Positions 1-64,000 of a stretch of DNA of 64,000 nt are shown piece after piece. The position numbers were made by a program, and so were the translations under genes. The first letter of the stretch is position 1; the number at the start of each line of letters is the position of its first letter. Source of the stretch: Candidatus Gastranaerophilales bacterium. Its GTDB lineage: Bacteria > Cyanobacteriota > Vampirovibrionia > Gastranaerophilales > Gastranaerophilaceae. The notes under the pieces were generated by a model. It was not told the DNA's origin. It searched no databases and saw nothing but the letters and a program-made list of their open reading frames with translations. Where the stretch lies: the NCBI GenBank assembly GCA_944324165.1, contig CALUVG010000008.1, positions 1 to 64,000 of the forward strand. Direction: 5' to 3'.

Positions 1-30
1 TATAATGCATTAGCTGCAATGAAAGGATAA
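1..30 (+). CDS. 3' end of an upstream gene (partial)
   Basis: Frame 1 reads nine codons ending in TAA at 28-30. Only the last residues (ending AAMKG) are visible, so no product can be named. The next gene starts 7 bases later, as in an operon. This could be chance. Confidence 0.3.
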   Translation, partial: YNALAAMKG

Positions 31-37
31 ATCATTA

Positions 38-481
38 ATGCAAAATGAATTGGAATATCAAGATAACGAATTACACGAATTGTACGAAAAGTACAAATAT
101 AAATCCTGGGTCGCTTATCTGTATTTAATTGGATATAGTGATTTTGCTCTTCAAAGGTTTTATATTGGTAGTAAAATATCACTACAAATTGGAATTATAT
201 TCTGTTTTATAAAATTAACATCACTCATATTGTATTCATTATCCAGAGAAAAGGGATTTATTGTTTTTTCTGATGTCACAGAATGGGGGCTTATACTTTT
301 TGACCTATTTTACATTCCTAGATTAGTTAAAAATATGAACGATGAATTACTAAATAATATAAAACAATTGAGAAATATTAAATTTCAAGCTCGCCAAACA
401 ATCTGGAATTATTTTGCACCGGTTTCGCTGATTTTACGCGTAATTATAGGATTATATCTTATTGAAACTTATAAACATTAA
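38..481 (+). CDS. TM2-domain membrane protein
   Basis: A 147-residue predicted inner-membrane protein. After a charged N-terminus (residues 1-22) comes a TM2-like pair of membrane helices with QRFYIG at about residue 55, matching the family motif (D/H)RFYLG. A third hydrophobic stretch contains DLFYIP near residue 89, which matches the end of TM2 domains. A last helix lies near the C-terminus. AAAGGA precedes the ATG. TM2 proteins are small membrane proteins of mostly unknown role and are frequent next to prophages. A second TM2 gene lies at 7119-7532. The family call is fairly good; the function is unknown. Confidence 0.6.
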   Translation: MQNELEYQDNELHELYEKYKYKSWVAYLYLIGYSDFALQRFYIGSKISLQIGIIFCFIKLTSLILYSLSREKGFIVFSDVTEWGLILFDLFYIPRLVKNMNDELLNNIKQLRNIKFQARQTIWNYFAPVSLILRVIIGLYLIETYKH

Positions 482-593
482 ATATTCAATATTTATGTTT
501 CTGAGAAATTTGTTCTAATCTTAGGGTTTGGTGGTGTAATTATTAATGATAAGTAATAAAAGTTTTTGTGTTATTATTATATCAGAGGTAAAA

Positions 594-1109
594 ATGAGTT
601 TTTCTTATCACAAAAAATTTTATAACCAAACAAATAAATTATCAGATAGATGCGAAAGCCTTGAAGATATTAACTTCACACCTTTGGCTAATATTCAACA
701 AATTGAAATGTATGATAAATATTATGACACATCTTTTGTGGTACCTTTTCTAGTTGTTTATTATTTGGTGGACACCCTGATGCGTCTCTTATCAGAAGAA
801 TATAAATATTTATATTTCCCGCTGACTATTCTAGCCGTGCTGTGTTATTTGGGCTGCAGAATTCAAAGGTTAAAATATAAAAAATATTGTTTAGGATTAC
901 CCCAAACCTGTTCAACTTCCCTATTGGAACATTTTTCTAAATTTTATATAAATATAAATAGTATATTATTGACATTACTATTACCATGTCATATTGTGAT
1001 TTTGCTTAGTAGTAGAGCTAATATTATTATGGATATTATCATTTCGATATTTATTTTTGCAAATATTCTTGCAAGAATGGGAGATAATAACAACAGAGTA
1101 GATGTTTAA
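594..1109 (+). CDS. Small multi-pass membrane protein, paralog A
   Basis: I place the start at 594, not at an upstream ATG at 546, because AGAGGT lies just before it and the protein then begins MSFSYHKKFY, like its paralog at 2453-2872 (MSFSYHKKYY). The 171-residue protein has about four hydrophobic segments and no recognised domain. Shared features with the paralog are the N-terminal signature, a YY..D..L..LSE stretch, a LKYK/YC.GL block and a C-terminal hydrophobic run ending near LLP. It lies opposite in strand to the phage tail genes, like a prophage moron gene. Superinfection exclusion would be a guess. Confidence 0.55.
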   Translation: MSFSYHKKFYNQTNKLSDRCESLEDINFTPLANIQQIEMYDKYYDTSFVVPFLVVYYLVDTLMRLLSEEYKYLYFPLTILAVLCYLGCRIQRLKYKKYCLGLPQTCSTSLLEHFSKFYININSILLTLLLPCHIVILLSSRANIIMDIIISIFIFANILARMGDNNNRVDV

Positions 1110-1112
1110 AGA

Positions 1113-2369
1113 TTATACTGTTTTCTTTTTGAATCCCTTTAATTGTGCAAAATCATCAAGCGTTTCTGCAATAATCTGTTTTACGGAATCCGTAAAATCA
1201 AATTGGAATATTGGATAAATGTGTGAAATTTGTTCTGTATTTTTAATATTAGAATTAATTAGATCATTATTATTTAAGTTTATGTAATGTAATTCCGTTT
1301 CCTCTGGTACATTTTCTAAATCTGCGTATGAGTCTGGAGCTATGGTGTTATCAATGGATAAGTTAATTACTTCAGTCTTTGTATCAAATAAATCCTTAGC
1401 TTGTTGTATGTATTGTAAGTCATTAGCATTATTATAGCGCTGCTGTAATCTTTTATTACTTTCATACCAGTTTGCATATGCAAGAGCAGCCCATGTGCTG
1501 CCAAGCGCTACAATAGAACTGGAACCCAGTAATTGAGCTGTGTTTTTAAATTTTGTAATGCCGCTGTAAATTTTAGGTAAATCTTTTCCTTGTATTCCTA
1601 AATAATTTAAAATACCACTATTTATCGTAGTTAATTTATATAATGATTCTTCACCAGATATATCTCTATCAAACATTCGATTTTCATAGTAGTTAGCTTT
1701 TACAAAAGATGAATTAAAATCTTTTGGCTTAACCTCTTCAGTATTATCCTTAATATAATCAGCGAACATATCTAAGAATACTGCCGAATTAAATATGGAA
1801 TCACCACTAGCATCTGGTATATTAAACGCTTTAGGGGCTTCTTTAGACCAGTTGGCTGCAGCTTTAAATTTATATCCTAAAGTTTTTTTAAACTCATCAA
1901 GGCTGACATATTCATTTTGGAGCATCTCTCCCATTTGTGATAGTATTCGGGCTATTTCTTCTTCTGACAAATTTTCTCTAAAACCGGCTAACATTGTACT
2001 AATCAGTAAATTATGTAATTCATCCTTAGAGTAATTAACGCTTTTTGTAAGTTTATACAAATCAGCATATGCAGCAGCAATTTGGCTGTATTCCATAGCA
2101 AGATGATCAACTTGTGTTCTGACAAAATCAAGTTCTTTAATTGCTTCTTCTGTTGAATCCGTGTATAAAGATAAATTTTTTATTAATTTTTCTTGAGTTT
2201 CTTGAGCTTCTGCAACTTCTACTGTATGAGGTATAAATATTTCATTAATCCAATCAAAAAAATTCTTTTTGATTACCTTTCCATCCTGTGAAGGTATATA
2301 TATAGCTTCAGGTGCATTTTCGTAATAGTTGCTTGCGTATGCTATTTGAGTCATATAATCATCTGTCAT
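1113..2369 (-). CDS. Short tape-measure-like phage tail protein
   Basis: A 418-residue protein in the place where a tape measure is expected, downstream of the tail chaperone pair. Residues about 60-175 are helical; the stretch around LSEEEIARILSQMGEM followed by LDEFKKTLG resembles the N-terminal domain of many tape-measure proteins. A glycine/alanine-rich hydrophobic segment lies near residues 280-300, as in tape measures. The length is short for a contractile tail, where 600-1200 residues are common, so it may be truncated or fit a short tail. No baseplate genes follow. The family call rests on position and helical motif, not on a conserved active site. Confidence 0.5.
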   Translation of the reverse strand: MTDDYMTQIAYASNYYENAPEAIYIPSQDGKVIKKNFFDWINEIFIPHTVEVAEAQETQEKLIKNLSLYTDSTEEAIKELDFVRTQVDHLAMEYSQIAAAYADLYKLTKSVNYSKDELHNLLISTMLAGFRENLSEEEIARILSQMGEMLQNEYVSLDEFKKTLGYKFKAAANWSKEAPKAFNIPDASGDSIFNSAVFLDMFADYIKDNTEEVKPKDFNSSFVKANYYENRMFDRDISGEESLYKLTTINSGILNYLGIQGKDLPKIYSGITKFKNTAQLLGSSSIVALGSTWAALAYANWYESNKRLQQRYNNANDLQYIQQAKDLFDTKTEVINLSIDNTIAPDSYADLENVPEETELHYINLNNNDLINSNIKNTEQISHIYPIFQFDFTDSVKQIIAETLDDFAQLKGFKKKTV

Positions 2370-2452
2370 AATTTGTCTCCTATTTTATGTGATTATTATT
2401 AATTGAAAATATAGATTTTTTTGTTATTATAATTATGATTAATGAGGTAAAA

Positions 2453-2872
2453 ATGAGTTTTTCTTATCATAAAAAATACTATCAAGATGATGATATAAAT
2501 TTAGATGCTGTAAATGAATTAAAATTTGATAATATTGAACAAAGTCAACTTTATTTGCATTATAAGTCCATGTACGAATTCAACTGGTTAAAATTTCTGT
2601 TAATATATTATTTTATTTTAGATTCGCTGCTCTTTTTATCTGAAAAATTCGTCATACTAATATTTTTTGTATTGTTTTTATTTTTTATTGAATACTCAAT
2701 TCGTATGAATTTAGTCTTAAAATATAAGGCTTATTGCCACGGATTGACGGAGTTGCCAGAATTTGAGCCTGTTGAAAAGTGTTTTTTGTATTATTGTGAA
2801 TTTGTGAAAGTTTTGTTTTTTGCTTTATTGCCTATTTACATATACAAAATACAACTTTTTTACTTTGAGTAG
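2453..2872 (+). CDS. Small multi-pass membrane protein, paralog B
   Basis: A 139-residue protein with about three hydrophobic segments. The start at 2453 follows a GAGG ribosome site and gives the MSFSYHKKYY beginning shared with paralog A at 594-1109. About 35 bases around the two start sites are nearly identical (few mismatches), while the rest has diverged, which points to duplication with constraint on the translation start or N-terminus. It sits between the tape-measure gene and the tail chaperone on the opposite strand. No function is recognised. Confidence 0.55.
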   Translation: MSFSYHKKYYQDDDINLDAVNELKFDNIEQSQLYLHYKSMYEFNWLKFLLIYYFILDSLLFLSEKFVILIFFVLFLFFIEYSIRMNLVLKYKAYCHGLTELPEFEPVEKCFLYYCEFVKVLFFALLPIYIYKIQLFYFE

Positions 2873-2886
2873 TTAAAATATATTAT

Positions 2887-3183
2887 TTAATATTTTCTTA
2901 TTATTGAACTTAGTTGTGAATGAATTTTGTTTTTATATTTTTCTTGAATATCATTTATCTTTTCTAGTTCTTTTATAATTCGTCTTTCTAACAACCATTC
3001 TTCTTGTGGAGTCAATTCTCTTAATTCATTTAGAGTCATTTTAAAATTGGCTTTTTTGTTTGCTATTAATAAATCCATAACGTGATTTAAGACGTCACCT
3101 TTTATTTGGACGATTGTTCGTTTAGTTGCATTAACAGACTCGATAATCTCTCTTTTAGTTTGTTCGCGAGTTTGTCTGTCCAC
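2887..3183 (-). CDS. Tail assembly chaperone, T frame (made by -1 frameshift)
   Basis: This charged, helical reading frame is open from 3255 to 2887 and overlaps the end of the G-frame gene by about 150 bases in the -1 frame. The only start-like codon, a GTG at 3183, has no ribosome site. In tailed phages the gene before the tape measure is often translated as a G protein and, after -1 slippage, as a G-T fusion that binds the tape measure. Slippage at 3213-3219 would join 124 G residues to 108 T residues (232 in total). I regard it as the second half of a fusion rather than an independent gene. Confidence 0.6.
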   Translation of the reverse strand: MDRQTREQTKREIIESVNATKRTIVQIKGDVLNHVMDLLIANKKANFKMTLNELRELTPQEEWLLERRIIKELEKINDIQEKYKNKIHSQLSSIIRKY

Positions 3184-3584
3184 TCTGTCGGTATTAGAGC
3201 GGACAAACTCGTAAAATTTCCGATATTCTCCTTTATAAAATGCATGACAACTACTCTATATTCGACAAAACCAACGCTCTGCCAGTATTTTTCCCATTCT
3301 GCTTGATCCAATTTTTTCCCATCAATTGTCATATGTTCTTTATTTAAGACAAGATTTGAAATGTATTTTAAGTCTTCTCTATTAAAGATATCTTTACATG
3401 CTTTATATAATGCTGTTAATAATTGTGCATCAGTTAAGTTGTTTGATATGCAGGTTGTAAGGCAAGCAAAAAAGGGAAAAAGTTTTTCCTCTATAATAAA
3501 TCCCAATGTTGTAAATTCTTCAAAGTATAAAGGTCGTGTTGTGTATGTGTGTCCGTTTATTTTACATTCTATTGTCATTTTCAT
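3102..3584 (-). CDS. Phage tail assembly chaperone, G frame
   Basis: A 160-residue protein with an N-terminal beta-rich part (KINGHTYTTRPLYFEEF) and a helical remainder, the layout of tail assembly chaperones of contractile-tail phages. It follows the sheath and tube genes and precedes the tape-measure-like gene, the standard position. Its end overlaps a -1 frame open reading frame, and an in-frame A AAT TTT heptamer lies at codons 122-124. The call rests mainly on gene order and the frameshift layout. Confidence 0.6.
   Translation of the reverse strand: MKMTIECKINGHTYTTRPLYFEEFTTLGFIIEEKLFPFFACLTTCISNNLTDAQLLTALYKACKDIFNREDLKYISNLVLNKEHMTIDGKKLDQAEWEKYWQSVGFVEYRVVVMHFIKENIGNFTSLSALIPTEWTDKLANKLKERLSSLLMQLNEQSSK
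3213..3233 (-). promoter_or_regulatory. Predicted -1 programmed frameshift signal
   Basis: On the minus strand the heptamer AAATTTT occupies 3219-3213 and is phased as A AAT TTT in the G frame, which fits X XXY YYZ. AAAGGAG lies just upstream (3234-3228), about 8 bases before the heptamer. That resembles the internal Shine-Dalgarno stimulator of E. coli dnaX. A -1 slip enters the open T frame directly at TAC (3213). Confidence 0.6.
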
Positions 3585-3620
3585 ATTCTCCTATTTAAAA
3601 TTTCTACAATTTAAATGACA

Positions 3621-3650
3621 TGCATGGTAAGGCTTAAGCCTTACCATGCA
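3621..3650. terminator. Perfect 30-base palindrome after the tail tube gene
   Basis: TGCATGGTAAGGCTT at 3621-3635 is followed directly by its exact reverse complement at 3636-3650. It lies between the tube gene stop (3667) and the chaperone start (3584). No T-run follows on the minus strand, so it may be an attenuating or RNA-stabilising hairpin rather than a full terminator. It could serve to set high tube but low chaperone expression. Confidence 0.5.
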
Positions 3651-3666
3651 GCCGTATTCGGCAAAA

Positions 3667-4047
3667 TTATTTACCGTTTCTGTAAAGTGCACTCCAGGTT
3701 ACTACTCTTGTGCGGGCATCCTGTTCTCCTGATATACTGGAGATTACACAATCTGTGAATGTGTCTGATATACCTGTGTTTAAGTCACGGACAACCAGTG
3801 TATCTTCTGTATAATTTATGTTGTCTTCAATTAACATAGGTAAGCTTACACTATCTGCCTTGAATGATCTTGTAATCCTCCACATTCTTTGATTGTTCGC
3901 GATGTTCAATCCTTCACCCTGAACGCCTTTGTACGGTTGTACGCTCTCTCCTTGTTGAGCTATACTGTATGCGTGGTCATCGCCTGTTCCGCTTAATGTT
4001 ATTCCACGCCACATAAATTCTATATTTTTACTATCATATACTGTCAT
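3667..4047 (-). CDS. Phage tail tube protein (DUF3277-like)
   Basis: A 126-residue beta-rich protein that would polymerise into the inner tube of a contractile tail. Length, the start MTVYDSKNIEFMWRG and the ending with repeated short strands (RTRVVTWSALYRNGK) resemble the tube family found next to DUF3383-type sheath genes. It starts 24 bases after the sheath stop, and AGGAG precedes the ATG. Gene order sheath-tube-chaperone supports the call. There is no catalytic motif to check. Confidence 0.65.
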   Translation of the reverse strand: MTVYDSKNIEFMWRGITLSGTGDDHAYSIAQQGESVQPYKGVQGEGLNIANNQRMWRITRSFKADSVSLPMLIEDNINYTEDTLVVRDLNTGISDTFTDCVISSISGEQDARTRVVTWSALYRNGK

Positions 4048-4071
4048 TTTGTTCTCCTATTTTTCAGTATT

Positions 4072-5214
4072 TTATTCCTCTTCACCAAGAATTTGTTCAA
4101 TGTCTTCATCTGATGGGTCTACGAAGAAAGTGAAATCAACTTTTTCGCCTACAATTGCATCATAATAGTAACCGGTCATTTTGAATTTTTTCTGTTCATA
4201 TGCTTCGGTATCTGTGTTCATAATGCTGTTTGCGCCAACTCTGATTGGAATTACATTTAAATGGTATCCTACCTGTTGATTTGTGGTCGGAATTATCAGA
4301 TTATAGGTTTGGAAACTTCTGAAACGTTTATCTGCCATTGATAAAAGCAAATTATTACCGGTTTCATCATAAATCGGCTTTTTATTGAAAAATTCCAATG
4401 CCATCAAGCCCATTGATTTTTTGATATAGTGTTTAATCATTTCGCGTTGTCTCAATTCGCCGCCAAGCATTCTTGAACCTATTACCCAGTTGTATCCAAA
4501 ACTGTCTGTTTGACCGCCTTCGATTGGTGAAACATTGGTGTAATAAGCAATATTTTTTGTTTTCATGTCTGAAATTTCAGAACCTGTATATGTTTCCGGT
4601 AAAATACCACTTAGCTGCGTGAATTGTGCTGAGCCATCCTTTGCACCAAAATAGCCGCAGGTTGAAGTTGAAGCAACAGCAGACGCGATTGGATCAGTTG
4701 CTGTTTTTCTGAATATTGCATATGTATAATTGTTTCCTGATGCAACAATATCAGATACATCAGAAGTGTTTGTAACTGCAATATCGCAGAATCTGTCATT
4801 TGTCTGGCACCAGTTTGCAACTTCTTTTAAATCTGCAGCAGTACGTGAAAGCGGTACAACTTTTGCAAAACGCCCGTCATACGCTTTTGCTTTATCAAGG
4901 GTTTCAGACAAACTTTCTTCTTCTGTTTGCTGCGCTACAATTAAATACATAATCTGGGAAGTGGTTTGAGAGTTATTTTTTTGATTAAATACAGCATTTG
5001 CCTCAATCGCAACCTGTGAAGATGCCTGAAAATCAGCAATTACTTCATCATAAGATGAATATTTTTTGACTCCGCTTTCAGGAAATTCTACACTTGTTTG
5101 CAAATCTGTACTTTCAAATTCTCCAACAAGAAGTATGTTTTTGAAGTATTCTTCTAAACTGCGTCCATCGGGAAGTTTAAAAAGAATACTTACCAGGTCA
5201 TTGTAAGTACTCAT
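4072..5214 (-). CDS. Phage contractile tail sheath protein (DUF3383-like)
   Basis: A 380-residue protein that would form the contracting outer sheath. Features typical of the DUF3383 group are the N-terminal DLVSILFKLPD segment, a central domain with the DRFCDIAVTNTSDVSDIVA stretch and a C-terminal domain of strands ending in FTFFVDPSDEDIEQIL. AAGGAG precedes the ATG. It is followed by the tube gene in the same direction. A sheath implies a myovirus-like tail or a phage-tail-like bacteriocin; no sequence here distinguishes these. Confidence 0.7.
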   Translation of the reverse strand: MSTYNDLVSILFKLPDGRSLEEYFKNILLVGEFESTDLQTSVEFPESGVKKYSSYDEVIADFQASSQVAIEANAVFNQKNNSQTTSQIMYLIVAQQTEEESLSETLDKAKAYDGRFAKVVPLSRTAADLKEVANWCQTNDRFCDIAVTNTSDVSDIVASGNNYTYAIFRKTATDPIASAVASTSTCGYFGAKDGSAQFTQLSGILPETYTGSEISDMKTKNIAYYTNVSPIEGGQTDSFGYNWVIGSRMLGGELRQREMIKHYIKKSMGLMALEFFNKKPIYDETGNNLLLSMADKRFRSFQTYNLIIPTTNQQVGYHLNVIPIRVGANSIMNTDTEAYEQKKFKMTGYYYDAIVGEKVDFTFFVDPSDEDIEQILGEEE

Positions 5215-5275
5215 TAGTTCTCCTTTTCATTTTTAATGTTTTCTACAATACTGAATGTGACCGGAAACACATTTT

Positions 5276-5830
5276 TTAAAAGTTATCAATATGTATTTCC
5301 AATTCTTTGCCGGTTTCCGGAGTAAATTCTTCTATATCTTCATATTCAAAAGGTAAATCAAATTCTTTTCTGAATTCCTGTGTTTGACCGGACAGTTTAC
5401 TGAAATCCCGAATATCTGAGACTTCTAATTCATTAATCACTATACCCTGTTCTGCAAATTTGTTGAATGTTTCTCTTGATTCTGTGAAAAGTCTTTCTAT
5501 GAATTCAATTATTTCAACAGTAAGCACATCAGCAATAGTAAAAAAATCTTCTGTCGAAAGTGCATAAACACCAAATGTAACAAGTAATTGTTTACTTCTT
5601 TTACGATAGTATTTACCATCGGATTTATATTCCTCAAATCGTTTGTTGATTTTTGCAATTTTTTTGTCGATCAGGGTGATATAAATCTTGTCCGGGCTTT
5701 GGTCTTTCAGTCTTCCCCAGAAAATTTCATCTCTGGAATCTTCCATTAATTCGAAATTTTCGGGGAATTCCTGAAAGATTTTTTCTTTAAGATAATCATA
5801 GATGATTTTTTTTACGGTATTTGTCTTCAT
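5276..5830 (-). CDS. Putative tail terminator/neck protein
   Basis: I place the start at 5830 because AAAGGA precedes this ATG; a longer frame reaching 5935 has no ribosome site. The 184-residue product has an N-terminal helix, a central strand pair (DKIYITLID, QLLVTFGVYAL) and a long helix (residues about 105-140). Tail terminator or neck proteins are usually encoded just before the sheath and share this size. No defining motif is seen, so the call rests on place and size. The acidic C-terminus is unusual. Confidence 0.4.
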   Translation of the reverse strand: MKTNTVKKIIYDYLKEKIFQEFPENFELMEDSRDEIFWGRLKDQSPDKIYITLIDKKIAKINKRFEEYKSDGKYYRKRSKQLLVTFGVYALSTEDFFTIADVLTVEIIEFIERLFTESRETFNKFAEQGIVINELEVSDIRDFSKLSGQTQEFRKEFDLPFEYEDIEEFTPETGKELEIHIDNF

Positions 5831-5840
5831 AAAATTTCCT

Positions 5841-6227
5841 TTACTTCTTTTTTGAACAAAATTCTTCATTTGTTCCCACACGTCTATTGTTAAAATTGTA
5901 GATAATACCGAAATTGTTATAAAACAATCGTTCATTATCGAGAGACCCTTTGCTGATATTTTGGAAGATAGGAACTTTTAGAGTTAATTTATCTCTGAGT
6001 TTAACGGCTTTATTCCCGGCACATCTTTTCAGAGTTTTAATTTTACCGTTAGCATCACAAATCTTTATAATAGCAACTGACTGCTTGCATACGGCACACT
6101 CATCAAGAAAGTAGAGCCGTTTCCAGCTTCCAAAATTTACAGGCAGGTCATAAATTTTGCAAGGTTGATTAACCCCGCAGCAATAAATGTATTTATCCAA
6201 AGCCAAGCCCTCCATCAATGTTGGCAA
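5841..6227 (-). CDS. Cysteine-containing protein of unknown function
   Basis: A 128-residue frame at the head of the tail operon, ending 11 bases before the next start. It has several cysteines (YCCG, C.VC, ..ICDANG, RCAG) that could bind zinc; they are spaced like an irregular zinc ribbon. The first ATGs (6227, 6215) have no ribosome site, so the start is uncertain. I do not recognise the family. Position suggests a phage structural or regulatory gene. Confidence 0.4.
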   Translation of the reverse strand: MPTLMEGLALDKYIYCCGVNQPCKIYDLPVNFGSWKRLYFLDECAVCKQSVAIIKICDANGKIKTLKRCAGNKAVKLRDKLTLKVPIFQNISKGSLDNERLFYNNFGIIYNFNNRRVGTNEEFCSKKK

Positions 6228-6332
6228 TCTGTTCTGGTTAAACCTTATGCGGGTGCTTTAAAGCAGTTTAGCCTTTGTATGCCAACTCCGGCTATTCATA
6301 ATATAACGAATTGTTTTTAAAATAACAAGTCG

Positions 6333-6397
6333 GTGAAAACATATAGACGAAAACATATAGGTGAAAACGTGTAGGTGTTTTCATGTAGGTGAAAATG
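6333..6397. repeat. Tandem 14-bp repeat, about 4.6 units
   Basis: Units of 14 bases start at 6333, 6347, 6361, 6375 and 6389 (partial). Three begin GTGAAAAC or ACGAAAAC and end ATAG or GTAG; the fourth has the inverted core GTGTTTTC. The block lies in the 255-base space between the tail operon and the plus-strand gene at 6483, a likely control region, and looks like iterated operator or iteron sites. Confidence 0.6.
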
Positions 6398-6482
6398 GGG
6401 ACAAAGAGGTCTGAAACCCTTGCTGTTACTGGGCTGGCAAAAAAATATTTTTACGTGTTTTTTGCAGTATAAAGGAGTTTAT

Positions 6483-7049
6483 ATGGAAAAAAACATAACC
6501 TTTACCTCAGGAATAAGGGCAATTACATGCAAACAATTTTCTAATGAATTTATGCGATTAGCTCCTAAATCAAGTGTGGATTATCCATGGACGCTGGCAG
6601 AATCTGTAAAAGGTACATCGGCATATACCCGTGGAGTTGCTGACTGTACGGTTTGCGGAATAACAGATGGTAAAGATGTCTTGTTAATGCATATTTGTCC
6701 TACAATGAAGAGCAACCATAATGTTAGTCAGCTGCGGCAGTTCATTGCAAATAAAATAGATTTAAAAAAGGATGATTTGCAAGGAATTTTAGTAGGCTCA
6801 AAGTTAAGTAAACTTAGCCAGAATATTTATAATATGTTTGCAGAGTTCTTAGAAAATTATAATATTCCTTTTTCAGAATTAAAAATTGCAAATGATAAGG
6901 TTAATGTGGGATATCTTGGTAATAAAGACGAATGGGTTATTTCATCTTTGAAAATGGATAAATTACTAAATAAGAATTATGAATCTAAAAAAGTATTTAG
7001 TGATACTTTCTCAAAGGTATGTGTTTCTTCAGAAGATGAGATTGTGTGA
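6483..7049 (+). CDS. Unknown protein with a CheD/CNF-like Cys-His pattern
   Basis: The start at 6483 follows a strong AAAGGAG site; an open frame reaches back to 6420 without one. The 188-residue protein has no signal peptide or membrane segment. Residues about 54-80 read as a cysteine followed by two strands and LLMHICP, so a cysteine lies 15 residues before a histidine. CheD- and CNF1-type glutamine deamidases have a similarly spaced Cys-His pair on a beta fold. This is weak evidence and the gene should be treated as unknown. It is next to a TM2 gene on the same strand. Confidence 0.4.
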   Translation: MEKNITFTSGIRAITCKQFSNEFMRLAPKSSVDYPWTLAESVKGTSAYTRGVADCTVCGITDGKDVLLMHICPTMKSNHNVSQLRQFIANKIDLKKDDLQGILVGSKLSKLSQNIYNMFAEFLENYNIPFSELKIANDKVNVGYLGNKDEWVISSLKMDKLLNKNYESKKVFSDTFSKVCVSSEDEIV

Positions 7050-7118
7050 TTAACATACTGATGACAAAATAGTTAAATTAGTTTATAATACTTGTGGAGA
7101 TAGTATGAAGGAGTAATT

Positions 7119-7532
7119 ATGAGTAAAATTATAAAAATAGATGGTGATGATATATTTATAGGGAATTCAGATGGTACAATTACTACTGTTCATCGTAATG
7201 ATTGCAGCGGTTTTACCCCGAATATAGGGGATGTTGTTGAAGTCTATAAAACAGAAACACAGGTTATTGTGTCTAAAAGTTCAACGTTGAGCCAATCAGA
7301 AATTGTACAGCAGGTGGAGCCGGGTAAGAGACCTGTCAATAAAGTTGCATATTGCCTTCTTACTTTTTTCGTGGGCGGGTTTGGAATACATAAATTTTAT
7401 GTCGGCAGGATAGGGGCAGGAATTATGTATTTGTTATTTTTTTGGACTTGTATACCGGCATTTTTAGCATTAATAGACCTTATTGTTGCAATATGTCAGC
7501 CGGCGGATGTAAACGGTAATATTTATGTGTAA
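7119..7532 (+). CDS. TM2-domain protein with N-terminal beta domain
   Basis: A 137-residue protein. Residues 1-60 are strand-rich and soluble (KIIKIDGDDIFIG..), like a small SH3-type or OB-type domain. Residues 70-137 are a clear TM2 domain: two helices joined by GGFGIHKFYVGRIGAGIMY, and DLIVA near the end. AAGGAG precedes the ATG. TM2 proteins with N-terminal soluble domains are common in Firmicutes and gut bacteria and of unknown role. Confidence 0.75.
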   Translation: MSKIIKIDGDDIFIGNSDGTITTVHRNDCSGFTPNIGDVVEVYKTETQVIVSKSSTLSQSEIVQQVEPGKRPVNKVAYCLLTFFVGGFGIHKFYVGRIGAGIMYLLFFWTCIPAFLALIDLIVAICQPADVNGNIYV

Positions 7533-7534
7533 AA

Positions 7535-8173
7535 TTATTTCTGTAAAATGTTATCAAGTTGCTTAAATAATACCATTACTTTTTGACAAGTGGGAACTAG
7601 ATTATTTGTCTTGGACTCGGCTAATCTCACAAGTGCTATATTCAAATTTTCTTGTTGTTCTGGCGTTCCTTGTGACATGCTTGAAAAGGAATGAATATCA
7701 TTATAGCATTTTTCATAATATTTAAGAAGTGAATTATTAGTTGAAATACTATCTAAGAAAAATTTTGCAGTTATATATAGATTAATTATACACTCACGTA
7801 ATTCATCATTAGTTATTTTCCCAATTTTTGATGTGTTTGCATTAAAAACAGTAAAATAATCTGTGCCCAGCGGATAAGAAAACCATAAGTATTTTTCATC
7901 TGTAAGTATTTTGGGCATAAATTCAAATTCGAATATCTGTCTCAATCCGTTCAGTTCCGCAATAATAGCTTTTATTGTAGCTTTAGTTTCAATTTCTTCT
8001 TGTTTTTTCAGTAATTCAAAATTATTTTCATAATTTTTCTGAACTGTATATATTGATGTAAATAAAGTAATTAAACCACCAACAACAACGCCACACATAG
8101 AAGTTAAAAATGTTGACCACTGAAATCCATTTGACACTGAACCTAGTAAAATTTCATGTATATTTATATGCAT
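7535..8173 (-). CDS. Membrane-anchored protein of unknown function
   Basis: A 212-residue protein with one transmembrane helix at about residues 20-42 (VVVGGLITLF), then a coiled-coil-like charged helix (NFELLKKQEEIETKATIKAIIAE) and a helical cytoplasmic domain. AAGGGTG precedes the ATG. Similar single-helix proteins are common in accessory islands next to restriction or abortive infection genes, but I do not recognise the family. It is on the same strand as, and 10 bases downstream of, the chimeric helicase/nuclease gene. Confidence 0.5.
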   Translation of the reverse strand: MHINIHEILLGSVSNGFQWSTFLTSMCGVVVGGLITLFTSIYTVQKNYENNFELLKKQEEIETKATIKAIIAELNGLRQIFEFEFMPKILTDEKYLWFSYPLGTDYFTVFNANTSKIGKITNDELRECIINLYITAKFFLDSISTNNSLLKYYEKCYNDIHSFSSMSQGTPEQQENLNIALVRLAESKTNNLVPTCQKVMVLFKQLDNILQK

Positions 8174-8183
8174 ATTTCACCCT

Positions 8184-9926
8184 TTACACATTTATTTTAA
8201 ACTCTTTCCAATCCTTAACCGGTTGTTCTGAGAATAAAATACCGTCTTGCAAGGCGTCAAAGTGTTGTTTCCCGCAATGTATTTTTAATCTTTCAGGACT
8301 TCTCAAATCAAACAGGCTTGTTGTACCTTTTGTTTCAAGTACAAAATAAAGTTTTTGTTCGCCGTCTTTTTCTAAGAACACCGCCCAATCAGGGTTATAA
8401 CTTCCTATAGGGGTTTCAATTTTAAACCTTGGCGGGATTTTGAAGAACATTTTTACATCCGGATCCTCATCAAGAGATTTTGCAAACCTGCTTTCAACTC
8501 CGCTGTCATAAATCAGGTAATCGTAAACACTGTGTTCTACCTGAACAGCATTTCGGTCAAGGTTTGCAAGAAGTTCGGCACTGTCAAAAATTTCCTGAAC
8601 ATAATATTCTTCGCCTGCAAGTTTAACATATTTTATGCCGTCAATAGCCAGACTGTGGCGGTTGCGCGAGATTATTTCGAGTGCTTTTTCATAAAATCCT
8701 TGAGGGTTGTTTATAAAATCTTTTATTCTGCCGCTTTCCTGCAATATACGGATTATGTCGCTCCGTTTTAAAAGTGTTTCGGCTGAAATTAATCTGACAA
8801 TATCCGGCAGAACTTCATAAGAGCCTGCAATATCCAAACTTCTTCTGTGCATTTCTGTTGAGGATACTCCGGCATTTTCAAGTTCTATTTCAGCTGTTGA
8901 TGAAACAAGTTTTGCTTTTGGAATAACCGGCATTTCAGACAGCTCTTTCACGCAGTTTTTAATTAAAGTTTCAGTGTCTATATTTACTCTGTATGTTGTT
9001 TTTTGCTTAATTTTATCCCACAGTTCTCTAAATTCAGGGGATAAAATTGCCTGTTTTTTCAGTTTAACCGTAACTTCTTTATTTGCATCACGAATAACAG
9101 GGCGGTTGTCGGCTTTTTCTAATGCCTGAATAATTGCACGCTGTGCGGCTTTTGAATAACGTTCACTCAAATCCAATTTATTATCTTTAGATATTTTTTC
9201 ATCCAAATTCCCGAAATCTTTAAGCAAACTGCCTAGCCTTATTTTTTCAAGGTTTGTCCGTTCTTCAATTTCAATTACTGGCAAACTTAGCAGTTTCCTG
9301 CACTTTTCATCCGGCAAAATACTTTCATCTATAAAATGAATTAGCCCGTAAATGTCCCGAATATCTTTTGTAATGGGTGTCGGAGTTAAAAGTAACTTGT
9401 ATGCCTCTCGTACTGCATTTTTTAATATGACCGTTGTGTCTTTTGTGTAATTTGCAAGTACATCCGCCTCATCAAAAATCGCCAGGTCCCAATCAAGTTC
9501 TTTTATTTTATCTGCATGCCTGATAGCACAATCGTATGTTGTCAAAACAATTCCGTCTTCATCAGGTATATTTTTTGTATTATTCCAAAAAACATAAGGA
9601 ATGGTAAAATCAGTATCAAGTTTCCTTTTCCACTGTGTTACAAGATTTGGCGGAAGAACAACCAAAATGTTTTCCTTTCCCTCATACCATTTTTGTCCTG
9701 CAACAAGCAATGCCTCATAAGTTTTACCAAGAGACCCCTCGTCGCAGAGAATACAGCCTTTTAAAAAGTCTGATCGCAATGCAAATCTTGCCGCCGCTAT
9801 CTGATATGGCAAAATCTTTGCAGTTGATGAGGCATAAACAGGCAACAAATTTTTGTCTTTTGACATATCTTCAAGACGCTTCGTCTCTATTAATGCAGAA
9901 TACCTTGTTGAAAATTTACTGCCCAT
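8184..9926 (-). CDS. Chimera of SNF2 ATPase N-lobe and type III restriction enzyme C-terminus
   Basis: Residues 36-205 form the first RecA lobe of an SNF2 helicase: motif I DEGSLGKT, motif Ia VVLPPNLVTQW, motif II FDEAD, and motif III LLTPTPITKDIRDIYGL. From about residue 235 the sequence instead matches the C-terminal part of type III restriction subunits (Res): LSPEFRELWDKIKQKTTYRV, then a PD-(D/E)xK nuclease signature NPDWAVF...YFVLETKG. The second RecA lobe (motifs IV-VI) is absent, so normal helicase action is doubtful. No methyltransferase (mod) gene is near. No ribosome site precedes the ATG at 9926; ATG at 9866 is an alternative. It may be a deletion fusion or a novel nuclease. Confidence 0.7.
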   Translation of the reverse strand: MGSKFSTRYSALIETKRLEDMSKDKNLLPVYASSTAKILPYQIAAARFALRSDFLKGCILCDEGSLGKTYEALLVAGQKWYEGKENILVVLPPNLVTQWKRKLDTDFTIPYVFWNNTKNIPDEDGIVLTTYDCAIRHADKIKELDWDLAIFDEADVLANYTKDTTVILKNAVREAYKLLLTPTPITKDIRDIYGLIHFIDESILPDEKCRKLLSLPVIEIEERTNLEKIRLGSLLKDFGNLDEKISKDNKLDLSERYSKAAQRAIIQALEKADNRPVIRDANKEVTVKLKKQAILSPEFRELWDKIKQKTTYRVNIDTETLIKNCVKELSEMPVIPKAKLVSSTAEIELENAGVSSTEMHRRSLDIAGSYEVLPDIVRLISAETLLKRSDIIRILQESGRIKDFINNPQGFYEKALEIISRNRHSLAIDGIKYVKLAGEEYYVQEIFDSAELLANLDRNAVQVEHSVYDYLIYDSGVESRFAKSLDEDPDVKMFFKIPPRFKIETPIGSYNPDWAVFLEKDGEQKLYFVLETKGTTSLFDLRSPERLKIHCGKQHFDALQDGILFSEQPVKDWKEFKINV

Positions 9927-9970
9927 ACTTAGAATATAGCATAAACAGCTTAAAGTTTATATTATTTATT

Positions 9971-10031
9971 GCAAAATAAAAGATGGCTCAACCACTCTGT
10001 ATATTTAAAAATTGCGCTTGCGCGATTGTCT
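9971..10031. repeat. Degenerate third copy of terminator arm plus tRNA 3'-end fragment
   Basis: GCAAAATAAAAGA at 9971-9983 repeats 10159-10171, and TGCGCTTGCGCGATT at 10013-10027 repeats, with one base missing, the tRNA-Lys 3' end found at 10195 and 10419. It looks like an older, decayed copy of the same unit. The gap 9927-10159 holds no gene that I can support. Confidence 0.45.
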
Positions 10032-10159
10032 TGACCTGTTCGCATTAAACGTGACTACGGTTGAGTGTTGCAAGAACTCCGTTCTTTACACACTCAAGCC
10101 TTCGCACTCTGCTCGCAGGTCGTTCGAATTCAATAGGTGTTCTCATCTTAGCTAAACAG

Positions 10160-10196
10160 CAAAATAAAAGAGGACACAATGTCCTCTTTTATTTTG
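10160..10196 (-). terminator. Hairpin after a tRNA 3'-end fragment
   Basis: CAAAATAAAAGAGGACA at 10160-10176 pairs with 10180-10196, a 17-base-pair stem with a 3-base loop. On the minus strand it directly follows the tRNA-Lys 3'-end duplicate and ends in a T-rich arm, so it fits a tRNA terminator. Confidence 0.6.
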
Positions 10197-10212
10197 CGCT
10201 TGGCGCGATTCG
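10195..10212 (-). repeat. Exact 18-base duplicate of the tRNA-Lys 3' end
   Basis: Bases 10195-10212 are identical to 10419-10436, the discriminator, acceptor 3' strand and start of the T arm of tRNA-Lys. Integrases of tRNA-targeting elements leave such copies as attL/attR. It is a candidate attachment site. Confidence 0.5.
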
Positions 10213-10323
10213 TCTTGGATTTGCTCCACGCTCGCAGAAACTCACCTTTAAGCCTTGCGGCTTAGCCGGTTCGTTCTGCTCGCTATCCGGATTCACTTCG
10301 TTGCATCCGTCCGCAAATCCGCC
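10211..10323. repeat. Dispersed palindrome-ended repeat, copy C
   Basis: GC-rich sequence starting CGTCTTGGATTTGC and ending GTCCGCAAATCC. It shares AGCCGG, CGCTATCCGGA and both ends with copies at 32063-32221 (inverted) and 33739-33950. GGATTTGC and GCAAATCC are inverted terminal motifs. Open frames in it read the repeat and are not supported as genes. Confidence 0.6.
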
Positions 10324-10380
10324 GAACGCTTTGACAAGGCTTACGCCTTGTGCGCGTTCTGCAAATCTTGTCAAAACAGA

Positions 10381-10418
10381 TAAAACAGAGGATAGGTCTA
10401 AGCCTATCCTCTGTTTTA
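10381..10418 (-). terminator. tRNA-Lys terminator hairpin
   Basis: TAAAACAGAGGATAGG at 10381-10396 pairs perfectly with 10403-10418 (16 pairs, 6-base loop). It begins at the base after the tRNA 3' end on the minus strand and ends in a short U-rich arm. Confidence 0.65.
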
Positions 10419-10491
10419 TGCGCTTGGCGCGATTCGAACGCGCGACCTATCCCTTAAAAGGGGAGTGCTCTACCTGCTGAGCTACAAGCGC
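10419..10491 (-). tRNA. tRNA-Lys (anticodon TTT)
   Basis: A 73-base cloverleaf on the minus strand. The acceptor GCGCTTG pairs with CAAGCGC, with discriminator A. The D arm is GCTC/GAGC, the anticodon loop CTTTTAA gives TTT, and the T arm is GCGCG-TTCGAAT-CGCGC. The first anticodon-stem pair (27-43) is a C/U mismatch. CCA is not encoded. Its 3' end points to the accessory region at 1-10400, the usual polarity for element integration. Confidence 0.9.
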
Positions 10492-10583
10492 TTATTTGCT
10501 ATTCATTTCGTCAGTAATTTTAATATAGCAAGAACATTTTTTAATGTCAATAACTTTTTCTAAAAATTTATTTTTAAAAAATA

Positions 10584-10607
10584 ACCCTTTCGGGTAGTTT
10601 TTTTTAT
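10584..10607. terminator. Small hairpin with T-run in the space before the synthase gene
   Basis: ACCC-TTTC-GGGT at 10584-10595 is followed by AG and a run of nine T on the plus strand, and by a T-run on the other strand too. No gene feeding it is evident. The whole space 10492-10778 otherwise shows only AT-rich sequence upstream of the next gene. Confidence 0.35.
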
Positions 10608-10778
10608 TGACATGAACAATACTTCGTGATAATTTTTTCTTGGTCTCTGAAATAAATCTCGGGTGAAGATTTGTAACAACTTTGTATGTCTGCATTTTGT
10701 TATAGCAAAAAATAAAATTCACGGATTTTATTTCATATTGACTAGTAAGTATTTATAGTAAAGTAAAAAGGTGTTTGT

Positions 10779-13688
10779 ATGAGTATGGAAGTTCAATCAA
10801 AAACAAATTTATTATCATCCTTTAGCCAAACAAAAATTAACTATCAGCAGCCGCAGTTTAGGCCTGCTCAGCCGCCGGTAACAAACCAGGTTAAGGATGA
10901 ATCGCAACACATACCTGTTATGCAGGAACAACCTAAAAAAGATGAATTTGTCAATACTGCAAATTTAAATGAAAATGCAAACAAGACTCAATCTTTAAAA
11001 AATTTTGCCATGAAATACGGTGGGGTTGTTACTGGTACTGTAGCACTGGCAACTTCTGCCATAGGTTTGCCTATTGCTTATAAAAAAGGTAAAGCTGCAA
11101 ATGGGAAATTGCTTGGAGAGTTGCAGGATGCTGTAGGTACGCTAACACGAAAAATTAAAGATTTAAATGTTGAAGAGCAAATTAAAGAAGCTTTAAAACA
11201 GGCTGCAAAAGAGTCGCCTACAACTGACAGACTACCTTTATCTAAACAATCTATACTTACTACTGCACTTTTAGGTATTGGATCCGGCGTTGGTATTGCT
11301 GAATTCTTGAAAGATAATAAAGACAAAATTAAAGAGCAGGGATTTAGTGATGATGATATTAAAAAAGCTACTGATACTGCTACATCTATAATTGAAAAAC
11401 CTAAAGAAGCGTTGAATAAGGCAAATGAAGTTCATGGCATGGCTCAAGAAGCAAAAAATATTGCAAATGCTTATGACAGCAGAATAACTGTAGCCGTTGA
11501 AAATTCTCGTGATGCTGTCGATGCTGCAGGAGCAAGAGATAAACAGATTATGAATCTCTTCCTGGAACCTTTCTATGATTTAAGACTTTTATCTGTAAGA
11601 GATTGGAACAAAAAAATTGACGCAAATAAATCAGAAGTAGCTATGAAAACTATACATGAAGCTGCAGCTAAAAGACTTGACAGAAGTGCTGCTGATACTA
11701 TTAAAGATATTAAAGCTTACAAAGAAAAATATCCGCAATTAACTGCACAGTGGGCTTTAACATCTGAATATCAGCCTATCAAAAAAGGCGGTTTAGGCGT
11801 TGTTCCTGTGGATTTACAGGATAACTTTACTAAATTAGGTATTGATGCGCCTACATTCATTCCTATGTATTTGAAAAAGAATATGAGTGAATTTAAGGCT
11901 GAATCTGAAATTAATCCGTTGACTGATAAACCGGAAACTCATTATACTTATAGATATGATAAAGAAAAATATGATTTACAGAAACTTGCCGAAGTTAATA
12001 TCCCAACTTATCGTAACGGCAAGCAGTTAATGGAAAAAGTTGAATACTTTAGTGCTGAAAAACCAATTCCGGGATCTGATAAAACTAAAAAATTAATCTT
12101 TGTTAAAAATAATGATTATTTCCGTGATGATATATATGATTCAACCCCATTTGCGGAAGAAACCGAAAAATTCGCGATGTTTACAAAATCTGTCTACACT
12201 CTTGCAAAATATAAGGTTGCTAATGCACTTGGTCAAGATCTTACAGGTGTAGAAAATCTTGTAATTACTGACAGAAAAGCATTTAATGACTTGAAAGCTC
12301 CAAATTCTATGGTGTTGAACGATTGGCATGCAGGTTCAATAGCAGGCTTGTTGAGATACCGTGCTCCTATGGAATATGCTTATAATGAATTATCAGAAAA
12401 AACATTTAATGCATTAAAAGATATGCCTTTATTGATGGTAGGTCATAATTTAGGCGAACAAGGTAATACAAATGGCGGCAGCGGCTCTTTAACCGCAAAA
12501 AATCAGACAACAGAAAATGTTATAAATACTTTGTATGATAATTATGCAATAGCAGTTGCACATAATGGTCACAGCGGTCTTGAAGGTGATGATATGTGTA
12601 ATACAATTCTTATGAAACGTCAGACAGGTGATAAACAATTTAACAACTTGTTCCATGGGGCTGCTTTAGCAGATTGGTTTGAAATCGTATCACCAAATCA
12701 CGCAAATGAATGTATTAATGATGCGATGCAATCACGTATTTTGTGGCCTTTACTTCAGAGAAGAAAAGCTACAGGTACTGTTGGAGGTATTCTCAATGGA
12801 TTGGATAAAAATAAAGTTGCAATGAAGGCTGTATCTACGAATAATTATGTTAAATTCCCTGATAAAAATCAAAAATTGACATTAGAAGTTTATGACAAAA
12901 ATACTCCAATAGATGAAATTATGGAAAAACGTATGGAAAATAAACGCAGAGTTTATCAGGCATTCATTAAACCTCTTATGGACGGCAATTACGCAGGTCA
13001 AGTAGAAGTGGTAAAACCAAATGCCGGAAATTATAATATTTCAGAAGACGATTTTGTAAATGCTCCATTTATTGCATTTGCACATAGATTATCCGGTCAA
13101 AAAGGATTAAGGCATTTCAAAGGAGCAACTATTAGATTATTTGATGAATGGGATAAACTGTTCCCGGGTAAGCCAATGCCTGTTATTTTGGCTGGTGGAC
13201 CACCGGAAAGTGCTGACGAATTAGTCTATCTTGATGAGTTGCGTAATTCCGGAATAGGGGCAAATAAAGAACGTCTGAATAGGACATTTGCACTGAAAGG
13301 TAGCTTGCCAAATCCTGCGATTATGGCTGCAAGTACATTCTTCATGGGACCTTCTGATTATGAGCCTTGCGGTTTAATTCAAGGGGAATGTTTTGCTAAA
13401 GGTACACCGGTCATAGCAACTGATGTCGGAGGTTTCCACGATACTATTGAAGACGGTAAAACAGGTTTCCTTGCTAAGTATCCAAGTGAAGATGAAATTT
13501 ATAACAAGCTGGTTGAAGGACTTCGAATGTACTTCTATGAGCATGATAAATATAAGCAGATGGTAGCAAACGATCTTCAGGTTGACTTTAGCTGGAATCA
13601 GCCTGGCAAAAGAGGCTCTATCTTTGAATATACCGATAAATTGGGATTTGATAGAGATAAATTGCCGGAAGTTGCGCAGGCAGCCTGA
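10779..13688 (+). CDS. Glycogen/starch synthase-like glycosyltransferase with long N-terminal extension
   Basis: The C-terminal 640 residues match family GT5 glycogen synthase, which adds glucose from ADP- or UDP-glucose to alpha-1,4-glucan. Motifs are KKGGLGVVPVDL (the K-x-GGL nucleotide-sugar site) near residue 336, LNDWHAG, VGHNLGEQGN, and the C-terminal GPSDYEPCGLIQGECFAKGTP. At 969 residues it is about twice the usual length. Residues 1-330 are extra: a Pro/Gln-rich start, two short hydrophobic glycine/alanine-rich segments (about 77-100 and 157-176) and charged helices. A similar hydrophobic segment ending in HGKAAKALKE-like sequence occurs in the gene at 63632. GTTTGTATG gives a weak start. 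A hairpin terminator follows. Confidence 0.75.
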   Translation: MSMEVQSKTNLLSSFSQTKINYQQPQFRPAQPPVTNQVKDESQHIPVMQEQPKKDEFVNTANLNENANKTQSLKNFAMKYGGVVTGTVALATSAIGLPIAYKKGKAANGKLLGELQDAVGTLTRKIKDLNVEEQIKEALKQAAKESPTTDRLPLSKQSILTTALLGIGSGVGIAEFLKDNKDKIKEQGFSDDDIKKATDTATSIIEKPKEALNKANEVHGMAQEAKNIANAYDSRITVAVENSRDAVDAAGARDKQIMNLFLEPFYDLRLLSVRDWNKKIDANKSEVAMKTIHEAAAKRLDRSAADTIKDIKAYKEKYPQLTAQWALTSEYQPIKKGGLGVVPVDLQDNFTKLGIDAPTFIPMYLKKNMSEFKAESEINPLTDKPETHYTYRYDKEKYDLQKLAEVNIPTYRNGKQLMEKVEYFSAEKPIPGSDKTKKLIFVKNNDYFRDDIYDSTPFAEETEKFAMFTKSVYTLAKYKVANALGQDLTGVENLVITDRKAFNDLKAPNSMVLNDWHAGSIAGLLRYRAPMEYAYNELSEKTFNALKDMPLLMVGHNLGEQGNTNGGSGSLTAKNQTTENVINTLYDNYAIAVAHNGHSGLEGDDMCNTILMKRQTGDKQFNNLFHGAALADWFEIVSPNHANECINDAMQSRILWPLLQRRKATGTVGGILNGLDKNKVAMKAVSTNNYVKFPDKNQKLTLEVYDKNTPIDEIMEKRMENKRRVYQAFIKPLMDGNYAGQVEVVKPNAGNYNISEDDFVNAPFIAFAHRLSGQKGLRHFKGATIRLFDEWDKLFPGKPMPVILAGGPPESADELVYLDELRNSGIGANKERLNRTFALKGSLPNPAIMAASTFFMGPSDYEPCGLIQGECFAKGTPVIATDVGGFHDTIEDGKTGFLAKYPSEDEIYNKLVEGLRMYFYEHDKYKQMVANDLQVDFSWNQPGKRGSIFEYTDKLGFDRDKLPEVAQAA

Positions 13689-13720
13689 TATTATAAAGTT
13701 AATTTTTATCACATTTGACG

Positions 13721-13750
13721 AAAAAAGGAGTTTTTTAACTCCTTTTTTTT
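13721..13750 (+). terminator. Rho-independent terminator of the synthase gene
   Basis: AAAAAAGGAGTT pairs with AACTCCTTTTTT around a four-T loop, ending in a run of eight T. It works in both directions. TATAAT lies just after it, probably the promoter of the next gene. Confidence 0.8.
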
Positions 13751-13790
13751 GTATAATTATTTTGTCAAATAAATTTTGAAAAGGGTGAAG

Positions 13791-15071
13791 ATGGAAAGAT
13801 TTTTTGGATTACTCGGGATTATATTGATTTTCGGTATTTGTTATTTAATGTCAAATAATAAAAAAGCGATTAATTATAAGACGGTCGGCATGGGATTTTT
13901 ATTACAGGTATTGCTGGCTGTTTTTGTTTTCAAGGTTCCGATAGGTCGAGCATTATTTTTTAATATAGGGTTATTTATCCAAAAAATCCTTGATTTTGCA
14001 AAAGAAGGCGGATATTTTGTTTTTGGTCCGTTAATTGATAATGTTAAATTGGATGCTGTATTTTCGGGCGGGGCAAACGTTTTTGCGCTTCAGTTAATAT
14101 CATCACTTATTTTTATGATGATACTGGTGAATATTCTATATTATTACGGAATAATGCAGCGAATAGTACCGCTTTTTGGAAAAGCTATGAATAAACTTAT
14201 GTCTGTAAGCGGTGCCGAGGCGTTGTCAAATGTTGCAAGTGCATTTGTAGGACAAATTGCCGCACAGATTATGATACGACCTTATCTTGCAAAGCTTACA
14301 CGTTCAGAGTTACTTGCTTCTATGGCAGGAAGTATGGCTTGTATCTCAGGGGCAACTATGCCGATTTATATAGGATTAGGCATACCGGCTCAATATTTGC
14401 TCGCGGCTTCAATTATGGCAGCTCCGGGGGCTCTGGTTATTTCCAAAATAGTATATCCTGAAACTCATACTCCGGAAACAAGTGAAAATATTCATATAAA
14501 TTATAGTAAGCGAAGAAGACCTTATATAAATTTATTTGATGCAATATCTGCAGGGGCATCTGAGGGTATGAAAGTTGCGATAAATGTTGTGGCAATGATT
14601 CTGGCATTAGTTGCACTTGTTGCAATGATTGACTGGGTGCTTGGCAATTTCGGAAATTTAGTAGTTAAATATTTGCATTTCAATATTGTGGGATTTGATT
14701 TAACTCAACTTTCATTGAAAATGATTTTAGGAAAGATATTTGCAGTATTTGCGTATTTTATGGGTGTGCCGATTGAAGAGGCAACAACTGTAGGAAGTCT
14801 TATGGGTACGAAATTAGTGCTTAACGAAATGGTTGCATATGTTGATCTGGCTAATTTACCACAGCAGTTGTCTGCAAAAAGCTATTTGATTGCATGTTTT
14901 GCGCTTTGTAGTTTTGGTAATTTTGGTTCAATTGCAATACAGCTTGGAGGTATTGGAGAATTAGCCCCAAATCAGAGAAAAAATCTCGCAAGATTAGGTT
15001 TGCGAGCACTAATTTGCGGTACTTTAACCTGTTATATGTCTGCTGCTATTGTTGGTATTCTTTTTAACTAG
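13791..15071 (+). CDS. nupC: Concentrative nucleoside transporter, NupC family
   Basis: A 426-residue polytopic inner-membrane protein that would import nucleosides with H+ or Na+. Family features are the N-terminal helices, GGANVFALQ, the conserved SAFVGQ block in LSNVASAFVGQIAAQIMIRPY, GSMACISGATMPIYIGLGIPAQYLLAASIMAAPGAL as the gate domain, and FGNFGSIAIQLGGIGELAPNQR near the end. I prefer ATG 13791 to TTG 13776 because GGGTGAAG precedes it. The gene overlaps by 4 bases the convergent peptidase gene. Substrate (pyrimidine or purine) cannot be told. Confidence 0.85.
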   Translation: MERFFGLLGIILIFGICYLMSNNKKAINYKTVGMGFLLQVLLAVFVFKVPIGRALFFNIGLFIQKILDFAKEGGYFVFGPLIDNVKLDAVFSGGANVFALQLISSLIFMMILVNILYYYGIMQRIVPLFGKAMNKLMSVSGAEALSNVASAFVGQIAAQIMIRPYLAKLTRSELLASMAGSMACISGATMPIYIGLGIPAQYLLAASIMAAPGALVISKIVYPETHTPETSENIHINYSKRRRPYINLFDAISAGASEGMKVAINVVAMILALVALVAMIDWVLGNFGNLVVKYLHFNIVGFDLTQLSLKMILGKIFAVFAYFMGVPIEEATTVGSLMGTKLVLNEMVAYVDLANLPQQLSAKSYLIACFALCSFGNFGSIAIQLGGIGELAPNQRKNLARLGLRALICGTLTCYMSAAIVGILFN

Positions 15072-17926
15072 GTTGCCAGCTGTTCCAGAAATTCTTTATT
15101 TGCATTAAGTGTATTTTGGGTTGCATTAATTGAATACACGGGTTTTGTGTTGAAGACATGATTCGCTGCATTATAAACGTCGTCTGCTGTTATGCTGTCA
15201 ATCATTTCTAAAAGTAAATTTTCTTTATTTAATCCATAATAATCATGCAAATCCGAATTAAGCGAAACTGTTTTACCAATAGTATCTTCATTTTCAGAGA
15301 GTATTGAATTTTTCAGATACAATTTGGCGTTTTCAAGTTCTTTAGGCGTAACTTTTTCTGTTTTAATTTTTTCTATTTGTTTATTAAATCCTTCTATTGA
15401 TTTTTGAAGGTTGTCATAGCTTATTTCACCTGTATTTTTATTTTCTGTTGTCGTACCTATTCTCAGTTTTAATATTCCGGAATTTTGATTATAATTAACC
15501 GTAGATTTAACAGAATAAGCGAGTTTTTGTGTTTCCCTAAGGTCATTAAAAAGTCTGGAAGATGCATTACCGCCCAATATAGTATTCATAATCATAATAC
15601 TTATATCATCTTTTAAATTACCGTTATTTTTAAATTTAAATGCTTCTATAATGTCAGCTTGATTTTTATTGTGCGTATCTGTCAGGACTTTCGTTTTTTC
15701 AACCGGAACATAATTATCAAGGATTTTAGGTGTTACAGGCTGAATATTTTTAAATTCACCCATTTGTTTGAATATGGTATTCAGTAATTCAGGCTTTTTG
15801 CTAAATGGGGCAGATATTACAAGCGTGCCGCTCGGATTTTGCATTATGTAATTGTATAGTCCCTGAACATCAGCCAGAGTAACCTTATTAAGTCCCTCTC
15901 TAATCTCAGCATCAGAGGCTCCGTAATTATCATTAGGAAACAGTTCTTTATTAAGTTTTTCGACCGGAGTTTTATCGGCAAGTTCAAGAGCATCCTCTAT
16001 CTGTTTTTTTGCCATTTTAAGTGTTGAGTCTGTTATTCGAGGATTTAGAAGGACTTCTTTCATTGAAGATAGAGTTTTGTTTAAATCTTCTGAAGAACAC
16101 GAACCTGTGGCGGAGATAAATTTTTCGGCAGCTTTATATTTAACAAATATAGCATCTTTATTTAAATCATCAAGATAATCAAATTCATGCCTGAATGCGG
16201 AACCTGCATTTAGCATTTTATGAAGAATGATTGGGGTTGCAGGATTTACATCTGCAGGCAGCGGGGCATCCAGTTGCAGTGCCATTTTGCAATTATTAGT
16301 TTTTATATCATTTGTTACTACCTGAAAATTATTCTGCAATTTGTATGATTTGACATTATTCATATTAATAGCAGTTTTTTTATTTGTCTTTTCTGAGGAA
16401 GCACCGGTGAAAGTTATATTTTGCGCTGCAACGTGATTATTTTTTATGGTTTCTGCATTTACTGTAGCCGGATGAATAAGTACAATTGCAGCTTTTGATG
16501 TATCTAAATACTGTTTGGCGGCATTTGATATATCCTCAGGAGTCAGAGAATCTACAATCTTTTCGTATTCATTTATGCTGTTTGGTATACCATCAAGAAA
16601 TGATTCCCCTATTAGTGAATTTAATGATGAGGACATTTCAAAATTGTCTGCAAAATTACTTTTCAAACTTTTCTTAATATAATTCATTTCATCCTGTGTA
16701 GGCGGAATATATTTTAACTCATCAATTTTATTTGCGATAATTTTTAATACTTGAGCCGAATTTTCTTCTGTTGTTTCTCCGTTAAATACTATTGCAATAC
16801 CATCTTCCGGTTTTGTGCTCACTGTTTCAAAGTCCATAAATATGTCGGCATTATAATCTCTTGTGGCTTTAGTCAGTCGTGCATTTTTATTGCCGGTAAG
16901 AATTTCAGATAATGCCTTAAGTAAGATTTGACCTTTTGCATCATTATTTGCAGGACCGTTAAAGCCTGCATATATGCCGGTTGCATGTGCTTTATCAGAA
17001 ATTAAATCTTCACGTGTTGCTGTTTGCAGTGGCTGCATTGTTTCATAATTTCTTTTAGCTGGCGGCATTTTGGTTGAATTAAAATATTTTGCAACAAGTT
17101 TTATTGTCTCATCAGGATTAACTTCCCCTGTAATTACTGTTGTTATATTTGCCGGATAATAGTTTTGATTAAAGTAGTTGGTAACATCCTCGCGGGTTAT
17201 ATTATTGATATTATTTGTTGAGCCGCCAATCAAATCTGTTGATGTAGATTTAATATTATATAAATTTTTTATAACCCTGTTAAATGCAATATTGTCAGGA
17301 TCAGAAAGTATCATATTAATTTCTGAGTTAACAATACCTTTTTCCTTCAAAAGCATATCTGTTGCAAAATGCGGAGATTGAAGCATTGAGGCGTGAAGTT
17401 TTATTTTTTGTTCTAAGTCGTCTTTATTAAGCAAATTAGAGCTTATAAAATAATTAGTTTCGGCAAATCCTGTTGCAGCATTAGTGTTTGCCCCCATATC
17501 ATTGACGCGCTCAAAGAATTCACCTGCGCCTAAACCGTCAGAGCCGTTAAATAAATTATGTTCTATATAGTGGCTGATACCGCGCAGATGATCAGGTTCA
17601 TTCATTGAGCCTGTTTTTACATAGCTTTTTACAACAGTTGTACCTTCTTTAGGTACTATAATAACATTTTGTCCGTTGCCGAGTTTATACCATGATGCTT
17701 TTACATCATATGGAAATTCAATATCTTTTATTTTTTGATATGTCATCGGAACTTTTATATTAAAATCCGGTGTAACAGAAGGCAGTTTATCTACTGTCGG
17801 CTGTCCTGTTTGTGTGTTTGAATTTTGTGCAGTGCTTTTGACTTGTAAATTTTGACGCACTTTATCTATATAATTTGTACTTATTGGCTGAATCATATTA
17901 CTACCCATATCATGATTAAAACTCAT
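15068..17926 (-). CDS. M16 family zinc metallopeptidase, two domains
   Basis: A 952-residue pitrilysin/insulinase-type peptidase. The inverted zinc motif HYIEH (HxxEH) is at about residue 119, followed some 75-80 residues later by KGIVNSEINMIL, which should give the glutamate ligand. The second half (from about residue 510) repeats the fold but lacks HxxEH, the usual inactive domain. No signal peptide is evident; the first 60 residues are Gln/Thr-rich and low in complexity. Several in-frame ATGs (17944, 17926, 17908, 17896) lack ribosome sites, so the start is uncertain. Such proteins degrade peptides in the cytoplasm or periplasm. Single gene, convergent with nupC. Confidence 0.8.
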   Translation of the reverse strand: MSFNHDMGSNMIQPISTNYIDKVRQNLQVKSTAQNSNTQTGQPTVDKLPSVTPDFNIKVPMTYQKIKDIEFPYDVKASWYKLGNGQNVIIVPKEGTTVVKSYVKTGSMNEPDHLRGISHYIEHNLFNGSDGLGAGEFFERVNDMGANTNAATGFAETNYFISSNLLNKDDLEQKIKLHASMLQSPHFATDMLLKEKGIVNSEINMILSDPDNIAFNRVIKNLYNIKSTSTDLIGGSTNNINNITREDVTNYFNQNYYPANITTVITGEVNPDETIKLVAKYFNSTKMPPAKRNYETMQPLQTATREDLISDKAHATGIYAGFNGPANNDAKGQILLKALSEILTGNKNARLTKATRDYNADIFMDFETVSTKPEDGIAIVFNGETTEENSAQVLKIIANKIDELKYIPPTQDEMNYIKKSLKSNFADNFEMSSSLNSLIGESFLDGIPNSINEYEKIVDSLTPEDISNAAKQYLDTSKAAIVLIHPATVNAETIKNNHVAAQNITFTGASSEKTNKKTAINMNNVKSYKLQNNFQVVTNDIKTNNCKMALQLDAPLPADVNPATPIILHKMLNAGSAFRHEFDYLDDLNKDAIFVKYKAAEKFISATGSCSSEDLNKTLSSMKEVLLNPRITDSTLKMAKKQIEDALELADKTPVEKLNKELFPNDNYGASDAEIREGLNKVTLADVQGLYNYIMQNPSGTLVISAPFSKKPELLNTIFKQMGEFKNIQPVTPKILDNYVPVEKTKVLTDTHNKNQADIIEAFKFKNNGNLKDDISIMIMNTILGGNASSRLFNDLRETQKLAYSVKSTVNYNQNSGILKLRIGTTTENKNTGEISYDNLQKSIEGFNKQIEKIKTEKVTPKELENAKLYLKNSILSENEDTIGKTVSLNSDLHDYYGLNKENLLLEMIDSITADDVYNAANHVFNTKPVYSINATQNTLNANKEFLEQLAT

Positions 17927-17930
17927 AAAA

Positions 17931-17963
17931 ATAAAAAATTGCACATTATTTAAACGTGCAATT
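17931..17963 (-). terminator. Terminator of the zinc-ribbon gene
   Basis: AATTGCAC at 17937-17944 pairs with GTGCAATT at 17956-17963; on the minus strand a T-rich run (TTTTTTATTTTT) follows. It separates the 18004-18318 gene from the peptidase gene. Confidence 0.65.
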
Positions 17964-18003
17964 AATATAACTTAACAGATAATAAGGAGGTAAACATTTA
18001 ATA

Positions 18004-18318
18004 TTATGACTTAGGCAAATGTTTTTGCCAATCTGCATCAAGACTCTGGATAAATCTGTGCGCATCAATAACATCGTCATAACTAATAGCATCAGGTCCT
18101 TCCTGAACCTCTAATGCCATATCTTCAGGATTTTTCAATTCAATATTATTTAACCCTAAAAATGCAACTCCGAATGATTTTCCGCAATTACGGCAGGTTA
18201 AATGTGTAACCAGAAGTCCGGTTTCTTCCCGTTTAATTTCTATTGAATCTTCGTCAAAACCGCATCTGCACTGCGAGCAGCATAAGTTGTCAAATAAATG
18301 TTTCAGTTTCTTTTTCAT
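18004..18318 (-). CDS. Small zinc-ribbon protein of unknown function
   Basis: A 104-residue protein with four to six cysteines in two pairs: LCCSQCRCGF near residue 12 and LTCRNCGKSF near residue 38. This is a zinc-ribbon layout around a beta-hairpin; the remainder is acidic and helical. Such proteins are often small regulatory or nucleic acid-binding proteins, but no family is recognised. GAAAGAG precedes the ATG. It is monocistronic with a terminator downstream. Confidence 0.55.
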   Translation of the reverse strand: MKKKLKHLFDNLCCSQCRCGFDEDSIEIKREETGLLVTHLTCRNCGKSFGVAFLGLNNIELKNPEDMALEVQEGPDAISYDDVIDAHRFIQSLDADWQKHLPKS

Positions 18319-18434
18319 AAATCGCTCTTTCTTGTAATTGTATCATAAATTTTTTAAAATTCTTCTTCAAATATGTTACAGAATATTAATATGTGGGAAT
18401 AATATATATGTAAACTATTTAGGAGAAGTTTATT

Positions 18435-18530
18435 ATGGAAGCTATCAACTTAATTTTGTTCGGATTCATTGTCTACACTGCATTAATTGTTGTTCCTAGT
18501 ATCTGGGAAGAACTTACTACAGAAGGCTAA
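18435..18530 (+). CDS. 31-residue single-pass membrane peptide
   Basis: AGGAG stands nine bases before the ATG. The product is 31 residues: a short start (MEAIN), one hydrophobic helix (LILFGFIVYTALIVV) and an acidic tail ending EELTTEG. The orientation with a polar C-terminus is common for small subunits of membrane complexes. TATATATG-like AT-rich sequence just upstream could be its promoter. The size resembles cyanobacterial photosystem small subunits, but I see no match and claim none. It stands alone in a space otherwise free of genes. Confidence 0.55.
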   Translation: MEAINLILFGFIVYTALIVVPSIWEELTTEG

Positions 18531-18669
18531 TCCTAACATTACAGACGAAAAAAATCGCAATTTGTTGCAAGAAAAATTGCTTTCCTGAAATTTTTACCAA
18601 GAAGAAGATTATGGGCATTAAGAAGTGTAGAATATACGTTAATTAAAAAACGTATAGTTGTCGTGCAAA

Positions 18670-20028
18670 TTAATTACCCAGAACTTCCTGAAGGCTTTTT
18701 AAGGCAATGTCAGTGACATAGTCCATTTCTTCGGGCTTGATAATTAACGGCGGGTTGAAGTACAGTACATCTCCGAGCGGTCTGAGAAGCACTCCGTTTT
18801 GTAGTGCTTTTTTGTAAATTCTGTAACCTGTTCTAAGTTTACTGTCAAATGCTTCTTTTGTATTTTTGTCTTTAACCAGTTCAATTGCGTTGATTAGACC
18901 GATAGAGCGAACTTCTCCGACATTTTTGTGCGGTAGAAATTTTTCTTTAATTATTCTGTTGAAATATTTTGCTTTTTCGTTTGCTTTTTCAATGATATGT
19001 TCATCCTCAAGTATATTAAGCACTTCAATTGCAGCAGAACAGGCAAGAGGATTGCCGCTGTATGTGTGGCTGTGCATAAAAGCCCTGCCTTCATTGTAAT
19101 CCGCGTAAAATGCATCATAAATTTTCTGTGTTGTAATAAATAGAGCCATTGGCATATAGCCGCCTGTCAAACCTTTAGAAAGGCACATAATATCAGGTGA
19201 TACACCGGCATGATCAAACGCAAACATTTTGCCTGTCCGTCCATAACCCGTTGCTATTTCATCTGCTATTAAGTGTACATTATACTCATCACAAAGCTCA
19301 CGTAACTTTTTCAGATATAGCGGCGGATATACACGCATTCCTGCAGACCCTTGCAATAGAGGTTCCACAAGTAGTGCGCAGGTTTCTTTTCCGTATAATG
19401 CAAATGTTTGTTCTGCTTTTGCAATGCATTCACATTGACAGCTTGCTCTGTCCTTGCCATAAGGGCATCTGTAACAATCAGGTCCTTCTATTCTTGCTAT
19501 ATCAAGTAATATAGGTTTGTATATTTCGGAATAAAGATCTACACCCCCAACCGATAGTGCACCTATTGTTTCCCCATGATAAGCATCAGAAAGAGCCATG
19601 AAGCGTTTTTTTTGCGGATTACCTGTCTGTGCGTGGTATTGAAAACTAACTTTCATTGCGGCTTCTATTGCTGATGAGCCATTATCTGTAAAATTGAATT
19701 TACATAAACCTTCCGGCAAAAGTTTTGACAATTTTTCGCATAGAGTAATTGCGGGTTTGTGTGAAAAATTTGCAAATATAACATGTTCAAGCGTATCTAT
19801 CTGTTTTTTGACTGCGGCATTAATACGCGGATTGCAGTGTCCTAAAAGATTACACCACCACGAACTGACAACATCGTAATACTCTTTTCCATTAATATCA
19901 TAGAGTTTTATACCTTCTCCACGTTCAATAACTATAGGCGGTAAATCTTCATAATCTTTCATTTGTGAGCATGGATGCCATATATATTTTAAGTCTTTTT
20001 CTGCCCAATTTTCAGCGTGCGTCTGCAT
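18670..20028 (-). CDS. bioA: Adenosylmethionine-8-amino-7-oxononanoate aminotransferase
   Basis: Makes 7,8-diaminopelargonate from KAPA with SAM as amino donor, in biotin synthesis. The 452-residue class III PLP enzyme shows WHPCSQMKDYE at the N-terminus (BioA-type), VVSSWWCNLLGH, TDNGSSAIEAAMK, the aspartate site IADEIATGYGRTG and the PLP lysine in CLSKGLTGGYMPM. A cysteine-rich insert (CYRCPYGKDRASC) near residue 190 occurs in several members of the superfamily. The ATG follows a GAGGT site that overlaps the bioD stop by coupling. bioB and bioF are not in the window. Confidence 0.92.
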   Translation of the reverse strand: MQTHAENWAEKDLKYIWHPCSQMKDYEDLPPIVIERGEGIKLYDINGKEYYDVVSSWWCNLLGHCNPRINAAVKKQIDTLEHVIFANFSHKPAITLCEKLSKLLPEGLCKFNFTDNGSSAIEAAMKVSFQYHAQTGNPQKKRFMALSDAYHGETIGALSVGGVDLYSEIYKPILLDIARIEGPDCYRCPYGKDRASCQCECIAKAEQTFALYGKETCALLVEPLLQGSAGMRVYPPLYLKKLRELCDEYNVHLIADEIATGYGRTGKMFAFDHAGVSPDIMCLSKGLTGGYMPMALFITTQKIYDAFYADYNEGRAFMHSHTYSGNPLACSAAIEVLNILEDEHIIEKANEKAKYFNRIIKEKFLPHKNVGEVRSIGLINAIELVKDKNTKEAFDSKLRTGYRIYKKALQNGVLLRPLGDVLYFNPPLIIKPEEMDYVTDIALKSLQEVLGN

Positions 20029-20030
20029 CT

Positions 20031-20714
20031 TTATACCTCATTAAAAACTTTTTCCAAAACAACATTATCTACAATTAAATCCTTTTGATTTTTTTTGACA
20101 GTGGCAATTACAGGTATTCCGGTTAAAAGTTCGACACATTTTTTATTGTCAACATGCATTATATCTTCAGGATTATACTCGTTTAAAATAATGCCTTTTA
20201 CATTAATTTCCTTTTGCTTTGCATATTCAACAGTTAATACAGTTGAGTTTATTGTGCCCAGTTGAGCGGAGGCTACAATTATAATATCAAGATTTAGTGC
20301 CTTTATTATATCTGGTAATAATATATTTTCCTTAATATTAAAAGGGCAAACAATTCCGCCTGCGCCTTCTACAACGATATACTGATATTTTTGCTTTATT
20401 GTATTAAAATCATTTATAATTTTGTCAATCTTAATAGGATTTTTCTCAATTTGTGCGGCTAAATGTGGGGATAGAGCCGGTTTAAATACATAAGAAACAC
20501 ACTCCAGCGGGTCTATATTCAGTCCTGAAGTTGTCAGAACATATTGACAGTCTCCCGGAATAAGTTTTTCATTTGTTATTTCAGCACCACTCAATGCAGG
20601 TTTGTAGTAGCCGCAGTTAAGACCTTCTGCACGCAGTTTTCTTACTAACAGTCCTGAAATATAAGTTTTTCCCACATCTGTACCAGTGGCTGTTACAAAT
20701 ATCCCCTTAGTCAT
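20031..20714 (-). CDS. bioD: Dethiobiotin synthetase
   Basis: ATP-dependent ring closure of 7,8-diaminopelargonate to dethiobiotin. The 227-residue protein has the P-loop GTDVGKTYISG at residues 10-20, the KPALSG region and the VVEGAGGI motif. It is immediately upstream of bioA, two bases apart, which makes an operon in the order bioD-bioA. It starts on ATG 20714. Confidence 0.92.
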   Translation of the reverse strand: MTKGIFVTATGTDVGKTYISGLLVRKLRAEGLNCGYYKPALSGAEITNEKLIPGDCQYVLTTSGLNIDPLECVSYVFKPALSPHLAAQIEKNPIKIDKIINDFNTIKQKYQYIVVEGAGGIVCPFNIKENILLPDIIKALNLDIIIVASAQLGTINSTVLTVEYAKQKEINVKGIILNEYNPEDIMHVDNKKCVELLTGIPVIATVKKNQKDLIVDNVVLEKVFNEV

Positions 20715-20738
20715 AAACGATATCTCTTCTTTCTAAAT

Positions 20739-20771
20739 AAATATGCGATAACTTTGAGTTATCGCATATTT
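20739..20771 (-). terminator. Terminator downstream of the TpsB gene
   Basis: AAATATGCGATAACT at 20739-20753 pairs perfectly with 20757-20771 around a TTG loop (15 pairs). It lies 9 bases past the stop of the gene at 20780-22714 and before bioD. Confidence 0.7.
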
Positions 20772-20779
20772 ACAATATT

Positions 20780-22714
20780 TTATAATGCCCCGCCCCGACC
20801 ATCATAATAGTAATCGTAGTGGCGGACATCATCATAGTTGTTTACATATTCGGCTTCAACATGTTTTTCCACTGCTTTTGGAGCACCGTATCTGTTTCTA
20901 AGCAGAGCATCAAAGTCAGGAGCCATCGTCAATTCAAAGTGGAAACGTCCGTATTTGTTATCTTCTTGTCTTAAATCATTTAATATTGGGAAACCCCAGT
21001 ATAATCTGGCACTTAAATCACCAGGTAACTGAATTCTAAGCCCCATACCAAGAGATGCCATGAAGTAGCTGCCTCCATACGGGTCATAACTTGCGGCAGG
21101 GAAAATACCGGCATGATCTGCAAATACAGCTCCTTTGATATATCTGCCTAAGAATGGTATTTTTTCTCCGCTTCTAGGACTTGTAATTTCTCTAGGTAAT
21201 AGCGGGAACATCAATTCACCACTAACAAAATAACCATTTTTACCAATCATAAGCCCTTCTGAGTAACCTCTAACAGTAGCAAGACCACCGGCTTGTATTT
21301 GATCTAAGAATGGAACATCTTCACTGCCAGGTATGAATTGATAATTACTTCTTAATTGACCGATTATGCCGTGTGAAAAATCATGTAATCTAACAACACC
21401 GCCGCTGTATTTGAAGTAATTGTTATCGGTCTGTGAATTAAATATAGGTATTGAATAATAAGCACTCTGGTTTAAGTACCAAATACCATATTTAGTATCT
21501 TTACGCAAGTTCAATGCAACCTCAGCACTAGTTACGTTATCAACACCAATATCCGGATCTAATCCAAAGTCTTCCAGAATACCTAATGATGTTCTTGCAC
21601 GTTTATAGTTGATAGCAGCATAACCTTTTAATTCAAAGCCCGGTTTTCTAACTATTGGCTGAGAATAGTACAAACTGTACTGGTAAGATTTGCTCTTGAG
21701 GTCTAGGTCACGATAATCGCCCCATTTTACATTAGCAAAGCCGCTAGAGAATAAAAATCCTACACGTCCATCATATTTATTAACAGGGATATTGTAATCA
21801 AAGAACGGACTTGTTACGCCTCCACTTAAGTAGGTACCAATAGATAATTTATCTCTGACACCGAATAAGCTGTCAGCATAAACCATTGCACCGCCTCTTA
21901 AACTACCTGTTGAATAACGTCCCTGGTTATCCATAACTCCGACCAGGTGGAACGGGAAGGTTTCATCCGCTTTTATATCAATATCAGTAGTCCCCGGTTT
22001 AGCTCCGGCTTTCAAATTAGCAGATAATTTAACACCTTCATTATATCTGTTGAAATCCAGTACATCTTTTTCGAGATCAACGATATCAAACAAATCTCCT
22101 TCTTTTTGCGGCAATCTGTCAGTAATATATTTTGAGCGAGTCCAGCGATTTTCCTGAACTGTGATATTACCGACACGGCTTTCTATAACATCAATATAAA
22201 TATTTCCGTCTTTAACGGTTTGTTCAGGTAAAAATGCCCTTGCTGTTACATAACCTTTGTCGGCATATAATGTGTTAATTTCATCAATAACTTTTTGAAT
22301 ATCGCTTATGAATACATTACGACCGACTAACTTTTGTATAATTGGATCAGTTTCTTCTTTAGTTAAAATTTCAGAAGGCGCGAGGGTTACAGAATTAATA
22401 TATACACCTTTTGAATCTACTTCGTCAATAGTCGCTTTAATAACATCTTTAGGAGCTTGATATTGATCTTTATTTTCTACAGGTTCCGGATTTTCTTCAA
22501 CATGTTCACGGTTAGTGTAATCATCTCGAATATATCTTTCTCTGTTTTGGAACCTTTCTAAATCCATGTCATGTCTGTAGTTCATACCACCTTCCTGACG
22601 AGCAGCATCTTGTAGCCCGGTTGGTAAATCTATAGAAAATGCCGGTAGGCTGAACATACAACACGCAGATAAGCATAACATCACATTAAATAACTTTTTG
22701 TTAATCTTTTTCAT
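20780..22714 (-). CDS. Outer-membrane TpsB/ShlB-type transporter (Omp85 superfamily)
   Basis: A 644-residue precursor with a signal peptide (residues 1-28). Residues about 90-180 form a POTRA domain: VGRNVFISDIQKVIDEIN and the strand-loop LYADKGYVTARAFLPEQ, which is diagnostic of the FhaC/ShlB group. The rest is a beta-barrel with the ATVRGYSEG motif (VRGY/F, the loop 6 motif). It would export a partner protein or help insert outer-membrane proteins. No TpsA partner lies next to it. The end is unusual: after the barrel there is a Tyr/Asp-rich tail ending DGRGGAL, so the last strand is not terminal. Confidence 0.8.
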   Translation of the reverse strand: MKKINKKLFNVMLCLSACCMFSLPAFSIDLPTGLQDAARQEGGMNYRHDMDLERFQNRERYIRDDYTNREHVEENPEPVENKDQYQAPKDVIKATIDEVDSKGVYINSVTLAPSEILTKEETDPIIQKLVGRNVFISDIQKVIDEINTLYADKGYVTARAFLPEQTVKDGNIYIDVIESRVGNITVQENRWTRSKYITDRLPQKEGDLFDIVDLEKDVLDFNRYNEGVKLSANLKAGAKPGTTDIDIKADETFPFHLVGVMDNQGRYSTGSLRGGAMVYADSLFGVRDKLSIGTYLSGGVTSPFFDYNIPVNKYDGRVGFLFSSGFANVKWGDYRDLDLKSKSYQYSLYYSQPIVRKPGFELKGYAAINYKRARTSLGILEDFGLDPDIGVDNVTSAEVALNLRKDTKYGIWYLNQSAYYSIPIFNSQTDNNYFKYSGGVVRLHDFSHGIIGQLRSNYQFIPGSEDVPFLDQIQAGGLATVRGYSEGLMIGKNGYFVSGELMFPLLPREITSPRSGEKIPFLGRYIKGAVFADHAGIFPAASYDPYGGSYFMASLGMGLRIQLPGDLSARLYWGFPILNDLRQEDNKYGRFHFELTMAPDFDALLRNRYGAPKAVEKHVEAEYVNNYDDVRHYDYYYDGRGGAL

Positions 22715-22977
22715 TTAATTCATATACCTTTATTAAATAGTTTGTCTAATAATATCTTACTACTATTAAAATGAAATGAGAACGAAAATTTACACTATTG
22801 TTACCAAATTGTAATAAATATTAAAATAATTTTGCAATTTAGTATCTTCGTTGATAATATTATAACTGTTTATACGTTTCAAGTAAATAACTTTACATAA
22901 AAAATCCATCAAAAATGGTAGTTGATTTTTTAGAAAAGTTTAAGTATTCTAGTTTTGTGATAAATAAGGAGAAAAAT

Positions 22978-23448
22978 ATGAACAACAAGATGAAATTTTT
23001 AACAGTTGGTTTAGCTGCATTTGTTATTGGATTCGGGGTTAATAACTATGCGATTTCAGATGTACCTTCCAAAATTGCGGTTGTAGATGTCCAAAAGGTA
23101 ATTAATTCTTCACCTCAGGTTGCGGCATTGAAAACAGAACAGCAGGCAAAAGCTAAAGATGTTGTTGCATTTTTAGAAAAAGCAAGAAAAGATGTTGCAG
23201 AAACTACAGATGCAAAGAAAAAGCAGGCTTTAGAAGAAAAATATAATAAAGAATTGAAAGACAGAAAAGTTAAAATAGAAAAAGATTATGCATCAAAATT
23301 AACTGCAATAGATTCAAAAATTACATCAATTATTGCAACAGAGGCAAAAGCCAGAAATTATGATGTAGTTCTGGCTAAAGGCGCTGTACTTTATGGCGGA
23401 ACTGATATTACAGATGCAATATCAAAAGCTGTTAAAGCTAACAAATAA
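22978..23448 (+). CDS. Skp/OmpH-type periplasmic chaperone
   Basis: The start at 22978 follows AAGGAG; an open frame extends upstream to 22915 without a ribosome site. The 156-residue product has an N-terminal membrane signal (FLTVGLAAFVIGFGV), then SKIAVVDVQKVINSSPQ, which is the Skp start, a charged helical arm of about 80 residues rich in Lys/Ala, and YDVVLAKGAVLYGG near the end. Skp binds unfolded outer-membrane proteins; a TpsB barrel gene lies divergently 263 bases away. The space between them is a likely divergent promoter region. Confidence 0.8.
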   Translation: MNNKMKFLTVGLAAFVIGFGVNNYAISDVPSKIAVVDVQKVINSSPQVAALKTEQQAKAKDVVAFLEKARKDVAETTDAKKKQALEEKYNKELKDRKVKIEKDYASKLTAIDSKITSIIATEAKARNYDVVLAKGAVLYGGTDITDAISKAVKANK

Positions 23449-23468
23449 TAAAATGTTTTAAGAAAATG

Positions 23469-23498
23469 GGCAGCGATTATACGTTGCCTTTTTCTTTT
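23469..23498 (+). terminator. Terminator of the Skp-like gene
   Basis: GGCAGCG at 23469-23475 pairs with CGTTGCC at 23482-23488 (one G-T pair) and is followed by TTTTTC and further T. Confidence 0.7.
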
Positions 23499-23501
23499 AA
23501 T

Positions 23502-23544
23502 AAAAAACGCAGAAAGAAATATAGAATTTCTCTCTGCGTTTTTT
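23502..23544. terminator. Bidirectional terminator between the Skp-like gene and hydA
   Basis: AAAAAACGCAGA at 23502-23513 pairs with 23533-23544, with an extended stem inside. A-run and T-run on the two sides let it end hydA transcription on the minus strand and serve as backup on the plus strand. Confidence 0.75.
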
Positions 23545-23560
23545 ATGTATTAGATTTTGT

Positions 23561-25312
23561 CTATATATCTCTATATGAATTTGCAAATTTGTCCGCATAA
23601 ACTGTATGCAGTAATTCATGAGCTTTATGAGAGTTCGGGTGTTCCAGATATTCTTGATAAAGTTTTTGAATAGATGGATTCATATGAGATTTGCGAATAG
23701 GTAATTCGGCATCTTCTTCATACAAACCTTCTGCACGTTCGGCTTTTATTTTGCTGTCATCACAACTACGAGGTTGTCCGCCGCCATTTATACAGCCGCC
23801 CGGACAAGCCATTACCTCAAGCATCTGGAATTGAGCTGTTCCATTTTTAATTTCCTGAATTGATTTTTCAGCTTCTTTCAGTGTAGAAACAACTCTAACC
23901 ACTAATTTAGTCCCTTTTATATCAAGTTCAACATCGCGGCAACGGTTTGTTGTTCCTCGCAGCGGTTTGAAGTCTACATCCTTGAGCGGTTCACCTGTCG
24001 CAAATTCATATGCAGTACGAACTGCAGCTTCTGCAACTCCACCGGATGCCCCAAAAATAGTGCCGGCACCTGTATATTCACCGAAAGGAGAATCTGCCTC
24101 CTCCGGCTCTAATGCATTGAAGTCTATACCTGCACTTTTTATCATTCTTCCGAGTTCCTGCGTTGTTAATACAAAATCAGTATCTGGTCGTCCATTTTCG
24201 GTTAATTCCGGACGCTTACATTCGTATTTTTTAGCAGTACAAGGCATAATTGCGACAACTACTAAATTTTCGCGTTCGACATTAAAATGTTTAGGCACAA
24301 GATTTACAAGTACCGGAGACAGCATTGACATTGGTGATTTGCAGGTTGATAAGTGATTTAACATATCAGGATGATGATCTTCCAGATATTTAACCCAGGC
24401 CGGACAGCAAGATGTAAACAATGGTAAGTTTTTACCTGATTTCAATCTTTCTAAAAATTCGGTAGCTTCTTCCATTATAGTTAAATCAGCACTGAAATTG
24501 GTATCAAATATAAGATTAAATCCTATTTTTCTGAGTGCTGCATTCATCAATTTAATAGTATTTTCACCTGCAGGAAGTCCGAATATTTCTCCCAGCGCAA
24601 CACGTGTTGCCGGAGCCATCTGAACAACAACTGTTTTTGCGGGGTTTGTAATTTCAGCCCACACTTCTTCTATATTTGATTTTATTGTAAGTGCTCCGGT
24701 CGGACAAACGGCAACACATTGTCCGCAGTTTACGCAGTCAACCTGACCTAATGGGCGTCCGTTCATTGGCTGAACAACTGTTTTAGATCCGCGGTTTGCA
24801 AATCCTAAAACAGAGTGTCCTTGAAATTCTGAACAGGCTCTTACACAAGCTCCGCATAAGATACATTTATTTGGATCTCTAACTATTGAAGGACTGCTGT
24901 CATCTATTGGCAAATATTCTTCAACAGGTTTTTCAGGATATCTTATTCTTTTAATACCATATTCTTCTGCGTATTTTTGAAGTTCACAGCTGCCGGATTT
25001 TTCACAGGTTAAACATTCTTTGTCATGGTTTGCCAGTAACAGTTCCAGAACAGTTTTTCTAATTCTTCTGGTCTTTTCCGTATTCAAATGAATTTTTAAT
25101 CCGTTTTCCGGCGGCATTGTGCAAGATGACTGAATTCCACGACCTTCAACTTCAACCACACACATTCTGCAAGCCCCAAATGAGGTTAAATCAGGGCGGT
25201 AACAAAATGTAGGAACATTCATGCCGGCTTTTCTTATAACTTCCAGTAAATTAGGTTCATCGGTGAATTCAATTTCTTTTCCGTCTATAAATAATGTTTT
25301 TTTATCTGTCAT
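23561..25312 (-). CDS. hydA: [FeFe]-hydrogenase catalytic subunit, group A trimeric type
   Basis: A 583-residue subunit that reduces protons or oxidises H2. H-cluster motifs are TSCCPAW (300-306), MPCTAKKYEC (356-365) and MACPGGCINGGGQ. Electron relay domains: a 2Fe-2S site (C37, C48, C51, C64), an NH-3Cys 4Fe-4S site (H96, C100, C103, C109), and two 4Fe-4S sites (C150/153/156/160; C193/196/199/203). This domain set with the neighbours HydB and HydC is the layout of electron-bifurcating hydrogenases that couple ferredoxin and NADH to H2. Bifurcation is inferred from gene order, not proven. ATG at 25312, operon downstream of hydB with a 148-base repeat-containing space. Confidence 0.92.
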   Translation of the reverse strand: MTDKKTLFIDGKEIEFTDEPNLLEVIRKAGMNVPTFCYRPDLTSFGACRMCVVEVEGRGIQSSCTMPPENGLKIHLNTEKTRRIRKTVLELLLANHDKECLTCEKSGSCELQKYAEEYGIKRIRYPEKPVEEYLPIDDSSPSIVRDPNKCILCGACVRACSEFQGHSVLGFANRGSKTVVQPMNGRPLGQVDCVNCGQCVAVCPTGALTIKSNIEEVWAEITNPAKTVVVQMAPATRVALGEIFGLPAGENTIKLMNAALRKIGFNLIFDTNFSADLTIMEEATEFLERLKSGKNLPLFTSCCPAWVKYLEDHHPDMLNHLSTCKSPMSMLSPVLVNLVPKHFNVERENLVVVAIMPCTAKKYECKRPELTENGRPDTDFVLTTQELGRMIKSAGIDFNALEPEEADSPFGEYTGAGTIFGASGGVAEAAVRTAYEFATGEPLKDVDFKPLRGTTNRCRDVELDIKGTKLVVRVVSTLKEAEKSIQEIKNGTAQFQMLEVMACPGGCINGGGQPRSCDDSKIKAERAEGLYEEDAELPIRKSHMNPSIQKLYQEYLEHPNSHKAHELLHTVYADKFANSYRDI

Positions 25313-25337
25313 TTCTGATTTCCTTTATAATTAAATA

Positions 25338-25462
25338 AGTCTTTAAGACATTAAGACGCTAAGTCGTTAAGTTCATTTCAATAGAAGGTATGTCTAAATA
25401 AGTATCGATAGACAGCTTTATTAAAGGACTTAAAGTCTTATCGACTTATAGTCTTAACGTCT
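25338..25462. repeat. Inverted repeat element between hydB and hydA
   Basis: The left arm (TAAGTCTTTAAGACATTAAG...) and right arm (...CTTAAAGTCTTATCGACTT...) are imperfect inverted copies built from GTCTTAA/TTAAGAC units. The same GACGTTAAGACG words edge the dispersed repeats at 32063-32221 and 33739-33950. It would place a large hairpin in the hydBA mRNA. Confidence 0.55.
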
Positions 25463-27323
25463 ACTCTAATACTATTGCTCTGAACGGACAATTAGTCAGG
25501 CAGGCTTCGCATTTAATACATTTAGATTGGTCAATGTGATGCGGTTGTTTAACAGTACCTGAAATTGCTCCAACAGGACAAACTCTTGCACATTTTGTAC
25601 AGCCTTTGCATAAAGATTCTTGAATAACAATCTTTTTCATTGCTGCACAAACACCTGCCGGACACTTTTTATCCTTAATATGTGCAATGTATTCATCTCT
25701 AAAATATTTAAGAGTTGATAATACAGGGTTTGGAGCCGTTTTGCCAAGACCGCATAAGGACCCTTCTTTAACTGTTTTTGCAAGTTCTTCCAGCAAATCA
25801 AGATCTTTCATTTCGCCCTTGCCGGCAACAATTTTTTCAAGAATTTTTAGCATATTTTTAGTACCTTCACGGCACGGAACACATTTTCCGCAGCTTTCGT
25901 GCTGTGTAAAATTCATAAAAAATCTTGCAACTTCTACTATACAGGTGTCTTCAGCCATTACAACAAGACCGCCGGAACCTACCATTGCGCCTGCTTTAAT
26001 TAAGTTGTCATAATCCATAGGTATGTCTAAGTGTTCTTCGGTGAGACAACCGCCTGAAGGACCACCGATTTGGACAGCTTTGAATTTTTTACCGTTTCTA
26101 ATTCCGCCGCCTATATCAAAAACAATTTCTCTAAGGGTTGTTCCCATCGGAACTTCAATCAGACCTGTATTATTAACTTCACCTGTGAGGGCAAAAGTTT
26201 TTGTACCTTTAGAAGTCTCTGTACCCATAGAGGCAAACCAGTCTGCACCTTTTAACATAATAACCGGTACATTGGCAAGAGTTTCTACGTTATTAATCAG
26301 TGTAGGACGTCCAAATAGTCCTTTATTAGCAGGAAATGGCGGTTTCGGACGCGGCATTCCGCGCTCACCTTCGATTGATGCCATAAGTGCAGTTTCTTCA
26401 CCGCATACAAACGCACCTGCGCCTTCTTTTATGTGTAGAGTGAATGAAAAATCACTTCCCATTATATTTTTGCCTAAGAAATTTCTTTCTTCAGCATCGG
26501 CAATAGCTTTTCTTAATCGTTTAATTGCCAGAGGATATTCTGCTCTAACGTATATATAGCCTTCATCAGCTCCTATAGCAAATGCAGCAATAGCCATGCC
26601 CTCAAGAAGTTTATGCGGGTCGCCCTCCATAATACTTCTATCCATAAACGCACCCGGATCCCCTTCGTCGCCGTTACAAACCACGTAAGATTTTCCGCCG
26701 CGATTAGCTGCTGTAAATCTCCATTTTCTACCGGTTGGAAATCCGCCGCCGCCGCGACCTCTTAACCCTGATTTTTCAATTTCTTCAATTACTGCATCCG
26801 GATTGTTTGCCTCAATGACATTTGCCAGAGCTTCATACCCTCTCACTGCAATTGCTTCATCAATACATTCTGCATTTATGTGACCGCAATTGGCAAGTGC
26901 TGTTCTTGTTTGTTTTGCATAAAAATTTATGTCTTCATTTTTATGAATATGTTCATGTGTTTTTGGATCAGTATATAAAAGTCGTTCTACCGGTTTATTA
27001 TTTCTGATATGGCTTTCGTAAATTTCTTCAACATCCGAAACTTTTACTTTTACATAAGTAACGTCTTTATCCGGTATAATAACAAGTACGCCCTGTTCAC
27101 AGAAACCGTGGCAGCCTGTCGGGACAATTGTCATTTTATCATAATCAGTTAAGATAGAGACATCTGCCCCAAGTTCTTTAAATTTTTCAATTACTTTAAG
27201 TGAGCCGTTTGCAACACATCCTGTTCCTGCACATACCAGAACTCGTAATCCTTGTTTTTTTATTTCTTCCTGAGCTCTTTTCTGTTCTTCTTTTATATCA
27301 ATATTTAAACTTGTTTTTTCCAT
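25461..27323 (-). CDS. hydB: NADH-binding FMN/FeS subunit of hydrogenase (NuoF-like)
   Basis: A 620-residue subunit that would carry FMN and the NAD(H) site and pass electrons to HydA. Parts in order: an N-terminal thioredoxin-like 2Fe-2S domain (RVLVCAGTGC near residue 30 and TGCHGFCEQG), the FMN/NADH domain with GRGGGGFPTGRKW, the GNGDEGDPGA-like stretch CNGDEGDPGAFMD, the 4Fe-4S motif ESCGKCVPCREGT, and two C-terminal ferredoxin motifs (CKGCTKCARVCP, CIKCEACLTNCP). The gene follows hydC by one base. In the family it works as HydABC trimer with hydA and hydC. Confidence 0.92.
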   Translation of the reverse strand: MEKTSLNIDIKEEQKRAQEEIKKQGLRVLVCAGTGCVANGSLKVIEKFKELGADVSILTDYDKMTIVPTGCHGFCEQGVLVIIPDKDVTYVKVKVSDVEEIYESHIRNNKPVERLLYTDPKTHEHIHKNEDINFYAKQTRTALANCGHINAECIDEAIAVRGYEALANVIEANNPDAVIEEIEKSGLRGRGGGGFPTGRKWRFTAANRGGKSYVVCNGDEGDPGAFMDRSIMEGDPHKLLEGMAIAAFAIGADEGYIYVRAEYPLAIKRLRKAIADAEERNFLGKNIMGSDFSFTLHIKEGAGAFVCGEETALMASIEGERGMPRPKPPFPANKGLFGRPTLINNVETLANVPVIMLKGADWFASMGTETSKGTKTFALTGEVNNTGLIEVPMGTTLREIVFDIGGGIRNGKKFKAVQIGGPSGGCLTEEHLDIPMDYDNLIKAGAMVGSGGLVVMAEDTCIVEVARFFMNFTQHESCGKCVPCREGTKNMLKILEKIVAGKGEMKDLDLLEELAKTVKEGSLCGLGKTAPNPVLSTLKYFRDEYIAHIKDKKCPAGVCAAMKKIVIQESLCKGCTKCARVCPVGAISGTVKQPHHIDQSKCIKCEACLTNCPFRAIVLE

Positions 27324-27324
27324 A

Positions 27325-27819
27325 CTAACGTTCCTCCTTCAAAAGAGTATCAAGAACTATATTTATTGCATCTGAGGTCATTTGCGGATATACTTTGTCA
27401 TTTATAACAACAACCGGAGCAAGCCCGCATGCACCAAGACAACTTACTGTTTCAAGAGAAAACATACCGTCTTCTGTAGTCATTGCGCCATCTTTTAATT
27501 CAAGTTTACTCTTTATAGCGTTTAAAACAGGCATTGACCCTCTAACGTGGCAAGCTGTTCCGTCGCAAACCTTAATTTCATATTTCCCTTTAGGTTCAAG
27601 GGAGAACTGGGCATAAAATGTAGCTACCCCAAAAACTGTCGCCGGAGAAAGCCCTTCTATTTTAGTACCTACGTAAATCATTGCATCTTCAGGCAGATAC
27701 TTATATACTTCCTGAATTTTTTGCAAAATAGCTATCAAATTAGATTTTTTGTAATCGTAAGATGCCAAAATTTCATCTAATTTGGATGTGTTGATCTTAT
27801 GATGATTTTCTACACTCAT
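27325..27819 (-). CDS. hydC: Hydrogenase 2Fe-2S subunit (NuoE-like)
   Basis: A 164-residue thioredoxin-like protein with a 2Fe-2S cluster: CDGTACHVRGS and CLGACGLAPV supply the four cysteines, as in NuoE and HndA. It starts the operon hydC-hydB-hydA. GGAG precedes the ATG, and an AT-rich promoter-like sequence (CATAATATAAAGG on the minus strand) lies upstream. The N-terminal helix (about 60 residues) matches NuoE. I see no regulator gene adjacent. Confidence 0.9.
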   Translation of the reverse strand: MSVENHHKINTSKLDEILASYDYKKSNLIAILQKIQEVYKYLPEDAMIYVGTKIEGLSPATVFGVATFYAQFSLEPKGKYEIKVCDGTACHVRGSMPVLNAIKSKLELKDGAMTTEDGMFSLETVSCLGACGLAPVVVINDKVYPQMTSDAINIVLDTLLKEER

Positions 27820-27951
27820 CTTGCACTCCTCTAATTGTATTGACCTTTATATTATGCAATTATTAACCCACAAAAAGCATAATCTTAACTAAATTATCAC
27901 ACAACAGAATGAGAAAATCAAGCGTTTTATTTCAGGCATCTTTAGTTATTT

Positions 27952-28034
27952 GAGATTGGATAACGGCTGTGTTAGCGTAAAATATCCATCAGATGAGGAT
28001 TTTACCGGTTATTGCAATCGTTAAAGCCAATCTC
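27952..28034. ncRNA. Possible structured RNA element 1 (nested helices)
   Basis: GAGATTGG at 27952-27959 pairs with CCAATCTC at 28027-28034; inside it TAACG pairs with CGTTA, and GTAAAAT..CC pairs with GGATTTTAC. The space 27820-28124 holds no gene. Both strands are open possibilities: a leader of hydC or a free RNA. No known family is recognised. Confidence 0.35.
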
Positions 28035-28045
28035 AATTAGTTTTA

Positions 28046-28086
28046 ATGCATGGATAATTGCGCATGGGAACATGGATTATCTGCAT
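28046..28086. ncRNA. Possible structured RNA element 2 (hairpin)
   Basis: ATGCA and GATAAT at 28046-28058 pair with ATTATC and TGCAT at 28076-28086, giving a stem of eleven pairs with a short internal bulge. It follows element 1 by 11 bases. Confidence 0.3.
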
Positions 28087-28124
28087 TGTTATGATTTATC
28101 GTGGGGCGGCAAAACTAAGTGTGA

Positions 28125-28610
28125 TTAAGTATTTTTACCTGTTATTGCGCCTGTCATGTCTTCAATTGTTCTGTAGAAGTTGCGCAAGAAATTATCTTCT
28201 ACGGTTTGTATACCCGGTTTCACCGTTTGAATATCCTGTTCGCCTTTAATTGGAATGATAAACATTTGTTCTCTTTGTTTTGGATATGTAATATCAGTGT
28301 TAGCAGGTACAATTCTTTCTGTAGACCTACGGGTTAAGAGATTTGTTAAAACAACTTTTAAATCTTTTGCAGGGTCTTCGTAATTATCCTTAGGCATATT
28401 GGCACGTGATTCAAATACATCAACACGAACCCCTTTTGATTTAGCATAATTTGCTATAACCGGTCTTGCAGTATATAGCTGCTCAAATGAATCACCGTAT
28501 GTGTTGACATCATGGATTTTTACAAATGTTTCAAGTTCTTTTTCTTGTTTTTCAATATTTTTTACATTAACTTTTTTTTGAATGTTTCCGAGAATTCTAC
28601 CTACGTTCAT
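28125..28610 (-). CDS. Unknown soluble protein
   Basis: A 161-residue protein that I do not recognise. It begins MNVGRILGNIQKKVNVKN, has a basic, helical N-terminus and later strand-rich segments (GVRVDVFESRANMPKDN, REQMFIIPIKGEQ). No signal peptide, membrane segment or cysteine is present. AGGAGG six bases before the ATG marks a real start. It lies alone on the minus strand between nth and the hydrogenase operon. Length and composition resemble the other short unknown proteins at 54804 and 57590, but I see no direct similarity. Confidence 0.5.
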   Translation of the reverse strand: MNVGRILGNIQKKVNVKNIEKQEKELETFVKIHDVNTYGDSFEQLYTARPVIANYAKSKGVRVDVFESRANMPKDNYEDPAKDLKVVLTNLLTRRSTERIVPANTDITYPKQREQMFIIPIKGEQDIQTVKPGIQTVEDNFLRNFYRTIEDMTGAITGKNT

Positions 28611-28698
28611 ATTGCCTCCTGGTAATTGTTTGTTTGCTAATTTGCAAAAACAGGTGAATATGAAAATTTGCCTGATAATTTCAAAACGCTTAACATTA

Positions 28699-29346
28699 CT
28701 AAATAATTTTTGCGCAATACTGATTTATCGGGCAGATGTCACACATAGGTTTTTGCGGTTTGCAGACATTTTGCCCGTGTGTGACTATAAGAGTATTTAT
28801 ATCTATCCAATATTTTTCCGGTAATTTTTTTCTTAGGGCAAATTCAGTTTCTTCCGGATTTTTAGTTTTTACATAGCCCATCCTGTTGAAAATTCTGTGA
28901 ACATGTACATCCACACATATTGCAGGTTTGTTAAATCCGCGTGCAACAGTAAGATTTGCTGTTTTACGTCCTACACCGTTGAATTTAACCAGTTCTTCGA
29001 TTGTGTCAGGCACTTTGCCGTTATATTTTTCAATTATTTCTTTAGATAATTCTATAATTTGTTTTGCTTTGTTTGCATAGAAACCAACAGGATAGATAGC
29101 TTTTTCAAGTTCTTTTTCATCGCATTTCGCAAATTCTTGCGGAGTTTTCCCTAGTTTTAACATTCTAAGCGTTGCAGGATAAGTCGTCTTATCATTAGTT
29201 CTAAGGCTTAATATACAGGCGATTAACACCAGATATGGATCGTTAAATGAATCCATTAAGCCGACAAAATCACTTTTTTGTTGTTTAGCATCCTTTAGCA
29301 GTTCAACAACTTTGTCTATATCTTTGTCATTAAATTTTTTTGCCAT
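28699..29346 (-). CDS. nth: Endonuclease III (DNA glycosylase/AP lyase)
   Basis: Removes oxidised pyrimidines and cuts AP sites. The 215-residue protein has the helix-hairpin-helix motif LVKFNGVGRKTANLTVARGFN, with the catalytic aspartate in CVDVHVHRIFNRMG, and the C-terminal 4Fe-4S cluster cysteines in CKPQKPMCDICPINQYC. The catalytic lysine is in the GVGRKTA segment. The start at 29346 overlaps the lpxK stop by 17 bases, so they are translationally coupled in mlaD-lpxK-nth. Confidence 0.92.
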   Translation of the reverse strand: MAKKFNDKDIDKVVELLKDAKQQKSDFVGLMDSFNDPYLVLIACILSLRTNDKTTYPATLRMLKLGKTPQEFAKCDEKELEKAIYPVGFYANKAKQIIELSKEIIEKYNGKVPDTIEELVKFNGVGRKTANLTVARGFNKPAICVDVHVHRIFNRMGYVKTKNPEETEFALRKKLPEKYWIDINTLIVTHGQNVCKPQKPMCDICPINQYCAKII

Positions 29347-30355
29347 TGAGTAATCCTTCTACATCTACTGTTGCCTTTAATTTTAATGCGTAAATATTAT
29401 CATAATCAAAAGCAGCAAGTTTTACGGCATCTTTCTCGGTTACGACTATATTGCCCTGAATATTTTTGATGTCATCCTCAACATACTGATGGTGATCGTC
29501 AAATGTTATTTTATCAGTGACATTATATTCATTCAGGAATGCAAAAAACTGTTCCGGTTGCCCTATCGCACTTAATGCCGTTATTGATGAATTTTTAGGT
29601 AAAATGTTATTATTTTTTATATTATAGACAATATCAGGTTCGGCTTTGCATACAAAAGCAGCGCATTTCAATCTTTTTTCCATAATTCTTGCGTATTTTT
29701 CCGCGCGTAAATGGTTTGTATCCTTGCTGACTATTACAAGCCTGTCAATTCTTTTAAAGGCTTCAGTTCCTTCACGCAGTGGACCGGCAGGTAAAAGTTT
29801 TTCATTGCCAAATCCTTTCACGCTGTCTACTAAAACTATGTCTAAATTTCTATGTAATTTCCTGTGTTGAAATCCGTCATCAAGTATAATATGCGAAACT
29901 CCGTAATTACTTATTGCATATTGCGCGCCGGCGAATCTGCTTTTGCAGGTTATAACAACAGCTTTAGTATTTTCAGCAAGCCAATATGGTTCATCGCCGC
30001 AGAGGGCAGCTTCATAATATATTTTTTGACCGTCAGAAATGACATTTACCTGTTTGTTTGAGAGCTTTCCGCCATATCCTCGCGATACAATAGCTACTTT
30101 TTCCCCTTGATTTATCAGATAATTCGCAATTTCCGCAACAACCGGAGTTTTCCCGACACCGCCCGTTGTAACATTACCAACAGAGATTACGTATGCGTTT
30201 ACCTTTTTCGGGGCAAGTATTTTTCTATCGTATAAAATGTTTTTAAGACGGCTAGCTACAGCATAAAACAAGGAACAAAATTCAAGAAATTTTAGCAAAA
30301 TACCGCCTGCATTTTTATCATAGTGTAATTTGGTTATTTTAGTCTTAAATTCCAT
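29330..30355 (-). CDS. lpxK: Tetraacyldisaccharide 4'-kinase
   Basis: Phosphorylates the lipid A disaccharide at the inner membrane. The 341-residue protein has the conserved SVGNVTTGGVGKTPVV P-loop, the VSRGYGG motif, CGDEPYWLA and the D-D-GFQH motif (ILDDGFQHRKLHRN). Its presence shows that lipid A is made. It sits 15 bases downstream of the mlaD-like gene and overlaps nth. No start ambiguity beyond ATG 30355. Confidence 0.92.
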   Translation of the reverse strand: MEFKTKITKLHYDKNAGGILLKFLEFCSLFYAVASRLKNILYDRKILAPKKVNAYVISVGNVTTGGVGKTPVVAEIANYLINQGEKVAIVSRGYGGKLSNKQVNVISDGQKIYYEAALCGDEPYWLAENTKAVVITCKSRFAGAQYAISNYGVSHIILDDGFQHRKLHRNLDIVLVDSVKGFGNEKLLPAGPLREGTEAFKRIDRLVIVSKDTNHLRAEKYARIMEKRLKCAAFVCKAEPDIVYNIKNNNILPKNSSITALSAIGQPEQFFAFLNEYNVTDKITFDDHHQYVEDDIKNIQGNIVVTEKDAVKLAAFDYDNIYALKLKATVDVEGLLNGKKI

Positions 30356-30370
30356 AGTATTAGTCCAAAA

Positions 30371-31732
30371 CTAGAACATCAATCTGAACAGCAAGAAACG
30401 TTTATTTAATTTTTCTGAGAATTTCTTCAGATTAGATGTTGTAGAAGATGCATCATCAATAATTTGTTCCAGTTCAGTTTTCTTTTCCGGCGTAAGCTTG
30501 TTAACAGCTGCAAGAGTTTTAGATATATCACACATTGCATTGTTAACATTATTAACAGCTCTTGTTAAATCTTTTTTAAGCTGTTCATCTTTTGTCAGTG
30601 AATTTACATATGCACTAATCTCATTAATATTATGAGTAATTTCATGAATATCTTCAGCCATTTTTTGAGCTTCAGCGTCATTACCAATAATTTTATTGAG
30701 ATTACGTGCTAACTGGTCAACTGAATCTGCAGTTGAGTATATTGTAGTTTTAAACTGCGGGTCGCCTATTATACTGTTAACATTGGCAGAAATAGTATGA
30801 AAATCATTTGTTGCCTGATCCATCATAGCCATCATTTGCTCAATGTCACCTTTAGATGAGTCAATAAGTTCATTAAGTTTGGTCATTGTTGAACTTGTTT
30901 GTGAAGTTAAACTGTTTATATTGGATACAGACATTTTAAGTTCTGCAATGACTTCATCAGATAGCAAATCATTGATTTTTTTGTTTGTTTCAGTAAGTGA
31001 TTCAGCAGCTTTGTATTGCCAGTCCATGAAATCCGCAATTCGCATAGGTTCAATAATTGTATAAGGTGATGTTTGCTTTGGATAAGGAAGGACAACATCA
31101 TCAAGAGTTGAAATTCTTAATTTATATGAGTCATGGTCTTTTATAATACGACCTTTTAAAAATTCCGGTAATATAAGTCCCGGTAAATCAACTATATAAT
31201 CAATTTTATAAGCATAATTTGTATCAATATTTTCTTTTACATTGTAAGGAACAACCTCTTTTGAAACAACTTCAATATTGGTAATTTGTCCTACATTGTA
31301 GAATTTATCGTCCAATTTCATCTGAACATAGTCATCTTTGTACAGAATGTTACGATTTTTCATAGGAACATAAATAGTTCTGTTTTTCGGCGGCGTAATT
31401 TCAAGGAATAATTCCCCTATAAGTCCGCTCTGTTGGATTGAAAACATGGATGCTTTAGGGATAGTAATTTTTGGTTCGGTAATAACAAATTTTACTTTAA
31501 CATGACTGTTTTCACCGTTAATAACCGGAACAATTTCTTCGACCTGCCCAACGCGAATCCCCATCATTTGAACACCTGCCCCCGGGCGCATGCCGTTAAC
31601 ATCCGTAAACTGTACTTCAATACGCTTTGCAGAGGAAAAAGCGCGACCTTTTACTTTGAATACAATTCCAACAAGTAAAATTAAAGCTATAAGCGTTAAA
31701 AGTCCAACTTTAAAGGATGACGAAAATTTCAT
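30371..31732 (-). CDS. MCE/MlaD-type phospholipid transport protein
   Basis: A 453-residue protein with an N-terminal transmembrane anchor (LLTLIALILLVGIVFKV) and an MCE domain: VQFTDVNGMRPGAGVQMMGIRVGQVEEI at about residues 40-68. The C-terminal half is a long helical region with heptad-like Asn/Ile/Leu repeats, as in MlaD/YebT/PqiB-type and cyanobacterial TGD2-type proteins. It would move lipids between membranes. No MlaE/F neighbours exist here, so it lacks a local operon for the rest of the complex. Confidence 0.8.
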   Translation of the reverse strand: MKFSSSFKVGLLTLIALILLVGIVFKVKGRAFSSAKRIEVQFTDVNGMRPGAGVQMMGIRVGQVEEIVPVINGENSHVKVKFVITEPKITIPKASMFSIQQSGLIGELFLEITPPKNRTIYVPMKNRNILYKDDYVQMKLDDKFYNVGQITNIEVVSKEVVPYNVKENIDTNYAYKIDYIVDLPGLILPEFLKGRIIKDHDSYKLRISTLDDVVLPYPKQTSPYTIIEPMRIADFMDWQYKAAESLTETNKKINDLLSDEVIAELKMSVSNINSLTSQTSSTMTKLNELIDSSKGDIEQMMAMMDQATNDFHTISANVNSIIGDPQFKTTIYSTADSVDQLARNLNKIIGNDAEAQKMAEDIHEITHNINEISAYVNSLTKDEQLKKDLTRAVNNVNNAMCDISKTLAAVNKLTPEKKTELEQIIDDASSTTSNLKKFSEKLNKRFLLFRLMF

Positions 31733-31884
31733 TTAGTTACCTTCCCTCGCAATAACTATTTACAGAATTATGGTAGCAGAAAAAATAAAATCTTGCAAAT
31801 GTTGTTAATGTAATTAGAAAAAAGGGTTGAAATTTTTGGGGCAATATGTAATAATGGAAGTGTGGATATTTGCGAGGAATTTGA

Positions 31885-32016
31885 ATGGCTGCAAATTGTG
31901 CAACAAAAGAAGAATTTATAGTAGGTTGGGGTTTCCATCCCAACAAAAATACTTCTGCTTTGAATGAGGCTAAAACCCGCATGAATAGAGGCTTTGCGGG
32001 GGGGGGGGGTGTCTAA
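31885..32016 (+). CDS. Short gene with a 12-G tract (phase-variable candidate)
   Basis: GAGGA lies seven bases before ATG 31885. The frame reads MAANCATKEEFIVGWGFHPN... for 43 residues to TAA at 32014, after passing through 12 G at 31998-32009. If the tract had 11 or 14 G, the frame would stay open through SNFKPHKAFTYIIQKC and beyond to 32239 (about 117 residues). The 3' part then overlaps the dispersed repeat copy A. No family is recognised. A long G homopolymer in an AT-rich genome is typical of slipped-strand phase variation. The real gene extent is uncertain. Confidence 0.45.
   Translation: MAANCATKEEFIVGWGFHPNKNTSALNEAKTRMNRGFAGGGGV
31998..32009. repeat. Homopolymer of 12 G
   Basis: Bases 31998-32009 are all G, following GCTTTGC. 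It is the longest G run that I noticed in the window and lies inside the short gene at 31885. Confidence 0.9.
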
Positions 32017-32062
32017 CTTCAAGCCCCACAAGGCTTTCACATACATCATTCAAAAATGTAAA

Positions 32063-32221
32063 CGACTTAACGTCCTAGCGGATTTGCGTACGGATGGAGC
32101 GAACGAATGTGAGCAAATCCGGGTAGCGAGCAGATTGAGCCGGCTTGTGCATAAGCACAATAGGCGAAACTCTGCGAGCGTGAAGCAAATCCAAGACACG
32201 TCTTATCGTCTTAACGTCTTT
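32063..32221 (-). repeat. Dispersed palindrome-ended repeat, copy A (inverted)
   Basis: Reverse complement reads GTCTTGGATTTGC...GCCGGCTC...CGCAAATCCGC and matches copy B at 33739-33950 and copy C at 10211-10323. GACGTTAAGACG-type words edge both ends. It lies in opposite orientation to copy B, so the two bracket the pilin gene. The space 32017-32341 contains nothing else that I can support except AT-rich sequence before the pilin gene. Confidence 0.65.
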
Positions 32222-32341
32222 AAAAGAAACACAAGTTGAAAAGCTTGTGAAAGAATGTATAAACATTTAAAAAGTAGATTATAAACAAGAAAAACAATAA
32301 AAAACACAGTTATTAAATAGAATATATGGAGGTAAAACTAA

Positions 32342-33721
32342 ATGAAATCCAATTTGACAAAGATTATTAATCAGAACGAAATTCATCACGGAGCAACAGA
32401 GCCGTTATCATGTCCTCCCCTTGAGACTCTGCCGAACAAAAACAATCCAGTGGATTGTTTTTGTGAGAGGAAACCGGAATTTTCAATTCCGAGGAGAGGG
32501 CGTAAACGCGCAGCGTTTACGTTAGCCGAAGGCAGGCTAGCCTGGCAGACGAAGTCTGCTTTTATACACTGGGAGAACGCTAAAGAAGTTCAGCCAACAT
32601 CACATTCCCCTCACCACTTGAGGGAGAGAGCACACAGTGGCGAGGCTAGGGAGAGGGGTACAAAACGTGCCGCCTTTACTCTCGCCGAAGTGCTAATCAC
32701 CCTCGCAATAATCGGCGTCGTGGCAGCAATAACAATCCCTAGCCTAGTGAAGAACTACAACGAAAAGGCATGGGAAACCGCACAAGATGTGTTCACAAAA
32801 CGTCTTGAAGTCGCAACGCGCCAGATGAATACCGAAGAAAAATTAGCGGGCTATTCAAACACAATGGACTTTGTAAACGAATTGAAGAAATACATAAAAA
32901 TAACAAGAGTATGCGACAATAACAATATTACCAAGTGTTTTAACAAAGAAGTAATCTGGAACGAAGGCGAAGACCCTGTAGATATGTCAACAATCAAGAA
33001 TGCCGCAAGCTTAGGTCAGGATGACTGGGATACGGATACAGTTGCGGTTCAGTTTGCAAATGGCGTAAATGCTATTATTGCTTACAACCCGAATACAACC
33101 CAAGAACCATTTAATAATCAGTTCAGCGCAACAAGCAATTCAATGGCAATATTGTATGATGTAACCGGCAACAAGAATCCGAATAAATACGGTGCAAATT
33201 CAGATATATTTGGCATAAACGTAACCCAACTAGCCGGCGTAACCGGTTGCATGATACCAGAATTAGCAGATACAATATGCATAACACAGATACTAGCCCC
33301 TGATACAGGCTTTAGCCCTATGACATTGGACGAATGTAATCAAGCAGTATCCGACGGAGAATTAGGAATACAGGCTTGCAACTATAATTCAGATTATTGG
33401 GCAGGTGCAGTAAAGGCATGCGGAGGAACTCAAAACATGCCAACCATGGCACAGCTAGGACAGCTAGCGACATATGTATACAACTACGACGGAACAATAG
33501 GAGCGCAACAGGATGTTTCAAGACTAACCCTAGACACAGAAAAAGCATCTCAATTCCTCTCAGCCTCACCATATTCTACCTCGTTCTATGTTTGGTCGGG
33601 GCAGGAGTATAGTCAGCTCTACGCGTACAACCGCAACTTTGGCTCTACCTACACGGACTGGGGCTACAACCTCCGCTACGGCAGCTTCAGGCTCGCGGTT
33701 TGCTTAGGTGATTCCAATTAA
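32342..33721 (+). CDS. Pilin-like protein with interrupted prepilin leader and variable-looking C-terminus
   Basis: GGAGGT precedes ATG 32342. The 459-residue frame has two copies of KRAAFTLAE: residues 55-63, followed by GRLAW, and 108-116, followed by VLITLAIIGVVAAITIP, the real class III pilin helix. Normal leaders are 6-25 residues, but here it is 111. The intervening region is made of hairpin-forming GC-rich sequence. From about residue 120 to 260 it closely matches the pilin gene at 58275-59357 (AWETA..., LEVAT.QMNTEEKLAGYSNT). The C-terminal domain, with the PTMAQLGQLA and FYVWSG segments, resembles Lcl/DUF1566-type lectin-like folds; its last 26 codons are C-ending in 20 cases. Processing by prepilin peptidase at A111/F112 is predicted but might fail. 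Confidence 0.7.
   Translation: MKSNLTKIINQNEIHHGATEPLSCPPLETLPNKNNPVDCFCERKPEFSIPRRGRKRAAFTLAEGRLAWQTKSAFIHWENAKEVQPTSHSPHHLRERAHSGEARERGTKRAAFTLAEVLITLAIIGVVAAITIPSLVKNYNEKAWETAQDVFTKRLEVATRQMNTEEKLAGYSNTMDFVNELKKYIKITRVCDNNNITKCFNKEVIWNEGEDPVDMSTIKNAASLGQDDWDTDTVAVQFANGVNAIIAYNPNTTQEPFNNQFSATSNSMAILYDVTGNKNPNKYGANSDIFGINVTQLAGVTGCMIPELADTICITQILAPDTGFSPMTLDECNQAVSDGELGIQACNYNSDYWAGAVKACGGTQNMPTMAQLGQLATYVYNYDGTIGAQQDVSRLTLDTEKASQFLSASPYSTSFYVWSGQEYSQLYAYNRNFGSTYTDWGYNLRYGSFRLAVCLGDSN
32436..32464. repeat. Hairpin within the pilin leader insertion
   Basis: ACAAAAACAATCC at 32436-32448 pairs with 32452-32464 around AGT. Two more lie downstream: CGTAAACGC/GCGTTTACG at 32501-32521 and GCAGAC/GTCTGC at 32545-32559. 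Together they make the insertion look like a palindromic repeat element carried in frame. Confidence 0.6.
33617..33694 (+). other. Candidate variable region of a diversity-generating retroelement
   Basis: In 26 codons, 20 end in C (TAC, AAC, CGC, GGC, CTC and others), in a genome that prefers A/T third bases. Adenine-directed mutagenesis of AAC codons gives NNC codons. The segment ends in a SFRLA sequence, like the GFRLA ends of lectin-fold DGR targets. No template repeat or reverse transcriptase is in the window, so this is a hypothesis. Confidence 0.4.
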
Positions 33722-33738
33722 GAGGACTAATTAAAAAA

Positions 33739-33950
33739 GACGTTAGGACGTTAAGACGCGTCTTGGATTTGCCTGTCGCATCGTTCGCGAATAACGAGTA
33801 CGCTTACGCTTTAACTCTTCGCTCACTCGCTCTCCACGCTCACGGAGTCTCGCCTATTGTGCTTACGCACAAGCCGGCTCGTTCCGTTCGCTATCCGGAC
33901 TCGCTCGCTCTGCTCACTCCGTCCGTCCGCAAATCCGCTAAGACGTTAAG
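33739..33950 (+). repeat. Dispersed palindrome-ended repeat, copy B
   Basis: Starts GACGTTAGGACGTTAAGACG, contains CGTCTTGGATTTGC and AGCCGGCTCGTTCCGTTCGC, and ends CCGCAAATCCGCTAAGACGTTAAG. It is longer than copies A and C by an insert of CTCGCT-like words. With copy A it brackets the pilin gene in inverted orientation. The space 33722-34099 has no gene that I can support. Confidence 0.65.
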
Positions 33951-34099
33951 TTCGTTACTAAAAATAGGGCAATTAGGGAAATTCCACATTGCCTTATTTT
34001 TAGTAAATACTTAGTGCCTTACCCCCTTAGTGCCTTTTGGAAACAACAGCTCACCGTTCACTATCTCTGCAACTTCTTACTGCCCTAGTAACAATTCAT

Positions 34100-34450
34100 T
34101 TAACAGAATGAAGTAAATCCACCGCCTGAGCAGCCGCCTGAGGATGCTCCGCAAGATGCTGTTGCCCCGCCTGAAAATCCGCCTGCTGCGCCCAGAGTTG
34201 CAACGGCACTTGAAAATCCGCCTAAAAATCCACCACTGTAAGCTACTGTTTCCCCGTCTGAACTATCTGAATACATTGCATAATTTACCGCAAACGGGTT
34301 GCTTGATGAAAATGAATCATATGACTCCGCTGCAAAATAATTAAACGCTGAATTCATTGCTAATGACCCTGCTGTTTCTACTGTTTTTGCAGGTCTTGTG
34401 CTTTCTGTTTGATTAGCTCTGCTTGAAGATTTACTTGTTATTCCGTTCAT
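34100..34450 (-). CDS. Gly/Ser/Cys-rich small protein, possible peptide precursor
   Basis: A 116-residue protein. AAGGAG precedes ATG 34450 by ten bases. The first 40 residues are Ser/Thr/Arg-rich, the middle has a NYFAAESYDSFSSS stretch, and the last 45 residues are rich in Gly, Ser, Ala and Cys, ending GGCSGGGFTSFC, with three cysteines in the last 20. Precursors of thiazole/oxazole-modified microcins or sactipeptides look like this, but no modifying enzyme is nearby. A small secreted or structural glycine-rich protein is the alternative. It follows a repeat-rich locus. Confidence 0.5.
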   Translation of the reverse strand: MNGITSKSSSRANQTESTRPAKTVETAGSLAMNSAFNYFAAESYDSFSSSNPFAVNYAMYSDSSDGETVAYSGGFLGGFSSAVATLGAAGGFSGGATASCGASSGGCSGGGFTSFC

Positions 34451-34700
34451 TATCTCTTTGCTCCTTAATCATCTCGTGCTTACATTTATATAAAAACATT
34501 ATTTTTTTGCTGATTTCAAGCATGGTATGTTTTGTAACATTTGTTTACATATTTTCTTTATATAAATATTTCCTGTCAATTACCGGCTTTGCAAAATTAA
34601 TTCAACCTCTTGGATTATCTTATTATAAATCATTTGATTGATGTTCAAAATTACAGCAGCAATTATTATAAGTATGTAAGAAGATTAGGGGAAAAATAAG

Positions 34701-35324
34701 TTGAAAAGATTATTATTGATATTAATTATATTTGTTGTAAATAGTGTGTTGCCTGCAGCAGCAGCGGAAAATTATTTGAATTCCGTTGTACTGGAAGGGG
34801 TGGATAATTCATATAATGTAATTTTACGTTCAGATGCGCCTGCCAGAGTTAAAAAGTCATTAAAATCGGATGATTCAATGATTTTAACTCTTAAAGGAGT
34901 GACTGCGGCAGATAATGTCAATACAGTTTATAAAAACACATCCAATGTAAATAATATTGTTGTTGCAAATTCTTCAAATGGTGAGTTAAAAATATATATT
35001 AATGCGAAGAATATTGCTGGCGCAAATGTTCTGTTTAACACTCCGAATTCAGCACCGATACCGGTAGGTGATAAATTTGCCAGAGAAAAAATGATTTGGG
35101 CTATGTGTTTAATATGTTTTTCCGCCTTGATGATTCATAATCTAAAGGCAAAAAACAGACGAATAGTTAAGAAAATAAATATGCGTGATCGTGAAATTGA
35201 ATTTTATAAGGCAGGGATGCCCAGCATAAATTATCAAGTGCAAAGAAATTATGTAAGTTTGCCGTTCAAAAATAATCCAAAAACAATACGAGAGTATCAG
35301 GATTTAAAGAAGATAAGAGCATAG
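34701..35324 (+). CDS. Signal-peptide membrane protein with AMIN-like domain
   Basis: A 207-residue protein starting on TTG 34701, preceded by AGGGGA. Signal peptide or anchor at residues 1-22 (LLLILIIFVVNSVLPAAAA). Residues 27-125 are strand-rich, with VVLEG, YNVILRSDAPARV and LTLKGV, which recall AMIN domains of periplasmic pilus or amidase proteins. A transmembrane helix follows at about 133-148 (MIWAMCLICFSALMI), then a basic cytoplasmic tail. AMIN domains bind the cell wall and guide pilus machinery. The assignment is tentative. It would fit the pilin genes in the area. Confidence 0.5.
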   Translation: MKRLLLILIIFVVNSVLPAAAAENYLNSVVLEGVDNSYNVILRSDAPARVKKSLKSDDSMILTLKGVTAADNVNTVYKNTSNVNNIVVANSSNGELKIYINAKNIAGANVLFNTPNSAPIPVGDKFAREKMIWAMCLICFSALMIHNLKAKNRRIVKKINMRDREIEFYKAGMPSINYQVQRNYVSLPFKNNPKTIREYQDLKKIRA

Positions 35325-35355
35325 GAAGGACTTGAATATAAAATGTCCTTCTTTT

Positions 35356-36498
35356 TTATTCCAATTTATCATTTCTGCATGCAAAATAATTAGATATTAT
35401 TTGTTCAATTGCTTTTGATGAATTTCCGTCGCCATATGGATTTTGTGCTTTTAGACGCGTACTAGTAAAGTCTTTGGAGAGTATTTCCTCGGATTCTGAA
35501 ATTATTTTTTCGTAATCAGCTCCTACCAATTTAGAAACGCCTGCATCTATGCCTTCCTGACGTTCGGTTTCGTAACGCATAACCAGTGTCGGGCAGCCAA
35601 AAGAAGGTGCTTCTTCCTGTATGCCGCCGGAATCCGTTAATATAAGTTTGGCATGTTTCATAAGGTAAACGAGATTTGGATAATCAAGCGGGGTTAGTAA
35701 TTTTACATTATTACAGTGGCTTAGACGTGTATGTATTTTGTCTTTTACATTTGGGTTCGGATGGACGGGAATAACAAAGGTATGGTCTGAATATTCATTA
35801 ACCAGATATTCTATCGCATCAAGAATTCTATTAATTCTTTCTCCATGATTTTCTCGTCTGTGAACAGTTATCAATACCAAATTTTCGTCAATTTTAAGGT
35901 CATTTGTTTCAAAAAATTGACCTGCTTTTTGCAGCGTTTCATCAGATAAGCAAAAAAGTGCGTCTATTACAGTATTACCAACTACAAAAATTTTATCATC
36001 ATTAATATTTTCGTTAAGTAAAGCTTGACGATTTTTTTCAGTAGGCGCAAAATTCAATTCCGTAACGCGTGAAGTCATCTGGCGCATCACTTCTTCCGGA
36101 AACGGTTCATAAATATCATAAGAGCGGAGTCCTGCTTCAACATGAAAAACAGGAATTTTTCTGTAAAAGCTTGATAGTGCACCGCAAAGTACAGTCATTG
36201 TGTCACCCTGAACAATTGTGGCGTCAATTTTATTTTCATTATACACACTGTCAAGAGATGTAAGTATTCTTGATTGAACTTCTGATAAACTCTGATTTGG
36301 ACGCATTACATCAAGGTTTATATCAGCATTTAACCCAAAATAGTTTAATGTCTGATTAGAAAGCTCCTTTTGCTGTTCTGTATTACAAATAATAACATTA
36401 TATTTATCGCAATATTTTTTAAGTTCAAGAATAACCGGAGCAAGTTTTATAACCTCCGGACGGGTTCCAAAAACAAATAATATATTTCGTTTATTCAT
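35356..36498 (-). CDS. wecB: UDP-N-acetylglucosamine 2-epimerase (non-hydrolysing)
   Basis: Interconverts UDP-GlcNAc and UDP-ManNAc for surface polysaccharides. The 380-residue protein begins MNKRNILFVFGTRPEVIKLAPVI, the WecB/MnaA start, and shows VQGDTMTVLCGAL, HVEAGLRSYD, EVMRQMTSRVTELNFAPTE, VGNTVIDAL, ITVHRRENHG and LTDSGGIQEEAPSFGCPTLVMR. I chose ATG 36498; two more ATGs lie just upstream (36504, 36534) and none has a clear ribosome site. It is convergent with the gene at 34701. No wecC neighbour is seen. Confidence 0.9.
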   Translation of the reverse strand: MNKRNILFVFGTRPEVIKLAPVILELKKYCDKYNVIICNTEQQKELSNQTLNYFGLNADINLDVMRPNQSLSEVQSRILTSLDSVYNENKIDATIVQGDTMTVLCGALSSFYRKIPVFHVEAGLRSYDIYEPFPEEVMRQMTSRVTELNFAPTEKNRQALLNENINDDKIFVVGNTVIDALFCLSDETLQKAGQFFETNDLKIDENLVLITVHRRENHGERINRILDAIEYLVNEYSDHTFVIPVHPNPNVKDKIHTRLSHCNNVKLLTPLDYPNLVYLMKHAKLILTDSGGIQEEAPSFGCPTLVMRYETERQEGIDAGVSKLVGADYEKIISESEEILSKDFTSTRLKAQNPYGDGNSSKAIEQIISNYFACRNDKLE

Positions 36499-36616
36499 AC
36501 ACATAACTTTAATATAAAAATATTTAAGATGCAATTGATAGCTACATAAATTATTAGGTCGGGGAATACAATATTCTTATCATTCTCTATAATAAAATTA
36601 AAAGGAGAAAAATTGT

Positions 36617-36847
36617 ATGTATGAATTATATATTTTGGACACTTGTCCATATTCAATAAAGGTAATGAACTATTTTGATGAAAATAAAATCCCTTATATA
36701 AAAAAGAATATTAATGAGAATGACAATTATGCTGAGTTGCTGACATTTGGTGGAAAAGAACAGGTACCATTTCTTTATAATCCTGATAAAAATATTAAAA
36801 TGTATGAATCCGATGAGATAATAGAGTTTGTAAGCAAAAATAAGTAG
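36617..36847 (+). CDS. Glutaredoxin-like protein
   Basis: A 76-residue thioredoxin-fold protein with the active-site motif CPYS at residues 11-14, the cis-proline in QVPFLY and a GG element. Family members use glutathione or other thiols for dithiol exchange. AAAGGAG precedes the ATG. It is 8 bases before the Hcp-like gene and probably cotranscribed, which suggests that the two act on the same redox or nitrosation problem. Confidence 0.8.
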   Translation: MYELYILDTCPYSIKVMNYFDENKIPYIKKNINENDNYAELLTFGGKEQVPFLYNPDKNIKMYESDEIIEFVSKNK

Positions 36848-36855
36848 GTAAAAAT

Positions 36856-38457
36856 ATGTTTTATTATAATTTTATGCGTGACGAAAACGATTACAATACA
36901 TGTGTGGCAAAAGGTGTCTGCTCTATAACTCCGAATATAACAGCATTGCAAGAAGTAATGTTTGTTATGCTCTGTGCACTTGCTTATTACGTTATTAAGC
37001 TGGAATTACTAGGGGCTAAAAATGACAGAATTAAATTGGATATGGTCTATAACATTGTTTATTTGAGTTCACTGCAGGAATACAACGATGAACAGATTAT
37101 CCGGATAATAAATAATATATTTTCTAATTTTATAAATACGGAGCGACTTTATAAATCAATTTGCAATGAACGCGGGTTAAAATTTGAAAAGTATAATGCA
37201 CCTATAAAATTTGCAAATAATACAGAGCTGAGCAAGTTGATCAGAGAAGGCGATAAAGCTTTTAAAAATAAATATAAGGGGCAGGATAAAGAAGTTAAAA
37301 ATTATGCAGAAATTCTGTTTGCAGTAATCAAATCGCTTGCAGCTCTTGTAATTGAATTGGACGATAATGATGTTTCTGTGGAAACAGCAAATGATGAGAT
37401 AATCAAAGCTTTAAATTTATATAATCATGAAAAGCTTAGTGCAGAGAAGATTAAAGCAGAGATATATGAAATATCAGACTTAAATGCAGAGTTAATGAAA
37501 CAGATAAACTCTATTAAATTTGAAAAGTTTGGGGAAGTTCATAAAGTAGAAGTTTCACAAAGCACAACGCGGGGAAAGGCTATACTTGTCTCCGGAAATA
37601 ATCTCAGTGAGCTTAAAGAAGTGTTAGAGGCTGCCAAAGACAGTGCAATAGATGTTTATACAAATGGAAATTTACTAATTGCGCATGCTTATTCCGAATT
37701 TTCAAATTACAAAAATCTAAAAGGTCATTTTGGTAATGGGGTAGAAACTTCAGTTCTTGATTTTGCAACATTTCCCGGGGCAATACTGCTTACGAAAAAT
37801 GAAACACATAATGTAGAATACCTTTATAGAGGCAGAATATTTACGACTGATGAAATTCCGCCCAAAGGTGTTGCGCAGCTTAATGCAGAAAATTTAGAGC
37901 CTCTTATAAACGGTGCACTATCGACTAAGGGATTTACCAAAGGACAAAATCGTAAATCCGTTGAGATTGGCTTTAATTGGGATGAGGTAGAAAGAAAATT
38001 TGAGGAAATATCGCAGAAGCTTTCCGATAGTACCTACAGCCATTTGTTTATTGTTGGACTTTCCAGTCCCAGAAACTCACTTGATGAATATTTTGCTAAC
38101 TTTTTTTCAGCCTTGCCTGATGATATTGCAGTTATATCATTCTCATATTCAGGAAAATGCAAGAATACATACAAAATAAATGTAGCAAATGATTATTCTC
38201 TAGTAACTGTCATTTTGTCAAGGTTATTGGAAAAAATACCGATCGAAAGTTCAAAACTTACTTTTTTCCTAACAAGATGTGACAGTGCAGCGTTTGCGGG
38301 CATGATAAGACTTCACAGACGCGGAGCAAAAAATATTTATATGTCAGACTGCCTGCCAACGATAATGAATCCGACAACGCTAAAAGCATTCAAAAAATTG
38401 TATAACATAAAAAATATGAGCAATGCGAGTGAAGATATTGATAAAGCACTGAATTAG
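36856..38457 (+). CDS. Hybrid-cluster-protein (Hcp/prismane) homolog lacking metal ligands
   Basis: A 533-residue protein clearly of the Hcp fold: VSGNNLSELKEVL, DVYTNGNLLIAHAYSEF, LLTKNETHN...LYRGRIFTTDE, and the C-terminal LPDDIAVISFSYSGK and IYMSDCLPTIMNP. Compared with true Hcp, all eight positions that bind the hybrid cluster appear replaced: His in SGHD is N, Glu in HGEML is N, Cys in TNC is E, Cys in GCDG is S, Cys in GCAKY is Y, Cys in GQCND is lost, and WYEQK is RCDSA. The N-terminal cluster keeps two of four cysteines (CVAKGVC). NO or hydroxylamine reduction is therefore unlikely. It may be a structural or regulatory paralog. Operon with glutaredoxin. Confidence 0.75.
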   Translation: MFYYNFMRDENDYNTCVAKGVCSITPNITALQEVMFVMLCALAYYVIKLELLGAKNDRIKLDMVYNIVYLSSLQEYNDEQIIRIINNIFSNFINTERLYKSICNERGLKFEKYNAPIKFANNTELSKLIREGDKAFKNKYKGQDKEVKNYAEILFAVIKSLAALVIELDDNDVSVETANDEIIKALNLYNHEKLSAEKIKAEIYEISDLNAELMKQINSIKFEKFGEVHKVEVSQSTTRGKAILVSGNNLSELKEVLEAAKDSAIDVYTNGNLLIAHAYSEFSNYKNLKGHFGNGVETSVLDFATFPGAILLTKNETHNVEYLYRGRIFTTDEIPPKGVAQLNAENLEPLINGALSTKGFTKGQNRKSVEIGFNWDEVERKFEEISQKLSDSTYSHLFIVGLSSPRNSLDEYFANFFSALPDDIAVISFSYSGKCKNTYKINVANDYSLVTVILSRLLEKIPIESSKLTFFLTRCDSAAFAGMIRLHRRGAKNIYMSDCLPTIMNPTTLKAFKKLYNIKNMSNASEDIDKALN

Positions 38458-39146
38458 AGTTTCCACGGATAATCATCAGGAATTTTCCAGTTATTCATCT
38501 GAATAATTTTGGTTGCGTATAGTTTATTGGTGTATAAATCCTTTTCCTCCATAATTACACATTCATCATTTTCATCTTTAACGCATGTTGGAGAATTGGT
38601 AGAATCTGTAACGTCAGACGCATACAGCTTGTTTGATACATATGGTTCAAGCCCCTTGTTTAAATAATTTTTACGTGTAAACTCTGATTGGTTCGCATCA
38701 GGATAAAATCCAAATTGAAAACACTTACTTCCAAGATATTCTGTTGATTGTTTTAAATATTTAGCATCTATGCAGTAGATATAGTCGGTTGTACCGTATA
38801 TAATTGACATTGCTGTCCCATCAGTGAAGTATACGTAATAGTTGTAACCTTCTTTTGATCTCCTCTCGCTTTTTAAATAATTTTTGAAATACTTATTATA
38901 AAATTTTTCTTTGTTGTCCGCAAACTGATTAGTAGGAAAACTCCATGTCTTTTTATCACCGTTATCAATTTCAGAAAGACGAATGGTTTCATTCATAATA
39001 TTATAGAATTTCAGTAATCTAGTCTCAACAACTCTTTTCTTATAAGAGTAAACAAGATTTGGAATTGTCAGTGCTGCTACAACGCCTATAATTGCAAGTG
39101 TTATAAGTATTTCGGCAAGAGTAAAAGCTTTAAATTTTATTGGCAT
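38454..39146 (-). CDS. Pilin-like protein divergent from an XRE regulator
   Basis: A 230-residue precursor with leader MPIKFKA and prepilin helix FTLAEILITLAIIGVVAALTIP, cleaved after A7. The mature part has NLVYSYKKRVVETRLLKFYNIMNETIRLSEIDNGDKK and ends in NWKIPDDYPWKL. It is a paralog of the gene at 59707-60438, with similar start and end (NGWKIPDDYPIKF). The stop overlaps the Hcp-like gene by 4 bases. A ribosome site GGAGGA precedes the ATG. Such minor-pilin-like proteins act in type IV pili or type II-like secretion. The XRE gene at 39271 is divergent. Confidence 0.8.
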   Translation of the reverse strand: MPIKFKAFTLAEILITLAIIGVVAALTIPNLVYSYKKRVVETRLLKFYNIMNETIRLSEIDNGDKKTWSFPTNQFADNKEKFYNKYFKNYLKSERRSKEGYNYYVYFTDGTAMSIIYGTTDYIYCIDAKYLKQSTEYLGSKCFQFGFYPDANQSEFTRKNYLNKGLEPYVSNKLYASDVTDSTNSPTCVKDENDECVIMEEKDLYTNKLYATKIIQMNNWKIPDDYPWKL

Positions 39147-39270
39147 ATTGCATCCTCCGTCTTGGTGTTAAATTACTTTATTATTATAAGGTATATTACT
39201 ACTTTTTGCAAGTATTTACATAGGGTTAACTTATTATTTCTTATAAATACTATTATTAATAGGAGTAAGT
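39147..39270. promoter_or_regulatory. Divergent promoter region of pilin and XRE regulator
   Basis: On the minus strand CTTGCA and TATAAT, 18 bases apart, form a promoter for the pilin gene. On the plus strand TATTATTAATAGGAG supplies the ribosome site for the XRE gene. It is the only space between the two genes, so the XRE protein probably binds here. Confidence 0.4.
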
Positions 39271-39597
39271 ATGCAAAATCACATCTGTAAAATACTTGGG
39301 AACAATATCAAAAGAATTAGGAAGTCTAAGGGATTGACTCAGGATCATCTGGCAGAATTGCTTGGTGTAGAAATTAAATCGCTAAGTTTGATAGAAACAG
39401 GGCGCGGCTTTGTCTCTGCAAAAACATTGGAAAAGCTTATAAATGTACTAAATGTAAGTGCCTCAGAACTATTTGATACGGATGAAAACAAAGAACCTGA
39501 AAAAATATATAAAAATATTCTTTCTAATCTCGAACTAATTAGAAAGAATGCAGATAAACTTCAAACCATAAATCTTGCCATAAAAAGTATACTGTAG
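39271..39597 (+). CDS. XRE-family transcriptional regulator
   Basis: A 108-residue protein with a helix-turn-helix at about residues 9-60: LGNNIKRIRKSKGLTQDHLAELLGVEIKSLSLIETGRGFVSAKTLEKL. The C-terminal 40 residues are helical. Members usually bind operator DNA as dimers and repress their own or neighbouring genes. It is divergent from the pilin gene at 38454, and a second XRE/pilin divergent pair is at 59379/59707. Ligand and targets are unknown. Confidence 0.8.
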   Translation: MQNHICKILGNNIKRIRKSKGLTQDHLAELLGVEIKSLSLIETGRGFVSAKTLEKLINVLNVSASELFDTDENKEPEKIYKNILSNLELIRKNADKLQTINLAIKSIL

Positions 39598-39630
39598 CTT
39601 AATTGCGATTTCAAATTATATAATTAAAAA

Positions 39631-39656
39631 GCCGCGAGATTTTTAAATCACGCGGC
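39631..39656 (-). terminator. Terminator of rpsG
   Basis: GCCGCG and GATTT at 39631-39642 pair with AAATC and CGCGGC. On the minus strand the loop-side stem is followed by CTTTTTAAT. It separates convergent rpsG and the XRE gene. Confidence 0.75.
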
Positions 39657-39677
39657 ATAAAATATTTATTATTAAAA

Positions 39678-40148
39678 TTAATATCTGTAATGAGCAAAAG
39701 CTTTGTTCGCTTCAGCCATTTTGTGGGTATCTTCACGTTTTTTGCAAGCAGCACCGGACCCGTTTGATGCATCTATTAATTCATTAGTCAATTTATCAAT
39801 AAATGATTTTCCGTGTCTTTTTTTAGCCGCTTCAATAATCCATGAAGAAGCAAGAGCAAATCCTCTGTCAGCTTTAACTTCAATCGGCACCTGATAAGTT
39901 GAACCGCCGATACGTCTTGCTTTAACTTCTAATAGCGGAGTTGCATTAGAAAGTGCTTTCTGGAACAAGTCCAGAGCTTTTTCATTAGTTTTTTCTTCAA
40001 TTCTTGTCATTGTTGAGTAAAATATTTTTTCAGCCAATGACTTTTTACCGCGTCTCATAATTCTATTAATAAATTTAGAAATATCAACGCTGTTGTATAC
40101 CGGATCAGCTAAAGGAATACGTTTAGCTGGTTTAGAACGTCTGGACAT
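39678..40148 (-). CDS. rpsG: 30S ribosomal protein S7
   Basis: A 156-residue protein matching S7 along its length: [50 protein letters not shown], the SWIIEAAKKRHGKSF segment and the KREDTHKMAEANKAFAHYRY end. It binds the 16S rRNA 3' domain and nucleates head assembly. The start overlaps the rpsL stop by one base. It is followed by a terminator, so the usual fusA-tuf genes of the str operon are not next to it in this genome. Confidence 0.97.
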   Translation of the reverse strand: MSRRSKPAKRIPLADPVYNSVDISKFINRIMRRGKKSLAEKIFYSTMTRIEEKTNEKALDLFQKALSNATPLLEVKARRIGGSTYQVPIEVKADRGFALASSWIIEAAKKRHGKSFIDKLTNELIDASNGSGAACKKREDTHKMAEANKAFAHYRY

Positions 40149-40540
40149 TATTTCTTACCTCCTTTAGCTTTAGCATTTTTCTTCGCACCGTATTTAGATC
40201 TGCTTTGAGCACGGTTTGCAACACCTGCAGTATCTAAAGTACCTCTGATAATGTGGTAACGAACACCAGGAAGGTCTTTAACCCTTCCGCCTCTTATAAG
40301 AACAACACTGTGTTCCTGAAGGTTGTGACCGATACCCGGAATATATGAAGTAACTTCGTAACCGTTAGTTAATCTAACCCTTGCAACTTTTCTTAAAGCT
40401 GAATTAGGTTTTTTAGGGGTAGTTGTGTAAACCCTTGTACATACTCCACGTCTTTGAGGGCAATCCATCAAAGCTGGAGATTTTGTTTTGTCAGTTAGCT
40501 TTTTGCGTTCTTTGCGAACAAGCTGATTAATTGTAGGCAT
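40148..40540 (-). CDS. rpsL: 30S ribosomal protein S12
   Basis: A 130-residue protein with the S12 core [21 protein letters not shown] and [19 protein letters not shown]. The lysines at the decoding-site loops (PKKPNS and RVKDLP) are present, so a streptomycin-sensitive type is expected. AAGGAG precedes the ATG. The 200-base space upstream (40541-40739) holds no gene; it contains the promoter and a leader. The gene is first in rpsL-rpsG. Confidence 0.97.
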
Positions 40541-40739
40541 TTTTTTCTCCTTTTTCTTAGTAACATAATCGGCAAAATCATAATCCTGAAACCCTTACGC
40601 ATTCCGGTTATGACGGGACTGCCGGACCTGTGCAACTCTTAAAATTATGCATTTAATGTCCCTACGTCCTATTTTTGCCTCACAATGCTTATAATCCAGC
40701 ACGAATATTTCAGCAGAGTGTACTACTATTAAACAACCT

Positions 40740-41699
40740 TCATGACTCATTGTCAATAGGGGTATCCGGATTCAACTCATTAATTTTTTCAAATGCTTCA
40801 TTCTTTGGGTATATTTTGAGAAGTTTAACTATTCGATTTGCCTTTTGACTGTCATAAAAGAAGCCGTCATAATCCGTATAACTTACAACATGTTCAGCGC
40901 AGTTTGAGGCTTCAGAGGCTGACAAATCAGTAAGAAGTCTTCCGATAAAATTCATCGTGGCAGGGGAATAGTATTCATTGCGGAATCTATCTTCCAGTAT
41001 GCATGAATTCATCATTTGCTGCACTTCTTCTACCGGGTATCTTTTTGCGAGTTTAAATCCAGCTTCAAATAGTGAATAATCAACAGATTCATTGAAATTT
41101 CTACTCAAAAGTTTTGCGGTATTTGCGACTGCAGCGGCTGTTTTTATATCATAATCGTCAAGTTTTGCCTCTAATTCTTTTCTTAATTTCCCGTTTATGG
41201 TAGTTTGACCATTGCGTGTTAAATTAATTGCGTCGTTATATATGTCCTCGTTGCCATACATCATTATGTCATTAAGTTTGGCATAGTGATGCATCATTCG
41301 TTCATAACAATTTGGAGACAGGATATCTGTGTTAAAACAGTCATTCAAATCAAAATATTCATCTTTGTTGATAAGATAATCAGGATGAACGGGATTATAG
41401 AACTGTTCTTTTACTGCTTTTATGTCATCATCATCGTAACCGGAGTATTCAGCAGTTAGTTCGTCGCGTTTATTATCAAAAAGTTCATCATTGCGAAAAA
41501 TCAAATCTGGAATACTTACTTCTTCTTTTTCAATCTCAGATTCGTACAATTTGTCGGAAAGCGTAAATGGTCTGGGACTGCTGTAATTTTGCATATATAC
41601 AAGTTCTGAGTCAGACCAGTTGACCGGTTTATTACTTGTAAATGGTAATTTTGGGTACGATTTGTACGCACTGCATGATGGTATACTGTGTATTTTCAT
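40740..41699 (-). CDS. Unknown protein with N-terminal P-F-x-S motif
   Basis: A 319-residue protein that I do not recognise. It has no signal peptide or membrane helix. The start MKIHSIPSCSAYKSYPKLPFTSNK is basic and Ser/Pro-rich, and PFTSNK lies at residues 19-24. Two other genes, 54804 and 57590, have a similar motif (PSFQAK, PAFGSK) at residues 8-14. The rest is helical, Asp/Asn-rich, with HTH-like stretches near the C-terminus but none convincing. GAGGT precedes the ATG. It may be an N-terminally targeted protein. Confidence 0.45.
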   Translation of the reverse strand: MKIHSIPSCSAYKSYPKLPFTSNKPVNWSDSELVYMQNYSSPRPFTLSDKLYESEIEKEEVSIPDLIFRNDELFDNKRDELTAEYSGYDDDDIKAVKEQFYNPVHPDYLINKDEYFDLNDCFNTDILSPNCYERMMHHYAKLNDIMMYGNEDIYNDAINLTRNGQTTINGKLRKELEAKLDDYDIKTAAAVANTAKLLSRNFNESVDYSLFEAGFKLAKRYPVEEVQQMMNSCILEDRFRNEYYSPATMNFIGRLLTDLSASEASNCAEHVVSYTDYDGFFYDSQKANRIVKLLKIYPKNEAFEKINELNPDTPIDNES

Positions 41700-41778
41700 G
41701 AGACCTCAATTATTATTTACTATTGCATTGTAAATAATTTAAAAAACGAACAAAAAATTTTTTGCACAGAAAATAAAA

Positions 41779-42273
41779 TTAAGTTAATTTAAAATCGCCA
41801 TTTTTCTTAATATGCTCTACCAGCCCGCCGTCATTAAGCATTTTAATCATAACAGGCGGCAGCGGTTCAATAGGAATAATCGCACCGTTGGTTAAATCTT
41901 TTAATATACCCTTTTCTATATCGAGATCCAATTCATCTCCTGCATCAATGGCATCAGTATCGCATTCAATAGCAAGCAGTCCTATGTTAATTGCATTTCT
42001 GTAAAAAATTCTGGCAAATGACTTTGCAATAACGGCACCAACGCCTGCAATTTTAATAATTTGCGGGGCATGTTCACGTGAAGAGCCTAAGCCGAAATTC
42101 TTACCGCCGACAACAAAATCTCCTTTTTGCATTTTACTTGCGAATGTCGGATCTGCATCTTCTAGCACGTGTTTGGCAAATTCCGGCAAATTAGAACGTA
42201 AATGGAATAATCTCCCGGGTGCAATGTGATCTGTTGAAATATTGTCTCCAAATTTAAAAGCCTTACCACGCAT
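41779..42273 (-). CDS. leuD: 3-isopropylmalate dehydratase small subunit (or homoaconitase small subunit)
   Basis: A 164-residue swivel-domain protein with FGDNISTDHIAPGR at the N-terminus and GKNFGLGSSREHAPQIIKIAGVGAVIAKSFARIFYRNAINIGL in the middle, the substrate and GSSREHA motif of the LeuD/AcnA family. It works with a large subunit (leuC) to isomerise isopropylmalate. No leuC lies here. The short form (about 160 residues) is the archaeal/Thermotoga-like LeuD type. GGAGG precedes the ATG. Confidence 0.85.
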   Translation of the reverse strand: MRGKAFKFGDNISTDHIAPGRLFHLRSNLPEFAKHVLEDADPTFASKMQKGDFVVGGKNFGLGSSREHAPQIIKIAGVGAVIAKSFARIFYRNAINIGLLAIECDTDAIDAGDELDLDIEKGILKDLTNGAIIPIEPLPPVMIKMLNDGGLVEHIKKNGDFKLT

Positions 42274-42379
42274 AGCAAACCTCCTTCATATAGTGTATTT
42301 CTGCATTTATTATACTATAAAATTATAAAATATGCTATAATTAATATGTAAAGCGTAATATTATTTTAAGGAGTTAGTA

Positions 42380-43003
42380 ATGCTGTTCGATAGAAAGTGT
42401 AAAATAACATATATATGCCACGGGGCAACAATATACTCTGAAGAATTTCGTTATTCAGATGCGGAGCACTACCCGCCTTTAAACGAGGCAGGGTATGAAG
42501 AAATAGATAAAATTTGTGAGTTCTTAAAGCTGCGCGGCGTTAAAAATGACAAAATATATACTTCTCCCGCGCTGAGAACAGTACAGAGTGCCGAATTAAT
42601 AGCAAAACTTTATAAAAAAGATTATGAAATCATTGAGGACTTGCATCCTAAATCATGTGGAGTATGGAATGGATTGACTTTTGATCAGATTGAAGAAAAA
42701 ACACATTCCGCGGTTGAGGACTCTTTTTTAAACCCTGATAAAAAGCTTTATGGAGAAAAAGAATCCTGGTCAGAATTTATAACACGTGTTGGGTCAGTAA
42801 TAGATAAAGTAGTTGCTGATAACATAGAAAACAGGATAATTATAGTTACACATCCTGAAGTTATTCAGGCAGCTATTTGTAATGCTATTGGACTGCCTCA
42901 TGCAATGGTTGGACGTGTTTATATCAGAACAGGGTCTGCGACTCAGATCAGCTACTACGAAAACTGGGCAAGTTTAAAATATTCCGGTTATGTTCCTGTA
43001 TAA
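42380..43003 (+). CDS. Histidine phosphatase superfamily protein with altered RHG motif
   Basis: A 207-residue phosphoglycerate-mutase-like protein. The catalytic histidine is in ITYICHGAT, where the usual RHG reads CHG, so the first phosphate-binding arginine is a cysteine. The rest of the site is present: SPALRTVQSAELIA, the GVWNGLTFDQIEEK segment and the second histidine in IIIVTHPEVIQAAI. Reactions of this family range from phosphomutase to small-molecule phosphatase. AAGGAG precedes the ATG. The gene is convergent with the radical SAM gene, 1 base between stops. Confidence 0.75.
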   Translation: MLFDRKCKITYICHGATIYSEEFRYSDAEHYPPLNEAGYEEIDKICEFLKLRGVKNDKIYTSPALRTVQSAELIAKLYKKDYEIIEDLHPKSCGVWNGLTFDQIEEKTHSAVEDSFLNPDKKLYGEKESWSEFITRVGSVIDKVVADNIENRIIIVTHPEVIQAAICNAIGLPHAMVGRVYIRTGSATQISYYENWASLKYSGYVPV

Positions 43004-43004
43004 T

Positions 43005-44540
43005 TTATAAATTCAGCAGGCGATTGTGTTCTTTTATTAAAAATTCTTTTCCGGGCTGTATGTCTATAAAATCCCAGGGTAAATTGTCGTCAAGCATAAG
43101 GTCAGCATATGCATAATAGTCAGTATTTATATTACGCGCTTTTGCTGCAGACTTGAATGCACCTATTTTACCTCCATTTTGGTAAACATCAATTAGAAAA
43201 TCCGTAAATGTTTCATCACCTCGGGAAAGAACTGCCTGCCAGTAATCCCATTTTATGCTTGATACGGTTGCAGAAATTCCTAATTTGTGTAATTCCCGTT
43301 TCACAAAACAGGCTTTTGCCTCAAGAGATTTAGTGTTTTCTCTTCCACACCACTGAAAAGGCGTATGCGGTTTAGGTACAAAACTTGAAAATCCAAATGA
43401 TATATCAAATCCCTTGAATTCAGATTTTAATTTAGCAGCAAGATTTATAATTTCCTTTAAATCCTCTTCTGTTTCGGTTGGGAGTCCAATCATGCCGTAG
43501 AATTTTAAACCTTTTAAACCATTATCTTTAGCAATTCTTACTGCATTAAAAATCTGATCTTCAGTAATATTTTTATTTATAACTCTTCTTAGTCGTTCGC
43601 TGCCAGCCTCAATAGCAAGCGTAGAATTTTTTTGACCTGCAGCAACAAGCGTCTTTACAACATCAGGGGTTATTGCATCTACTCTTAGTGAAGATACACT
43701 CATTTCAATGTTCGCGCCGCCTAAAATTTTTTCATAAATATATTTACAAATATCTTTAAAATGCGGGTGAGCACTGATTTGAGCTCCTAATAGAGCTATT
43801 TTATTAGTGTGGGTAAGCCCTAAATTTATGACATTTATCAATTCATCATAAGGCATAAATCTCAATGGCAAATTCAAGTATGACGCCAAACAAAATCCGC
43901 ATCTGTTTGCACAGCCGCGTGAAACCTCTAATATAAATGTGTTTTTAAAGAATGCACCACCACTTAGAATAGGAGTGTAAATACATTCAGACAGGCGTTT
44001 GGTTAATTTTTTAACCTCTTTTTTACCAAATAGAGGGACATATACCCCTTCTATTTCCGAAAGCTTTTTTAAAATTGTATTTTTAGGCTTATTTTTATTT
44101 TCTCTGCAAAGGTTTACAACCTCGATATTTACATCCTCACCGTCACCGATTATAAAAAAATCAAAAAAATCTTTGTAAGGCTGAGGGTTGGCACTAACTA
44201 CTGGACCACCGGCAAATACCAGCGGATCTCCATCACATCTGTCAGAGGATTTGAGAGGTATTCTATAATGTTCCAGCATTGAGAAAATTGTTAAAAAATC
44301 AGTATCAAAAGAGAATGAAAAGCCTAATAAATTTATATTTTGTCTATGCAAATGTGTTGCTTTAGTGTCAGAATAAATTCTTTCGACATTTACATCCTCA
44401 AGTTCATCAATACTTTTAAACATCCATAAAAAACCGAGTGAAGACATTGCAAATGAATATGGTCCCGGAAATGCAAACCACATATTGAAATTTGCATTTT
44501 TAGTGTGTATTGCCGGATATAAAAAAGTTTCTTTATTCAT
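43005..44540 (-). CDS. Radical SAM protein with B12-binding-like N-terminus
   Basis: A 511-residue protein of the radical SAM superfamily with the CxxxCxxC cluster in VSRGCANRCGFCLASYLNL at about residue 205. N-terminal residues 1-190 are like a cobalamin-binding Rossmann domain (IYSDTKATHLHRQNINLLGFSF, FIIGDGED). The C-terminal half has the radical SAM barrel with EAGSERLRRVINKN and GMIGLPTETEEDL. Relatives modify RNA or cofactors by methylthiolation or methylation; the substrate is unknown. The start overlaps the stop of the AI-2E gene by 8 bases. Confidence 0.8.
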   Translation of the reverse strand: MNKETFLYPAIHTKNANFNMWFAFPGPYSFAMSSLGFLWMFKSIDELEDVNVERIYSDTKATHLHRQNINLLGFSFSFDTDFLTIFSMLEHYRIPLKSSDRCDGDPLVFAGGPVVSANPQPYKDFFDFFIIGDGEDVNIEVVNLCRENKNKPKNTILKKLSEIEGVYVPLFGKKEVKKLTKRLSECIYTPILSGGAFFKNTFILEVSRGCANRCGFCLASYLNLPLRFMPYDELINVINLGLTHTNKIALLGAQISAHPHFKDICKYIYEKILGGANIEMSVSSLRVDAITPDVVKTLVAAGQKNSTLAIEAGSERLRRVINKNITEDQIFNAVRIAKDNGLKGLKFYGMIGLPTETEEDLKEIINLAAKLKSEFKGFDISFGFSSFVPKPHTPFQWCGRENTKSLEAKACFVKRELHKLGISATVSSIKWDYWQAVLSRGDETFTDFLIDVYQNGGKIGAFKSAAKARNINTDYYAYADLMLDDNLPWDFIDIQPGKEFLIKEHNRLLNL

Positions 44541-45579
44541 TTAGTACCACTTCATTGTTGTTATTTATGGGCATTATATATAATTCATCTATTAGTACAC
44601 ATATTGTTGCGGCAATAGCAGGCGATAGAATTACCCCCCAGAAACCTAAAAACTGTTCAGCTACAAAGAGTGCTAGAAATATCATCAACGGATGTAATGC
44701 CATAAATTTGCCAAATAAAACAGGTCTCACTACATAATTTGATAGTTGCTGCACCAGAAAGAACCCCAGAATCGCAAGTATAATTTTTACTGCTCCGAGC
44801 GGATATGCAACAAGAAGAATTACAGCAAGCGCAATTGTAGGTCCCAGAAGCGGAATTATGTCTAGAACACCTGAGATTAAACCAAGTAATACAGAGTATT
44901 CAACGCCCAGAATCATCAAAACTATACTTGTCATAATACCTACAGCAATCATTGATAAAATTTGTGCTCTGACATATCCGCCGACTTTGCTGCTTATAGA
45001 AGACAATATATGATTAGCTTTTTCTCTAAGCGTTGCCGGAAAGAATTCCAGAAACTTCTTTCTTAAATAAACTTTATCCATCAATATATAATAGACAATC
45101 ATTGTTAAAGCAATTGCAACAACTAAAAACTGAAATACGCCGACAGTGATGTTCCAGCTCTGGCTGAATACCCCGTGCGCAAACTGTGAAGTTGATGAAG
45201 ACCCGACAATAGAGCTTAGATCAAACAGATCAGCAAGTCTTTTACCATGAAACTGAAAATTCATAAGATAATTTGTTACATATTGTAACTTTTGCGGAAA
45301 ATAAGTTAAAAAAGTTCTTATTTCCTTATAAGCAACAAAAAATATAGGAATAAATATAGCTACAACTGCCGCAATACCGCCAAATACAGCAATTGCAACC
45401 GCCCATTTCCTTTGCATATGCTTTTCCAATTTATTTATGTAAGGGACTAGTGCACACGCTATAACATATGCCCCGAAAAACAACATTAAAATTCCTGAAA
45501 TTTTGGGAATAATAAATAATAAGGCAATAACAAGTACTGCAAATATTATATACTTACTTGTGAAATAATTCTTAATCAT
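44533..45579 (-). CDS. AI-2E family transporter (PerM-type)
   Basis: A 348-residue polytopic membrane protein. I use ATG 45579 because AAGGAG lies nine bases before it; an open frame extends to 45606 with no ribosome site. The C-terminal half has DIIPLLGPTIALAVILLVA (the GP-containing motif) and the PLMIFLALFVAEQFLGFWGVILSPA segment, typical of the AI-2E/PerM family. Members export or import varied small molecules, and quorum-signal transport is not assured. It is coupled to the radical SAM gene by overlap. Confidence 0.8.
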   Translation of the reverse strand: MIKNYFTSKYIIFAVLVIALLFIIPKISGILMLFFGAYVIACALVPYINKLEKHMQRKWAVAIAVFGGIAAVVAIFIPIFFVAYKEIRTFLTYFPQKLQYVTNYLMNFQFHGKRLADLFDLSSIVGSSSTSQFAHGVFSQSWNITVGVFQFLVVAIALTMIVYYILMDKVYLRKKFLEFFPATLREKANHILSSISSKVGGYVRAQILSMIAVGIMTSIVLMILGVEYSVLLGLISGVLDIIPLLGPTIALAVILLVAYPLGAVKIILAILGFFLVQQLSNYVVRPVLFGKFMALHPLMIFLALFVAEQFLGFWGVILSPAIAATICVLIDELYIMPINNNNEVVLNE

Positions 45580-45755
45580 TGCATGTGCTCCTTTACGATT
45601 TAACAAAATTTATTTTAGATTAAATACGCTTAAAATGCAATTAATCGGATATATTAACACAATTGTAACAAATTATTAAGATATATTATATATTAGGCAA
45701 TTTAATAAAAAGTATATACTTTATATATTTAAGAGTATAAAGACGAGGTCGAGAC

Positions 45756-46331
45756 ATGGGTTTTTTAACCAGTAATTTTCTAAATTTAATACTGACGCGG
45801 GAGCAGAATAGACTGCAACGCCGCCTCACCTCTGTCATGTCTCAAATGAAAACTGCTCAAAAGCAGGCTCAGTCTGTTGAAAAAAATATTAATAATTGGA
45901 TGCGTACTCAGCAGAATATGGCTAGAGCAAGTATGAACCAAAGTATATTCCAAAGTCAAGCGCAAGGATTGGCTGGAATGGGACTTAATGTCAATCCAAC
46001 AGACTTAATGAATAATCCTGGTTTATTGTCCTCTATGATTTCCGGATTATCCACATCACAACAACAAAGTTTCAGTACAAATGTTCAACAACAAAATATG
46101 ATGATGCAGTCTAACTTGCAGACATATCTGGCTAACATAGAACAAGAAGCAGAATTGATGAAAGAAATGCAGTTAGAACCACTGAAGGATTTAGAATCTG
46201 ATCTTGAAGTTGAAAAAGCTAATATTGAGGCTCAAATGGAACTCAACAAACAATGGAAAGATGGTGCTAAAGAAGATGTTAAGAACAGCGTCCAAGATCT
46301 CAAACCTAACTACGGAAACGGTACTGCATAA
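45756..46331 (+). CDS. Coiled-coil protein of unknown function
   Basis: A 191-residue protein rich in Gln, Met, Asn and Ser with predicted coiled-coil heptads at about residues 12-55 and 125-175 and a low-complexity middle (NPTDLMNNPGLLSSM). The N-terminal GFLTSNFLNLIL is mildly hydrophobic. No cysteine, signal peptide or known domain. GAGGT precedes the ATG. The sequence looks like a structural or secretion-related helical protein, but I do not recognise a family. A terminator follows. Confidence 0.5.
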   Translation: MGFLTSNFLNLILTREQNRLQRRLTSVMSQMKTAQKQAQSVEKNINNWMRTQQNMARASMNQSIFQSQAQGLAGMGLNVNPTDLMNNPGLLSSMISGLSTSQQQSFSTNVQQQNMMMQSNLQTYLANIEQEAELMKEMQLEPLKDLESDLEVEKANIEAQMELNKQWKDGAKEDVKNSVQDLKPNYGNGTA

Positions 46332-46350
46332 TATAAATATAAATAATAAC

Positions 46351-46375
46351 AAAAGCTCCCAAATGGGAGCTTTTT
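46351..46375 (+). terminator. Terminator of the coiled-coil protein gene
   Basis: AAAAGCTCCC pairs with GGGAGCTTTT around AAAT, ending in a T-run. It may also end thrB transcription from the other side. Confidence 0.8.
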
Positions 46376-46435
46376 ATTGAATATAAATTTTAATTATATA
46401 TTCGCTTGAACTATTTAGATTTGTATATTTACTTA

Positions 46436-47389
46436 TTATTTAGAATCATCATTTGATATAATTGTAGCACCTTGCTTTTCAATAACAGTATCAAATATCT
46501 GCGCTTTAACATTTAAATCTGCCCAGGTTTCACGGACTATTGATTTTATTTTGTCTAATCCGTTACCGCTTGATACAATCAAAATAGACGGTCCTGCACC
46601 GCTCAACACTGTTCCAATAATATTTTCTTCATGTTTTAAGTTCGCAATAATTTTCTCAAGTCCAGGGACAAGTTTTGTTCTGTATGGCTGGTGTAATCTG
46701 TCTTTTAAAGCGAGTTTCATAAGTTCAACATCTTTTGTATGAACTGCATGCACAAACATTCCCATACGTTTTGCATTGAAGACAGCATCTATCATAGGAA
46801 CTTCCTTAGGTAAAACAGAGCGTGAAATGTCGGTTGCGAGTTCATAGTCAGGCACACAAACAGTCAAATGCCACTCTTCCGGCCAATCAAGCTTTCTATA
46901 AACAATACTACCGTCATCTTCTTGAGAAGTTATAACAAGACCGCCTACAATAGCCGGAGTTACATTATCCGGATGTCCTTCAACCTCAGTTGCAATTGAT
47001 AAAAGCGCGGTTTCATCAGCGGGTCTTCCTAAAAGTTCATTAGCCGCAATCAAGCCGCCGACAATAACAGACGCACTGCTGCCCAGCCCTCTTGCAATAG
47101 GAATTTCTGATTGTATCGTAATTTTTAATTCGCTTGGGGTTTGCCCGATAGAATTATATAGAAGTTCAACGGCTTTATACACAATGCTGTTTTCATCCAT
47201 TGGAATGTGCTCCATTAGCAACTCATTTTCAGAGCTGTCAGCAGCAAGAACATTTATTTCAATGCCTGTACCGGGCAGAACAGTTTCTTCAATAGTTACG
47301 GTGTTGTATAAAGGAATAGCAAGTCCCATACAATCAAATCCGGGTCCTAAATTTGCCGAAGTTGCCGGCACTTTTACGCTTACTTTCAT
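46436..47389 (-). CDS. thrB: Homoserine kinase
   Basis: Phosphorylates homoserine on the way to threonine. The 317-residue GHMP kinase starts VSVKVPATSANLGPGFDCMGLAI, has the ATP-binding glycine-rich PIARGLGSSASVIVGGLIAANELLG and the C-terminal VLSGAGPSILIVSS motif. GAGG precedes the ATG. thrC or hom are not near, so it is a stand-alone gene. Confidence 0.93.
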   Translation of the reverse strand: MKVSVKVPATSANLGPGFDCMGLAIPLYNTVTIEETVLPGTGIEINVLAADSSENELLMEHIPMDENSIVYKAVELLYNSIGQTPSELKITIQSEIPIARGLGSSASVIVGGLIAANELLGRPADETALLSIATEVEGHPDNVTPAIVGGLVITSQEDDGSIVYRKLDWPEEWHLTVCVPDYELATDISRSVLPKEVPMIDAVFNAKRMGMFVHAVHTKDVELMKLALKDRLHQPYRTKLVPGLEKIIANLKHEENIIGTVLSGAGPSILIVSSGNGLDKIKSIVRETWADLNVKAQIFDTVIEKQGATIISNDDSK

Positions 47390-47550
47390 CTTTTTCCTCT
47401 TTACCTTCCAATTGTATTATAACAAAAACATACTAAATGTAAATTAATTTGAAAATCTAAGGTGATATGTCATAAAGGAAGTGAGGATATATATAACAGT
47501 GATGAGTTGTGATGACAGGAAGGCTGACAGAAAAACTAAAAATAAAGTCG

Positions 47551-47570
47551 GTTGTGCATACTTGCACAAC
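47551..47570. repeat. Short inverted repeat upstream of the MnmC-like gene
   Basis: GTTGTGC at 47551-47557 and GCACAAC at 47564-47570 form a 7-pair hairpin or operator 57 bases before ATG 47627. The space 47390-47626 has otherwise AT-rich sequence and no supported gene. Confidence 0.4.
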
Positions 47571-47626
47571 AATAAAATAACTTCACATTTTTGCATTATT
47601 ATTAAAATTTAACTATTATACACAGT

Positions 47627-48994
47627 ATGTATAAACTTTATCCTTATTTTACAAATGATGGCTCAGTCGGGCTTTTTAGTCCGGATGCTGACGATATATA
47701 CCATTCTACATACGGGGCTTTAACTGAAGCTTACGAAAAGTTTATTCTGCCCGCGGAATTTGAAAAATATTTTGCCAAGCATGACGAAATTAAAATTCTT
47801 GATATCTGTTTTGGAATTGGTTACAACACAAAAAGTTTTTTAAATTATTTTTTAGAAAAAATTTTGCCAGAAAAAACAGATAAAAAAAATATCAAAAATA
47901 TGTCTATCGAAAAGATAGATACTGATAACATTAAATATACCGCAACGATAGATGGTAATAACAAATATACCAGTGAGATATATACCGATAACACAAATTG
48001 CAAAAATACATCTTCAGACATAGCATCTACATGCAATACAATACAAAAAATTGAGTCTCAAAATTTAAATCCTAAATTCAAAATTTTTATTGAGGCGATA
48101 GATACTGATAAAAATCTTGCATTTCTCTCTCCACTTTTTATTACAGGAAAAAGAAATACGAAAAATAAAAATTTGAATTTTCATCAGGCAAAAATAGAAA
48201 AAATGCTGGAAGATGAAAAAAATAAAAAAATTTCCAAAAAACGCCTGAAAAATGAAACAAATATGATTTTACTTTTAAAAATCATAGAAAATCATCCGGA
48301 AATGCTTAATGATGACGAATTTTATAAATTACTAACATCGAAAAACTACCGTCAATATTTTGACGCGTTTATAAGGCGTTTTTTAGCCTCTTATAAATTT
48401 ATGACGAGTAAATATACCCTTTTAAGACTTTTAGGAGCCTTTTTACATAATATATATTATAGGTATATTTCTAAGCGTCAGAAAAAGGCACTGAATGCCC
48501 TTAAATTGCTCGATTTTAAATTTGACTTGAAAATTGATGATGCGCGAAAAATTTTATTTGCAGACGATAATATATACAATTTTGTATTTTTGGATGCATT
48601 TACGCCTGCAAAATGTCCTTGCCTTTGGACAGTGGATTTTTTTAAACTGCTATATTCTCATCTGGATGAAGATGGAATGATTTTAACATACTCCAATGCT
48701 GCGAATGTCAGAAGTGCATTTTTAGAGGCAGGATTTTTTGTTGGCAAAATATATAACGATGCAGCTGGTAAATTTATGGGGACGGTTGCGGTTAAAAATA
48801 AATCGCTTATAAAAAACGAGCTTTCAGAATACGATTTAGGGCTTTTAAAAACAAAGGCGGGTATATTTTATCGTGACGAAAATTTAACAGGGCAAAATGA
48901 GGCGATTATCGCGGCTCATGAAAAAGAAGTCGAAAACAGCACAAGAATATCAAGTTCAAAATTCATAAAACAGTGGAAGAGAAAAGTTACATAA
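47627..48994 (+). CDS. MnmC-like (DUF752) SAM-dependent methyltransferase with insertions
   Basis: The 455-residue protein opens NDGSVGLFSPDADDIYHSTYGALTEAYEKFILPA, matching the MnmC methyltransferase domain, and has the SAM motif ILDICFGIGYNTKSF and the catalytic-site region NFVFLDAFTPAKCPCLWTVDFFKLL. In MnmC this domain methylates the C5 side chain of wobble U34 in tRNA. Between the SAM motif and FIEAIDTDK there is an Asn/Lys/Thr-rich insertion of about 60 residues, and a further charged helical insert lies at 175-300. The FAD domain of MnmC is absent. No ribosome site is visible before the ATG. Confidence 0.7.
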   Translation: MYKLYPYFTNDGSVGLFSPDADDIYHSTYGALTEAYEKFILPAEFEKYFAKHDEIKILDICFGIGYNTKSFLNYFLEKILPEKTDKKNIKNMSIEKIDTDNIKYTATIDGNNKYTSEIYTDNTNCKNTSSDIASTCNTIQKIESQNLNPKFKIFIEAIDTDKNLAFLSPLFITGKRNTKNKNLNFHQAKIEKMLEDEKNKKISKKRLKNETNMILLLKIIENHPEMLNDDEFYKLLTSKNYRQYFDAFIRRFLASYKFMTSKYTLLRLLGAFLHNIYYRYISKRQKKALNALKLLDFKFDLKIDDARKILFADDNIYNFVFLDAFTPAKCPCLWTVDFFKLLYSHLDEDGMILTYSNAANVRSAFLEAGFFVGKIYNDAAGKFMGTVAVKNKSLIKNELSEYDLGLLKTKAGIFYRDENLTGQNEAIIAAHEKEVENSTRISSSKFIKQWKRKVT

Positions 48995-49265
48995 ACTTCT
49001 TTTCATCATTATCCATTGCTTGTTTTAATACGGATTTAATGTATGTTTGATATGGCATCCCTAATTTTTCTGCTATTCTTTTGGCACGCTTTACTTCAAA
49101 TTCTGACCATCTGAAATTGACGTTTGCTGTTTGCTTTTTAGCTTCAATATCTTTTTCTGCCTGCTTTTCAAAATCTAAAATCTTTGCTTCTTCTTCAGTT
49201 GTAGGAATGTAGTCAGAAATTTCAGCGATACCTATTGTTGGAATATTTTCAATTTTTTTATTCAT
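48987..49265 (-). CDS. CopG-like (ribbon-helix-helix) protein, antitoxin type
   Basis: A strong AAGGAGGT site precedes ATG 49265, so I use that start instead of 49274. The 92-residue protein has an acidic, helical N-terminus and a C-terminal NVNFRWSEFEVKRAKRIAEKLGMPYQTYIKSVLKQAM. The helix plus GMPYQTYI segment resembles the BrnA/CopG antitoxin C-terminus. Antitoxins of this kind bind operator DNA with the toxin. The gene next upstream (49345) could be a partner but shows no toxin motif. Stops overlap with the MnmC-like gene by 8 bases. Confidence 0.5.
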   Translation of the reverse strand: MNKKIENIPTIGIAEISDYIPTTEEEAKILDFEKQAEKDIEAKKQTANVNFRWSEFEVKRAKRIAEKLGMPYQTYIKSVLKQAMDNDEKKFM

Positions 49266-49344
49266 AAGATACACCTCCTTGATAAAATGCTGTTATGAGC
49301 AAAATATCCTTTTCTTTCAAATAAGTATAATAAACATTTATATT

Positions 49345-49554
49345 TTAAGATTCACTATATAATTCATATCTGTCGAATTGAGAATTATAAATTTCGGTAG
49401 TTTTAGTAAAATATGCGGCTATTGCCTGCTGTGGAGTGACCAAATGCCTTACATACATGTGGTATTCAAATTCATTAGTTAGTGGATTTAAGTCCAATTT
49501 TACAATGAATTTTTGTCCTTTAATTTTAAATATTTGGTATTTGTACTGTTCCAT
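49345..49554 (-). CDS. Small protein, possible partner of the CopG-like gene
   Basis: A 69-residue beta-rich protein (YQIFKIKGQKFIVKLDLNP...) of unknown family. No ribosome site is seen; TATAAT-like sequence lies a few bases upstream of ATG, so the mRNA may be leaderless. It lies upstream of the CopG-like gene in the same orientation, 79 bases apart. A toxin role is only a positional guess; no RelE, HigB or BrnT signature is visible. Confidence 0.3.
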   Translation of the reverse strand: MEQYKYQIFKIKGQKFIVKLDLNPLTNEFEYHMYVRHLVTPQQAIAAYFTKTTEIYNSQFDRYELYSES

Positions 49555-49715
49555 ATAATTATTATATCAGAGAAAGTCTTAAATGTCAATACATTGTGTA
49601 GACATTTTGCAATATGTAATATTTACGTTATCAGTATATCTCGTGTCGATACAAGACTAAATATAAATCAATTTTCTTCGGTAATTTTTTTGAGGACGAT
49701 TTCGTAGTTTAGTAG

Positions 49716-49742
49716 GGTGGGCAAAGCGTAAGCGTGCCCACC
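49716..49742. repeat. REP hairpin 1 (inverted relative to 2 and 3)
   Basis: GGTGGGCA and TGCCCACC enclose AAGCGTAAGCG. It is preceded by TAGTA and lies 8 bases from the RAYT pseudogene stop. It is the reverse complement type of copies 2 and 3. Confidence 0.75.
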
Positions 49743-49750
49743 TATTTGTA

Positions 49751-50198
49751 CTATTCAAAATCTAAATCATTAATATGATTAATATCATTAAAATTACACC
49801 AATTTGGGTCATAATATCCTAAATCGACAAATTTATTAAATGTTGAAAATTCCCATTCCTGCGGCAATATTTTGTAATGTTTATATGAATTATAATGTAT
49901 GTAATCTATATGTTTATTTAAATCGTTTTCATCTCTAATTGTATGTTCCCAAAATCTCCTTTGCCAAATTCCTTTTTCTCGCTTTTTATTCTTACTCACA
50001 GATATAGACTTGTTACTTTGAATATGACGTGAAAAATAATATTTCATTAATCTGATTATTTCTGAATATTTTTGCATATTTAAAAGCAATTCTCAAGAGT
50101 TCAATATTGTTTATTAATATAGGTGCACGATTGTACGTAACTATTGTAATGAATACATATTTATAACTATTATTATAGAATCGTTTGTAATTTGACAT
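49751..50198 (-). pseudogene. Dead REP-associated tyrosine transposase (RAYT, IS200-like)
   Basis: The N-terminal part (50198-about 50090) reads MSNYKRFYNNSYKYVFITIVTYNR, the start of RAYT transposases. The C-terminal part (about 50060-49751), in another frame, has GIWQRRFWEHTIRDE, the tyrosine-carrying DYIHYNSYKH and a final FVDLGYYDPNW. The middle, with the HUH motif that cuts DNA, is missing and there is a frameshift. It is flanked by three REP hairpins. It is an inactive remnant of a REP-RAYT system. Confidence 0.8.
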
Positions 50199-50224
50199 AC
50201 AAGTAGTATAGCATATTTATATTA

Positions 50225-50250
50225 GGTGGGCACGCTTCGCTTTGCCCACC
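50225..50250. repeat. REP hairpin 2
   Basis: GGTGGGCA-CGCTTCGCTT-TGCCCACC, an eight-pair stem, 27 bases upstream of the RAYT start. Followed by CTACTG. Confidence 0.75.
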
Positions 50251-50344
50251 CTACTGCTGCTACTGCGTCAAACAATTACATATTTAGGGGATTAAAATTT
50301 TGGTGCGTCGTTTCGGCGTACCTGTCGCGCGTAATTATGTGATT

Positions 50345-50370
50345 GGTGGGCACGCTTCGCTTTGCCCACC
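50345..50370. repeat. REP hairpin 3
   Basis: Identical to copy 2 in stem and loop (GGTGGGCA-CGCTTCGCTT-TGCCCACC), 94 bases further on. Copies 2 and 3 are in tandem with a GC-richer spacer. Confidence 0.75.
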
Positions 50371-50483
50371 CTACAAATAGCGCACTACAAATAGCGTCAC
50401 TTAGAACGCAATACAAAAATTTGCATTTATAAACATTTATTAATCTGTTGCCGGACGCTGGGAAAGATACTAAAATATTAATC

Positions 50484-51788
50484 ATGCCAAATTATGATTT
50501 AATTGTTGTTGGCGGCGGGACAGCTGGATGCGCAGCCGCTTACACAGCAGGGAAACTAGGACTAAAAACTTTATTAATTGAACGCAAAATTCATCTTGGC
50601 GGGACAATAACTTCCGGTCTTGTTATTCCGGTTATGAAATCAGGTAACAACCAGATTAATACTGAATTTCGGGAGGCACTGACCTCTGAATTACGCGAAC
50701 TTGGCGGTCAGACGACTTTTCAAAGCAATTCCGGATGGTTTAACCCTGAACTTGCCAAAATCGCGCTTGATAATTTGATGAAAAAAGCCAATGTAGAGGT
50801 CTTTTTTGATACCCATATTATTAATGTCAAAATAGAGGACAGGAACATAACCAGAGTCAAAATTTCCAAAGAAATATTATCAGTATCTACCGATGAGATA
50901 GATATGGAACAAAAAAAGTTATCGGTATCTATCGGAGCGAAATATATAATTGATGCAACAGGAAATTGCGAAATTGGAAAAATTGCAAATTGTAATTTTT
51001 TAGAAAAAGATAAAGAATTTCAACCGGTTACGCTGCGCTTTATGATGGGCGGTGTTGATTTAAAAACTTTTGCAGACTGGCTTGCAGACTATGACAAGGA
51101 TAGAAATGTTTCTGTTGTAGAGGAAGTGGACGGATATATACACCTTTCTACTGCCTACACATGGGACAAGGACAAAAACTGGGCACTAAAGCCGTTATTC
51201 GATGATGCTGTCAAAAATAAGGTCCTAAAACGTTATGATACCAACTATTTCCAGATATTTACAGTACCGGGAATGCCTGATACTGTGGCCTTTAACTGTC
51301 CTCGCGTAATTGATTATAACAACTCACTTGAGGTTAAAAGTATTTCTAAAGCCCTGTTATTGGCGCGTCAGAACATCTACAGATACCTGATTTTCTGCCG
51401 CAAATACTTCCCCGGATTTGAAAATGCCTATATCTCTAATATCGCCGATATGCTTGGCGTAAGGGTTTCCCGCCGTCTAAAAGGTAAATATATTTACACT
51501 GTTGACGATCTGAAAAGCGGTAAAACATTTGCGCATCCGGTTGTAATCTCAAATTATCCGGTTGATGTTCATTCAAATAAGAAAAATTGTTCAACTCTAA
51601 AGGCTTACAATGACTATCAGCTTCCTATAGAAGCCCTGATGTCTGCGGATATAGACAATCTTTTTGTAGCAGGTCGCTGCCTATCCGCTGATTTTATGGC
51701 GCAAGGAGCACTGAGAGTTCAGTCAAGCTGTTTTTCTATGGGTGAAGGCGTTGCAAAGTATATTGCCTCACTTATTAAGAAGCAGTAG
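50484..51788 (+). CDS. FAD-dependent oxidoreductase
   Basis: A 434-residue protein with an N-terminal dinucleotide motif LIVVGGGTAGCAAAYTAGKLGLKTLLIERK and the HLGGTITSG segment, a conserved Rossmann FAD-binding start. Later LFVAGRCLSADFMAQGALRVQSSCFSMGEG is the second FAD motif of the PF12831 family, which includes putative FAD-dependent dehydrogenases. I choose ATG 50484, which gives MPNYDLIVVGGG; the longer frame to 50448 has a poor start. Substrate unknown. It is convergent with the CoADR-like gene, which overlaps by 14 bases. Confidence 0.75.
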   Translation: MPNYDLIVVGGGTAGCAAAYTAGKLGLKTLLIERKIHLGGTITSGLVIPVMKSGNNQINTEFREALTSELRELGGQTTFQSNSGWFNPELAKIALDNLMKKANVEVFFDTHIINVKIEDRNITRVKISKEILSVSTDEIDMEQKKLSVSIGAKYIIDATGNCEIGKIANCNFLEKDKEFQPVTLRFMMGGVDLKTFADWLADYDKDRNVSVVEEVDGYIHLSTAYTWDKDKNWALKPLFDDAVKNKVLKRYDTNYFQIFTVPGMPDTVAFNCPRVIDYNNSLEVKSISKALLLARQNIYRYLIFCRKYFPGFENAYISNIADMLGVRVSRRLKGKYIYTVDDLKSGKTFAHPVVISNYPVDVHSNKKNCSTLKAYNDYQLPIEALMSADIDNLFVAGRCLSADFMAQGALRVQSSCFSMGEGVAKYIASLIKKQ

Positions 51789-53145
51789 CTGAATCCAATT
51801 TTGCCTGTAAATTTTGTGCGGCATTCAACAACGGATCTATTGTCGGTGAATACGGCGGCGCATAAGTCAAATCGTTATTGATAAAGTCATCAACGGTTAA
51901 TTTAGCCAGAAGTGCCGTTGCCAGAGTGTTTATGCGTTTGTCTGCATCTCCTGCCCCTACAGCCTGACCGCCTATAAGACGTCTTGTATTTTTATCCGCT
52001 ATAAGTTTTAAGGTAATATTATTTACGTCCGGCATATAGCCAACTTTGTCATTTTTGGTAACCGTCACAGAAACCGGATCAAATCCTAACTGAATTGCTT
52101 TTTTCTCGCTTAATCCGGTCATAGACATAGTAAATCTCATGCATCTGGTTACGGAAGACCCGAGAACACCCGGGAATTTTTCTTCAACACCACATGCATT
52201 CATTGCCGCACAACGACCTTCTTTATTGGCGTTTGAGCCAAGCGGAAGCCAAATTCTGGTATTTGAAATAAGCAGATTTTCATCAACGCAGTCACCACAG
52301 GCGTAGATATCTTCTATATTTGTTTCCATTTTTTCATTTACTTTTATTGCCCCTGTTTCACTTAGTTCAATACCCGCCTCGCGTGCAATATCTACATTAG
52401 GAATAACTCCAGCACAAATTATAACCATATCAGTATCAAAAGATTTTCCAGAACCTGTTCTTACTCCGTTAACCCCGTTTGTATCACCGGAAAGTTCTGT
52501 AACAAGCTCAGAAGTTAATATTTCAAAATTTCCATTATTTATTGAATTCAACTGGTCTAAAATTAATTTAGACATACATTCATCAAATAAAGACATAATC
52601 GTAGGGGAAAATTCCACAAGAGTTACTTTTAGATTTTGCTTAACAAGTGCCTCAAGCATTTCCATACCAATGTATCCGCCGCCAACTATTGTTGCATGCT
52701 TTGACTTTAATGCCTTTTCTTTAATTGCAATAGCATCCTCTATCTTGCGTAAAGTAAATACATTCGGTAAATTAACGTTTTTTATTGGCGGAATAAAAGG
52801 TTTTGCCCCTGTTGCAATAATCAGTTTATCGTAATCGACAAGAAATACCTTTTTATTATCTAAATCTTCTATTAAAACTTGCTTACAGTATGGCATGATT
52901 TTTGCTGCACGATTACGTAAATGTACATGAACACCCTGCTGTTCAAATTCTTCAGGAGAGCGGACAAGTAGCATTTTGTAATCATCAAAATTCCCCTCAA
53001 TATAATAAGGCATACCGCATGCTGAATATGAAACATGTGTATCATCAGTATATAAATTAATTTCTGCATCAGGCATCAATCTGCTTGCTTTAGCTGCTGC
53101 TTTTGCACCGGCAGCAACACCACCGAGTATTACAATTTTCATCAT
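51775..53145 (-). CDS. CoA-disulfide reductase / NADH oxidase family flavoprotein
   Basis: A 456-residue pyridine nucleotide-disulfide oxidoreductase. It has the FAD motif IVILGGVAAGAKAAAKASR, the active-site cysteine in VSYSACGMPYYIEG at about residue 43, the NAD motif TIVGGGYIGMEMLEALVKQ, IYACGDCVDE, and the C-terminal dimer domain. The single redox Cys (in place of a CxxxxC pair) is that of CoADR and NADH oxidase/peroxidase. It would reduce CoA disulfide, O2 or peroxide. The two cannot be told apart here. Confidence 0.85.
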   Translation of the reverse strand: MMKIVILGGVAAGAKAAAKASRLMPDAEINLYTDDTHVSYSACGMPYYIEGNFDDYKMLLVRSPEEFEQQGVHVHLRNRAAKIMPYCKQVLIEDLDNKKVFLVDYDKLIIATGAKPFIPPIKNVNLPNVFTLRKIEDAIAIKEKALKSKHATIVGGGYIGMEMLEALVKQNLKVTLVEFSPTIMSLFDECMSKLILDQLNSINNGNFEILTSELVTELSGDTNGVNGVRTGSGKSFDTDMVIICAGVIPNVDIAREAGIELSETGAIKVNEKMETNIEDIYACGDCVDENLLISNTRIWLPLGSNANKEGRCAAMNACGVEEKFPGVLGSSVTRCMRFTMSMTGLSEKKAIQLGFDPVSVTVTKNDKVGYMPDVNNITLKLIADKNTRRLIGGQAVGAGDADKRINTLATALLAKLTVDDFINNDLTYAPPYSPTIDPLLNAAQNLQAKLDSATAS

Positions 53146-53187
53146 AGAGTAAATATATCAATTTTTTCAAATTAATGCAATACCCGA

Positions 53188-53328
53188 TTAATTTAAGCCT
53201 GAGGTAGATAAAAATACTCCCTTCATAAATTGGCAGTACGCATCAATATCTTCCTTATATGAGTCAACTTTATCAACCAGATTAACTATTTCGACAATAA
53301 TTTCATCCTTTTTTAAATCATTATACAT
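53188..53328 (-). CDS. 46-residue acidic helical protein
   Basis: AAGGAG lies eight bases before ATG 53328. The product begins MYNDLKKDEIIVEIVNL, is helical and acidic, and ends FLSTSGLN. No known family is recognised. The strong ribosome site and the lack of any other gene in the space between the CoADR-like gene and thiC support coding. Confidence 0.5.
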   Translation of the reverse strand: MYNDLKKDEIIVEIVNLVDKVDSYKEDIDAYCQFMKGVFLSTSGLN

Positions 53329-53464
53329 GTTACACACTCCTTAGCCTTGTATTAATTTAATCGGACGCATGTAAAACAATCTTTAATTATTTTGTCATAT
53401 TTTTACAAATGTTTATTTTTTTGTTAAAATTAATACAAATAGTTTTAGTAAGGGGAAAATTCAT

Positions 53465-54739
53465 ATGACAACACAAATTTTAGAAGCCAGAAAAGGCAAA
53501 ATTACAGAACAGATGGAATATATTGCAAAGAAAGAGGGAGTAAGCCCTGAATTTGTGCGGGAAAAAGTTGCGCAAGGAAGAGTTGCGATACTGAAAAATA
53601 ACCGTCGTGAAGATGTTATACCAACCGCAGTTGGTGAAGGTATGACTGTTAAAATTAATGCAAATATCGGAACCTCAATGGAACGTTCTAACGTTGAACA
53701 GGAGCTGGACAAGGTTAAAATTATAGAGGCGACTGGGGCTGATGTTTTAATGGATTTATCAACAGGATCAGATATTGACGGTACACGTAAACAAATTATT
53801 GCGGCGACTAAACTTCCGATTGGTACAGTTCCTATGTATCAGGCAGGTAAAGAGGCTTTAGATGAATTTAAAGATATCTCAAAACTCTCAAAAGATAAAC
53901 TATTTTCTGATATAGAAAAGCAATGTCAGGATGGTATTGATTTTATAACAGTACATTGCGGCGTTACAAAGTTTGTGGTTGACCAGCTTGAAAAACAAGG
54001 ACGTGTTATGGATATTGTTTCCCGCGGCGGCTCAATGCTGGCAAGCTGGATTAAGGCAACAGGCAAAGAAAATCCATTGTATGAATATTATGATGAACTA
54101 CTTGATATTGCGCGTGAATACGACTGTACACTTTCTCTTGGCGATGGCTTAAGACCCGGCTGTATCGCTGATGCCGGAGATAGAGGTCAGGTGGCAGAAA
54201 CTCTTGTTCTCGGCGAACTTGTAAAACGCGCAAGAGAAGCAGGAGTGCAAACAATGGTTGAAGGACCGGGGCATGTTCCTTTGAACAAAATTCCTGCTAT
54301 GATTGAAACAATAAAAGTTCTTACTGATTATGCGCCGCTATATGTTTTAGGACCTCTTGTAACAGATATTGCTCCGGGGTATGATCATATAACTTCAGCA
54401 ATTGGCGGTACGCTTGCAGCTATGCACGGCGCAGACTTTTTATGTTACGTAACTCCTGCAGAGCACATCGGTCTGCCGGATGCTAAACAGGTTAGAGAAG
54501 GTATTATTGCAAGCAGAATTGCAGCACATTCCGCTGATCTTGCACGTGGCAACAAGGCTGCATATCAGATGGATCTGGATATGGCTATTGCAAGAAAAAA
54601 TCTTGACTGGAACGCACAGCGCGCAGCTGCAATAGACAAATGTACTCTTGAAGACATTGACAATGGTGAACCTTGTACTATGTGCGGCAAATATTGCAGT
54701 GTTAAAATCTTTAAAGAATATTTTAATGAATGTAAATAA
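53465..54739 (+). CDS. thiC: Phosphomethylpyrimidine synthase
   Basis: Makes HMP phosphate from aminoimidazole ribotide for thiamine, using a radical SAM mechanism. The 424-residue protein shows NIGTSMERSNVEQEL, GADVLMDLSTGSDIDGTRKQI, the GDGLRPGCIADAGDRGQ segment, VEGPGHVPLNKIPA and the C-terminal cluster motif CTMCGKYC. It is the shorter, non-fused form of about 430 residues. AAGGGGA precedes the ATG. I do not see a TPP riboswitch in the 130 bases upstream. A terminator follows. Confidence 0.95.
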   Translation: MTTQILEARKGKITEQMEYIAKKEGVSPEFVREKVAQGRVAILKNNRREDVIPTAVGEGMTVKINANIGTSMERSNVEQELDKVKIIEATGADVLMDLSTGSDIDGTRKQIIAATKLPIGTVPMYQAGKEALDEFKDISKLSKDKLFSDIEKQCQDGIDFITVHCGVTKFVVDQLEKQGRVMDIVSRGGSMLASWIKATGKENPLYEYYDELLDIAREYDCTLSLGDGLRPGCIADAGDRGQVAETLVLGELVKRAREAGVQTMVEGPGHVPLNKIPAMIETIKVLTDYAPLYVLGPLVTDIAPGYDHITSAIGGTLAAMHGADFLCYVTPAEHIGLPDAKQVREGIIASRIAAHSADLARGNKAAYQMDLDMAIARKNLDWNAQRAAAIDKCTLEDIDNGEPCTMCGKYCSVKIFKEYFNECK

Positions 54740-54756
54740 AATACTTTTAAATTAAC

Positions 54757-54801
54757 AAAAAGTCCTTTTACGTGGTTTACTAACCTTAGAAAGGACTTTT
54801 T
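54757..54801 (+). terminator. Terminator of thiC that overlaps the next gene's ribosome site
   Basis: AAAAAGTCCTTT at 54757-54768 pairs with AAAGGACTTTTT at 54790-54801 around a 21-base loop. The 3' arm carries AAAGGA, the likely ribosome site for ATG 54804, three bases beyond. Confidence 0.65.
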
Positions 54802-54803
54802 AT

Positions 54804-55193
54804 ATGGATATTTTACGAAATCAGCCATCATTTCAGGCAAAATTCGTTTATAGTGATTCTTTAAAACAAGTTGCTGATTATGCAGTAGAACACAATAAAT
54901 TTAATAAATTAAATCAGGCACGAAAAAATATTGACAATGCATATTTAACAACGCGTCTAAAACTTGATATCACTAAAAATTCTGACAATCTTCCAGTGGT
55001 AAATTTTTCACGTTTCATACCTAAAAGAGGTGCTATTCCCCCATTTGAGGCAACTGATTATGTACAGGTAAAAACTGTATCTTATGCTGCCTCTGAAAAA
55101 ATTAATCCTCTTAAATTCGCACTGGAAAAGATTATAAAACTGAGTAACAATGCTCCGCAGAATAAAATGTATAAATCTGTAGTAAAAGATTAA
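54804..55193 (+). CDS. Unknown small protein with N-terminal P-x-F-x-A-K motif
   Basis: A 129-residue protein that I do not recognise. It begins MDILRNQPSFQAKFVYSDS; PSFQAK spans residues 8-13 and recalls PAFGSK in the gene at 57590 and PFTSNK in the gene at 40740. The rest is helical and basic, with VNFSRFIPKRGAIPPF in the middle. No signal peptide or cysteine. It is translated from a start that lies in the 3' arm of a hairpin. It is convergent with the permease gene (overlap of 4 bases). Confidence 0.5.
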   Translation: MDILRNQPSFQAKFVYSDSLKQVADYAVEHNKFNKLNQARKNIDNAYLTTRLKLDITKNSDNLPVVNFSRFIPKRGAIPPFEATDYVQVKTVSYAASEKINPLKFALEKIIKLSNNAPQNKMYKSVVKD

Positions 55194-56107
55194 TCTATCT
55201 CGTTGTAAACAAGTTTTTTACGCATCTTCCACTGCATTAGCGTAAGTACAAGAATTATTACAAAAAGAACATATGCCATTGCTGATGCTTTTCCTATATT
55301 AAAATATTCAAAAGCATTTTTGTAAATAGCGTATACAAGCACATTTGTGCTATCCAGCGGACCTCCATCTGTCATTAAGTATATTAAGTCAAATATTTGA
55401 AAAGAACTTATTGCCGTAATGATTACAACAAAAAATATTGTCGGCGACAGCAACGGTACCGTAATATTTTTGAAAGTTTGAAATGCATTTGCCCCGTCAA
55501 TTTTTGCCGCCTCAAACATGCTCTGTGATATTCCGCTCAAACCAGACAAAAAAATCACCATATTATATCCTATCAGTTTCCACACAGAGACTATTATAAG
55601 TGCCGGCATGGCGAAGTTTGTATCATAAAGCCAGTTTATATGCAGATGCAATATCTGATTTAACAGTCCTATATTCGGGTCAAAAATCCACTCCCATACA
55701 ACTCCGATTACAATCATTGGAGTTATAAACGGAAGAAAATAAGCGGTCTTATAAAATTCAGACCCGCGTATTTTAGAATTAAGAATAGCAGCAAGAACAA
55801 GCGGAATAATTACACCAAATATAGATGTGGAAATTGCAAAAACAAATGTGTTAACCAATATTTTATAAAATAACGGTTCATGGAAAATATCTATATAATT
55901 TTTTAATCCGACAAATTCAATAGGATTTAACAAATCCCACTTTGCAAAGCTTAAGCCAAAGGAACAAATAACCGGTATAATTATAAATATCAATGTACCC
56001 AGCAGCGCAGGCAAAATAAATACTATACCTGCAAATCCCTGATTATTTAAAATCTTGCCCAAATAAGATTTAACCATCTCTTCTGCCTTGCTACCTTGTA
56101 TGCTCAC
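55190..56107 (-). CDS. Sugar ABC transporter permease (MalF/UgpA type)
   Basis: A 305-residue inner-membrane protein with about six helices. The conserved EAA loop is EAAKIDGANAFQTFKNITVPLLSP (residues about 215-240). Family features are ILPALLGTLIFIIIPV at the N-terminus, AYFLPFITPMIVIGVVWEWIF, and MTDGGPLDSTNVLVYAIYKNAFEYFNIG. It would pass a carbohydrate through the membrane together with a second permease, ATPase and binding protein; none is adjacent in the window, so its partners are elsewhere. The substrate is unknown. Confidence 0.85.
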   Translation of the reverse strand: MSIQGSKAEEMVKSYLGKILNNQGFAGIVFILPALLGTLIFIIIPVICSFGLSFAKWDLLNPIEFVGLKNYIDIFHEPLFYKILVNTFVFAISTSIFGVIIPLVLAAILNSKIRGSEFYKTAYFLPFITPMIVIGVVWEWIFDPNIGLLNQILHLHINWLYDTNFAMPALIIVSVWKLIGYNMVIFLSGLSGISQSMFEAAKIDGANAFQTFKNITVPLLSPTIFFVVIITAISSFQIFDLIYLMTDGGPLDSTNVLVYAIYKNAFEYFNIGKASAMAYVLFVIILVLTLMQWKMRKKLVYNEID

Positions 56108-56158
56108 TACATTCGTGTTACTATTCTAACATAAGTTACAGATTAGGGAGAAATATTA

Positions 56159-57574
56159 ATGAATAAATATGAACAAGCTTTTGGTAAAAACGACATAAGA
56201 GGCATCTACGGGCAAGATATTACAGAAGAGTTATTTTATAATATCGGACGCGGCTTTATTGAATATCTTCACAAACATTCAGGTAAAACTGCAATAACTG
56301 TTACTGTTACGCGTGATGCCCGTACGCATTCACCGTCACTTGCTAAAGCTTTAATTTCAGGTGTTATATCTGCCGGTGCTAAAGTTATTGATCTAGGGCT
56401 TGCCCCAACTCCTATTGGATATTATTCGGAAGCCACTATGGATGAAGTTACGGGCGCAATGATTATAACAGCCAGCCACAATCCTAAAGAATATAATGGT
56501 CTGAAAATGACATATAACAAACAGACTTTAAATGAAGCACAAATAAAGGAAGTAAAAGAAATTACCCTTAAAAATTGGACTAATGATACTCATATAAATG
56601 CAAATACCCGGAAATTAGATATAATTCCTATTTATATTGAAGATATGAAAAAGCGTTTTGGCAATATTGGAAAGGGCATAAAAGTTGTTGTTGACAGTGC
56701 AAATGCAACCGGTGGAGTTGTCGCTCCAAAATTATATCGCGAATTAGGCTGTGATGTAATTGAATTGTTCTCTGAACCTGACGGAAATTTCCCTAACCAC
56801 CACCCGAATCCGAGTGATTTAAAAACACTGGATACAATAAAAAAAGTTGTAGTTGAGGAAAAAGCCGATTTGGGTATTGCTTTTGACGGAGACAGTGACA
56901 GAATAGGTATTATTACATCTGACGGAACTCCTTTGACCGGTGACAAACTTCTGTTAATATATGCGCAGGATCTGATTGACAGCGGTGTTCAAAAACCAAC
57001 TGTTGTTTCTGAGGTAAAATGTTCACAAGTTTTATTTGACACAATTAACAAGCTTGGCGGTCACGCTGTTATGTGTAAAACAGGACACGGATACATTAAA
57101 GAAAAGATGAAAGAAACAGGGGCTGTACTTGCAGGTGAAATGAGCGGGCATACTTTTTTTAAAGACAGATATTACGGCTATGATGATGCTATTTATGCAG
57201 GCTGCCGCATTATTGAAATTGTATCAAAGCATAAAAAACTTGATCCTAACTTTAAAATTCAGGATATGCTTAAACCGTTTGATGCAGTATGCACATCTCA
57301 AGAAGTTCGTTTTCCTTGTCCAAATGAGAAAAAGAAAGAAACGCTGGACAAATTTAAACACTGTGTTGAAGCGAATAGAAACATGTTTGGATCTGACATT
57401 AAAGAAATTGTTACTCTTGATGGAATGAGAATCGTTTTTGACGGCGGCTTTGCATTGATACGCCAGAGTAATACCGAACCCGTGTTTACTTTGCGTTTTG
57501 AAGGCAAAACAAAAGAAGAGTGCGAGCGTTTTCAAAAATGCATGATTAGTTCACTTGAAGAATGTTTAAAATAG
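56159..57574 (+). CDS. Phosphomannomutase/phosphoglucomutase
   Basis: A 471-residue alpha-D-phosphohexomutase. The phosphoserine loop is TASHNPKEYNG near residue 100, the metal loop is DGDSDRIG, the sugar-binding loop is GEMSGH and the phosphate-binding loop is RQSNTEPVFTLRFE near the C-terminus. The enzyme moves phosphate between the 1 and 6 positions and feeds nucleotide sugars or polysaccharide. AGGGAG precedes the ATG. It may be coupled with the small gene that follows 15 bases downstream. Confidence 0.92.
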   Translation: MNKYEQAFGKNDIRGIYGQDITEELFYNIGRGFIEYLHKHSGKTAITVTVTRDARTHSPSLAKALISGVISAGAKVIDLGLAPTPIGYYSEATMDEVTGAMIITASHNPKEYNGLKMTYNKQTLNEAQIKEVKEITLKNWTNDTHINANTRKLDIIPIYIEDMKKRFGNIGKGIKVVVDSANATGGVVAPKLYRELGCDVIELFSEPDGNFPNHHPNPSDLKTLDTIKKVVVEEKADLGIAFDGDSDRIGIITSDGTPLTGDKLLLIYAQDLIDSGVQKPTVVSEVKCSQVLFDTINKLGGHAVMCKTGHGYIKEKMKETGAVLAGEMSGHTFFKDRYYGYDDAIYAGCRIIEIVSKHKKLDPNFKIQDMLKPFDAVCTSQEVRFPCPNEKKKETLDKFKHCVEANRNMFGSDIKEIVTLDGMRIVFDGGFALIRQSNTEPVFTLRFEGKTKEECERFQKCMISSLEECLK

Positions 57575-57589
57575 TATAAGGATAATTTG

Positions 57590-58147
57590 ATGAATAAAAT
57601 AGCGAATAATACACCGGCATTTGGCTCAAAATATCACCTAAAAGGCGGAATACACGAACTAAATGAATTAAGGCAAAATATAATTCCTTCATTCAGATTG
57701 GTATCAAATTCCCCGGTTTTTGCGCTAAGCACTGATGAATATTTTAAAATGCCAATAAAGCAGACTGTTACAAGACTTGCAAAATCTACGGGTCAGGGTG
57801 GTCCGGAATGGCTTGTTCAAAATGTGAAACGCAACTATGGCATAGAGCTTAACATCAAGGATCGTAACGATATCTTTGTCTTTACGGGCGAGGATACAAA
57901 TAAATTAGCAAAATTTATGAAAAAACGCAGATTAGCTACAAGTATAGGCTTGCATTTTAATACTCTTAAAAATGCGGTAGGCGGATTTTTAAATAATCTT
58001 CCGCAACATGTAATTGCAATGAAACAGATAAGCAGTTTTGTACAAAATGAAGAAAAACTTTTTTACAAATTTGCGGGAAATGATTGCAAAAAGGTCAAAG
58101 ATACGCAGGATTTGGTAAAAACTATATTGAATGATAAGTATAAATAG
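57590..58147 (+). CDS. Unknown protein with N-terminal P-x-F-x-S-K motif
   Basis: A 185-residue protein starting at ATG 57590 (AAGGA eight bases before). The N-terminal MNKIANNTPAFGSKYHL has PAFGSK at residues 9-14, like PSFQAK at 54804. The remainder is basic and helical, with a LKNAVGGFLNNL segment, without membrane helix or cysteine pair. It follows the phosphohexomutase by 15 bases and may be cotranscribed. The family is not recognised. Confidence 0.5.
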   Translation: MNKIANNTPAFGSKYHLKGGIHELNELRQNIIPSFRLVSNSPVFALSTDEYFKMPIKQTVTRLAKSTGQGGPEWLVQNVKRNYGIELNIKDRNDIFVFTGEDTNKLAKFMKKRRLATSIGLHFNTLKNAVGGFLNNLPQHVIAMKQISSFVQNEEKLFYKFAGNDCKKVKDTQDLVKTILNDKYK

Positions 58148-58228
58148 TTAAGTATTTTATATTTCTTATAAACTGAACATTGTGACATTAAGTTATGTAT
58201 CTCTTTATATATATATTGTGTATATTAC

Positions 58229-58248
58229 AAATATTTCGGGTATAATAA
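58229..58248 (+). promoter_or_regulatory. Pilin promoter box 1
   Basis: AAATATTTCGGGTATAATAA: a TATAAT -10 site with an AAATATTTyGGG block directly upstream, 28 bases before the pilin ATG 58275. Box 2 (59653) is almost identical over 19 bases. Confidence 0.55.
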
Positions 58249-58274
58249 GCATATGAAATATTTAAGGAGTTTTT

Positions 58275-59357
58275 ATGAATAAATATAGGCAAAACGGCTT
58301 TACTCTTGCAGAAGTGCTGATTACACTAACAATTATAGGTATTGTTGCAGCGTTAACTATACCTAATTTAGTGGAAAATCATAACAAAAAAGCTTGGGAA
58401 ACAGCTAAAAGTGTTTTTGAAAAACGCCTGGAAGTAGCAACAAAGCAGATGAATACCGAAGAAAAACTTGCTGGCTATTCAAATACATTGGATTTTGTAA
58501 ATGAACTGAAAAATTACATCAAAATAACAAGAGTATGCGATAATAGTAATATAACTAAATGTTTTGAGAAAGAAGTAATCTGGAATAAAGACAGTGAGCC
58601 AATAGATATGTCGACAATCACAGATGCTTCCGCACTCGGGCAGGATGATTGGAATACTGATACTGTAGGGGTTCAATTTGCTAATGGCGTAAATGCCATA
58701 ATCGCCTATAATCCAAATGCGTCTCAGGATCCATTTAATAACCAGTTTGCAGCAACTTCCGAATCTATGGCTATTATTTATGATGTCTCAGGAAACAGAA
58801 ATCCAAATACAAATGGCAGTGATATAAACCATATAAATGTTCAAGAATTGTCAGGTACAGCCGGCTGTTTAATACCGGAGTCAGTCCTGGGATTTTGCAT
58901 TGTTGAAATACTTGGTCCGCAAAACGGAGGATATGGTCCAATGTCATATGGTGACTGCAATGATGCAGTTGCTAATGGAGAAATAGACGTTGATGCCTGC
59001 TATGAAGGTGATGATTATTATGCCGGTGCTGTTAATGCATGTGGCGGAAAAAAAGAATATTTGCCGACGCAAGAGCAGTTAGTTAAATTAGCAGAATATA
59101 TATATGATAATGATGAGATACTCGCTGATGGGAGGACTGAAGGGTTAAAAATGGATAACGAACGTGCATCTGTATTTCTGTCATCATCTCCGGGCGGGGC
59201 TGACGGCTGGTTTTATGTTTGGTCAGATGATGAATATGATTCAACCAAGTCATACAGCAGACGTTTTTATCCAAAATACACTCACTGGGGTAATAGCGGC
59301 GGCGGCTTGAGTGCTCGCCAAAATAATGCAAGAATAGCTGCATGTCTTGCTAAATAG
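58275..59357 (+). CDS. Pilin-like protein with lectin-like C-terminus
   Basis: A 360-residue precursor with leader MNKYRQNG and prepilin helix FTLAEVLITLTIIGIVAALTIP, cleaved after G8. From residue 10 to 190 it is closely similar to the pilin gene at 32342 (KAWETA, EKLAGYSNTLDFVNELKNYIK, TRVCDN). The C-terminal part has the PTQEQLVKLAEYIY and WFYVWSDDEYDSTKSYSRRF segments, which look like a DUF1566/lectin-like domain, and it diverges from the paralog. AAGGAG precedes the ATG. It is a candidate for a surface adhesin tip. It belongs to the cluster with the XRE and pilin genes downstream. Confidence 0.75.
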   Translation: MNKYRQNGFTLAEVLITLTIIGIVAALTIPNLVENHNKKAWETAKSVFEKRLEVATKQMNTEEKLAGYSNTLDFVNELKNYIKITRVCDNSNITKCFEKEVIWNKDSEPIDMSTITDASALGQDDWNTDTVGVQFANGVNAIIAYNPNASQDPFNNQFAATSESMAIIYDVSGNRNPNTNGSDINHINVQELSGTAGCLIPESVLGFCIVEILGPQNGGYGPMSYGDCNDAVANGEIDVDACYEGDDYYAGAVNACGGKKEYLPTQEQLVKLAEYIYDNDEILADGRTEGLKMDNERASVFLSSSPGGADGWFYVWSDDEYDSTKSYSRRFYPKYTHWGNSGGGLSARQNNARIAACLAK

Positions 59358-59378
59358 GGTAAAGTAGGATTAGAATTT

Positions 59379-59606
59379 TTAATTAAACATCAATAATTCG
59401 TAGGGCTTAACACCTAAAACTTTCGCTATCTGGTTAATTCTGGATAGCGGAATGTCGTTTCGCGCGTTTTCTATGTTTGATATGTAGGAGTTATCAGTAC
59501 CAATTTCAAGACTTAATTCCTCTTGCGTCAAGCCTTTTTCAAGTCGCAGGTATCTAAGACGCTGACCGAATTTTTTATGGAATACTTTGCTAAATTTTTT
59601 AACCAT
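59379..59606 (-). CDS. XRE-family transcriptional regulator (short)
   Basis: A 75-residue protein that is little more than a helix-turn-helix: LRYLRLEKGLTQEELSLEIGTDNSYISNIENARNDIPLSRINQIAKVLGVKPYELL. It is divergent from the pilin gene at 59707, and its start is 100 bases from that gene's start. It has no C-terminal domain. The layout repeats the pair at 38454/39271. No good ribosome site is visible before the ATG at 59606. Confidence 0.75.
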   Translation of the reverse strand: MVKKFSKVFHKKFGQRLRYLRLEKGLTQEELSLEIGTDNSYISNIENARNDIPLSRINQIAKVLGVKPYELLMFN

Positions 59607-59652
59607 ATATTAAGATATATCAAGAAAAATTGACAATTCTATGAGTATTTTT

Positions 59653-59672
59653 AAATATTTTGGGTATAATAT
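59653..59672 (+). promoter_or_regulatory. Pilin promoter box 2
   Basis: AAATATTTTGGGTATAATAT, the counterpart of box 1 with one base change before TATAAT. TATAAT ends 36 bases before ATG 59707. The XRE gene starts just upstream on the other strand. Confidence 0.55.
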
Positions 59673-59706
59673 CACATGTAACAAGGATTTGAAGGAGGTA
59701 TTTTTT

Positions 59707-60438
59707 ATGAATAAAAGATCTTTTAACGCATTCACACTTGCTGAAGTTCTCATAACTCTCGCTATAATCGGTATTGTTGCGGCATTAACTATACCGCAAC
59801 TTGTATCTTCTTATAATAAAAAGGTAGTAGAAACTAAACTCAGAAAATTCTACTCTAATATGCAAAACGCAGTGGCTATGTCTGAAATCGAAAACGGTGA
59901 TAAAAAAAACTGGACAATTCAGAACAATAATTCTGTTGAAGATTTTTACCTGAAATATTTTAAGAAGTATTTAAATACTAGCAAATATGAGGTTGAGAAT
60001 AATAATGTTTATATATATTTTGCAGATGGGACGATTTTTAGAATGTACCCTAATGGCAATACCACGGTAGCAGCTCAGGGGACATTCTATACAGATGAGA
60101 AAGCATTGAATAATGGAATTCTAGGCAAAAATATATTTGCATTTTACTGGGGACCGGCGCAAACCGGTCTTGAGCAATTTTGCGAAAATCCAATCCTTAA
60201 TGCATATGATAAAGGCTGGGTTCCGTATCTTTACTGGGCACAACGCCACTGGGATTCAGAAAAAAATTGTGCTCAAATTGATGTTCCAACAGATAGAGAA
60301 GAGTTTAGAGATATATTAATTAATCAGAAAAATTATGGATGCGCCCCCGGGGACGGTCTGCATAATGGATCATACTGTACCGCCTTAATAGAAATGAACG
60401 GCTGGAAAATTCCAGATGACTATCCTATCAAATTTTAA
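59707..60438 (+). CDS. Pilin-like protein divergent from a short XRE regulator
   Basis: GAAGGAGGT precedes ATG 59707, so I reject the longer frame to 59641, which has a poor leader. The 243-residue precursor has leader MNKRSFNA and helix FTLAEVLITLAIIGIVAALTIP, cleaved after A8. The segment KKVVETKLRKFYSNMQNAVAMSEIENGDKKNW and the end NGWKIPDDYPIKF match the pilin at 38454-39146, so they are paralogs. The body is Asn/Tyr-rich, with about five cysteines. It is directly before rpsE with about 180 bases between. Confidence 0.8.
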   Translation: MNKRSFNAFTLAEVLITLAIIGIVAALTIPQLVSSYNKKVVETKLRKFYSNMQNAVAMSEIENGDKKNWTIQNNNSVEDFYLKYFKKYLNTSKYEVENNNVYIYFADGTIFRMYPNGNTTVAAQGTFYTDEKALNNGILGKNIFAFYWGPAQTGLEQFCENPILNAYDKGWVPYLYWAQRHWDSEKNCAQIDVPTDREEFRDILINQKNYGCAPGDGLHNGSYCTALIEMNGWKIPDDYPIKF

Positions 60439-60617
60439 GTTTTACAATGTCAATATTGAAAAACACTTGCATTTCAGTATTCACCATGCTAATATAAAAA
60501 AGTCAGAAAAGTTACTCACGAATATTTTACCATATGGCTTTTGTTAGCTTATTTTTTGGTGTATTCGTAAATTATACTAAACCCTATTATTACAAAGTAA
60601 AATGAAAGGTAAATTCA

Positions 60618-61319
60618 ATGGATTTAGAAAACAAAGATGAAATGAATGTAGAAACAACTGCTGAAGAAGTTGTTGTTTCAGAAGAAAAAGAAACTTCAAC
60701 AGAATCTGTTTCAGACGCTCCGGCTGCTGATGCATCTGTTGAAACTACAGAAGAAGCTGTAGAAGTTAAAGATGAAAAACCGGCACGTCAAAGACGCCGC
60801 GGTAAAAGACAAAAAATCGAAACTACTGATGAAAAACCACAAAATGAATGGACTGAACGTGTTGTTCAAATCCGCCGTGTAACAAAAGTTGTTAAAGGCG
60901 GTAAAAAATTGAGTTTCCGTGCAGTTGTTATTGTAGGTAATAAAAAAGGTCAGGTTGGTGTTGGCTGTGCTAAAGCCGCTGAAGTTGTTATTGCTATTCA
61001 AAAGGCAATTGCTGACGGCAGAAAAAACTTAATTACCGTACCTATTTTCAAGACAACTATTCCACATCCTATTGTAGGACGTTCAGGGGCAGGTGAAGTT
61101 ATGTTGAGACCTGCATCTCAAGGTACCGGTATTATTGCTGGCGGCGCAGTTCGTTTAGTTCTTGAACTTGCAGGTATTGAAAATATTCTTTCAAAATCTT
61201 TAGGTTCAAAATCACCGCTTAACGCTGCTAATGCAACTTTGGATGCTCTTCAAAAATTGACTCCGTTCACTGAAGTTGCTAAAAAACGCGGTCTTACTAT
61301 GGCTCAACTTTTAAACTAA
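60618..61319 (+). CDS. rpsE: 30S ribosomal protein S5 with acidic N-terminal extension
   Basis: Residues 75-233 match S5: [41 protein letters not shown] and the [38 protein letters not shown] segment. The usual S5 is about 165 residues; here the first 75 residues are an acidic Glu/Ala/Thr/Ser-rich stretch and then a RQRRRGKRQ basic patch. S5 guides mRNA unwinding and accuracy. It starts the block rpsE-rpmD-rplO-secY, without rplR before it. AAAGG precedes the ATG. Confidence 0.95.
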
Positions 61320-61383
61320 TTAATCAACATACTAATTGTGTTTATAAGTTTTACGAAGAAAATAATGTAAAGGAAATAAAAAT

Positions 61384-61566
61384 ATGGCAAATAAACAAAT
61401 CAAAATTAAACTGACAAGAAGTTTAATCGGCGCATCTGAAGCTCAACGTAAAGTTGTTGCGGCTTTAGGTTTGACTAAAAAAGACCAGATTGTAGAACAC
61501 TACGACAGCCCGACTATCATGGGTATGGTTAACAAAGTATCTCACCTTTTACAGGTGGTTGAATAA
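61384..61566 (+). CDS. rpmD: 50S ribosomal protein L30
   Basis: A 60-residue protein with KIKLTRSLIGASEAQRKVVAALGLTKKDQIVEHYDSP, the L30 fold. AAAGGA precedes the ATG. It lies 64 bases after rpsE and 68 before rplO, a normal spc operon order. Confidence 0.95.
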   Translation: MANKQIKIKLTRSLIGASEAQRKVVAALGLTKKDQIVEHYDSPTIMGMVNKVSHLLQVVE

Positions 61567-61634
61567 ATAGGTGTAGCTGGCTGCGTAAGTTAATAGCGAG
61601 CAGTCATACAAATTAAAATTAAAGGAAATAAATT

Positions 61635-62087
61635 ATGACAAATACAATTACATTAGAAGATTTAAAACCTGCAAAAGGTTCAACCCACGGCACAAAACGT
61701 GTAGGCAGAGGTCGTTCTTCAGGCTGGGGCAAAACATCCTGCCGCGGTCACAACGGTGAAGGTCAACGTTCAGGCAGAAGCTCTAAAAGAGGGTTTGAAG
61801 GCGGTCAAATGCCAGGATACAGACAAATGCCTAAATTAAAAGGTTTCAAAATTATCAACCAGCTTAAGTATGCAGAAATAAATGTAGGCAGACTTGAGCA
61901 ATTAGGCATGGAAGAAATTACATTAGAAGCTTTAAAAACTGCTAAAAAAGCTCATCAATCTGCTGACGGGTTAAGAATTCTCGGCAATGGTGAAATTAAA
62001 AAAGCAGTTACTGTAAAAGCCAGCTATGTAACTCCTTCAGCAAAAGAAAAAATTGAAAAAGCAGGCGGAAAGGTTGAGTTAGTATAA
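61635..62087 (+). CDS. rplO: 50S ribosomal protein L15
   Basis: A 150-residue protein with the L15 start DLKPAKGSTHGTKRVGRGRSSGWGKTSCRGHNGEGQRSG and the RSSKRGFEGGQMPGYRQMPKLKGF segment. It binds 23S rRNA late in assembly. AAAGGA precedes the ATG; the stop overlaps the secY start by one base, so secY is translationally coupled. Confidence 0.96.
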   Translation: MTNTITLEDLKPAKGSTHGTKRVGRGRSSGWGKTSCRGHNGEGQRSGRSSKRGFEGGQMPGYRQMPKLKGFKIINQLKYAEINVGRLEQLGMEEITLEALKTAKKAHQSADGLRILGNGEIKKAVTVKASYVTPSAKEKIEKAGGKVELV

Positions 62088-63424
62088 TGGCACAAGGTAT
62101 AAAAATGCCGACAACTGATGATTTATTGTCAATGTGGCACGCATCAGGATTAAAACAGAAAATTATTTTCACATTCCTGATGATTGCTGCATTCAGACTA
62201 GGGGTTCAGATGCCGCTTTTCGGGATAAATAACCAGATATTCAGTAATATTGCACAGAGTAATAATATTATAGGATTTTTGGATTTATTCTCAGGTGGTG
62301 CACTTGGTAAAGTTTCAATATTCGCACTGGGTATTGGACCTTATATCACCTCCTCAATCATCGTACAGCTTGTTTCTGTTGTAATTCCATCTCTTCAAAA
62401 ATTGCAGCAGGAAGAAGGTGAAGCCGGCAGAAGAAAATTATCTCAGTATACAAGATTATTTACTGTTGTGTTGGCAATGTTCCAATCATTAGTATTTATG
62501 TTGTATTTAAGACATTTACCGGGCGCAATAATGCCGGGAGTTAATCATGGTATGTTCTTTATAAGTTCTATCGCTGTATTAACAGCAGGTTCAATCCTTG
62601 TAATGTGGCTTTCTGAACTTATAACAGAAAAAGGTATTGGCAATGGCGGTTCATTAATCATCTTTGTCGGTATATTATCAGGAATTCCTGTTTATGCATC
62701 GCGTACGGCACAAATGGTTGCCCATAATTCTATGCTGCAAGTGGGACTTGCTGTATTGCTGGCAATATTCTTTGCTACAATGATATTTATTGTAATAATG
62801 CAAGAAGCTATCAGAAAAGTTATAATTGTTAATCCGCGTCGTCAGGTAGGTAATAAAGTTTATGGCGGCATGAATTCATTTATTCCGTTTAAACTAAACC
62901 CTGGCGGTGTTATGCCTATCATCTTTGCGGTTGCTATTTTGCTTTTCCCTTCAACTGTATTAAGTCTTGTCGGGCAGGCAAATTTCCGTTCCGCTACGGT
63001 TAAGCATTTCGTAATTACCTTAAATCAATGGTTAAGTCCGGATGGCATAACTTATTACGTATTGTATTTTCTGTTAATTGTTGCATTAACATTTTTCTAT
63101 GCATCAATTATGCCGAATATGCAGCCAAAAGACATTGCAAACAACCTGAAAAAATACGGGTCATCAATTCCGGGGATTAAACCTGGCAGACCGACTGCAG
63201 AAGCACTGGATAAGATTTTGACTAAAACAACATTTATCGGTGCATTAGGTTTAGGTATTGTAGCGTTACTTCCGTCATTTGCAAGCTATATAACCAATAT
63301 CAAGACTTTGCAGGGGATTGGAGCTACATCTCTAATCATCATGGTCGGGGTTGCACTTGACTTAATCAATCAGGTAAAAACGCATTTGCTGGCAAGGAAT
63401 TATGAAACATTCCTGAAGCACTAA
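62087..63424 (+). CDS. secY: Protein translocase subunit SecY
   Basis: A 445-residue channel protein with ten predicted helices. Motifs are GLKQKIIFTFLMIAAFRLGVQMP at helix 1, LDLFSGGALGKVSIFALGIGPYITSSI in the plug region, GIGNGGSLIIFVGILSGIP, NPRRQVGNKVYGGMNSFIPFKLNPGGVMPIIFA and IPGIKPGRPTAEALDKIL. It forms the SecYEG pore. The gene overlaps rplO and is followed by a terminator, so adk, map and infA are not in this operon. Confidence 0.96.
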   Translation: MAQGIKMPTTDDLLSMWHASGLKQKIIFTFLMIAAFRLGVQMPLFGINNQIFSNIAQSNNIIGFLDLFSGGALGKVSIFALGIGPYITSSIIVQLVSVVIPSLQKLQQEEGEAGRRKLSQYTRLFTVVLAMFQSLVFMLYLRHLPGAIMPGVNHGMFFISSIAVLTAGSILVMWLSELITEKGIGNGGSLIIFVGILSGIPVYASRTAQMVAHNSMLQVGLAVLLAIFFATMIFIVIMQEAIRKVIIVNPRRQVGNKVYGGMNSFIPFKLNPGGVMPIIFAVAILLFPSTVLSLVGQANFRSATVKHFVITLNQWLSPDGITYYVLYFLLIVALTFFYASIMPNMQPKDIANNLKKYGSSIPGIKPGRPTAEALDKILTKTTFIGALGLGIVALLPSFASYITNIKTLQGIGATSLIIMVGVALDLINQVKTHLLARNYETFLKH

Positions 63425-63446
63425 TGCTAACTGATATCTTATATAG

Positions 63447-63479
63447 AAAATTCTCCCGATGTTGTCGGGAGAATTTTTT
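63447..63479 (+). terminator. Terminator of the rpsE-secY operon
   Basis: AAAATTCTCCCGA pairs with TCGGGAGAATTTT around TGTTG and ends in a T-run. It lies 23 bases past the secY stop. Confidence 0.85.
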
Positions 63480-63631
63480 GTTATATATTAATAAATATTA
63501 AGTCGCCGTAAATCTTTGATTTTAGCGTGTTTGCGAAAATTATCCGGTTATTTGAAGGCAAAAAATTCTGTTTTGATGTTTTTATATTTATATAATAATT
63601 GATGTAAAAGGTTAGAAAGGAAAAAAGGTTT

Positions 63632-64000
63632 ATGTCAGATCTCAAGGTAAATGCTGTAGATGTCTCAAATGTAAAACAGATAAAGGATAAAAATGCAGCT
63701 ACAAATGGAACGCAAAAGAAGGCAGCAACAAAATTAACCGCAACTAGTGTTACACTTGGTGGCTTAGGTGCATTAGGTGCTATAGGGGTAGCAATTCTGG
63801 CAGTAAAACATGGTAAAGCCGCAAAAGCATTAAAAGAAATTGGCATTGACAGTTTTAAAGAGGCTGGTAATTTCTTTGAAGGAGGAAAAGCATTTACTAA
63901 TAAAGGAAAACCTTTTACCGGTGTAATTACTCATGAAAATGCTCAAGGATTTGCACATAATATCAAATATGAAAACGGGGTAATTAAAGAAGTAGAAAAA
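63632..64000 (+). CDS. Unknown protein with glycine-rich hydrophobic segment (5' part, runs off the window)
   Basis: GAAAGGAAAAAAGG precedes ATG 63632. The 123 visible residues begin MSDLKVNAVDVSNVKQ, then a Lys/Ala-rich start and a hydrophobic segment at about residues 37-62 (TSVTLGGLGALGAIGVAILAV) followed by KHGKAAKALKEIGI. This recalls the segments in the first 180 residues of the glycogen synthase-like gene (VTGTVALATSAIGLPIAYKKGKAANGKLL). The rest is Gly/Phe-rich (FFEGGKAFTNKGKPFTG). No function can be given. Confidence 0.55.
   Translation, partial: MSDLKVNAVDVSNVKQIKDKNAATNGTQKKAATKLTATSVTLGGLGALGAIGVAILAVKHGKAAKALKEIGIDSFKEAGNFFEGGKAFTNKGKPFTGVITHENAQGFAHNIKYENGVIKEVEK

Follow-up and report, generated by a model that had tools for sequence, protein, structure and literature searches.

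Type III restriction systems in which mod is preceded by an extra gene for a helicase-like ATPase were reported by Murray et al. (2021; PMC8259958) from more than 500 genomes, and the sections of that report dealing with them describe the role of the extra gene as unclear. According to the same sections, type III restriction depends on Mod for recognition and on ATP hydrolysis. The Res subunit of EcoP15I is laid out, in the domain description given in PMC4490356, as RecA1 (residues 7-269), RecA2 (366-594), a helical spacer (620-810) and then the nuclease. In SNF2 ATPases, the arginine fingers of the ATP site come from lobe 2, which is established knowledge and is also stated in the relevant part of PMC10853773. 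A limited search of the literature on SNF2 proteins with type III restriction found no publication on an SNF2-Res fusion.

An ORF combining SNF2 and Res sequences lies in the first 64,000 nucleotides of contig CALUVG010000008.1 from a Candidatus Gastranaerophilales bacterium, and we refer to this whole stretch as the window. A reading of the DNA letters alone had described the ORF as the first SNF2 lobe fused to a type III Res C-terminus, and had left open whether it was a decayed deletion chimera or a new kind of ATPase-nuclease. Comparison with relatives suggests, with a probability of about 0.92, that the ORF is a recent deletion remnant of an SNF2-mod-res type III module.

The ORF is real (minus strand, 580 aa), and both of the predicted parts were recovered from it. 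Pfam assigned SNF2-rel_dom (E 6e-25) and RE_endonuc (E 5e-36, residues 464-566), PADLOC found REase_III at residues 250-562 (E 4e-73), and residues 643-999 (of 1000) of phrog_11902 were matched by chimera residues 232-579. What had been missed is a third piece, residues ~203-247, whose source begins at about codon 697 of the snf2 gene of L079 (Table 1). The boundaries of the outer parts also shifted: the SNF2 part, placed at residues 36-205, does keep its motif columns, with lobe-1 homology stopping at residue 206, and mapping to relatives puts the start of the Res part at about residue 247 instead of 235. The lobe-1 columns G67-K68 and E153-A154 are conserved in aligned relatives and retained in the window, as are the N-P-D and E-x-K columns of the nuclease, which bear out its assignment as PD-(D/E)xK; N265-P266-D267, E285 and K287 (segment numbering) are invariant across 27 alignment rows. 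Nucleotide identity is 94-95% for the lobe-1 segment (against L010, L011 and L079) and 97-98% for the Res segment (against L008 and L011). No stop codon interrupts the 580 codons, and ~28 bp 5' of the chimera start are conserved with intact relatives.

Table 1. Features of the window around the chimeric ORF, and deletions of the same kind in relatives
Feature	Coordinates	Strand	Remarks
Foreign segment, approximate	7533..9955	.	Absent from congener G001
212-aa protein of no assigned family	7535..8173	-	Also 3' of res in G091
Chimeric ORF: SNF2 lobe 1, SNF2 C-terminal piece, Res C-terminus	8184..9926	-	580 codons; Pfam/PADLOC and mapping
Res residues 713-1046 (of 1046), late spacer and complete PD-(D/E)xK nuclease	8184..9180	-	Chimera residues ~247-580
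Junction 2, snf2 3' part to res	9173..9183	-	Short microhomology
Piece near the 3' end of the same snf2 gene	9183..9320	-	Residues ~203-247; mapping
Junction 1	9308..9320	-	One copy of the 13-bp direct repeat ATTTTGCCGGATG
SNF2 lobe 1	9309..9926	-	Residues 1-206; Walker A (DEGSLGKT) and DEAD motif
tRNA-Lys(ttt)	10419..10491	-	
Independent in-frame deletions in relatives			L013 = G128:C4; L014 = G100:C23; L140 = G342:C98

Several parts of a working system are absent, much as the original prediction had stated. Pfam did not find Helicase_C, the second RecA lobe, in the chimera and did find it in the full-length relatives. The RecA1 and RecA2 motor of Res is also missing from the window. No mod occurs among the ORFs listed on either flank, and a whole-genome search recovered only two partial Mod matches (49-85 residues, 42-58%, contig C47). 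Because Mod and the Res motor are absent, and lobe 1 stands without the lobe that completes its ATP site, the chimera is most likely inactive as a restriction enzyme and, if made, would not restrict DNA.

The intact genes form an operon in the order SNF2 - Mod - Res in relatives that are mostly Ca. Gastranaerophilales. In these relatives, snf2 comprises about 860-890 codons and encodes both lobes (SNF2-rel_dom and Helicase_C), Mod is of type III (N6_N4_Mtase; PADLOC MTase_III, 671 bits), and Res is full length, with a Res of 1046 residues serving as the mapping reference. All three genes were present at E 1e-15 or better in 44 of the 78 genome-contig loci, which derive from the best 80 of 162; many of the loci without all three are truncated where the contig or the flank stops. 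The plasmid record NZ_CP016951.1 is annotated in the same order (SNF2-related protein, site-specific methyltransferase, DEAD/DEAH helicase), as is NZ_OY725736.1, with extra genes. The pieces of the chimera map collinearly to the operon of G091, G080 and L079, and the chimera descends from an operon of this order.

Other features of the family vary among relatives. The small genes between snf2, mod and res differ from one relative to the next (L010, L011, L079, L008), those of L011 encoding a HigB-like toxin with an HTH protein and that of L010 an AAA/zeta-like protein; the gaps are an exchangeable cargo slot within the restriction operon. A 197-aa protein encoded 5' of the intact module in G091 (L178, 18721-19314) and G080 (L179, 17631-18224) looks like a serine recombinase by its sequence. 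In L023, L130 and L134, Res is split into two overlapping frames at ~residue 410, a shared frameshift that could be an inherited break or could reflect phase variation; L023 may be the same genome as L130. In L042 (7986-8717) and L053 (7998-9002), a C-terminal piece of a Res of this family stands by itself, the L053 piece directly 3' of what looks like another type III mod-res pair.

Both junctions can be located on the intact operon. The repeat ATTTTGCCGGATG is present twice, at a spacing of 1,482 bp (494 codons), in the intact snf2 of L178 (G091), L179 (G080) and L079, both copies in codon phase 0 (checked for L178), and only once in the window, exactly at the first joint. The second junction corresponds to a net loss of about 5.84 kb relative to L178, running from the end of snf2 through mod into res, so that a module of ~9.8 kb in G091 is represented by ~2.4 kb in the window. 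This junction has no clean repeat and a few bases that fit neither parent, which counts against the remnant reading.

The joined form was confined to the window's genome. When the protein was searched against 383 genomes of the order (one per species, at most three candidates scored per genome), 55 matched at 1e-20, and the parts were joined in one frame only in the genome of the window; elsewhere in that search, Res was found at 26 places with open frames of at least 980 aa and at ten more where it was shortened, broken or cut. A 261-bp DNA probe across both junctions matched 50 of the 383 genomes in part or whole. It was covered over 1-261 only in the window's genome, all other listed matches being partial, and in the closest relatives the matches break at 1-73, 61-198 or 203, and 201 or 202-261, that is, at the two junctions. 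The pieces were joined in none of 82 contig loci (the 78 genome-contig loci plus four viral), nor did exact 30-base junction patterns match the viral contigs. The search for orthologs with the same junction, proposed with the original prediction, thus returned none in either set. Given the 13-bp repeat at the first junction, the intact separate genes in relatives and the restriction of the junction to this genome, the chimera can be regarded as a deletion product, one of the two options first put forward; the other, a new kind of ATPase-nuclease, is disfavored by this combination of a single-genome junction and separate genes in relatives, which had been named beforehand as refuting it.

Some apparent fusions elsewhere were rejected on inspection. 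Matches in L013, L018, L021, L024, L028, L031, L032, L069 and L070 extend over residues 94-580, 118-580 and similar ranges of the chimera, but before residue 247 they hold only 4/24 to 29/143 identities and represent Res with a chance extension of the alignment. L041, L043-L046 and L048 (Alphaproteobacterial) and the viral contig L004 carry res with snf2 directly after it, in separate frames and in the reverse order.

The chimera sits in a segment that appears foreign to its surroundings. In congener G001, the window flanks 2966-7532 and 10060-10787 are collinear with about 50 bp between them (L173, 734 and 787), and none of five congeners matched the chimera at 1e-20. Window positions 7532-9180 are collinear with L178 8609-10269 (90% nt), and in G091 the similarity stops where it does in the window, after the homologue of the 212-aa gene. 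A 21-bp copy of the 3' end of tRNA-Lys at 10192-10212 suggests a putative integration site, and G091 and G080 have a 43-44-bp copy of this tRNA end after the module. Near the tRNA, at about 10212-10322, lies a ~110-bp repeat with dozens of copies genome-wide (most of 46 matches). Contractile-tail genes (tail sheath phrog_205, tail-terminator-like, structural phrog_280) occupy 2966-5935 beside tRNA-Lys, with counterparts at the same site in two of the five congeners (L173 in G001, L177 in G005), and are possibly an old prophage or tail-like particle. An origin of the chimera as prophage cargo was considered and rejected: G001 has the tail genes at the same site without the chimera, which therefore does not simply belong with them.

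The most likely history begins with a ~9.8-kb type III module (mod and res, preceded by an SNF2-type helicase gene and followed by a short gene, with small genes that vary in the gaps) beside tRNA-Lys of a Gastranaerophilales bacterium. As the comparison shows, deletion between the two copies of the 13-bp repeat removed SNF2 lobe 2 and the part following it (1,482 bp), and another deletion took out the snf2 end, the whole of mod and the Res part with the RecA motor (about 5.84 kb net), both in frame. The remnant is still translatable and, of what type III restriction needs, has kept only the nuclease, having lost Mod, a complete SNF2 ATPase and the Res motor. Joint loss of restriction and modification would be harmless to the host, and the remnant would presumably disappear in time.

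The deletions probably happened recently. Against intact relatives, dN/dS is 0.08-0.12 for the lobe-1 part (ten closest rows) and 0.04-0.07 for the Res part (eight closest rows). Counted at columns where relatives agree, window-specific codons amount to one synonymous and no nonsynonymous in the first part (5 rows, two identical) and two synonymous and no nonsynonymous in the second (10 rows, about five independent sequences). Judged from these counts, nearly all divergence predates the fusion or is shared polymorphism. Since window-specific changes are few and none is nonsynonymous, the deletions look recent, and the data fit neutral drift or selection after the fusion alike. The description of the ORF as decayed therefore holds for the large deleted parts but not for what remains, an open frame with almost no change of its own. 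Survival of that frame through two deletions and over 580 codons, with the catalytic motifs of both halves intact, counts against the remnant reading.

Retention of the reading frame extends beyond the window. Frame-blind match chaining over 140 loci turned up two separate large deletions of the module in the window, another two in L013 and one each in L014 and L140 (for these relatives, within mod and res; within snf2; and at the snf2-mod joint); L024 was left out as more complex on DNA comparison, and L121 duplicates L013. That such deletions arose independently in L013, L014 and L140 favors the remnant reading, and that the frame is kept in 6/6 counts against it. Among direct repeats spaced by 300 bp or more in the L011 operon, those of at least 13 bp are in phase in 5/5 cases and those of at least 12 bp in 11/13, as against 608/1058 for 8 bp or more and 5893/11440 for 6 bp or more. 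Because the long repeats are mostly in phase, an in-frame first junction is expected without selection. For the other five deletions, the joint chance that all are in frame is very roughly 0.01-0.05, an estimate made after the fact. Frame-broken copies also occur (G060, G074, G251, L023).

These frame-keeping deletions could indicate that in-frame remnants are kept above chance for a benefit they bring: dominant-negative or nuclease-only proteins, for instance, might dampen modules of their own family as these arrive. The window chimera would then be one selected remnant, an idea to which we give only a slim chance. Alternatively, the chimera may be an orphan remnant with a side effect, its Res C-terminus or SNF2 lobe poisoning or regulating incoming Mod-Res complexes. 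Such a dominant-negative effect would explain why all six deletions preserve the frame, and the persistence of C-terminal Res pieces on their own in L042 and L053 is in keeping with it; however, in-phase repeats already account for the frame at the first junction, and the frame-broken copies argue against it, making this a very improbable reading. A new functional ATPase-nuclease, a minimal defense effector that does without lobe 2 and Mod and whose lobe 1 would bind ATP or DNA while presenting the nuclease of Res, is in our view equally improbable. The open in-frame ORF, the intact motif sets of both halves, the conserved bases upstream of its start and the fair confidence with which lobe 1 was modeled agree with such an enzyme, yet it would be found in one genome only, and its ATP site, with lobe 1 alone, is without the arginine fingers of lobe 2.

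Structure prediction also bears on the idea of a new enzyme, the original prediction having proposed it as a check on whether the fused parts pack. AlphaFold, run on a shallow alignment of 16 rows, gave the chimera a mean pLDDT of 54 and a pTM of 0.40, and the model was good only for SNF2 lobe 1, where 10-residue blocks over residues 71-200 scored 79-94 except for one at 58. Residues 204-315 had pLDDT below 50 and no packing of the fused parts was predicted, which speaks against a new enzyme but, with 16 rows, is weak evidence. Foldseek matched the chimera model to SNF2 ATPases, the rows spanning most of the model having rmsd above 10. The C-terminal part modeled alone (27 rows) had a mean pLDDT of 57 and no PDB match at E 0.001, a result that says nothing for or against its fold. 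A first, mixed alignment of 46 rows was misaligned and was left out.

Least probable of all is an assembly artifact, whereby the true genome holds an intact module whose pieces were joined by the assembler. The genome is a draft of 55 contigs, which is in keeping with this, but at an estimated completeness of 99.96% it has the Res C-terminus only once and lacks a Mod of the family. Moreover, two joins ~130 bp apart, with small differences of their own and one of them at a 13-bp repeat, would in our judgment be unusual for misassembly.

Read as a deletion remnant, the chimera illustrates how two frame-keeping deletions can yield a convincing "new domain architecture." Mapping each piece to intact relatives and seeking a repeat at the joint offers a way to catch such chimeras, and here it leaves the list of new defense proteins shorter by one false candidate. 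The comparison also yields a small set of naturally occurring deletion derivatives of a type III module whose extra SNF2-type ATPase has a still unexplained role.

Among known systems, the nearest named SNF2 family by score is DISARM DrmD (NF038318, PDLC02619), with 98 bits for the chimera and 272 for the intact SNF2 protein of L079, both far below the cutoff of 950 bits; by Pfam, none of nine proteins from L010, L011 and L079 and none of seven in the window is DrmA, DrmB or DrmC. Zorya ZorD resembles the chimera in combining SNF2 and a nuclease in one chain, but its nuclease is Mrr-like according to the PADLOC description, whereas the chimera has RE_endonuc and no lobe 2 and reaches 30 bits on the ZorD profile (cutoff 1500). 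EcoP15I Res (PDB 4zcf) is the only relative of the intact Res with a solved structure (E 2e-64); the chimera C-terminus aligns to its residues 835-946 and, set against the domain layout in PMC4490356, lacks RecA1 and RecA2 and keeps the late spacer and the nuclease. The closest counterpart of the parent operon in gene order is the Eco86II/BspHIV group, which, as described in the relevant sections of PMC8259958, shares the order of helicase-like gene, mod and res and has a Res with a PD-(D/E)xK C-terminus. Compared with that group, the locus here has lost mod, the Res motor and SNF2 lobe 2. The gene order of the parent operon, in which the helicase-like ATPase gene lies upstream of mod and res, fits the one already published there.

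Follow-up and report, generated by a model that had tools for sequence, protein, structure and literature searches.

What remains of a hybrid-cluster protein (Hcp) once the residues that hold its metal have been replaced? This question is raised by an open reading frame (ORF) in the window, i.e., the whole stretch of 64,000 nucleotides that was analysed, which comes from a genome of 2.05 Mb (99.96% complete). Together with a short gene ahead of it, the ORF forms a small same-strand unit, and the flanking genes are on the opposite strand. The diverged Hcp-fold proteins of the present type are named Hcp* here, and the two genes of the pair are as follows:

36617..36847, + strand: glutaredoxin gene, first of the pair, 76 aa, GrxB/GST_N-like, active site CPYS (from Pfam and the 16-orthologue alignment A3)
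36856..38457, + strand: Hcp* gene, 533 aa, ATG start, Hcp fold without hybrid-cluster ligands

Between the end of the glutaredoxin gene (36847) and the start of the ORF (36856) lie 8 bases, in agreement with the first-pass annotation. Upstream of the pair, the opposite-strand neighbour is a UDP-GlcNAc 2-epimerase gene. Downstream, a pilin-like gene (N_methyl, DUF6613; 38454-39146, - strand) is convergent with the Hcp* gene, the two ORFs overlapping by 4 bases (38454-38457), and rpsG and rpsL lie beyond it. No recognisable operator was conserved upstream of the pair among five genus members. In a single-sequence scan of genome contigs, the closest named record to the window Hcp* was a Candidatus Gastranaerophilales metagenome bin, with 75% identity.

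Loss of the hybrid-cluster ligands

The window Hcp* was aligned with D. vulgaris (Dv) Hcp (PDB 1e2u), the E. coli and methanogen Hcps, and canonical Hcps of the window's own family, and all alignments agreed that the window Hcp* retains 0 of the 7 hybrid-cluster ligands. The codons that replace them (Dv numbering for the ligands) are:

37597..37599, + strand: N248 codon, in place of ligand His244
37669..37671, + strand: N272 codon, in place of ligand Glu268
37801..37803, + strand: E316 codon, in place of ligand Cys312
38062..38064, + strand: S403 codon, in place of the persulfide ligand Cys406
38146..38148, + strand: Y431 codon, in place of ligand Cys434; the deletion that removes Cys459 comes next

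Ligand C459 is gone through this deletion of about 12 residues, ligand E494 has become D476, and K496 has become A478. The change of eight hybrid-cluster positions claimed at first pass is real, but the count has to be corrected to seven ligands plus one neighbouring lysine (K496). The loss of two of the four N-terminal cluster cysteines was confirmed by alignment, C3 and C6 being absent while C15 and C21 are retained as C16 and C22. Alignment with the PDB sequences and with the family's canonical copies ruled out ligands kept at shifted positions; in this comparison, proposed with the original observation, the ligands proved to be truly replaced and none was shifted. The question whether a true Hcp occurs elsewhere in the genome was answered in the negative, the window Hcp* being the sole Prismane protein in the 99.96%-complete assembly. 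It is well supported, as far as sequence can tell, that the window encodes an Hcp fold that would be unable to hold the hybrid cluster.

Fold and classification of the window protein

The window Hcp* scores 96.6 bits with the Pfam Prismane model, against a cut-off of 27. The hydroxylamine-reductase equivalogs of NCBIfam span the whole protein, yet score little over half of their cut-offs (205.5 against 367 for NF003658, and 196.8 against 360.8 for TIGR01703), whereas the canonical Hcp copies of relatives reach 720-822 on these models. An AlphaFold2 model calculated from alignment A1 had a mean pLDDT of 89 and a pTM of 0.89, with low confidence for residues 1-21, which include C16 and C22. Superimposed on D. 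vulgaris Hcp (1e1d), the model gave Z 31.6 and 3.7 A over 509 residues (VIA-align 2), so that the Hcp fold over 500 residues described from the sequence is borne out by both the model and the Prismane match. The outer three-helix bundle is present in the model (helices 26-51, 57-71, and 78-105), and this bundle and the full-length class I/II alignment place Hcp* in the class I/II subtype; class III Hcp chains align to the model only from residue 143, and CODHs align at Z 15-18. Taken together, Hcp* is a relative with the Hcp fold and not an Hcp, since it has the fold but lacks the ligands and the N-terminal cluster motif and falls short of the curated score.

Distribution and selection across the family

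The Hcp* set comprised 155 proteins, extended from the 65 diverged copies of alignment A1, and the 150 from the window's own Gastranaerophilales family were used for per-position counts. When 146 family genomes were searched with Prismane, 138 had matches, with canonical copies (around 450-560 bits) in about 50 genomes and a diverged copy (mostly 50-135 bits) in most of them. The A1 profile found a match in nearly every family genome; this profile also catches canonical Hcps, and nearly all best matches were far above canonical strength.

No ligand was retained in 108 of the 150 Hcp*, one in 29, two in 11, and three in 2, the maximum thus being 3 of 7. The same loss recurs in 150 family homologues, which excludes both an error of sequencing and a pseudogene confined to this locus. 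Two of the four N-terminal cysteines were retained in 136 of 150 proteins, and none or one in 14. No residue exceeds 50% at the freely varying former ligand positions 272, 316, and 403, and position 248 is at most half serine. The position of E494 is D in 113 of 150, and that of E268 is D, N, or E in 120 of 150; the stretch between C434 and C459 has indels, which makes the letters at individual positions there less certain. Eight columns of A1 are invariant and many near-invariant. The dN/dS of two close pairs was about 0.08 (with dS saturated) and 0.11, values which indicate that the gene is under purifying selection and the protein in use.

Many genomes, including that of the window, have Hcp* and no canonical Hcp, and the idea that Hcp* generally assists a canonical Hcp of its own cell was therefore rejected. 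Viral origin was rejected as well, no relative being found among viral contigs, and so was anti-phage defence, for which PADLOC gave no match. Among the ten matches listed for plasmid records there were only canonical-looking Hcps, with ~22-24% identity.

Two kinds of variants were observed within the set. Loci L111-L115 form a clade of short Hcp* (487-501 aa) in which the C434-C459 region is deleted, with C16, C22, C475, and C499 retained and C103 present in four of the five. At L048:3620-8485, L047:429-3688, and L049:1015-4220, two or three mutually diverged Hcp* genes stand in tandem, which suggests differing roles or a hetero-oligomer.

The linked glutaredoxin

Pfam recognised the window glutaredoxin both as GST_N_3 (PF13417; 8.5e-11, 42.5 bits, over the cut-off) and as Glutaredoxin (PF00462; 33.2 bits, cut-off 22.9). 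C10-P11-Y12 is invariant among the 16 orthologues of A3, which gives the Cys-Pro-aromatic active site, but the window copy lacks the dithiol CxxC, having CPYS and being monothiol at that site. CPYS also occurs in some relatives, and CPYC in most linked copies of other genera.

In 95 of the 150 cases the gene immediately upstream of Hcp* encodes a glutaredoxin, mostly at a gap of 0-15 bases, so the pairing pointed out at first pass is real and recurrent. Eighty-five of the linked glutaredoxins are GrxB-like (short, with a QVPF/YL motif) and 10 are Grx3-like, and a glutaredoxin has been recruited beside Hcp* at least twice, from different types. Nine of the 10 Grx3-like partners adjoin Hcp* copies without C16 and C22; these copies (L055, L056, L072, L078, L203, L208, L211, L213, and L215) form a sub-clade (AF/GF type) which appears to have swapped the GrxB-like partner for a Grx3-like one. 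At L057 and L066 the glutaredoxin/Hcp* pair is intact amid different neighbours. Among 34 tested genomes without adjacency, a GrxB-like gene was found elsewhere in 19, and none above 100 bits in 15; a search of the neighbours of the stand-alone GrxB-like glutaredoxin gave no consistent partner. At L079, L075, and L063 the epimerase-Hcp*-rpsG locus is present without a glutaredoxin gene, no genomic GrxB-like copy exceeds 100 bits, and the gene was apparently lost secondarily. The link between glutaredoxin and Hcp* is recurrent, not obligatory. The window genome has, in addition, a Grx3-like glutaredoxin and a glutathione-synthase-like gene, the latter scoring somewhat below the curated cut-off.

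Conserved cysteines

The following cysteine codons of the window Hcp* are conserved among the 150 family members:

36901..36903, + strand: C16 codon, equivalent to canonical N-terminal cluster Cys15, retained in 137/150
36919..36921, + strand: C22 codon, equivalent to canonical Cys21, retained in 138/150
37162..37164, + strand: C103 codon, new cysteine where helix 78-105 ends, 135/150
38278..38280, + strand: C475 codon, new cysteine at Dv Tyr493, directly before former ligand Glu494 (D476), 146/150
38350..38352, + strand: C499 codon, new cysteine at Dv Thr517, 146/150

No family member lacks just one of C475 and C499; both disappeared together in three separate lineages, all on long branches. 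In the Fisher tests of cysteine co-loss related sequences were counted, so that the p-values make the association look stronger than it is, and the three joint losses are the sound part of this result. Loss of C16/C22 was not associated with loss of the other conserved cysteines (p 0.46). C103 required about 13 parsimony steps and was lost alone in several lineages, which weakens the idea of a strict C103-C475-C499 triad.

In the predicted structure, strands 468-472 and 494-496 are consecutive in one beta-alpha-beta unit, and C475 and C499 would each lie three residues past a strand end. On loss of its N-terminal cluster, Mm HCP shows a concerted movement of the loops near Glu434 and Trp461, both of which lean on the N-terminal cysteine region (PMC10502027); the neighbourhoods of Glu434 and Trp461 correspond to Hcp* positions 475/476 and 499-503. 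From the secondary structure and this loop movement we infer that C475 and C499 are probably close together, at neighbouring strand tips beside the vacated pocket. The near-invariance of C16, C22, C103, C475, and C499, overlooked at first pass, points to thiol redox chemistry or a smaller metal site, which these residues may serve, and not to an inert scaffold.

Origin of Hcp* and intermediate forms

In a maximum-likelihood tree of 75 proteins the split between the canonical Hcps and all diverged copies was fully supported, although long branches make the exact branching order uncertain. The diverged group includes the sister families f6 and f7. One f7 protein (L108, genome G159, 800-2446) has kept all four N-terminal cysteines as well as E268, C312, and C406, while H244 and the later ligands are lost. 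It narrowly passes the NCBIfam hydroxylamine reductase cut-offs (374.3 against 360.8, and 367.5 against 367) and would therefore be misannotated. Two N-terminal cysteines are kept in L127/L128 and none in L132/L133, and a canonical Hcp of 510-515 aa also occurs in some of these sister-family genomes. At L108, L127, and L128 (all f7), the Hcp* gene stands behind a gene for RNA polymerase beta' (Rpb1 domain 5), a setting unlike the neighbourhood in the window's family. The picture drawn from these sequences is that one Hcp copy would have lost its ligands stepwise in the common ancestor of these families, and that a separate canonical Hcp may have been kept, gained, or lost independently of Hcp*.

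Possible function of Hcp*

We tentatively favour the view, at somewhat below even confidence, that Hcp* is a former metalloenzyme rebuilt as a cysteine-thiol redox protein and serviced by the linked glutaredoxin. C475 and C499, beside the emptied pocket and next to the former Glu494, would form a redox-active dithiol/disulfide, or alternatively carry a persulfide, S-nitroso, or mixed-disulfide state; C103 and C16/C22 might assist as further thiols or make up a second pair. The glutaredoxin would reduce or de-glutathionylate Hcp*, replacing the electron supply needed by a metal-containing Hcp. Its probable substrate, and this is a guess by analogy with canonical Hcp, would be a reactive species of nitrogen, sulfur, or oxygen. 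The loss of ligands with fold and selection kept, the pairing of C475 and C499, the repeated recruitment of a glutaredoxin, and the glutathione-synthase-like gene of the window genome all speak for a thiol role. Against it, the same five cysteines could bind metal, the glutaredoxin is not universal and its window copy has CPYS where most others have CPYC, and lineages without C475/C499 have kept the Hcp* gene, though on long branches.

A metal site re-wired from these cysteines is a less likely but serious contender. C16, C22, C103, C475, and C499, perhaps with D476, would bind a simpler cofactor ([2Fe-2S], [4Fe-4S], or Zn) where the N-terminal region meets domain 3, and the glutaredoxin would either deliver the cluster or serve as reductant. 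Fe-S clusters can be carried by glutaredoxins of the monothiol type, which would fit such a partner. The conservation of the five cysteines at 90-97% and the descent of C16/C22 from two of the four ancestral cluster ligands are consistent with a shared site, as is the contact of the N-terminal cysteine region with the Glu434/Trp461 loops in Mm HCP (PMC10502027). It is harder to reconcile with the AF/GF-type sub-clade, which lost C16 and C22 and kept C103/C475/C499 and a glutaredoxin neighbour, with the frequent loss of C103 (about 13 parsimony steps), and with the absence of a link between loss of C16/C22 and loss of the others (p 0.46).

A little less likely still, Hcp* could be a metal-free pseudoenzyme acting as a structural, regulatory, or gas-sensing scaffold, much as suggested at first pass, its cysteines mainly stabilising a collapsed pocket by a structural disulfide. 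Fold and selection are indeed kept despite the ligand loss, and the presence of Hcp* without canonical Hcp in many genomes implies a role independent of Hcp activity. However, the reduced cytoplasm of a presumed anaerobe makes a buried disulfide of this structural kind unlikely, and such a bond would have no need of a glutaredoxin partner; there is also no linked regulator or sensor output domain.

It is very improbable that the protein still works as an Hcp, assembling a hybrid-type cluster on the substitute N, D, E, and S residues and reducing NO or hydroxylamine slowly. D is common at the E494 position (113/150) and D/N/E at that of E268 (120/150), and some annotation models would name early intermediates such as L108 hydroxylamine reductase; but none of the four cluster cysteines is left, there is free variation at positions 272, 316, and 403, and variants of E. 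coli Hcp Glu492 show the weight of that single ligand (PMC10502027). A decaying pseudogene or assembly error, for which nothing speaks, is already refuted by an open frame in about 150 genomes, a dN/dS of about 0.1, and eight invariant columns.

Returning to the thiol reading, Hcp* may, with a little more doubt, be regarded as a redox enzyme of a new class, based on thiols (or a small metal site) and seated in an emptied cluster pocket, near-universal in gut Gastranaerophilales and provided with its own glutaredoxin, with the intermediates of the sister families recording a stepwise exchange of metal for cysteine.

Comparison with known systems

Hcp*, as traced in the window's family and the sister families, forms a pseudo-Hcp subfamily. 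In the literature searched, which leaves out most subscription journals, we found no description of a ligand-less Hcp or of a Gastranaerophilales Hcp, nor of a glutaredoxin linked to an Hcp-fold protein. Hcp* is carried by nearly all gut bacteria of one non-photosynthetic cyanobacterial family, and to label it "hydroxylamine reductase" would misname a protein that is near-universal in this widespread gut lineage. Hcp is a debated NO-handling metalloenzyme, and Hcp* shows what the fold is capable of without the metal; a cluster-less Hcp tied to a glutaredoxin is also a case provided by nature in which the contested thiol side of Hcp biology (S-nitrosylation) could be tested, and through the graded intermediates of the neighbouring families one could retrace the passage from metal to thiol chemistry.

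Canonical Hcp reduces NO and has been implicated in protein S-nitrosylation, and for class I Hcp no electron donor is known, its gene usually standing without a partner (PMC10210160, PMC13056359). Hcp* resembles the class I/II Hcps (1e2u of D. vulgaris, 8cnr of M. thermolithotrophicus, and 7de4 of E. coli) in its whole-length fold, outer helices, and Prismane match, with about 16-19% identity in structural alignment at Z 30-32. Unlike them, it has no hybrid-cluster ligands, misses two N-terminal cysteines, has a shortened C434-C459 stretch, and carries the new cysteines C103, C475, and C499. Its neighbour is a glutaredoxin, whereas class II Hcp has the Hcr reductase and class I no consistent partner (PMC10210160). 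Class III Hcp (M. marburgensis, 7e0l) aligns with Hcp* in the core domains from residue 143 (Z 30.4), but is a homodimer that lacks the outer helices present in Hcp* and keeps all ligands. As a superfamily relative without the catalytic function of its own branch, Hcp* recalls CODH-V/CooS-V (Carboxydothermus, 7b7q; Z 17.6); CODH-V, however, still binds a redox-responsive Fe-S-O cluster, while the ligands of Hcp* are wholly lost. The partner shares with the GrxB/Grx3 glutaredoxins the CPYS/CPYC active site and the thioredoxin-like N-terminal half, and differs from GrxB in being a short stand-alone domain of 76 aa without the GrxB C-terminal half.
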